A stretch of 34,833 nt of DNA from an uncultured bacterium (GTDB lineage Bacteria; Patescibacteriota; Gracilibacteria; Absconditabacterales; Absconditicoccaceae). A model generated the notes under the pieces. The model saw only the letters and a list, made by a program, of their open reading frames with translations, was not told where the DNA came from and did not search any database. Positions 1 through 34,833 of this stretch are shown one piece after another; within the stretch, counting starts at the first letter, position 1, and every line of letters starts with the position of its first letter. Location: assembly GCA_947170225.1 (NCBI GenBank), contig CAMVSQ010000011.1, positions 1 to 34,833 on the forward strand, given 5' to 3'. Both the position numbers and the translations under genes were made by a program.

Positions 1-1
1 A

Positions 2-313
2 AAAAAAAGAAGTAAATTAGCAAAGTTTTTCATTTATCTTACCCTGATTTTTATAGTTTTTGCATCATTTGCAGCATATATAGTAATGTATGCATGAATA
101 AATGGTTCATCAAAATCAAAATGCCAAGAATGATACATTTTTGATGAAGAGCGTGGGCAATGTATTGCACAAATCATGGATATAGACAACGACAAAAACA
201 ACAATGAAATCAATCCATCAAACAGTGAACTAAATGACGAAGAATCCTGTGAATTAGCTGGATGAACTTGGTACCAAGAAAACAATATTTGTATTTTACC
301 AGATGCACAATAA
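2..313 (+). CDS. Small membrane-anchored protein with paired cysteines (5' end outside window)
   Basis: Only the last 103 residues are in the window, ending at TAA. A lysine-rich stretch precedes a hydrophobic segment (FFIYLTLIFIVFASFAAYIV), which looks like a single membrane anchor or uncleaved signal. The remainder is polar and outside the membrane, with four cysteines: one pair around GYIFDEERGQC and one around CELAGGTWYQENNIC. The Asp/Asn-rich linker and cysteine pairs suggest a small disulfide-bonded extracytoplasmic domain. Three in-frame TGA codons fall where Gly is natural, for example before TWYQ. The next gene starts 1 nt after the stop, so the two are probably co-transcribed. No family recognised. 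Confidence 0.7.
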
Positions 314-314
314 T

Positions 315-1289
315 ATGGAACTAAAAATAGATTTACCACAAAGATTTGCAAAAATGAGGGCTCACACAGCCACTCATTTGCTACATGCTCAATTAGCAAA
401 AATTTTTCCAAATACAAAACAGGCATGATCACTAGTTGATGACGACCTTTTGAGATTTGATTTTCAAGCAGACAGACTGCTCACAGATCTAGAATTGGAT
501 CAAATAGAAAAAATAGTAAATCAAATAATTTATATGGCTTGTGATGTAAAAGTAGAGGAGTTACCTATTGCTGAAGCTAGTAAATTATGAGCAAAAATGT
601 TTTTTGAAGAAAAATACGGAGATACTGTCCGTGTCGTTCAAATTCTAAATAGAGATTTGCCACAAGAGATGAAAATAGACGACAATGAACAATATTTTTC
701 CTCGTTTTGAGATAAATTATCCATGGAATTTTGTGGATGAACACATGTCTCAAACACAAAAGAAATTTGATCATTTGTAATCATAAACCAAGAAGCAGTA
801 GCAAGTGGAATCAAAAGAATTACAGCCTATACAGGCCCAAAAGTACTAGAAAGATTGCAAGAAATTAAAGGCACATTGAGACAAGTGGAGGATAAACTTT
901 GAGTCAAAGCAGAAAATCAAATTTTAGATAAATTGGAAAAAGAATTAAAAGAAAAAGAAGAAATGGATTCAAAATTTGAATCAATCAATACAAAAATGAT
1001 TATCGACTCATTGAAATCGTGAGATTATAAATCAAATGAAACTTTCGACAAAATCATCAATGTATCAGACAATTCTATTCTAAAAGATTTATCATTCAAA
1101 GACATCACGTTCCAATGTAAAACTGTATTTGAATGATTAGATATCGTAGTTTTCAATAATGACTGATGATATGCAATTATCACAAATAAAAAAAATGCTC
1201 AAGAAATAGCGAAAAATCTTTGAGTTAGATGATGATGAAACGCAAATATCGTCCAATGAAAAGACCCAAAAATATTAGAAAATTTATAG
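315..1289 (+). CDS. Stand-alone alanyl-tRNA editing protein (AlaRS editing domain plus C-Ala)
   Basis: The 324-residue protein matches only the C-terminal half of alanyl-tRNA synthetase. It starts just before the editing-site zinc motif: HTATH at residues 17-21 (H17, H21), then SLVDDDLLRFDF, then CGGTH at 140-144 followed by SNTKEIGSF. A coiled segment follows (about 190-240), and the end resembles C-Ala (LGVRGGGNANIVQGKDP). The family hydrolyses mischarged Ser- or Gly-tRNA(Ala). There is no catalytic domain, no tRNA-recognition domain and none of the beta-barrel that normally precedes the HxxxH motif. It is either a freestanding AlaX-type editor or the C-terminal half of a split AlaRS whose synthetase half lies elsewhere. 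TGA encodes the second Gly of CGG and several others. The ATG lies 1 nt after the previous stop; ends in TAG. Confidence 0.88.
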
Positions 1290-1302
1290 ATATAAAATAA
1301 TT

Positions 1303-1914
1303 ATGAAAAATATCGCAATAATCCACTGATATGGAAGTATGAGAACAAATCCTAGACTTTTTGAATTATATAAAAAAAATTTAATAAATTATATTAAAAA
1401 ACAAAATTTTGACACAATAATTTCTACATGATGATTTACAGATAAAAACATTCATGAATCAGAAGCAGAAGCTATAAAAAACGCAATAATTGATAATATA
1501 AATTTCAATTGAGAGCGAATTTTAGAAGAAGAATCTTTTACTACATTTGAAAATGTTGAGTATTGTGCAGAAATATTAAAACAAATAAAAGATAAAGAAA
1601 TTACTGTTTTTTGTCGGAATACTCACTTACCAAAAATTGTATATTTATCACTGCAAAAATACTTAAAATATACAAAAAAAGAGACATTAAAAGCAATTCA
1701 AAAAGCACTAAAAGATAAAAAATTATTGGAATTTGACTGAGAAATTACATTTGAACTAGATAATATTAAATTTGTTTGATTTGATTTATGAGCAGAAAAA
1801 AATAAATTTTGAAAAGCAATATGGTCATGAATAATAGAAACACATTACGATGAATTCCCAGATTTACATGATGATTTTGTAAAAATTAGAAAAGAATCTT
1901 GGTGAATAAAATAA
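1303..1914 (+). CDS. DUF218 (YdcF/SanA-like) family protein
   Basis: 203 residues. The start MKNIAIIHGYGSM is followed by ISTGGFTD, then ESEAEAIKNAII and ILEEESFTTFENVEYCAEIL. This order (TGG, then SEA, then an acidic EEES-TxxN block) is typical of DUF218 proteins, which in other bacteria are envelope-associated and of unclear biochemistry. No signal peptide or membrane span is visible, so this copy appears cytoplasmic. The GG pair in TGG is two consecutive TGA codons. It lies 13 nt after the alanyl-tRNA editing gene and 23 nt before the ASCH gene, so it probably belongs to the same operon. Confidence 0.75.
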
Positions 1915-1937
1915 AAATATATCATAATCAATAAACT

Positions 1938-2282
1938 ATGAATTACACTTTCAACGTACAAGAGCCATACAAAACCTACCTGCTTAATTGACAAAAAACA
2001 ATTGAATGAAGATTAAATAGATGAAAATATGCTTTATTAAAAATATGAGACATATTGAGTTTTGAAACGGGAGGATCTTTTGAAGTTAAAAAGTTAACAT
2101 ATCACAAAAGTTTTTCAGAGATGATATGAATTTTTTGAAAAGAAAATATTATACCAGATGCAAAAAACGACAAAGAAGCAGCAAATGTATATTATAAATT
2201 CTTTACACCTGAAGAAGAAAAAAAGTTTTGAATCATTGCCATACATGTAAAAAAAATAGAAAATATCAAAATGGCAGCATAA
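1938..2282 (+). CDS. ASCH-domain protein
   Basis: 114 residues, a complete small domain. The N-terminus reads VQEPYKTYLLNGQKTIEGRLN, the usual ASCH signature in which the G-x-K-T-x-E-x-R motif lines a putative RNA/nucleotide-binding pocket. It continues with IGDILSF and ends in a strand, IIAIHVKKIE. ASCH proteins belong to the PUA-like fold and are thought to bind RNA or modified nucleotides. The Gly of NGQK and the Gly of EGR are TGA codons. The domain fills the protein, so there is no partner domain. It sits between the DUF218 gene and exonuclease III in a tight same-strand run. Confidence 0.8.
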
Positions 2283-2307
2283 TCAACATTTATAAAATAT
2301 CTGCAAT

Positions 2308-3102
2308 ATGAAAATCACATCACGAAATGTAAACGGAATTAGAGCGGTTTTAAATAAATGATTTTGCGAATGGGTACAAAAAGATGACCCAGATATTTTA
2401 TGCTTACAAGAAACTAAAGCATTTGAAAACCAAATTCCAGTAGAATTGAAATATGCACTCAGAGATTACAATTATATTTGGCACACAGGGACAAGACCTT
2501 GATATGCCTGAACCACAATTTTTTACAAAAAAAACTTGAAAATAATTTCTACAAAAAACACATTCGAAAATTTTTCAAAATTTAATGAAGATGGTAGAGT
2601 AGTGGAACTAACTTTCAAAAACAATGATACAGAAATTATGCTATTGAACATATATTTCCCAAATGGATGAACAAGAGCTGATTGAACAGAAATGCTAAGT
2701 TATAAATTAGATTTTTATGAAGATATGATAAAATATGTAAATTCACACAGAGAAAATGGAAAAGAAATTATAATGACTTGAGACTTCAATATTTGCCACG
2801 AACCAATCGACATTGCCAGACCAGAAGAAAATGCAAATTCAATCTGATTTCTTCCAATTGAAAGAGCAGAAATGGATAAATTACAAAAAAATTGATATAC
2901 AGACGTTTTCCGCTACCTAAATCCAGAATTAGCAAATAAATATACTTGGTGGTCATATAGAGCTTGAGCCAGACCAAGGAATATCTGACGGAGACTCGAC
3001 TATTTCCGAGTTTCAGAATGAATATTAAAATCAGTAAAAAATATGGAACATCAAGAATTCATCCTCTGATCCGACCATTGCCCAATTAGCTTGATCTTTT
3101 AG
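2308..3102 (+). CDS. xth: Exodeoxyribonuclease III (AP endonuclease)
   Basis: 264 residues, normal for the Xth/ExoA family. All family blocks appear in order: RNVNGIRA near residue 6, LCLQETKA with the metal-binding Glu at 35, [57 protein letters not shown] and the C-terminal GSDHCPI with the catalytic His. The family removes 3' blocks and cuts at abasic sites in base-excision repair. Glycines in TGDFN, YAG and GSDH are encoded by TGA. It is the last gene of the first operon; its TAG lies 28 nt before the structured repeat. Confidence 0.95.
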
Positions 3103-3129
3103 ACTATTTAGTCAAACTACATTAAATCT

Positions 3130-3318
3130 CATGCAATTTCACTGCAAGCTGCTCAAGTCAGTCCGTAAATATTTATGCGTACAACAGCGAACGAGCCTAT
3201 GCGAGTGAGCTTCGTATTCAATATACTTGAATGGAAAGCAGGACATTACTTGCTGAAATTGGCATGCCAAAAGAGAGCACTTTTTCTCCAATTTTCTTGC
3301 TCTGGAGAAAAATTGGAC
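3130..3318. repeat. Structured dispersed repeat, copy 1
   Basis: The first part (3130-3268) matches 27279-27423 closely, with an internal difference of a few bases. It is bounded by imperfect terminal inverted repeats: CATGCAATTTCACTGCAAG at the left, and the complement of CATGCCAATTTCAGCAAG at the right. The following stretch (3269-3318) diverges from copy 2 in sequence but keeps a four-arm layout. Arm AGAGCA (3274-3279) pairs with TGCTCT (3298-3303), and TCCAATTTT (3287-3295) pairs with AAAATTGGA (3309-3317). The arms interleave as in an H-type pseudoknot. It is more GC-rich than its surroundings and lies between convergent genes. Short ORFs inside it, on both strands, do not look coding. 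Confidence 0.85.
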
Positions 3319-3382
3319 CTGGGTTTGGGGCGGAGCGCTCAAAATCATATCTTTAAATAAAAGCCCTTAACTTACAATAAAA

Positions 3383-4606
3383 CTATTCAATCCAATACTT
3401 ATACAATTTTTCTTCTTTCAAACAATCAGCAACAGCGACTACTTCATCAATTTTTACATTTCTGATTTTAGCTAAAATATCATCCAGAGACTTAATTTCT
3501 CAATACAGCAAATACTGATTTCAGACAAAATTTGCCATCTCATCACTAGATTCTATTCACATCTGATACTGTCAAACATTAAATCAAATTGCCTTATCAA
3601 ACTCTTCTTTCGAAATATCTCAATTTGATATTTTTTTCAATTCTCACATAATCTTCTCTACTCAATAATCAAATCTTTCCTTTTCCAATCAAGCTCTAAC
3701 CATGAAAATTCAATCATGAGGTTGTGTATGGTGAGCCGCTCTGATATAATAACACAATCATTCTTTCTCCCTGATATTTTGAAATAATCTGGAAGACATA
3801 TTTCATCAAAGAATAGTCGAAAAAATCGAAGCAGCATACCTTTTTTCATCATTTCAATCAAATCATTTTGCTCAAATAATAATATGATTTTGCGCCGTTC
3901 ATTTCACAAATTTTCATTCTTTTTGCTTTGCCAATATTCATTGAAATTCTGGTCTATCAATTCTCTTTTTTTCAGGTAAATCAGCAAACAGAGTAGTAAT
4001 CTGATCTTCAACCGCTTTCTGATCAACAATCTTTCAAGCAACAATGATAATCAAATTATCTTTTGTGTACAAATCTAATTTATGATTTATCAAATCATCT
4101 CTAGTAAAATTTTTTATATTTTCAACTGGTCACAAAGTACTCCATCAGTAACTATTGTCTCAATAATAAAATTCTTGCCATTTATCCATCACAAGTGCCG
4201 TAGGCTGATCTTCGTACATTTTGACTTCTTGAATTACAACTCATTTTTCTCTCTCCATTTCAGCCTCAGGAAACTGCGCATTCATAATCATATCTCACAA
4301 AACATCCATTCATCTTTCCACAAAATCAGGAGCTGATTTCACATAATATCAAGCATAAGTATCTCATGTAAACGCATTAAATTCTCAACCAAAAGAATCT
4401 ACAGCCTCAGCAACTTCTTGCGGAGTCTTGTATCTTATTCATCATTTAAAAAAATTATGTTCCAAAAAATGACTAATTCAATTATTTTTCCTATTTTCAT
4501 ATATACTACCAGCTCTCGCTAAAATCAACATTGTCGTAGAATTTGAGTCTTCCATAGGGACAAAAATAGAGTCAATTCATGCTAGTTTTTTTATTTCATA
4601 CTTCAT
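3383..4606 (-). CDS. M16-family zinc protease (pitrilysin/processing-peptidase type)
   Basis: 407 residues. The inverted zinc motif HFLEH is at 46-50, and the third ligand Glu is at 127 (VVIQE), exactly the HxxEHx76E spacing. Conserved surroundings include ARAGSIYENRKNNGISHFLEH, FNAFTG, and in the C-terminal lobe LGGNMSSRLFQNIREKEGLCYYI, a typical non-catalytic-half motif. Members degrade small peptides or process exported proteins, usually as dimers of two such halves. The length fits a single-chain M16B subunit. No signal peptide is seen, so it is likely cytoplasmic. It stands alone on the minus strand, between the repeat and the promoter of the 4778 gene. Confidence 0.93.
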
Positions 4607-4693
4607 AACAAACTAATATAACATATAAAAAAGTAAAAATAAATTTATTAAAATCAAGTTCTAAAACAAGAGCAAGCACAAATATTATTTTGT

Positions 4694-4721
4694 TTGACTT
4701 TTCGCAATAAAAATGTATAAG
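4694..4721 (+). promoter_or_regulatory. Probable sigma-70-type promoter for the 4778 gene
   Basis: TTGACT at 4694-4699, a 16-nt spacer, then TATAAG at 4716-4721, about 57 nt before the start codon. The spacer equals that of the three best promoter matches in the window (5112, 9280, 31528). An AAGGA-like ribosome-binding site precedes the ATG, which most neighbours lack. Confidence 0.6.
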
Positions 4722-4777
4722 AATAAAAGTATACAAAATAAATTAATTAAAAAACACAATAAAAAAAAGGAATTACT

Positions 4778-5068
4778 ATGAATAAGCAAAATTCAAGTGA
4801 GCATCCAATAAATTTGTATGGACAATGCTATGTATATAAAGGCCATATCCTAGATATGATAGATTGGCATTTATGGATTGCAAAAAAATATACCAATATA
4901 ACGCCCGGCCAAGAAAAATCAATCGAAATATGTAGGAGCCAAACAATGCATGAGATCATAGAATACATTGATTCTCACAAAAATCAAAAAACACACCAAG
5001 GTCCGCCAAATTGACGGACCTTTTTCATGAAAAAAATTATAAAAAATTCAGTTGCTATCAGCTATTAG
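4778..5068 (+). CDS. Small hypothetical protein with unusual 3' end
   Basis: The start MNKQNSSEHPINLYGQ is preceded by a good ribosome-binding site (AAAAGGAATTACT). Under the standard code it would be 78 residues, ending at TGA 5012-5014. Under code 25 it runs 18 codons further, through a terminator-like hairpin and its T tract, to TAG 5066-5068 (96 residues). No family is recognised; the body is polar and contains WHLWIAKKY and a basic C-terminus. All four glycines upstream of the TGA use GGN codons and none uses TGA, unlike every neighbour. That pattern, with a stop-position TGA in the hairpin loop, suggests recent arrival from an organism using TGA as stop, or pressure to avoid TGA. Confidence 0.55.
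4995..5025 (+). terminator. Rho-independent terminator-like hairpin
   Basis: AAGGTCCG and CGGACCTT form a perfect 8-bp stem around the loop CCAAATTGA, and the 3' arm runs into a T tract. The TGA at 5012-5014 lies in the loop. If TGA is Gly here, this hairpin is inside the coding sequence. Confidence 0.75.
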
Positions 5069-5111
5069 CCATCAACTATCAGCCAATCCCCAAAAAAAAG
5101 TCCAAAAAAAT

Positions 5112-5139
5112 TTGACAAATTAAAATTTTGGGTTATAAT
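5112..5139 (+). promoter_or_regulatory. Strong promoter for the SLH-protein gene
   Basis: TTGACA at 5112-5117, 16-nt spacer, TATAAT at 5134-5139: perfect consensus boxes 41 nt upstream of the start codon. The whole 40-bp block closely resembles the promoter at 31528-31555, including the AT spacer and a GTCAT shortly after the -10 box. Confidence 0.8.
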
Positions 5140-5179
5140 ATAGTTGTCATTTTTAATATTTTATTTCATAAAACATTGA

Positions 5180-6520
5180 ATGACACAAAGCAACTGTAGA
5201 GCTAAAACAAAAAGTTGTTTGAAGTTTAGTGTAGTAGCTTTGAGCATCTTAGTAGCGGGTACAGCTTTAGGAAACCAGGTCTCCGCAGCAGAGGTACACC
5301 CTACAATCTCTACACAAAGTCCGGTCATATCAGATGAATTAAAAGATATTGCTTCATGATTACGATCTCAACTTGTAAAATTTGTAAAAGAATGATTGGA
5401 AACCAGTACTTCAAAAAATAAGTATGATTTCCGAGCAAAAGACACAAATTACAAAAACGAAAATGAAGTAATATCATTGGATCTAAATTCTACTATCTTT
5501 GTAGATATGGAAAACGATCCAAACAAGTACTATGCTGAAAATCTAGCAAAAAATGGGATTGTAAGCAAATCACAAAAATTTTATCCAAACAACTTCGTTC
5601 GTCTAAATGAAGTGGCTAAAATGCTTGTAAATGCTTATCGTTTCAAAGTTGGATACGACATAGACTGAAATGCTTGATTGACCGAAAAAGTATATTTTGA
5701 CACACTTGTGCCAAAGTATTACAATACTGCTTATGAAATGTGACTTTTGGATTGACTTGAAAATTTACAAGATTTTGAAAGATTTATCACTTACTATGAT
5801 CTAAACAAAATCTTAAAAAATTTCAAAAATCAATATCCAGATTTAGTAAATTTATACTATATGGATATCTCCGAATCCAATGCCAATCTAAAAAGATGAG
5901 AAGTAGCAAAAACAATCTTTAGAACTATGATGGTTGACTCTGATGTATCATATTCATTTGAAGATATCGCTTACAATGAATATTGATCAGATGTACAATT
6001 ATTAGCCGAAAATGGGATCATAGATTCAGCACAAAGATTTTTGCCAGAGGCGGATGTGTCTCGCAAAGATTTTATCGTCTGGCTTGTAAAAACTCATTTA
6101 AAACATTTAGGTGAACATTTAGATTCTTCAGAATTGTATGAAAGTCTTGCTGACTTAGATTACGGTACTGATTATGCTCCATATGTATTATTTGCCAAAA
6201 ATGAATGATTGGTAGATTATTTGGTAGAAACTGTCAGATGACAAGACTATCTAAATCTAGATTCAAAACTCACAAAACATGAAGCCTATTACATCATTTC
6301 AAAACTAACTTGAGTCAAAATTGAATATGATATCATTAGTGCCGATAAGCAATATATAACTAGGTGAGAAGTTGCCCAGTTACTGACAAAAAGTTTTAAA
6401 CTACAGTCAGAAGAGAAAAAAAGCTTAACAACTACGACAAATGATAGTCATATCTGAAGATTAATTGACAATATCAAAGGTCTTGCAAATTGATGAAAAA
6501 AGATAGCTCTCATATCATAA
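5180..6520 (+). CDS. Exported S-layer-homology (SLH) domain protein
   Basis: 446 residues. A signal peptide of about 36 residues has a basic start, a hydrophobic core (FSVVALSILVAGTALG) and a likely cleavage after VSA. The mature part carries SLH-like repeats, for example FVDMENDPNKYYAENLAKNGIV followed by FYPNNFVRLNEVAKMLVNAY, and again FEDIAYNEYGSDVQLLAENGIIDSAQRFLPEADVSRKDFIVWL. SLH repeats bind cell-wall polymers and hold proteins at the surface. A C-terminal GKKIALIS tail is basic. It has its own strong promoter and terminator, so it is probably abundant. The repeats fill nearly the whole protein, with no enzymatic domain seen. Function beyond surface attachment is unknown. Confidence 0.85.
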
Positions 6521-6533
6521 AGCTGTATTAGAC

Positions 6534-6559
6534 AAAAGGCGGATTATTTCCGTCTTTTT
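6534..6559 (+). terminator. Rho-independent terminator after the SLH gene
   Basis: AAAAGGCGGA, a short TTAT loop, then TTCCGTCTTTTT: a GC-containing stem with one G-T pair and a T run, 14 nt after the stop codon. Confidence 0.8.
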
Positions 6560-6601
6560 CTTTTTTCAAAAATACCAAAATATGAAAATATCAGCAGTTT
6601 T

Positions 6602-6629
6602 TTGCTTTTTTTTTATTTTTAATTATAAT
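6602..6629 (+). promoter_or_regulatory. Possible promoter for the 6670 gene
   Basis: TATAAT at 6624-6629 with TTGCTT (a weak -35 box) 16 nt upstream at 6602-6607. The spacing matches the other promoters in the window; the -35 match is poor. Confidence 0.4.
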
Positions 6630-6669
6630 TTAAGTACAAGATTAACTTTTTAATTTTTAATAACACAAA

Positions 6670-8232
6670 ATGATGAAAGAAAAAACAATTTTAGAAAAAC
6701 CAAAAAGAACTTTTTGGTGAGCAATTGGATATATCAATATTTGGCTAATATTTTTTGTATGAATTATTATATGAATTTTTTGATGATTTTATGAATCACA
6801 AGCTGACATGTGAATTGTAAAATTATGAATATGAATTTCTTTGGCAGCACTTTTGATCATGTGAATACTACATATCGTAATATTTAGACTAAAATGAGAA
6901 ACTCGTAATTTATTGACCAAAATCATCAGAAAAATATGAAAATTTCTATGAATTTGAATATGAATCGCCATAGTTCTCCTCATAATCAATATAATTTACG
7001 GTAAACTTCAATATAACAAAATCCCACAAGTAGATGAATCCATATTTGTCCGCACAGATCATCAAACTAAATTACCAGACGAACAAGATGCTATAGTGCA
7101 ATTAGAAAAATTAAGAACACAATGGGAAAACAACAAATTACGAAAAAATCTAGAAGCAATATATCTCTCTTCTATGCACAACAATCACAATACTCATCTT
7201 TACAAAGAAAGTAAAGTTTGACGACAACGACATCAAGATGAATGTATTGTGGTTTATTCATGAGATGAAGCTAGCTGTGGAACTTGGGTTTGGAGCAAAG
7301 ATACAATAAGCAGATTTTTTGATCGTTATTTAAACAAAAGTGAACGAAGTAATAAATGAATTGATGATTATTTGAGTTTAGATGGAGAAAAAGTGACAAT
7401 TAGAGAATATATACAAGCAAATGAACCACAAATCAGAGCCGATTTACAAGAACTGGATCGCATAGCATCTATGGATTACTATATCCCAAATGATAGATAT
7501 GCCTTTCCAACAGTAATCCAGTGATACACTCGTGCCAGCATGACCATGCTTTTGTATTACACAGATATACAAGATTGGGAAATGGTCAAATATATTATCC
7601 AATTGAATTACAAAAATACAGACATTCTCAATGAATTATGAAGTTTAGTTATAACGCTTGTCTCATCTGTTTGTCAAGATATAGTAGATAGTACAGTCAA
7701 TTCAGCCATGAAACTTTTTCCACAAGAATTGAAATTAGATTTAGCTGATTTATACTCAAATAATATGCCAAATAAAGATGAAATAATTCGCAAAATAGCA
7801 AAATGAGAATATATTTCCCAAAATCGACAAATTGCAGCATATCCTCAGTCATTTGGAGAATTGAGTAGTTGGATTTTATTACGCGCACCACTTTATTCTT
7901 ACAAAGATACACAACGCCTTATAGCATACAGTTATAGTCTACTTTACAACCAACAAATGGAAGATTTTGATAATGTGACTGAAAATATATCCAAAATTTT
8001 GTGAAAATCTGTATACAATATTTACGGTAGGTATGTCTTTTCTGATATGATGCCAAGATTTGTAAACTTTGATGCAAGAATAAATTGGAATATATACCAT
8101 AAACAAGCACTAATTGAAAATCTAAAATCTGGAGAGTATGATATGTGGTTCAATGAAAAACAGTGGAATGAAAACACTGATTATTATAAGATCTATCGTT
8201 TACCATCACCAGAAGAATTGTCTGACAAATAA
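6670..8232 (+). CDS. Large membrane protein of unknown function
   Basis: 520 residues. Three hydrophobic helices lie in the first 112 residues (about 19-40, 52-72 and 92-112), rich in TGA-encoded glycine (for example FFVGIIIGIFGGFYE). The remaining 400 residues are polar, with many Tyr, Asp and Asn. They hold ECIVVYSGDEASCGTWVW, where two cysteines could form a disulfide, and several helical stretches such as LQELDRIASMDYYIPNDRYAFP. No catalytic motif or family recognised. Two adjacent ATGs (6670 and 6673) could both serve as start. It is followed after 35 nt by another anchored protein, so the pair is probably one operon. Confidence 0.85.
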
Positions 8233-8267
8233 GCATACAAATTTTTACTTCATAACTATAAACAAAA

Positions 8268-9134
8268 ATGAAAAAAACAAAAAAAATAAAAGTTCGATGA
8301 TTTAGTAAAGTTGGGAAACTTTTATTTAAAATAATTCTTGGAATCATTATTACATTTTTTTGTGCTATATGAATTTTTAACACAATTATATTATACAATC
8401 AAGGTAAAGAATATAACACAGGCTATAAAGGGTGATTTCCAAGCCATTTGGACATATTTCAAACCATAATCAAAAACCACTGAATAGCTATAAGCGACGA
8501 TACTTACTATAAAATAGATAACAAACGGTATGGATGATTTATAGAAAATTTTGTAGTCCTAAAAAGCCAAAAATGAATGGATTGGAAAAATCTTTGGTTT
8601 ATGAATCACAATATAGAGGACAGTCAAATAATAAATATTGATAATTCATTTACACAATGGGAATGAACTTGAGGTAAAGTAATGTTTTTAAAAATGAAAT
8701 ATGATTCAAAATTTTTCAATTCTTTTTGAGATCCAACATATTCAAATCAAAAAAAATTGATATGAAGGACTTTTCATGAATTAAAAATTGAAATAACTGA
8801 CACAAAATCTATCCGAAACAACTTTGAAATTGCAAACAATTCCAATTATAAACACATCTGGCAAAATTCTTCACAAATTTTAGTTCATAGTTTTATGGAA
8901 AATATGTCCAAACCTATGAAAAAATGAGAAACTAAATGTGTTATCCTCACACCTTTGGACAAAATTACAAAAGAAATAATCAATGCTCATGACAAAAACT
9001 GTGATTTCTGGATGATCTCTGGTAAACCATGATTTGATGAATCTTATTTGGAAATTTTAACACCAAAGATTTACGACAATCTCCCTACAATCAAGATATC
9101 TCATATCACAGTAGAACTACCTGTTTATCAATAA
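8268..9134 (+). CDS. Single-pass membrane protein of unknown function
   Basis: 288 residues. A very basic N-terminus (MKKTKKIKVRGF) leads into one hydrophobic helix at about 17-43, then a 240-residue domain predicted outside the membrane. That domain has many Asn, Lys and aromatic residues and ends in ISHITVELPVYQ. Two cysteines (in TKCVILTPLD and KNCDFW) could pair. No family recognised. It lies 35 nt after the 6670 gene and before a strong terminator, which closes the two-gene unit. Confidence 0.82.
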
Positions 9135-9149
9135 ATTTTAAATACACAA

Positions 9150-9188
9150 AAAAGATTCCCCAATTTCCTCTATTTTGGGGAATTTTTT
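9150..9188 (+). terminator. Rho-independent terminator
   Basis: GATTCCCCAA and TTGGGGAATT pair around a pyrimidine-rich loop and are followed by a T run, 15 nt after the stop of the 8268 gene. The A run before the stem makes it nearly symmetrical. Confidence 0.88.
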
Positions 9189-9279
9189 ACTTTATATAAA
9201 AAATTTTCAACAAATATCACAAATACAAAAATATAATTGCAATAAGTCAAGAAAAAAAAATCCAAAATTACCTCTAAAT

Positions 9280-9307
9280 TTGACAAATAATAATTTTCAA
9301 ATATACT
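9280..9307 (+). promoter_or_regulatory. Promoter for the 9345 gene
   Basis: TTGACA at 9280-9285, 16-nt spacer, TATACT at 9302-9307, about 38 nt before the start codon. Confidence 0.7.
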
Positions 9308-9344
9308 CAAATAAAGCAATTTTTTATTTTTTTAGCTGACAAAA

Positions 9345-10256
9345 ATGAATTTTAAACATTGAAAAATTATCTCCACACACTTAAAGAAATATCACAAAAA
9401 ATATGTTTTTTTACTTTTGTCTGCTATATTTCTGCGAAAATGAATTTCGTTAGTCGCTGCCTATACCCCAGACAATAATCAATTTTTGGTCACACAAAGC
9501 TATAATATACAAAACGACAATATAGCACCAGAAACACAAATTTTTAAACAAGAGGAAAAAATCTTTGATGAAAATAACGATATCGAAAAACAAAATGAAA
9601 ATAATATTCCAAACTGAATTTGTGATTATTGAGATATTTTAATCGAAACACCTATACAATGAGACATTGTCTGAAAAACTTTTGATATTTCACGAAAATA
9701 TACAAATCAAGACTGTATAGACAATGAATTTATCATCAAATTACGAGATTCAAATACTAAATACATAAATATTTTTACATGAAATTATGATATTACAAAT
9801 TTTTCATTTGATAGTACTAAATTGATATCCGAATTTTACGATACCATGTGAAATTATGAATGAACTGGTACAAATTTTTTCACCTGACATCAAATTGCTA
9901 TAGTTAGTGATGAATTTGAAGTTATTTACAAATGAGATGAGTTTATCATTGACAATAAAAAACCAGAAATTTCAAATATAAAAACCGAATTTTCCACACA
10001 AAACAAAAATTTAAATATATGAGATTCTCTGATTATTTCTTTTGAATCAGATGAAGAGTTAAAAAATATAACTGTGAACATTTTGTGACAATATGCTACA
10101 TTAGTAGAAAAAAACTGAAATCAATACAAATATTCAATGGAGTTTTCAAACAATAATGCCAAATGAAAAGTAGTTTATGGTGTACGATACCAAGATTCAG
10201 TTTGAAATAACGGATATTTTGAATGATTTGAAGATAGAGAACTATATTTTCAATAA
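9345..10256 (+). CDS. Exported protein with Ig-like C-terminal region
   Basis: 303 residues. A basic N-terminus is followed by a hydrophobic core (YVFLLLSAIFLRKGISLVAA) that looks like a signal peptide cleaved near AA-YTP. An Asn/Glu/Gln-rich linker (about 45-90) leads to a beta-rich region with GICDYGDILIETPIQGDIVG. The C-terminal 100 residues (KKPEISNIKTEFS, GDSLIISFESDEELKNITVNILG, VVYGVRYQDSVGN) resemble the bacterial Ig-like repeats of surface proteins. It has its own promoter and no same-strand neighbour downstream. Probably secreted or surface-exposed; specific role unknown. Confidence 0.82.
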
Positions 10257-10272
10257 ATAATCAGAAAAATAA

Positions 10273-10662
10273 TTATCATTCAATATCCACAATCCTACTT
10301 TCTCAATCTTTTTGGATTGTAATTTTTGCATAATGATTTATATCCAATACATCAATAAATTTTGGCCATTCAATGGCAATATACTCGTGATTTGAAATTT
10401 GATCGTTGATTCATTTTTCTCGTACATCATTTTCATTTTCAATCCTATACATATCCACATGCAAAAGTTTTCAACCATAAGAATTGATATATGCATAAGT
10501 AGGACTTTGAACAATATTTTCATCAATTCACAATCCATTTGCAAATCATTTGGTCAACAAAGTTTTTCCAGCTCCCAAATCTCCAAACAACAATAAAATC
10601 TTATATTTTTTTGCCAATTCTTGCCCTAATTTAAACATTTCCTCTGGAGTTGAGATTTTCAT
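10273..10662 (-). CDS. tsaE: tRNA threonylcarbamoyladenosine biosynthesis ATPase TsaE
   Basis: 129 residues, slightly short of the usual 140-160. Walker A GDLGAGKT is at 27-34, followed by LLTKGFANGLG, then the family block VQSPTYAYINSYGGKLLHVDMYRIEN (compare SPTF and HxDLYR), and IAIEWPKFI (compare EWxE). TsaE is the P-loop ATPase partner of TsaB/TsaD, needed for t6A37 in ANN-decoding tRNAs. The final codons are GAA TGA TAA, so the last residue is a TGA-encoded Gly directly before TAA. Single gene on the minus strand, between plus-strand units. Confidence 0.92.
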
Positions 10663-10698
10663 GATTTAAAAATTAATAATAAAAACATTGATTCACCA

Positions 10699-10731
10699 CA
10701 GCGTCATTCTGAGCGACAGCGAAGAATCTTA
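10699..10731. repeat. Dispersed-repeat-like word in intergenic spacer
   Basis: A GC-richer patch containing CGTCATTCTGAGCGACAGCG followed by AAGAATCTT. Closely similar words (GTCATTCTGAGCG...GAAGAATCT) recur as short intergenic repeats in many unrelated bacteria, from memory. There is only one copy in this window, so repetition cannot be shown here. The rest of the 10663-10868 spacer shows nothing clear. Confidence 0.45.
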
Positions 10732-10868
10732 CTTTTTAGACTTTTTGCAATAATTCATACTGCTCTATAGTACTCAAAATAACAAATGAATAAAAATATT
10801 ATCCTTGACTTTATTTTAACAAAATGTACGATATTTTCAACAATTTTTTACTAAATACAACTCATCTT

Positions 10869-11759
10869 ATGAAAAAATTTTATTTAATCGATTGATCTGG
10901 ATTTTTGTACAGAGCATATTATGCGTTTCCAGATATGCCAGACAAAGACTGACACAATGTAAATACTATATACTGATTTTTTCGTATGCTTATAAAAATA
11001 TTTTTTGATAAACCAGACTATTTTGTCATAGCTCGAGACGCTCCAAGCAAGACACATAGACACGAAAGCTACCCACAATACAAAGCAAACAGAGCAAAAG
11101 CACCAGACGATTTCAAAATCCAAATCCCTATAATCATAGAAATTGCAAACAAACTATGAATTCCAAATATAGTTCTGCCATGATATGAAGCAGACGATAT
11201 TATTGCATCTATAGTCACAAAATTTAAAGAAAACACAGATATTACCTACAATATATTTTCAGCAGACAAAGATTTGAAACAACTTTTGGATCAAAATGTA
11301 ATCTTCACAGATCCTACAAAATGAATCACATACAAAACAAATGACTTCATCCAAGAATATTGATTTGAGCCAAAGCATATTTTGGATTATCTGGCTTTAA
11401 TAGGAGACAATGCAGACAATATCAAATGAGTACCATGAATATGACCAAAATGAGCAAGCGACCTAATCAAAAAATATAGCACAATAGAAAATATTTACAA
11501 TAATTTAGAAAATATCTGAACAACCACAAGAGCAAAATTATTGCAATGAAAAGAATCTGCCCAAAATGCAAAAAAACTAATTTCACTAGAAATATCTCCA
11601 GAAATAAATGAAATAAATATTGAAAAATATAAATTTGAAATAGATTTCAGCAATTACAAAAAAATACTCATTGATGAATATAATTTCTGATCTATGGATA
11701 AAGTTATCACAGAACTAAAAAACAAATTTCAAATGCCACAGCAAACTAGCTTGTTTTAA
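10869..11759 (+). CDS. 5'-3' exonuclease (FEN/PolI N-domain type)
   Basis: 296 residues, the size of the DNA polymerase I 5' nuclease domain alone. Conserved blocks: MKKFYLIDGSGFLYRAYYA, VIARDAPSKTHRHESYPQYKANR, GYEADDIIASIV, IFSADKDLKQLL, LIGDNADNIKGVPGIGPKGASDLI (helix-hairpin-helix) and YGFEPKHILDYLAL. The metal-binding acidic residues are all present. It should remove RNA primers and 5' flaps. No polymerase domain follows, so the nuclease is a separate protein. The last residues, QQTSLF, match the bacterial beta-clamp-binding motif (QL[S/D]LF type), pointing to recruitment by DnaN, encoded at 21862. Many conserved glycines here are TGA. Confidence 0.93.
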
Positions 11760-11760
11760 G

Positions 11761-11943
11761 CTATTTTTGAAAAATCTTTGCCAAAAAAAGTAACGGAGCA
11801 GAAACAATTCTCTGCCAATTTGGTTTTACCCACAAAAAAGCAGGGTAGTCCTTAAATAAAGTATTCATAAACCCAAAAAATTTATTACTTTTATTTTTTG
11901 GTTCAAAAGGATATTTAAAAAAATCTAATACAAATTTAAACAT
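11761..11943 (-). CDS. Small hypothetical protein
   Basis: 60 residues, ATG to TAG, with no in-frame TGA. It is rich in Phe, Lys and Pro (FKFVLDFFKYPFEPKNKSNKFFGF) with a hydrophobic C-terminus (VSAPLLFLAKIFQK). It lies 16 nt downstream of the TIM-barrel gene on the same strand and could be the last gene of that unit. It also abuts the stop of the convergent exonuclease gene. No family recognised; it may be a chance ORF. Confidence 0.4.
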   Translation of the reverse strand: MFKFVLDFFKYPFEPKNKSNKFFGFMNTLFKDYPAFLWVKPNWQRIVSAPLLFLAKIFQK

Positions 11944-11959
11944 TTTAAATTTTTAAAAA

Positions 11960-12766
11960 TTAATCAATTTTAGCATTTACATAATAGTCTTGATAATAAG
12001 ATACTGCCTTTTTCAATAATAAATCCAATTTGTCTGAATCAGCCAAATCTACTTTGGAAACATCTATTTTCAAAGAGATAAAACGACTATATCACTCTCT
12101 TTTAAACCTCCTCAATAACTCTGGTAATTTCATTTTTCACTCTCACGGCATTAAATGAGTTTTTGATGATGTAGAATCAGACAAGTAAAGTGTAGACACA
12201 TACGGCACAAAACGGTCGACTCTCCTCAAAAAATCACTTTCAAACAAATCTAAATCCATTCATGAAATATCTAATCACAAATTACATCCATATTTTTTTA
12301 TAATTTCTACAATATTGTTAAAACGATATTTTGGCACAATAGAAAATGGAGGATAGTAAGAATCAGCAGGGTTGATGATTGAAAATCTCACATCTTTATT
12401 ATTTGATTTATATTGTTCAATATTATCCTTGATAAAATTAAATGTCTTGTAATCAAAAAATTTTGGTGCATTTATACAGATAGTATCTACATTTAAAGCT
12501 TCACACAAATCCAAAGCTTTATCCATTTCTTTTTTATTTAATTTGGCTGAAGTTTGAATAACTTTGATAGGTAAATCATATTTTGATGACAATTTTTTTA
12601 CATATCTCACATTCCAAACATCAAAATTTTTCCACAGAGCCAGATCAATTCCATCAAATCACGCATTTTTTGCAGTCTCAAAAATAAGATCTAATCCACA
12701 TCAAGCTAAACTATCTGTGCTTAACAAAAATTTCACATCTTCAACTTTTTTGTCTTTTTTTACCAT
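11960..12766 (-). CDS. Xylose-isomerase-like TIM-barrel protein (AP2Ec superfamily)
   Basis: 268 residues. The pattern is that of sugar-phosphate isomerase/endonuclease-like TIM barrels: LSTDSLAGCGLDLIFETAKNAGFDGIDLAL (strand 1 and helix 1), KYDLPIKVIQTSAK, ALDLCEALNVDTICINAPKF, VRFSIINPAD, KYGCNLGLDISGMD and YVSTLYLSDS. Members include xylose isomerases, endonuclease IV and inosose-related enzymes; the metal-site residues could not be assigned with certainty, so no specific activity is claimed. It follows the membrane-anchored EEP gene at 119 nt on the same strand. Confidence 0.75.
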
Positions 12767-12885
12767 TTTTTATTTTTATCCAAATAAATTATATATCAAT
12801 TTTCATCAAATTCTGTCAATTGCCAACTGTCAACCAATACAATTATAATCAAATATCTAATTTTTGCAAATTTTCTAGTATATTT

Positions 12886-13848
12886 TTATCTAAAATTTTT
12901 TATAAAAAATCATTTATGATCCGATCATGGAGTATTTATTTGAATAATATCATCAATTTTTGCATTTTCATCCACAAAAACTTGATCAATATGAGAAGAT
13001 ATTATTCAAAATCCATACAAACTCCAAGTAAACAAACGATTAAAATTTTTGGTCATATTATACATTCAAGTTAATCATTTTTCCAGCATTGGATAATAGT
13101 AAGACCGCGGAGATAAATTAAAATCTCAAATTATCAAAATCCTATCATCCAAAGAATAATCTTGCCACGAAAAATCATCTATCAATTCTTGTATTTGATT
13201 GTTCCTCATCCTAAAATGTTTTAAAGAAACTGGAGCAGCAGTATGCACCAAATAAATATAATAATCTCTATCAGCATAATTTACCGAAAAATACGAATAT
13301 CTCCATTTTCATCGTACAATTTCCTGTGTCAAATTTTTGATAGGATATTTACTAAAAACTACATTTCCATAATATTTATCCGAATATTCAACACGAGCTG
13401 AATACGGATATTTTTCCAATATTTCTCCCATATTTTGCCCAAAATCATCAGTAAATTCTACCATCAAAACCATATCCGCATTTTTTTCCATCACCCAGTT
13501 TTGTAAATCCTCATAATTTTTTGTTTTAAAAAGGATATTTGAATACAATATATTTAATCATTGCTCGTCTCATCAAACATTTTTTCCAAATCACTCTCAT
13601 GTATAAAAAGCACCATATTTCCTAGAATAAAGAAAAAATATTAACCCAAATAACAAGATAAAAAGCGGAAAAACTTTTGAAAAATATTTTTTCTTTCTCA
13701 AAAAAAACGATAATACAAACAGTAAAAACGATACTGCACAAATATGTGGCAAAAAACTGATTATCAATTCACAAACATAAAATTGTGGAAAAAAATACAC
13801 AAAAAATAGTCACAAAATTATTAACAAAAATAATACAATCAAAAACAT
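12886..13848 (-). CDS. Membrane-anchored endonuclease/exonuclease/phosphatase (EEP) family protein
   Basis: 320 residues. Hydrophobic helices fill the first 75 residues (MFLIVLFLLIILGLFFVYFF, then ISFLPHICAVSFLLFVLSFFL and VFPLFILLFGLIFFLY). The EEP domain follows: NILYSNILFKTKNYEDL, ADMVLMVEFTDDF, YGNVVFSKYPI, YIYLVHTAAP, ILIIGDFNLSP (catalytic GDFN) and a C-terminal GSDHKGFFI (catalytic SDH). The layout matches EEP proteins with N-terminal membrane helices and the active domain outside the membrane; substrates could be nucleic acid, lipid or phosphoester. In the linker a run of seven codons contains several TGA glycines. It starts 44 nt after the 14636 gene. Confidence 0.88.
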
Positions 13849-13892
13849 TTTTTGCAAAAATTGATAAAACTTACTCAGCAAAATATCACTTT

Positions 13893-14636
13893 TTAGCTAT
13901 TTCATTTATTATTTTTTTCATAAATATCTGAAATCAAACGATAATACCTTGCCATCGCCATTTGTGTCATCGGAATTGTCCAAATCAAACCTATAATCAA
14001 ACACAAAATTCACAAAATATTGATCAAACCAAAATATAAATCAAATCAAATAATTTCCCAAAAGCGTCATTTTGTTATATTCCAGCTATATTTGAGTGCA
14101 TCAATTGGTCACATTCACTTATCAACTATAGCATAATTGAAAAACTGAAATCTCACTGAAAAAATTAATCAAGGAATTATCAAACATACAAATCACAATA
14201 TAACAATAAGTCAAAAAAGTAATCATGCCAAAAATGTTTTCCAAACTCTATCCCATGTAATTTCACGAAAGAAATTGTTCACTTCTTGAACTAATCATTT
14301 GGCAATATTTAAACCAAAACCAAGTAATCAAACTCCAGTAACTAAATCAGCAATTCCACCAAACAAAGTCAAAGAAACATTTTCTTCCAATCAAATAGCG
14401 GTAGAAAATATTGCATCAAAAATACTAGCTACAAAATGAATAGCAAAAATAATCAAAAAAATTAGAAAAAACTTTCATGCATATCTCTGATTCCAAGCCA
14501 AATCCCAAGACCATTTTTTAAATACTCTCAAATATGCACGATCTCAATTTTTTATAAAATCACTATCCTGAAAAGTATCTTTCTGTTGTCCTACTTTTTC
14601 AGAATCAAAATTTTCACTTTTTTCAAAATTTTCCAT
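13893..14636 (-). CDS. Polytopic membrane protein (DUF975/GDPD-membrane-domain-like)
   Basis: 247 residues. A polar N-terminus of about 45 residues (MENFEKSENFDSEKVGQQKD) precedes five or six hydrophobic helices. Diagnostic central motif: IPGLIFSVRFQFFNYAIVDKGMGPIDALKYSWNITKG, typical of a broad family of small integral membrane proteins (compare RxxFAxYLIxDxxxGPxxALxxSxxxTKG). Members have no defined biochemistry. It is first in a minus-strand run that continues with the EEP protein. Confidence 0.8.
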
Positions 14637-14770
14637 CTATCAAATAAATTAATAATATAAAAATTGTTTTTTTAAACGAAATCATTATACTCATATTCTG
14701 TACATTGTCAAATTTTTTAATCAAAAAAATATATTTCAATTATTTTACTATTAATCCACGATTATTATCT

Positions 14771-16231
14771 ATGAAATCATTCCATATACTCACATTTGGT
14801 TGTCAAATGAATTATGCAGACTCAGCCAGAATCAAAACAGTCCTACAAAATTGCTGATTTTCGTATACAGAAAACATCAAAGATGCAGATATAATCATTT
14901 TGGATACCTGTTCTGTTAGACAAAAAGCCGAAGACAAAATCACATGACTTTTGAAATGATTTGATAAACAACAAAAAATATGGATTACTGGATGTATGAT
15001 CCAGCACAATATCAGAGCAAACAAACTCACCACAAAAAAACTCCCAGAAACTTTGAGAAGATGAAATTTTTTGTGAACAATTGATCCCCAAAAGGCTCAA
15101 ATTATCTGACTAAACACCAATGAAATTGAAAACATTAAATGAGAAAATATCATACCAATAAACCATGCTTTCAATCCACAATTTTTCAATTTAAAAAAAA
15201 CTTTTGATAATTTAGAACTGTATCGAAGAATCGATGACACATGATTTTTGCCAATAATCCTACAAAAACTTTGATACAATATAAAATATGATCAAAACAT
15301 ATACAACGACTACTGCCAAATCTTGCCAAAAACAAACACTTCTATGAATACACACCACCACAAAACCGCATACATCCCAATTTCCACATGATGTAGCCAA
15401 TTTTGTACATATTGCATCGTCCCATTTGCCAGATGATTAGAAAAATATTTCCCAGTAGACCAAATAGTAAACGAATGCAAAACTCACCTACAAAATGGAG
15501 CAGAGGAGTTGGTGCTACTAGGACAAATCGTAAACAAGCACCCACAATTTGTACAAATAATCAAAGAAGTTTTGAAATTAAATTGACTAAAACGACTCAG
15601 ATATACATCACCATACCCAACCTATTACAGCGACGAATTACTAGAACTACACGAAAAAGAAGAAAAACTTTGTCCACACATCCATATCCCATTTCAATCT
15701 GGATCAGACAAAATTTTGAAACTAATGAATAGATGATACGACAGTACCAAAGCCAGAGAATTTATTGACAAAATCAAAAGACTAAAAAGAGATATCAGTA
15801 TCACAACCGACATCATTGTCTGATTTTGCGATGAAACAGAAGAAGACTTCCAACAAACTTTGGATTTGGTAGAATACGGAAAATTTGATATGATTTACAT
15901 CTGAGTTTATTCCACCAGACCTTGAACTTATGCACAAAAACATTTACAAGACAATATCCCATACGATATAAAACAGCAAAGACGAGACAAACTAAACAAC
16001 CTCTTAAACAAAATTTCAAAAGAAAATAACGAAAAAGAAGTATGAAATACTAGAAAAGTTTTGATCAATAGTTTTTCATGAACAAACAAAGATTGATTAT
16101 TTTTGTATGAATGATATACAGACAATAATAAACAAATCATAATTTCTTCAAAAACAAAGCTAACTCCATGAGATTTCATAGATGCAAAAATCAAAAGTGG
16201 AGTAGTATTCAAACTGTTTGGAGAAAATTAA
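14771..16231 (+). CDS. miaB: MiaB-like tRNA methylthiotransferase (radical SAM)
   Basis: 486 residues. Auxiliary-cluster cysteines are at 11 (TFGCQMN), 47 (LDTCSVR) and 75 (TGCM); the radical-SAM CxxxCxxC is at 208, 212, 215 (STGCSQFCTYCIVPFARG). Further blocks: HIHIPFQSGSDKILKLMNRGY, TDIIVGFCDETEEDF, YSTRPGTYA and a C-terminal TRAM-like region. The family adds the 2-methylthio group to i6A37 of tRNA, and MiaB is the best fit because of TFGCQMN. Two deviations: about 45 extra residues between the UPF0004 domain and the radical-SAM core (residues 85-195), and GQIVNKHP where GQNVNSYG is usual. Other MTTases (MtaB, RimO) are less likely. Confidence 0.9.
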
Positions 16232-16520
16232 ATATCTACAATAAATAACTTATTAGATATTTCAACATTTAAATTTCTACTTAACCAGGAAAATTTACAT
16301 TATGGTATGAAATAATAATTTTAAAATTTGATTTTCTTAAAAAGATAATTATAAAGAAGGTGCCACTCAACATTTTTTTATTTTACAATTTTTTTGTATG
16401 TAAAAGCAACACAGCTTATATTTTACAAACGAATCGTCCATAAAAAGAGTGCTATAAAAGAAATATAATAAACTGTGAATTGTAAATCATCCCTTCATTT
16501 AATATATAAAAAATCATGAA
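16232..16520. other. Intergenic spacer before the Gabija-type genes
   Basis: 289 nt without a gene. It holds several copies of the word TTTTACA or its complement (near 16380, 16397, 16421), including an inverted pair around a T run. A TATAAT at 16464-16469 could be a -10 box for the 16521 gene, but no good -35 box lies 16-17 nt upstream. The repeated words could be an operator; this is only a suggestion. Confidence 0.3.
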
Positions 16521-18233
16521 ATGTTTGTATCAAATTTAAAATTATGGAATTTTAGAAAATATTGATCAAATTGAGATATTGATTTGGAAAAACCTAATCT
16601 AGATATTTCACTTAATAGGTGAATGAATCTTTTTGTTTGACCTAATGATTCAGGTAAAACAGCCGTTATAGATGCATTAAAATTAGTATTAAAGACTTGT
16701 TCATCAGAATGGATAAGACTAGAACAAGATGATTTTTTTTGAGATACAAAAGATTTAAGAATTGAAGTTATAATCTCTGATTGATATGAAAATGAAGAAA
16801 AATCTGCTAATTGGGCAAAAAATTTTACAGAATGGTTAAGTTTTGATGAAAATAAAAAACCCCAATTAAGATTAATTTTAGAAGCTCATATTAATGAATT
16901 ATGAAAAATTCTTCCATATGATATAAAGGCATGAAATGATGAACAGTGATCTTTATTATCAGCAGAAGCTAAAGATTATTTAAAAACAGTATATTTAAAA
17001 CCTTTAAGAGATGCGAGTCATGAATTGACACCCAAAAGGGGCTCTAGATTATCTCAGATTTTAGCATGAACTCCGCAATTTAATCCTAATATAGACCACG
17101 TATTTATCGGTGCTTTGAATGATTTTTCAGAAATAATAGAAAGATATTTTAAAGAATGAGAATGAGCGGATTGAATATCAAAATGAATCAATGAATTATT
17201 GAATGATTTTTGAAAAGATGAAACATATATAAAGCCCACCGAAAAAATTGATTTAAAATACATTTTAGAATTATTAAAATTATCTTACAACGAGAAAAAA
17301 CCTTGATTATGAAGTCAAAATTTATTATTTATTGCAACTGAATTATTGTATTTCTCATTATCAAATGATGAAAATTTAAAATTAGGACTTATTGAAGAAA
17401 TAGAAGCACATCTCCATCCACAAAAACAGTTAAAAGTTATTCAAGCGTTAGAAGAACAATCAAAACAAAAATGATTCCAATTAATTTTAACAACACATAG
17501 TCCAAATATATCATCTAAAATAGATATTGAAAATTTGTTTTTATTCGATTGAAACGGTGTTTTCTCTTTAAGAAAGGAAGAAACAAAACTAGAAGAAAAA
17601 GATTATAGTTTTCTTGAAAGATTTTTGGATGTAACCAAAGCTAATCTATTTTTTTCTAAATGAATTATATTTGTAGAATGACGGTCAGAAGAGATTTTGA
17701 TACCAGCAATAGCAAAACAAATTTGATTAGATTTGACAAAAAAAGAAGTATCAGTTATTAATATATGAAATGTTTGATTTTCACATTATGAAAAAATTTT
17801 TCAAAGGAATGATGGTAAACTAATTGATGTAAAGACTTCTATAGTTACAGACCTTGATTTATATGAAAATGATGAAAAGTGGGAGGAAAGAGATGACAAA
17901 ATAAGACAGAAGAGAGCTCACGAAACGGGTAATTCTAAAGTATTTATTTGAAAAGAGTGAACATTGGAACGATGTTTATTTAAAGCATTATGAGAAGATA
18001 TATTCAAACAACTCGTTTTAAAAGTTCATTCTAAAAAGTTTAATGAAACAGATAAAGATGTTTGAGAAATCTTAAAAGAATTATTAAAAAATCATAGATT
18101 TCATAAAGTTAAATTCTCTTATATTTTAGCACAAGAAATTGAAGAATGAAATGTAGTATTAGACCAAGAGAATGATTATATAAAATATTTAATTGATGCT
18201 ATAAAATATGCCTGTTGAGAATCGATTTGATAA
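16521..18233 (+). CDS. gajA: Gabija-type OLD-family nuclease (GajA-like)
   Basis: 570 residues, close to the length of known GajA. The N-terminal ABC-type ATPase has LKLWNFRKYG, Walker A GPNDSGKT (40-47), Walker B and following IEEIEAHLHP (291-300) and the H-loop TTHSP (324-328). The C-terminal TOPRIM domain has FVEGRSEE (E386), TDLD (D444, D446) and GKEGTLERCLF. This order defines OLD nucleases; a UvrD-like helicase gene immediately downstream marks the class 2/Gabija arrangement. In Gabija, GajA is a DNA-nicking nuclease whose activity is restrained by nucleotides. Glycines use TGA heavily but also GGT. Codon thirds favour T, unlike miaB upstream. Ends TGA TAA; overlaps the next gene by 26 nt. 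Confidence 0.88.
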
Positions 18234-20148
18234 TATAGAAAATGATTTACTGTATGCAGAAAAAGCCTTACTTGGAGATTTACAATCTTTTAACGATGAA
18301 AGAAAAATTTTTATTAAAGATTTTGAAAATAGTTTTGATGTACAAGCTGTTCCTTGAAGTTGAAAGACTACAGCACTATTGGCAAAAATTATTATCATGG
18401 AAAGAAATTTTGATAAAATTAATTGATGAATATTGATATTGTCTTACACAAATAAAGCAGTTGATAATATAAAATTTAGGATTTGAAAATATTGTTCAAA
18501 AATTTTTAATTCGAATAAATGTTTTATTTGAACAATACAAAGTTTTGTTGATACTTTTTTAGGTAAACCTTATTATAATTTTAAACATCATAAAAAAATA
18601 GATGAAATAGATGATGAGTATTGGTTATCTAGCATAAAAAAAAGAATTTGATATAGCTATCGACTAGAAAAACAAACTAATTTTAAGTACTTTTCATTGC
18701 ATATAAATGATAATTGAGAATTGGATTGAGAGATATGAGTGAATAAAAATACAGAAACTTATAAGAAACTTCAAAAGGCTTATCAAGATATATATAATTT
18801 AGGTATTTTTAATTTTGATGAAATGTTTTATCTTGCTGAAAAATATATAAATGAATATCCGGTTATTAAGGATGTCTTAAGAAAGCGCTTTAAATATATT
18901 TTTATTGATGAAATTCAAGATTTAAAAAAAAATCATATCAATCTAATTGAAAATATATTTGATTCACCGTGTTGCGTGATTCAGAAAATTTGAGATATAA
19001 ATCAAGCAATATTCAGAGATGAAAAGAGTTGATCTGAAAATAATTGTAATCGGTTACCTAAATGTTATAAAGGCACAGAAAATCCGTATTTTATTTCATG
19101 ATCATATCGTCTATCTGTAAAAAATGCAGAAATTGTAAACCAATTTCAGCTGAATCAAGACTATGAGAAGATTAAGTGACTGAATGTGAAAAGTAAGGGA
19201 TTCTCACCAACATTACTGCTATATGATTCTTGAGATATAGATAAAATAATTGATCGATTTATTGAGAATTTGAATAAAAAATGATTCGAAAAGAATTATA
19301 TAGTTCCAAATGAAAAAATTAATGATCAAGATAAATTACGGTATAATGTTATAGCCCGGACAACAAAAAATGCAGGTAATCGTTTGAGCTTAAAAGATTA
19401 TTTTGTAGATTATTCAAAAGAAAGTTCTGAAGTAAAAAATTTAAGAAAAGTTCATTACAGGAATATGATATCTTATCTAAATAGTGCGTTTATGTGTAGA
19501 AATGATATTTCGTCAGTAAGGAAAATGCTATTATACAGTATTATTAATATTTTGAGATGACATAAAATTAATTGAAAAGAAATTCATTGAATTAGGTCTT
19601 TATATGATTCATTGAAAGATAATGAAGAAACATATAAAAGCTTTAAACTATTTATATATGAAGAATGCTTAAAAATAAAACAGTGTTGATGAAATAAAGA
19701 TGAATTAATATTGATTAAAAAAGATATAATTTCAAAATTAAAAGTACTTTTTTTAGAATATGGTTTTTGTCCCAATTGGTTACCAAAAGATTATTTATCA
19801 GATGAAATATCAGACAATTATACTCCTTTATCATGAAATGAATCAGATTATTTAGTTAAAGATTGATATTATATTTCTTTTAATTCTGTACATGGATGTA
19901 AATGACAAGACCATAAGGTAACTTTATTTGTGACAACAAAATTTCATAAAGATGATATTAAGTTTTTTATCGATATATATAATGGTAAAAATCATAATAA
20001 AAAACATCATATAGCAGCTAAAAAGATTTTTTATGTTTGATTTAGCCGCGCAAAAGATCGACTCTGTTATGCTACAAAAAAAGAAGAGATTCCTCAAAAA
20101 GATATTAAAATGTTAGAATCTAAAGGTTGGGAAATAATATCCTTATAA
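18208..20148 (+). CDS. gajB: Gabija-type UvrD-like helicase (GajB-like)
   Basis: 646 residues, longer than the usual GajB of about 500. Superfamily 1A motifs in order: VQAVPGSGKTTALLAK (Walker A near 47-55), LSYTNKAVDNIKFRI, GTIQSFVDTFLG, FIDEIQDLKKNH (motif II, 233-238), KIGDINQAIF, SGSYRLS, SVHGCKGQDHKVTLFV (motif V-like) and FYVGFSRAKDRLCYAT (motif VI, near 609-623). It should be an ATPase/helicase that works with GajA, sensing or processing DNA termini during phage infection. It starts inside the 3' end of gajA in another frame, implying translational coupling. The glycines of Walker A are one GGN-free pair of TGA codons (CCT TGA AGT TGA AAG). Confidence 0.87.
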
Positions 20149-20343
20149 TATATTGCATTCGAACAGTAAATATATATACATTTTTATCAACCTTATATTT
20201 ATGATACATCGTATAAATAACAAAAATAATATAACTTTATGATTTCAGATTACAATTATATTATAATCTCCTAGAAAACAAATCAGTTTGAAATTCACGC
20301 CCCTTTCATTATACTAAACACAGTTTAACATTAAAAATCCCCC

Positions 20344-21771
20344 ATGGAACAGTCAAAAAAAACAAATCACATCATGCTAATAGTCGCCCTATTTATCACA
20401 TGTTTCATCTTTTTCAGATACTGTATACCTGTATGATGATTTATCCTTACATTTATTTTACTTTGATTGATTTCGATCACCACCATATATCTACACAAAA
20501 ATTGACATTTCAACAAAAAACAAATCCCGTATATGATTTTTTTAATTTTATTGGCAATATCTTATTCCATATACACAAATCATGGACTAATATTTTTTCA
20601 AAATATTCTATTTTTACTAGTATTTCTTTACTATATACTCGTTGCATGCAAAACTAGGACAAACGATAAAATTGATGAAAATGCTATTTGAGACACCTTT
20701 TACCAATCCATACCAGCAATATGAAAAAAACCAAACATTTTTGAAAAAAAGCAAAATAACAATTGACTGATCATTTGACTGGTTTTATTCGTCCCAATTT
20801 TTGCCATAATTTTAGCATTACTATCCAAATCAAGTCTAGTTTTCAATTACTATTTGTGAAATATCTTGGACACAATACGGACAAACCTTTTTGTAGCTAT
20901 TATATCAATTCCTGCCACATTAGCTTTATTTAGGATAATTTTCAATAATTCAAACAAATTTCATTATGAACAAAAACAATCAGATTTTCAAAAACAAAAT
21001 ACATTATTCAAAATAATACTCAGTGTTTTTAGTATAATTTACATATTATTTATAATTTCTTCATATTTTGATATCACATGATTTGTACCAAAAGATGTTG
21101 CTCCAGCCACAATCGCAAACTATGCTCGTAGCGGATTTTTTGAATTATGTGTAGTTTCAATAATCAATATCTGAATCTTCATAGCTTCAAAAAAATTTAC
21201 AGACAGCGACAAAACAAACAAAATATTATTAAGCAGTATCTGAATATGTACGATATGAATTATATTTATCGCTTTGTTTAAAATGTACACCTACATCCAG
21301 ACACTGTGATTTACTCTCTTGAGATTCAATACTTCATTTTTTATGATATGCCTCTTGATTGCTGTAATATTGTCCACAATATGAATACGAAAAAAATTTA
21401 ATTATATCTGAATCAGCTTTTCAGCAATTGCTATATTATTTTTAGCATTGTGCTTTTTCAATGAAGAATGATTTATCACATCATACAATATAAATCAAGC
21501 TACAAACTGAAAAATAAAACTAGATGATACAGTGTTTGTTAGCGATATACAAGCATCAAAATATTACCCAAAAGACAACAAATTTGACCCAACTGATGAA
21601 CTAACTGTAGCTGCAATACGACATATGAAATATAATCATTGTCCAAACAAACAAAGGAGAAAAATCAACTATACACTAGATTATATTTGGTATCACCAAA
21701 ACATAGACGAATGCTGCAAATTGATAAAAGAACGAGACGAATACAATGAAAAAACCACAAACCGAGAATAA
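20344..21771 (+). CDS. Polytopic membrane protein (DUF4173/DUF4153-like)
   Basis: 475 residues with about a dozen hydrophobic helices, then a polar C-terminal tail of about 90 residues. Diagnostic blocks: VAPATIANYARSGFFELCVVSIIN and LFKMYTYIQTLGFTLLRFNTSFFM, which match the DUF4173 pattern (YARxGFFxL... and Y...YGLTxLRxY). DUF4173/DUF4153 proteins are uncharacterised inner-membrane proteins. The tail holds a cysteine pair motif (NIDECCKLIKER) and AIRHMKYNHCP. It follows the Gabija genes at 195 nt but shares no motif with defence proteins. The ATG is preceded by CCCCC rather than a ribosome-binding site. Confidence 0.75.
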
Positions 21772-21861
21772 AAAAATATTTACATTTTTCACTTGAATTT
21801 CCAAAAATTTTGTTTATTTACATATTTGAGGAAAATTATTTAATTTCTAATTTTTTTGACC

Positions 21862-23007
21862 ATGAAAATTATCATAGATGTAGCAAAATTAAACGATATC
21901 ATTGATATCAGCAGTAGATTCGTAGCCAAAAATGCCACACTACCAATTTTGCAAAACATTTATATGAAAGCATCTATCGACAATTTGGTTGTTAGAGCTA
22001 CAGATATGGAAAAATACATAGAAATTGAAGCTCCATGCGAAGTAAAACTGGAATGAGCAATTACAATCAATGCAAAAATGTTTTCTGATATCATCAAATC
22101 TATTGAAGATGCCCAAGTAGAAATTTCAGTAGACCAACAAAATCAGATCATGACCATCAAATCTGGAAAAGATAATTTTGAAATAGTTTGAATATCTGCA
22201 AGTGAATATGTAGCACTTCCAGATGTACCACAAGACAACAAAATCACATTGGATACTTTGTGACTTTCAAGCTGAATAGAAAAAGTAGAATATTCCGTGA
22301 CAGAAAAAAACTTTAGCCCAGTACTTACATGAATATTGATCAAATCAAAAGAAGAAACGGGGCAAAGAAAATTAGTTTTTGTAGGTACAGACTCTTTTAG
22401 GCTTACAGAATTCAAAGCAAACTCCACAATAGTTTGAGACGACTTTTCTCTAATCATACCAAAAACATCAATTTTGGATATCAAAAAAATATCTGATTAT
22501 GCCCAAGAAAAATGAACAGAAAATGTAAATGTAAAATACTCTGCAAATTTGATAGCTTTTGATTTTGACATAGAAGGGATGAAAATATTAGCTACAAGCC
22601 TATTGATTCAATGAAATTTCCCAGATTATGAAAGAGAAGAAGTAATGCCTACAAAATTTAACACAACTTTAATAATGGACAAAGATGACTGTGAAAAAGC
22701 AATCAAAAAAATATGAATTTTGACCAGAGATATAAATAATTTCATCCAAATAGAAGTAAATGATTGAGAAGCATCTGTATCTTCATGAAAAACCGATAAA
22801 TGAACTTGAAAAACAAATATACCTGTTTTGGTTGAATGAGAACCAGTATCTTTTGGTATAAATGGTAGATACATCACAGATTTTATTAGGACAATGGATA
22901 CTCAAGAAATAGTTTTCAATATCGTAGATAATCAAAAACCATTGATTATCCAAAACAAAAATGACACAAATTACAATTGCGTTATCAGACCTTTAATAAA
23001 CTGATAA
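21862..23007 (+). CDS. dnaN: DNA polymerase III beta sliding clamp
   Basis: 381 residues, the normal clamp length. The three clamp domains can be followed: MKIIIDVAKLNDIIDISSRFVAKNATLPILQNI, then FVGTDSFRLTEFKANS (compare ATDxHRLA), then LLIQGNFPDYEREEVMPTKF and the C-terminal RYITDFIRTMD with VIRPLI. The clamp holds polymerases and repair enzymes on DNA; the hydrophobic pocket should accept motifs such as the QTSLF tail of the exonuclease at 10869. A TTG 6 nt upstream is in frame, but the ATG fits the family N-terminus. Last codons are AAC TGA TAA, so a TGA-Gly immediately precedes the stop. Confidence 0.95.
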
Positions 23008-23108
23008 AATACTTACACATATGTTTCAAAAACAAAAAATATGCTTTTTCATTTGAAAATTTGGCAAATTTTTGTAGTATAAATTAAGTTTACCTCAAAT
23101 AAAACACT

Positions 23109-23750
23109 ATGAAAAAAAATAAATGATTCACATTATTGGAATTAGTAATGGTTATTGCGATAATTAGTATAGTATCTGTTTCAATACTAAATATGAGAAA
23201 TACCAGACAAGACAATACAGAAAGAGATGCAGTAAATATCATACACAAAGAAATGGACAGACATCTAAAAGATTTTCAAAGAAATAAAGTATGGATAGAC
23301 TCAGACAAGATTGACCATGAAATCAATTATTTCCATCTAAATTTCTTTTCCACAAACAGAGAAACTCAAGATACACTTTCTGTAGGAAATTTGTACATAT
23401 ACGATAATACATGACATTTTGATGCTACTACACTAATTTCATGACAAAAATATTCTGCATTTCAATATATAAAATGAGCAGAAAAATATTTTTTCAGCAT
23501 ACAATGAAATCAGCTATACCCAGTTTTAATCTCCGATAAATGACATATTTTTTCTTGAAGTATTGATGATGCTGTAGCATGAAATGAATTAGAATGAACT
23601 AATTTATCAACATACAACCTCGTAATATGTGCATGACAATCCAAAAACAATCAAAGGCCAATATGACAAATAACCATAAATGCAATTTCCAAAACATCCA
23701 AATTAGAACGATGCAATAGCAACTGAATAAATTGTTGACCATGTAATTAA
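23109..23750 (+). CDS. Type IV pilin-like (prepilin) protein
   Basis: 213 residues. The class III signal is KNKGFTLLELVMVIAIISIV: a short basic leader, Gly at -1, Phe at +1, Glu at +5 and a long hydrophobic helix. Prepilin peptidase should cut after the Gly, which is encoded by TGA. The C-terminal domain is beta-rich (FFSTNRETQDTLSVGNLYIYDNTG, YFFSIQGNQLYPVLISDKGHIFSGSIDDA) and ends with ERCNSNGINCGPCN, cysteines probably in disulfides. It could be a minor or major pilin, or a pseudopilin. No assembly genes are in the window. It lies 101 nt downstream of dnaN. Confidence 0.88.
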
Positions 23751-23755
23751 AAATT

Positions 23756-24583
23756 ATGAAAGACTCAAAACTACTATTTTACGAAATTATGAAATATCCC
23801 ATACCAAATGAATCTGGATTTTTTGAATATTGAGCTAAAAAAGAAAATAAACAAAAATATCAAAATAATCAAAACTTTTCTCGAAATAAAAAAAATCAGT
23901 ATATAGACGAATTTATCACAAAAATAAATAAATTTTGAAAACTATACAAATCAATACCTTTTGTTTCCGAAATATTTTTATGCAATTCTATCACTTTCAA
24001 TTCTCTAAAAGAGGAGTCAGATATTGATATTTTTATCATCACGAAAAAAAACAAATTGCGAAGAGCTAGATTTTTCAGTTTTTTATTTTTCATTCTAACA
24101 TGACTAAAAAGAAATAAAACAAATAAAAAACAAAAAATTTGTCTCTCTTTTTATGTCTGTGAAGACAACAAAAACTTATATCCCATAATGATAAACAAAA
24201 GTGATGTTTATTTGGGATATCGATTAGCACATCTTGTACCACTATACCAAGAGAATCCAAACAACGACTGAATATTTCTCTCAAATCCACGATTTTCTGC
24301 TATTTTTCCAAATCATCCACAAAAATATTGTATCAATATTTGAACAAATTTGTTCACATGAAAATCAATATCAAAAAAAATACTAGAATTTTTATTCTGA
24401 TGAATATTTTGAAAAATTTTTGAAAAAATTATAAAATTTATACGAAAACCAATATTAAAATACAAAATAAAAAAATTATGAGAAAAATGAAAATGAATTA
24501 TAGTAAACGACAAAATGCTAAAATTTTATGACGACAAAAGATACCAAATTTCCTCTATTTTCACACTCGCACAAAAACAATAA
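23756..24583 (+). CDS. Nucleotidyltransferase-superfamily protein
   Basis: 275 residues. The core PFVSEIFLCNSITFNSLKEESDIDIFIITKK matches the Pol-beta-like nucleotidyltransferase fold, with the two metal-binding aspartates in SDIDIF. The usual Gly of the GS motif is Asn here (CNSITFNS), so activity is uncertain. The rest contains KICLSFYVCEDNKNLYPIM, SDVYLGYRLAHLVPLYQEN and a long basic C-terminal region. Similar proteins are common in candidate-phyla genomes and of unknown target. The start is 5 nt after the pilin stop, so the two are probably co-transcribed. Confidence 0.72.
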
Positions 24584-24812
24584 ACAGAGATTTCCTCAAA
24601 AGAAAATTCACGATAACCAAAAGTTATATATTAAATTTTTAGTCAAATTCCATATTGGCTAGTATTGATAACCAAAATATATCACAACAATCAAAAAACA
24701 AATTGCTTTTAATTCTTTTTTCATTAAACAGAAAATTGTAAATAAAATAATTTGTAGAATGAAACAAAAAATCTCGTAGGTAAAACTTTTAATTTTTTAT
24801 TTTCATAAAAAT

Positions 24813-25994
24813 ATGAAAGATATAAAAGCCATTTTCGACATCGGTAACGACTCAATCAAGGCTGTAGTATTTGCAGATGATGAATGAAAAAATACAATCC
24901 TAGCAAAACACATAGAGCCAACACACTGAATGCGTAAAGGAAAAATTTTGGATTCTGAAGCATTCACAAAAAGTATAAACAACATTATAGAAAATTTTGT
25001 AAAGAAATTATGATGAGATTTTATTGATGAAGTTTTTGTTTGAATTTCACATCCAGATAGTATTGTAAAAAGAATTTCTGAACAAAAAAGAATTATGGAT
25101 CCTGAAATTACTGAAAACGATGTAGAACATTTATCCAAAGTAATCGCTGATGTAGCCGTGGAAAATAATATGGAAACAATCAAAATTGTTCCAGTTCATC
25201 GAATTATTGACGATACAAGAAAAGAAAAAGATCCAATAGGACTAAAATGAAAAAGATTGGAATTGATTGCAGATGCCTTTATGATACCCAAAAGCATGTA
25301 TAATTGAATTTTAGAGGCCTTTGATAATGTTTGATTATCAATATCAGATATTATACCAAATATACTGTCTGCAAGCGAATTAATTTTGGATTATGACCGC
25401 AAGGATCTTGGAACTGTACTAATCGATATATGAAAAAATCAGACAAGTTATACAATATTTGAAGATGGCTATGCACTATGATATTGAACAATACCAAACT
25501 GATGAGAAGATGTGACAAAAGATGTATCAATATGAATGCAAATAGATATAAAAGATGCTGAAGAGATAAAAAAGACACATTGAACCGCAATTTCAAACAA
25601 AAAACCATCTGATAACGATCAGTTAGATACATTATTTCTGACAGAAATCATATCATCCAGATACGAAGAAATATTTGAAAAAATAAACAAACATCTCAAA
25701 ATTTTAGACAGAGACTGAAGACTTCCATGATGAGTAATACTAATATGATGATGAGCAAAAATGCCAAATTTAGATTTATTATCAAAAGATATCTTTAAGT
25801 TAGCAACCTTTTACGGAAAAGATACACAACTAAATCTATGAGATATATCAAACAATATTCAATTCTCAAATGTATTATGAACATTTGTTTGGTCAAACAA
25901 ATATCAAGATGGTAGAAAATGATGAGGCTGAATAAACTTAGACATAAAAAAAATATGATGAAAAATAACAGACTTTTTCAAAAACTTATTCTAG
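24813..25994 (+). CDS. ftsA: Cell-division protein FtsA
   Basis: 393 residues. Actin-fold nucleotide-binding blocks: KAIFDIGNDSIKAVVF (phosphate 1), TVLIDIGKNQTSYTIFEDG (phosphate 2) and GGVILIGGGAKMPNLDLL (adenosine). The 1C subdomain specific to FtsA occupies about 80-170. The protein ends in GKITDFFKNLF, the amphipathic membrane-targeting helix. FtsA tethers FtsZ to the membrane. Runs of TGA make glycine strings, for example ILIGGGAK and KGGGGIN. It directly precedes ftsZ at 42 nt, the classic order, although no other dcw genes are nearby. Confidence 0.94.
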
Positions 25995-26036
25995 CACATT
26001 TGTGCAAAACATTTACCTTGTAATTATAAAATTAAA

Positions 26037-27248
26037 ATGGTTATCAACGAAGTAAAACCTGAATTTATACCAGGAGCAAAAATCAAAGTTTTGTGAATTG
26101 GTTGATGTGGAAACAAAGCTGTAAATAGGATGATCAGCGAATGACTACAATGAGTAGAATTTGTAGCTATAAATACAGATGCACAAGATTTAGCATGAAG
26201 TTTGGCTGACAAAAAAATCAATATCTGACTAAATTTGACTAAATGATTGTGAGCAGGAGCAAACCCTGAAATCGGTAGAAAAGCAGCTGAAGAAAGCGAA
26301 GCTGATATCAAAAATATGTTGCAAGACACGGATATGGCATTTATCACAGTATGAATGTGATGATGAACATGAACTTGAGCAGGACCAGTAATTGCAAATA
26401 TAGCAAAAGAAATGTGAATTTTGACCATATGAGTTGTGACAAAACCTTTTGAATTTGAAGGTAAAAAAAGAAAATTAAACTCTGAAGAATGATTAGCAAA
26501 AATCAAATGAGCAGTAGACACTTTGATCGTAATTCCAAACGAAAAAATATTTAATGTTATCGACAAAAAAACTACATTTAAACAAGCATTTTTGATGATA
26601 GATCAAATACTTTATTCTGGAATCAAAGGAATATCAGACTTAATCATAAAACCAGGTGACATCAATATCGATTTCGCCGATATCAAAGCTGTAATGCAAA
26701 ATTCATGAAATGCCTTGCTTGGTATCTGATATGGAGCAGGAGAAAAAAGAGCAGTAGATGCTGCAAGAAAAGCAATCGACAATCCATTGATGGAGACAAA
26801 TTTAGACAAAGCAAAAAGCATTATATTTGCTGTATCAGGATGATCAGATTTGACTCCTACAGAAGTGCAAGAAGCTGCAAGCATCATCGAAGAAATTATT
26901 GATGACGATGTAAATATGATATGGTGAATGTCTTTTGACGAAACAATGGAAGATGAAGTTCAAGTGACAATTATTGCAACATGATTTGAAGAACAAAGCT
27001 CTGAACCTGCACACAAAAAAATTTGATACGATGAACTATGAAGACCAAATGCTGAAAAATCAAATTATAGGCCTATGAAACAAAGTCAAGGATTTATTGA
27101 AAGGATAGTAAGCAGAGGAGTTGAAGAATCTCAACCTGAACCAAAAAATGAAAATAATGATTTCTTTAACGGAAATAAAATTCAAGACAATATAGACGAC
27201 GAAACCCCAGCCTTCATTAGAAAAAGATTAAACAACAACGAAAATTAA
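26037..27248 (+). CDS. ftsZ: Cell-division protein FtsZ
   Basis: 403 residues. N-terminal KVLGIGGCGNKAVNRM, then EFVAINTDAQDL, the tubulin signature GMGGGTGTGAGPVIA, VVTKPFEFEGKKR, and the T7 loop DFADIKAVM. The conserved C-terminal peptide is DDETPAFIRKRL, the site that binds FtsA. A spacer of about 60 residues separates the GTPase core from this tail. Almost every glycine of the tubulin signature is encoded by TGA, the clearest single proof of UGA-Gly decoding in this window. Ends in TAA. Confidence 0.97.
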
Positions 27249-27278
27249 TTTTATAAATTTAGTGTAAGTATTGGGGTT

Positions 27279-27471
27279 CATGCAATTTCACTGCAAGCTA
27301 CTCAAGTCAGTCCATAAATATTTATTCGTAACGACAGCGAACGAGCCATCCTTGAGCGAGTGAGCTTCGTAGTCAATATGCTTGAATGTAATACTGAACA
27401 TTACTTGCTGAAATTGGCATGCCGGATTGAGAGTCTTTTTAGCCACTTTTGTGACTCTGGACAAAAGTGGC
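27279..27471. repeat. Structured dispersed repeat, copy 2
   Basis: Close relative of 3130-3318, in the same orientation. The first part (27279-27423) shares long identical runs with copy 1, such as CATGCAATTTCACTGCAAGC and GCGAGTGAGCTTCGTA, and the same terminal inverted repeats. The second part keeps the interleaved arms but with changed bases on both sides. AGAGTC (27430-27435) pairs with GACTCT (27453-27458), and GCCACTTTTG (27442-27451) pairs with CAAAAGTGGC (27462-27471). It occupies most of the 360-nt gap between ftsZ and the epsilon-like gene. The rest of that gap (27472-27608) is plain AT-rich DNA except for a short GC patch (CCGCCGGAGGC). Confidence 0.85.
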
Positions 27472-27608
27472 CCGCCGGAGGCAAAAAGAAGCTATAAAAT
27501 TAAAATATAATATTTATCAAAATTTCAAAAAAAGTTTTGAATATTAAGATAAAATTATTATGCTAATGTTGATACTAATAGTTTTGAAATTTATAACAAA
27601 AATAAATT

Positions 27609-28046
27609 ATGCATTTAAAAATTTCAAGTCCAGAGAAAATAATATTTGAAGGCGAAATTCATAAAATAATTTTACCTACAGAACTTGGTGACATCATAAT
27701 CAAACCTTGACAAAAACCAATGGTAATGCCACTAAAACCTGGTATAATTACAATTTCTGCCAAAGGAAAAATAAAAGAAAAAGACTTTGTATTTTCAAAT
27801 GAGTCAATATCTATAAGTATCTCCAAATGAATGGCTTTTGTAAATGAGGATTTAGTAAAAATCGCTACAACTGTAGCTACTACAAAAATATCACAAGATG
27901 AAAAGCAGTTAAAAGATAAAAAAATGAAATTAGAAAAAGAAATCAGAGAATTGAGAAAAAAGGGGAGTCTGGAAGAGATAGAAAATTCGCTGATAAAACT
28001 TGAAAAAGTAAATGCAGACCTAAAATTACACGCAATCAACAAATAA
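27609..28046 (+). CDS. ATP synthase epsilon-subunit-like protein (orphan)
   Basis: 145 residues, the usual size of AtpC. The N-terminal beta-sandwich pattern fits: LKISSPEKIIFEGEIHKIILPTELGDIIIKPGQKPMVMPLKPG, compared with the VxxPExxlfxGeAxxVxlPtxxGexgILpgHaPlvt pattern. The C-terminus is a Lys/Glu-rich helical hairpin (about 95-143), as in epsilon. No other ATP synthase subunits are nearby. The protein could serve an ATP synthase encoded elsewhere or be a lone epsilon-like domain with another role. Only two in-frame TGA codons. A hairpin terminator lies 5 nt after the stop. Confidence 0.72.
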
Positions 28047-28050
28047 TACA

Positions 28051-28078
28051 AAAAAAATCGACAATTGTCGATTTTTTT
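28051..28078. terminator. Bidirectional rho-independent terminator
   Basis: A palindrome, ATCGACAATTGTCGAT, is flanked by an A run on the left and a T run on the right, so it can end transcription from both the epsilon-like gene (+) and the OLD-like gene (-), whose stop is at 28097. Confidence 0.88.
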
Positions 28079-28096
28079 ATAACTATTCAAAAAAAT

Positions 28097-30061
28097 TTAT
28101 TCAAATATTTTTCTTACAATTTCTTCAAATTCTTCTCTATAAGGAATCATTTTTTTATCATGTAGTCGATAATAAAATCCATGATTACAAAAATTTATAG
28201 TCGGTTCCAATCATTTCTTTTCCAAAGCTAAATATGTTTCCAAATCTCATTTTTTCATAATAAAAATTCATCTATCATAAAACGATTTTATTTTTGAAAT
28301 GATATATTTGTATCTATGCGGATAATCTTTTTTAATTATTGAAATAATTCTAGTATAAAATTTTTGCTTATTTATTTGCTCCATAGAATACTGATTTTTT
28401 GCCAATTTGATATATTCAGACATTTCTTGTGGTGTCACAATACTATTTTCTATCGTATTGTCCCAATCTCAAATAAAATATCATTTAATACCAAATTTAT
28501 TCAAAAATCTAGTCCATTTCCTATAACTTCATTTTCCATTGATATTTAATATTTCATAATCTTCAAATTTTCACTCAAATTCTGGCTGTTTAGACAAAAA
28601 ATTCATATAAAATTTCCAAAAATATTCATCAGTTTCTCATTCTACCATAATAATTTTGTTTATAAAAAATACTTTTGAAATATTTTCAAATTTTAAAATA
28701 TGGATCAACGAACTCTCTGAATCACGAATTCATTCAACAGGGTAGTTGATAGTAGTTTTTCAATCAATTAAACTAAATTTATACACATTGTGTATACTTT
28801 GTTCATCCACCAAAAGCGGAGAATGAGTTGCACAAATAAATTGCATATTCAATTTTTTTCAAATTTCTTTCAGCGTATCTACCAGCTTTTTCAACATATA
28901 AGGATGTAAATGCAATTCCAATTCATCTATTATAAACAAACCATTTGATAAATCATATCAAAACAAAACAAACAAAATCATAACTATTGATTTTTCTCCT
29001 GAACTCAATTTATCAAATGAAAGAGTCACTCATTCAGGATTTTTAAATACAATATAAATTACTTCATCCAATCAAACATCCAAATCCATAGTAAATCAAA
29101 GCATAGATTTAACATATTTCGCCAAATCTTTAAACAACGATAAATTTTTTATAAGATTTACTTTTTCATCAATTGAAACATCTCAAATATTTTTTCATAT
29201 TGCATGATATTGATCTCTAATATTTTTCAAAAGTTTGATAACAAACAAATCATATCCAATAGATACCGAACTAAATTTATCTTTATTGTGCATATCTATA
29301 TTTTGACTCCTATTTGAGATTGAATCTATAACCAGTGGATTTACATTTATTTGTGTATACAAAAACGGCCTTTCAGATTTCAAAAAAGCAAAAGTATTTT
29401 TTAAAGCATGCAATTTTTTTTGATCTGGCCTCCTCACAAAATCATTAAAAATATTGATACAAATCTGGATCAATCACATATTTTGTATATAAAACAAAAT
29501 ATATTTCATAGATGGTGATAAATTTTCTTCATTTAGTATTGTAATATCTCCTGTTTTTGTATTTACATTAAACTCCAAAAAAATTTCATTATTTAGCAAA
29601 AAATTTTGATCCTGATAGGGATAAAATTCCACATCCAAAGACGAATATTTCTTGATAATATTATTTAATATTTCATAATTTTTTGATACAAAATTCATAT
29701 TTTCAAAATCATACTGGCTTAATTTCAACGAAATATAAACTTTTGATAATTTTCACAAAGAAGAAGCATGCTTATAAAATTTTTTTGGTCTAATCAATTC
29801 TTTTACAATCACATTTTTTAAATAATTTTCATCTCAAGATTCCAAAAATGATCTGTCATAACGATACTGTTTGATCAATCCAACCCTAAAAATTTGATTT
29901 ATTATATCCAAAAAAGTACTTTTTCCAGATCAATTTGGTCAAATCAATATGTTTAAATTATTTCTCTCTTTCGTATCAAAAATAACTCATTGTTTATCTC
30001 AAAAATGCCTTATATAAGGGAATGTGGATATATTTGATATTTTTATCTGCGAAATCTTCAT
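28097..30061 (-). CDS. Solitary OLD-family ATPase/TOPRIM nuclease
   Basis: 654 residues. ATPase: Walker A GPNGSGKS (41-48), ABC signature LSSGEKS (352-358), Walker B and following GLFIIDELELHLHP (374-387), H-loop ATHSP (411-415). TOPRIM: IMVEGETDE (E474 region), FIGDWDN (D532, D534) and KKGDLETYL. The order and length fit OLD nucleases, but no helicase is adjacent, so it resembles class 1 OLD rather than Gabija. OLD proteins are known from phage P2 interference and other defences. It is less close to the 16521 protein than a duplicate would be: the middle region differs throughout. It lies 132 nt downstream of the VanW-like gene. Confidence 0.85.
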
Positions 30062-30193
30062 AAAATCCAAATCAATTTATCAAAATAAAATACAACACTA
30101 TTATACACAAAAACACTAAATTTTGCAAATTTTCAAAAACAAAAGATTTGACATTTTTCGTTATTGGTTTTCAATTACTTTTTTGCAAATCAA

Positions 30194-31285
30194 TTATGCT
30201 TTTCCTCCATATATAGTGGAATAAACTGAATCAAATTGGTACGATCAAATCAACAATCAATAATTATCATAAATTTGCTTAAATAGGGAAGAACGATATC
30301 AATTTACATTTTTTATAATTCAAACATAATTATTTATTTGTGTTGGTACAATTCAAACCAAATAAATATAATTTCATTTTTCATATGTTTTAAAAAATAC
30401 AGAATTATCAAAATCGTTGCGAATAACAAATTTTTTTGAATTTTCATACATTGCAGCATCATCTCACATAATATTTGCTCAATAATACAGCGATCGCCAT
30501 TTTTCATGCCCAGCTCTATCCAAAACTGTCAAATCTGGCATAATCAACGATAATCTAAATAACTGCGAACTTGCCCCACACGATCATCCATAAAAAAGAA
30601 AATATTTTGTACTTTGTCATCTACACGAACGAGGATCATTTGAAATTAAAGCATTTAAATCCAAAACTTCTCAAGGTTTCAATTCTTTTCAATTTAGCTT
30701 TCAAATCGCCAATTTATAATTTGTCAAAGAACATGGTCATCTATTAGCTAAATTTGTTGGCACTACATAAAAAGAGTAATCCTCAAACATCAATCTAGCT
30801 AATACATAATTATCTATTTTTACCATTTTGCCATTTTCAGCTAAATACAATAAGGCAATTTTTTCATAAATCGATCATCTATATTTTAAATATTCATCAA
30901 AAATTGAATAAGAAAAACTAGGTTTTGTGGGCTTATAAACAAAATTATATGAATCTTGCTGATACATATCATAAAACATATTCAAATTTTGTACCAAATA
31001 ATCTAATGATTTATCAACAGATAAATATTGAATATCTTTCACAAAACAGACAGGAGAAATATAAGAATAATTTTCATAATTTTGTACTATACATTTTCAA
31101 TTTTCCATCTGTTCAATCCTATCAAAATAGGATAAAAAATTGGTTTTTAATTTCAAATTTTCCACAATTTTTATATCATCCAAAAAATTTTGAAATTCAT
31201 AAATATCATTTGCAAAAGTTATTTGCAGTGACGCAACAAAAATGCCAAATGATATAACTATTTTAAAAAAAATTTTCAAATTCAC
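30194..31285 (-). CDS. Exported VanW-like protein
   Basis: 363 residues. A GTG start is chosen because a TAA lies a few codons upstream in frame and no ATG precedes the signal peptide (NLKIFFKIVISFGIFVASLQITFA, cleavage near FA-ND). The core KPGEVLDLNALIS, YFLFYGGSCGASSQLFRLSLIMPDLTVLDRAGHEKW and GDDAAMYENSKKFVIRN matches the VanW-like domain, in which a Gly-rich cysteine motif and RxxH are conserved. VanW-like proteins are secreted or wall-associated and of unknown chemistry. Several cysteines could form disulfides. Confidence 0.82.
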
Positions 31286-31527
31286 GATACAAAATATAAA
31301 TTATCCTCCATCTGCCATAAACTGACAGCTAACATAATTATATACAAAAAATAAAAAAAATGCAAATTTTGAGACATATTATCATGTAATAATCAAAATA
31401 AAAATAATTTCATAAAAAAAATAACAATTTTTTCAAAAAAAATAAAAAAAAGTATCCATTTTTTATGTCGTTTTTGAAATATCAATTTATATCTATCAAA
31501 ATTCAATCAAAAAAAGTCCTCAAAAAT
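31286..31527. other. AT-rich spacer upstream of the candidate RNA
   Basis: About 240 nt of very A-rich DNA between the VanW-like start and the promoter at 31528. No ORF, hairpin or repeat stands out. It must hold the promoter of the VanW-like gene, but no clear boxes were seen. Confidence 0.3.
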
Positions 31528-31555
31528 TTGACAAATAAAATTTTCTGATTATAAT
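31528..31555 (+). promoter_or_regulatory. Strong promoter of the candidate structured RNA
   Basis: TTGACA at 31528-31533, 16-nt spacer, TATAAT at 31550-31555: perfect boxes. Transcription would begin near 31562, at the first hairpin. Nearly the same block drives the SLH gene (5112-5139). Confidence 0.8.
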
Positions 31556-31561
31556 ATATAT

Positions 31562-32196
31562 GTCATCAAGAAATAAGAAGTCCTTGATGAAACAAAATGA
31601 GATCTTTAAAATAATTTATGTAATTTGAGATGTTCACCATTTGCTTTAATTTCATTGCTGAATGTGCAAATCATTCTATACCATTGATCATGAACAAAAC
31701 ATGATTAATTAATTTCTTTGTCTTTTCTTCACTACTGAAATGGCAGAGGAGCAGTGATTGAAGTCGTTTTTCTCTTTGAGATTTCTTGAAGTCTCTAACT
31801 ATATATTTAAATGATATTTAGTTTACAGAAAAACGGTCATAGTTATCTATTATGGTTTCTTTATCTTAATATTTCGCTCTAAAATAATGATAGTCATGAT
31901 AGCAAAATCTACTATTGTTAAATTATCAACTATTATGGAATATTAGGTTACCATATTGGCAATGTCTATGAAACAATACTACGGATATTTCAATTTTAAT
32001 TGCTACTATATTGTTCTTGATTCAAAAAGGATTATTGAATTTATCAAAATATTAGTTCAATAGAAATTCTCTTTCTATTTGATAAAAAGCTTTAAAATCT
32101 TGTTTCAATAAAGTACTTCACTTCATTGAAATATTACATAAATTAGATCTTAGTTTTGGAAAATTTAGAAGCAGAGTTGTCTGCTTCTTTTTTTTT
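31562..32196 (+). ncRNA. Candidate large structured non-coding RNA (about 635 nt)
   Basis: It lies between a consensus promoter and a strong terminator on the same strand and has no convincing gene. Visible helices: TCATCAAG/CTTGATGA (31563-31590); CGTTTTTCT (31765-31773) with AGAAAAACG (31827-31835), enclosing GAGATTTC/GAAGTCTC (31778-31795) and AACTA/TAGTT (31797-31823) as a multi-way junction; AATAGAAA/TTTCTATT (32059-32079); TTTCAAT/ATTGAAA (32103-32131). Several further ATCATG/CATGAT-type hairpins occur. It lacks the marks of RNase P RNA (no GAGGAAAGTC block) and of tmRNA. Its length resembles large ornate RNA classes such as ROOL, GOLLD or OLE, but no identity is claimed. One open frame inside, 31740-31946 (68 codons under code 25), is the main alternative. 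Confidence 0.6.
32167..32196 (+). terminator. Strong rho-independent terminator
   Basis: AGAAGCAGA, GTTG loop, TCTGCTTCT: a 9-bp stem whose last base begins a run of nine T. It is oriented for the plus strand; the left side lacks the A run needed for the minus direction. It therefore ends a plus-strand transcript rather than the convergent HdeD-like gene. Confidence 0.9.
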
Positions 32197-32209
32197 ACTA
32201 AAAAATAAT

Positions 32210-32794
32210 CTATTTCATCTCAATCTCAACAACCTCTCAATTTTCCAATCATTTTTTCACATCTTTTACAAACCTACTAATTTGAAAAGACCAAACCAAC
32301 ATAGCAATTCCTCAACCAATCAAACAAAGTCCAATCAATCTATTAAACAATAATACCGTCATTATTCAGTTCATTTCCATCAAAATTCACAATAGTACCA
32401 AAAAACATCACATAATCATCAGTCAAAATCGATTTCCAATATTTTGTTTTTTAAGATAAAAACTATCGCGAATCATAAAACTTCATTTTACCACAATAGC
32501 AATTCACAATAAAGAGACAAAAATCTTTAAAATCATTTCTCAAATCTGAGGGAAACAGAGTAGTAGTGCACCAAAAACAATTGAAAATCAAGAAATCACT
32601 CACAACAAACCCCTATCTCAATAATCAAAAGCTTTGATAGCAAAGATAAGTCATACAATTCACGATACTAATGCATAAATAGCACAAATAATAATTATAG
32701 TTTTTAGAGCTAATTCAGGCTGAAACAATAAATAAAATCAAAAAAATAAATAAAAGGCTGTTTCAAGCCAAAATAATAATTTAATGTTTTTCAT
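32210..32794 (-). CDS. HdeD-like (DUF308) membrane protein
   Basis: 194 residues from ATG 32794 (MKNIKLLFWLETAFYLFFG). About six hydrophobic helices are arranged as repeated pairs: IIIICAIYALVSGIVGLIFAIKAF, LLGVISGFSIVFGALLLCFPQIGEMILKIFVSLLGIAIVVKGSF, FGLMIMGCFLVLLGILM and LIGLCLIGGGIAMLVW. The pattern, with FPQ after a helix, is that of the DUF308/HdeD family, linked in enterobacteria to acid resistance but widely of unknown role. The frame stays open upstream to ATG 32872 and TTG 32926, adding another hydrophobic stretch; the shorter form fits the usual family length. Stop 13 nt from the terminator at 32196. Confidence 0.75.
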
Positions 32795-33536
32795 TTTATT
32801 CAATATAAAAAATAAAACACAACAATAAATATTCAAAATAAAAATATTTTCAAGAACATTTTCAACAAACATTGTGCAAAGTAGAAAAATAAATTTAATA
32901 AAAATTTTTACATCAAAAAATTTCAAAAAACAAATTTTAAAAAATCATAAAATTTTGATAAAAAAATAGATCAAAAATTTAAAGAGAAATTTTTCAAAAA
33001 AATAATAAAAAAATGGCATTTATACGAAAAATATAATTTCAAATTCGTTCATTTTTTGATTCAAGTGGCATAATTGTCCACCATGATAAAATTTTGATCA
33101 AATTTGAAATTATTTAGAGACACTAGGTAATACCGAACCAAACACGATATTACAAAAATAGAGTAATTAGCAGACCAAAAATTCCAAATTTTTGAAAAAA
33201 TTTTCCAGATCTATCAGATTAAAAAAATAAATTTTTTTTATTTTAATTTAAATTTTTTCAAAAAAATAGCTCAAAGAGCCAGAAAGAAAAAATCCAATTT
33301 ACTTTGCACAAGATACATTGTGCAAACCTATTTTTTTAAGATTTAATGAGATATTGATTTATCTCATTCACTTATCAACAATGTATAGTATAATCAAAAA
33401 ATTTTATTTTGCAAGTTTTTTTTACACTTTTTTTGTATTTTATAAAAAAGAGTAGTACTAACCTATTATTTCAATAGGGTACTTTTTTGTGAACTTTGCA
33501 CAATCATAATTATGTGAAAGTACTACTCTATTTGTA
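32795..33536. other. Long AT-rich gap with repeated words beside the integrase (att-like)
   Basis: About 740 nt without a convincing gene. The 11-mer ACTTTGCACAA occurs at 33301-33311, 33493-33503 and, inverted, at 32872-32882. At 33303-33326 it is part of a perfect 9-bp hairpin, TTTGCACAA/TTGTGCAAA, followed by a T run. AGAGTAGTACT (33449-33459) and AGTACTACTCT (33519-33529) form a perfect 11-bp inverted pair ending 8 nt from the integrase stop. Such words near a tyrosine recombinase are the usual look of recombinase-binding or attachment sites. Confidence 0.5.
33453..33488 (+). terminator. Terminator-like hairpin within the att-like region
   Basis: AGTAC-TA-ACCTATT, ATTTC loop, AATAGG-GTACT, followed by a T run. 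It overlaps the left arm of the 11-bp inverted pair. It could be a terminator or part of a recombination site. Confidence 0.5.
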
Positions 33537-34436
33537 CTATATTGTAGGTATTAACTGCTGTATCTGTTTAATTTTATTATTTGAAATATCCAAATACGAT
33601 TGGGTAGTAGTTATATTTTTATGTCATAGTAATTTCGAAATGTAAATTAATTCTCCTCCCCTATCAAGTAAAGTAGTAGCACAAGTGTGTCTAATTTTAT
33701 GCGGTCGTGTCTTCTCTACTCATGCTCTCTTGCTAGCAGCAGCGAATATTTTTTCCACACTGGCTCTACTTAATGGATGTCATTTACTATTGTTGGCATG
33801 ACTAACAAATACATACTCTGAATTTATCTGTAATTTTTTTCTCAAAAATAAATATAATTTGATTACCTTGATATAATCGGTGTGTAGATATACAAGCCTT
33901 GTAGTTTGTCATTTCCCTAATATTTGTATACTTTCGTCAATGTCTTTAATTTTTAGATTGCATAATTCGGATACACGAAGTCAGCAATACTGTAGAACAA
34001 GTCACATTGCATAATCTCTCATCCTTGTTATTTCGTTTTTTGTTTTATCGTTTCTCATAAACAACAATAACTTTTCCATCTGCTCTTGTGGTAATGCACT
34101 GATCTTTTTTTCTGGTTCTTTTGCAAAAAGTATACGGTTGTAATCCATAACATCCAATCACTTATGATTACAGAATTTTAAAAATGCTCTGATTCAGGCT
34201 AAATAATTATTGATGGTCCTGACATCTTTGCCTTTGATTCTTTGATTTTCTGCAAAATCTTCTATATCTTCAAGTTCAATGTCACTTGGGACATCTACTC
34301 CTCTACTACCAAATGATATAGATCTCATCCATCAATCAAGTAGTATACATGATCTAGAATAAGTTTTTATTGCACTTTCAGAAAAATTACGATTTATTTT
34401 TAATCGATTTTGAAATTCTTGAATAATTAAATACAT
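33537..34436 (-). CDS. Tyrosine recombinase / integrase (XerC/D-like)
   Basis: 299 residues, Xer-like length. The N-terminal SAM-like domain contains RNFSESAIKTYSRSCILLDGW and INNYLAGIRAFLKFCN. Catalytic residues: Arg154 in YCGLRVSELCNL, a Lys near 175 (GKGQTTR), His246-x-x-Arg249 in RPHKIRHTCATTLL, His272 in LLGHKNI and Tyr281 in TTQSYLDI. All six expected positions are occupied, so it should be active. It could be a housekeeping Xer or the integrase of a mobile element; the att-like words beside it and the accessory genes favour the latter, but no element boundary was found. Confidence 0.92.
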
Positions 34437-34668
34437 GGTATTCTCTTGTAAAAAGATAAAAGTTGTTGGCTTTACACTTTTTACTCTATCTATTAGTCGG
34501 AAACAAATTATAAAAAAGTCAATATTGAAATCAAAGATATATTTGGATATAATGATATCTGCTGGTTATCACTCCTCTGCTCTACCTATAAAAAAGTCGC
34601 ATTTTTACTTGAAAATTGTTTTGTTTTTATAATAATTCCAAGTGACTAATAGATATATCGTGTATGTG

Positions 34669-34690
34669 CCTAAGATTTATATGTCTTAGG
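34669..34690 (+). promoter_or_regulatory. Leader hairpin before the 34699 gene
   Basis: CCTAAGA and TCTTAGG form a perfect 7-bp stem with an 8-nt loop, followed by AGCTTTT and, 9 nt after the stem, the start codon. It could end upstream transcription or mask the start; the T run is short. Confidence 0.4.
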
Positions 34691-34698
34691 AGCTTTTC

Positions 34699-34833
34699 AT
34701 GATTAAAAAAATTTGAAAAAAAAGACAAGAAAGAATCAATAATTGATTGTCAGAGCTAAATACATTTGAAGCAGTATATAAGAGAGCAAACAGTATATCA
34801 GAGCTATCTGGGGAGTATGTATACGAAGCAAGA
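34699..34833 (+). CDS. Start of a basic protein (3' end outside window)
   Basis: 45 codons from ATG to the window end without a TAA or TAG. The start MIKKIGKKRQERINNG is highly basic, followed by a helix-prone stretch (LSELNTFEAVYKRANSISEL). The Gly in IGKK and the Gly in NNG are TGA codons, which supports coding under code 25. No family recognisable from this fragment. It is divergent from the integrase and 262 nt from its start. Confidence 0.5.

Follow-up and report, generated by a model that had tools for sequence, protein, structure and literature searches.

The interleaved helices noticed in a 34,833-nucleotide stretch of DNA (the window, meaning that whole stretch) belong to a larger structure. 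The sequence-only reading had proposed a candidate pseudoknot; the analysis adds that this pseudoknot forms the 3' module of a larger unit dispersed in the genome, and that units with different 5' domains and other phyla share the module. The fold recurs in related and unrelated bacteria and in phages, which suggests a family of structured and probably mobile elements that has so far gone undescribed. The reading that we prefer, at a probability of about 45%, is a new family of non-autonomous dispersed mobile structured elements that share a U-rich-loop pseudoknot as their 3' module; it draws on observed structure and covariation, dispersal, presence or absence at gene junctions, varied 5' domains and a strand-orientation bias. 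If it is right, an intergenic repeat skipped by annotation amounts to a structured family conserved across phyla, structural studies gain a compact pseudoknot whose compensatory variants occur naturally, and the unit offers a test case for how non-autonomous, seemingly enzyme-less elements spread in a fixed orientation to replication.

Two copies in the window

The window corresponds to contig C11 in a host genome of 0.95 Mb and 24 contigs, whose genes are opened by code 25 (TGA = Gly). Its two pseudoknots are homologous parts of one intergenic repeat of about 215 bp, forming the 3' end of copies that start at CATGCAATTTCA (3130 and 27279). Direct reading found the arms of both copies as they had been described, in the order A-B-A'-B'. 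The motif CTCTGGA, which had been called constant, is indeed shared by the two window copies, but its constancy does not extend to the full set of copies.

Features around copy 1:
2308-3102, xth, left neighbour of copy 1
3130-3344, + strand, first copy of the dispersed unit, comprising 5' domain, pseudoknot and tail hairpin, flanked by xth and the M16 gene
3130-3148, + strand, P1 5' strand (CATGCAATTTCACTGCAAG), partner 3249-3266
3249-3266, + strand, P1 3' strand (CTTGCTGAAATTGGCATG), partner 3130-3148
3274-3279, + strand, helix A 5' strand AGAGCA, read directly, with covariation
3280-3286, + strand, loop 1 CTTTTTC, read directly
3287-3295, + strand, helix B 5' strand TCCAATTTT, read directly, with covariation
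3298-3303, + strand, helix A 3' strand (A') TGCTCT, read directly, with covariation
3309-3317, + strand, helix B 3' strand (B') AAAATTGGA, read directly, with covariation
3318-3346, + strand, tail with a small hairpin (TTTGGGG CGGAGCG CTCAAAA), seen in the sequence
3383-4606, minus strand, M16 peptidase gene, convergent, right neighbour of copy 1

Features around copy 2:
26037-27248, FtsZ gene (ftsZ), left neighbour of copy 2
27279-27485, + strand, second copy of the dispersed unit, flanked by ftsZ and atpC
27279-27297, + strand, P1 5' strand, partner 27404-27421
27404-27421, + strand, P1 3' strand, partner 27279-27297
27430-27435, + strand, helix A 5' strand AGAGTC, read directly, with covariation
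27436-27441, + strand, loop 1 TTTTTA, read directly
27442-27451, + strand, helix B 5' strand GCCACTTTTG, read directly, with covariation
27453-27458, + strand, helix A 3' strand (A') GACTCT, read directly, with covariation
27462-27471, + strand, helix B 3' strand (B') CAAAAGTGGC, read directly, with covariation
27472-27485, + strand, tail with a small GCC-GGA-GGC hairpin, seen in the sequence and found again in other copies
27609-28046, AtpC gene (atpC), right neighbour of copy 2

Covariation of the interleaved helices

A single copy means little, because a loose A-B-A'-B' descriptor finds many chance sites in this AT-rich genome: it matched 155 sites in the host's 0.95 Mb, against 64-83 in order-1 Markov sequence, and a match to so unspecific a descriptor was rejected as proof of a fold. 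Single-sequence RNA folding was uninformative (z -0.41 and -2.26; the folds were nested, with the interleaved pair absent), and the folding energy of copy 1 was unremarkable.

Across nine own-genome copies, 92.4% of cells are paired compared with 75.4 ± 2.3 in shuffles, both sides have changed at nine of the 15 pairs, and doubly changed cells number 20 against 6.4 ± 2.0; sliding the partner by one column lowers the pairing from 92% to about 50%. For helix B, 82 distinct rows, found with and fitted to the same structure so that the figures favour this helix, gave 99.1% paired cells, both-side changes at six of ten pairs and 138 doubly changed cells where shuffles gave 42. Helix A was left out of the covariance model, and its longest Watson-Crick match over 89 non-redundant modules averages 3.11 bp against 2.59 ± 0.07 (0 of 2000 permutations).

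The claim that both helices changed on both strands while staying paired was borne out, as A and B show double compensatory changes. In the wider alignment of all copies and relatives, the complete copies retain helix B and show many compensatory changes in it; helix A also covaries there, in a partner-specific manner, but it is short (3-6 bp) and weak in some relatives, with barely 2-3 bp in the CTAG subgroup. Since helices A and B covary, both the H-type order and selection on a folded RNA or single-stranded DNA, as proposed from the first two copies, are supported, and selection on the fold is the firm part of the interpretation.

Double changes could also arise without selection on the fold, through template switching in quasi-palindromes, where one arm is copied onto the other. 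Arm-copying predicts that wobbles and mismatches are rare, as they are in helix B (nine G-T or A-C in about 200 cells), but two interleaved stems in fixed order, a T-rich loop and the TACTTTT core persist across many genera, several phyla and unrelated 5' domains, and we hold this origin to be very improbable.

The ten GTGAGC units of two relatives, G027 and G035 (mean column identity 95%), show double changes at four pairs of the P1 domain; their single-side intermediates are all G-U in the sense strand, and the two non-standard cells sit at one poorly aligned pair. The sense strand as the folding strand is suggested rather than proven, because helix B has no excess of G-T over A-C (four against five in about 200 cells of all copies).

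Copies and modular architecture

The host genome contains 11 long copies of the repeat; in one (L009) the contig stops ahead of the pseudoknot, and in another (L008) loop 1 carries an insertion. The true copy number is probably higher, because three contigs (C7, C10 and C18, with loci L016, L009 and L015) end inside the repeat. Most copies that were read have a stem-closed, sequence-variable 5' domain, judged by eye, with helix A following directly or a few bases on; then a T/U-rich loop leads into helix B (core TACTTTT/AAAAGTA), after which come A', B' and frequently a small hairpin in the tail. Loop 1 is T-rich in nearly all copies, and the type of tail varies from copy to copy.

The P1 strands are invariant among type-I copies and so lend P1 no covariation support within that type. 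Variants of the closing stem read GTGAGC...GCTCAC, CCAGATGCA...TGCATCTGG and GTCGATTG...CAATCGAC, and that of Ilyobacter reads GAATTTTCAAGTC...GACATTTGAAAATTC; by eye, no closing 5' stem is evident in the Microviridae modules and the tandem Limosilactobacillus (L.) reuteri modules. Units with different 5' domains have the same pseudoknot module, about 45 nt long, in common. A covariance model of helix B (R1) returned 14 good matches within the own genome; four of these lack the type-I 5' domain (C4:12815-, C4:13900-, C7:4112+ and C1:136000+).

The first 27 nt of the unit also stand alone at three loci, L012 (C5:7268), L013 (C4:16903) and L014 (C4:47908), where they adjoin other palindromic repeats, of the form GTCATTTCGA...GAAATCC; repeats of this form border several full copies as well. 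At L128 (G199), the module is followed by tandem partial copies of its 3' half (TTACCGGACAAAAGTAACAAAGAG).

Distribution in the class, other phyla and phages

A DNA-similarity search found long copies in none of the 352 other genomes of the class, and weak matches in G015, G009 and G027 were read as chance matches to coding-like sequence. The R1 model at E <= 0.01 detects the pseudoknot in 21 of the family's 49 genomes, the own genome counted, with zero matches in the same-genus genome G001. Class-wide, at E <= 0.002, matches occur in 27 of 353 genomes. Seven of these lie outside the family, and some of their matches (L126 and L127) look like chance. Exact-pattern scans with the 5' domain in virus and genome collections returned nothing relevant, the sole match, in Pollutimonas, being chance, and permissive self-BLAST gave only noise.

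Pseudoknot copies are also present in Fusobacteriota, Bacteroidota, Bacillota, Acinetobacter, two Microviridae and virus contigs. The module comes with a matching helix A in Ilyobacter, Parabacteroides, Aureibacter, Acinetobacter, an L. reuteri plasmid, the two Microviridae and most of nine virus contigs; because these contigs were retrieved by a pattern that fixed helix B, only helix A is independent evidence in them. Four virus-contig matches (L188, L190, L191 and L195) are plain hairpins without helix A and were discarded. Ilyobacter polytropus, a cultured carrier, has the unit at 16 places on one replicon, and the Ilyobacter module has 40 identical bases in common with one Parabacteroides module. 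On the L. reuteri plasmid pAN417D (L176 2800-3035), three to four tandem pseudoknot modules directly precede a NikA-like gene, which is followed by a relaxase gene.

This tandem array, the H-type fold and the position of the pseudoknot at the unit's 3' end could indicate kinship with type III antitoxin RNAs (ToxI-like pseudoknots) or with the RNAs that guide TnpB/Cas12-type nucleases. ToxI and CptI are likewise small H-type pseudoknots with loop contacts. In ToxI, repeats stand in tandem ahead of a toxin gene (PMC5086642). Nearly all copies here, however, are single modules that adjoin ordinary genes, with no adjoining toxin gene and no tandem repeats before an endoribonuclease toxin gene; the L. 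reuteri array itself leads into the NikA-like and relaxase genes, and the Cas12f1/TnpB-type domain of a cognate nuclease (PF07282) has no match in the own genome. Such kinship is, in our judgement, hardly credible.

Turnover and probable mobility

Comparison of related genomes makes mobility of the unit appear well supported. In the congener G001, the xth and M16 genes almost touch, compared with 280 bp including the unit in the own genome (G000), and ftsZ and atpC lie about 100 bp apart, with no unit, compared with 360 bp. These differences would reflect insertion here or loss there; insertion is the simpler reading, because G001 and other family genomes are without the module. Between G027 and G035, one G027 unit is missing in G035, and two orthologous loci carry the unit at the same place and in the same orientation but with a swapped 5' domain. 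In G027, which represents a sister genus, unit copies are about 95% alike, their flanks differ, and divergence begins where the structure ends. No target-site duplication was established for the units.

The free divergence of G027 sequence past B', while the unit stays alike, is also what an RNA element at transcript 3' ends would show, serving stability, processing or termination and kept by selection in many places, with dispersal secondary. Such a role would suit the intergenic, gene-oriented module of the two Microviridae and the six of 11 type-I units that start at most about 55 bp from the stop codon of a same-direction gene. Three own units (L006, L007 and L008), however, are antisense to both neighbours, no canonical terminator T-run follows B', some relatives have a separate terminator-like hairpin and T-run between gene and unit, and the units lie on the C-rich strand whatever the gene direction. 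We regard this explanation as rather unlikely.

Orientation on the chromosome

Of the 16 units in the own genome, 15 are found on the C-rich strand, judged by negative GC skew over ±20 kb, among them all 11 of type I; the lone exception lies in weak skew, and the sample amounts to about ten contigs, because units sharing a contig are not independent. Gene direction fails to explain this orientation, since the own genes have only a mild strand preference (308 to 251). Among nine units of G027, six clearly and one weakly agree with C-rich-strand orientation, and two are unclear. Agreement was found in 14 of 20 stretches from other relatives (12 of 14 where the skew is at least 0.05), and the bias is weak in short flanks of relatives, at 46 of 73. 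The leading strand was assumed from GC skew, and the sense strand of the unit is the C-rich one.

An orientation bias relative to replication is known from several transposons (PMC5371812), and the unit might be a single-stranded DNA signal that folds and is mobilised by a transposase or recombinase in the manner of IS200/IS605, REP or attC, with no role for RNA. Its occurrence in ssDNA phages and ahead of a relaxase gene points the same way, as does the near absence of wobble pairs from helix B. The orientation of IS200/IS605 elements follows replication, with IS608 using the lagging-strand template (PMC5371812), and their non-autonomous derivatives resemble the unit in having folded ends, needing no inverted terminal repeats and tracking replication. 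If leading strands are G-rich, however, the sense strand of the unit is the leading-strand template, the opposite of IS608; the G-U intermediates are in the sense strand; and the own 94%-complete genome has no match to PF01797 (Y1_Tnp, Y1/HUH transposase), which control genomes matched, and lacks the TnpB-type domain.

REPs are palindromes of 20-50 nt preceded by GTAG (PMC8266576). Like REP/REPIN with TnpA-REP (RAYT), the unit is short, structured, intergenic, multi-copy and probably non-autonomous, but it measures about 130-215 bp with interleaved stems, its own genome is without Y1_Tnp, and inspection found no GTAG directly ahead of a 20-50-nt palindrome in it. Movement as a single-stranded DNA signal, one of the two main rivals beside the RNA 3'-end element, is an unlikely account in our view.

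At gathering cut-offs, Rfam 15 has no match in the window or in 20 unit loci, and for five records from other phyla its only matches were two to snoRNAs, at chance level. A literature search by sequence words found no description of the element, though the wider literature may hold one. Beyond the H-type fold, the sequences point to no known family.

A possible route of spread

For the mobile structured element that we prefer, copies would spread among intergenic sites at replication forks via an RNA or a single-stranded copy of the sense strand, the pseudoknot would be a recognised or protected 3' terminus, and the mobilising enzyme would act in trans. Hypothetical U.A-U triples of loop 1 with helix B may stiffen the pseudoknot. 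The RNA step, the triples and the role as terminus are the weakest parts of this explanation.

Triple-helix pseudoknots of the telomerase-RNA type have a U-rich loop 1 and an A-U-rich stem 2. The module matches them in stem order and in the positions of the U-rich loop and the A-U pairs, a resemblance of sequence pattern only, with no link to a reverse transcriptase here. RVT_1 is absent from the own genome and from several genomes with many copies, and it was rejected as a partner because its presence does not follow the element across genomes; a reverse transcriptase could have acted in trans and then been lost. SINEs share their 3' tail with their LINE and have an RNA-polymerase-III head. 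The unit is like them in its modular build of a constant 3' part and differing 5' parts, and differs in having neither a reverse transcriptase partner that we found nor an RNA-polymerase-III head. A bolder version, in which a widespread undescribed class in at least five phyla and ssDNA phages spreads via folded sense-strand RNA ending in a triple-helix pseudoknot, as the bacterial analogue of a SINE or as a new kind of RNA invading DNA at replication forks, strikes us as unlikely.

A type I-D CRISPR locus on the Aureibacter plasmid pAT6 has a module between its cas7d and cas5d genes (L183 1502-1536). One type of 5' domain, CAGCTGGAA...ACGACTAAGCAA, is similar in sequence across genera (L137, at G027:C1:202600-203800; L145-L147; L099; L120), and seems to contain a second interleaved pair, CCACG with CGTGG, ahead of the 3' pseudoknot.
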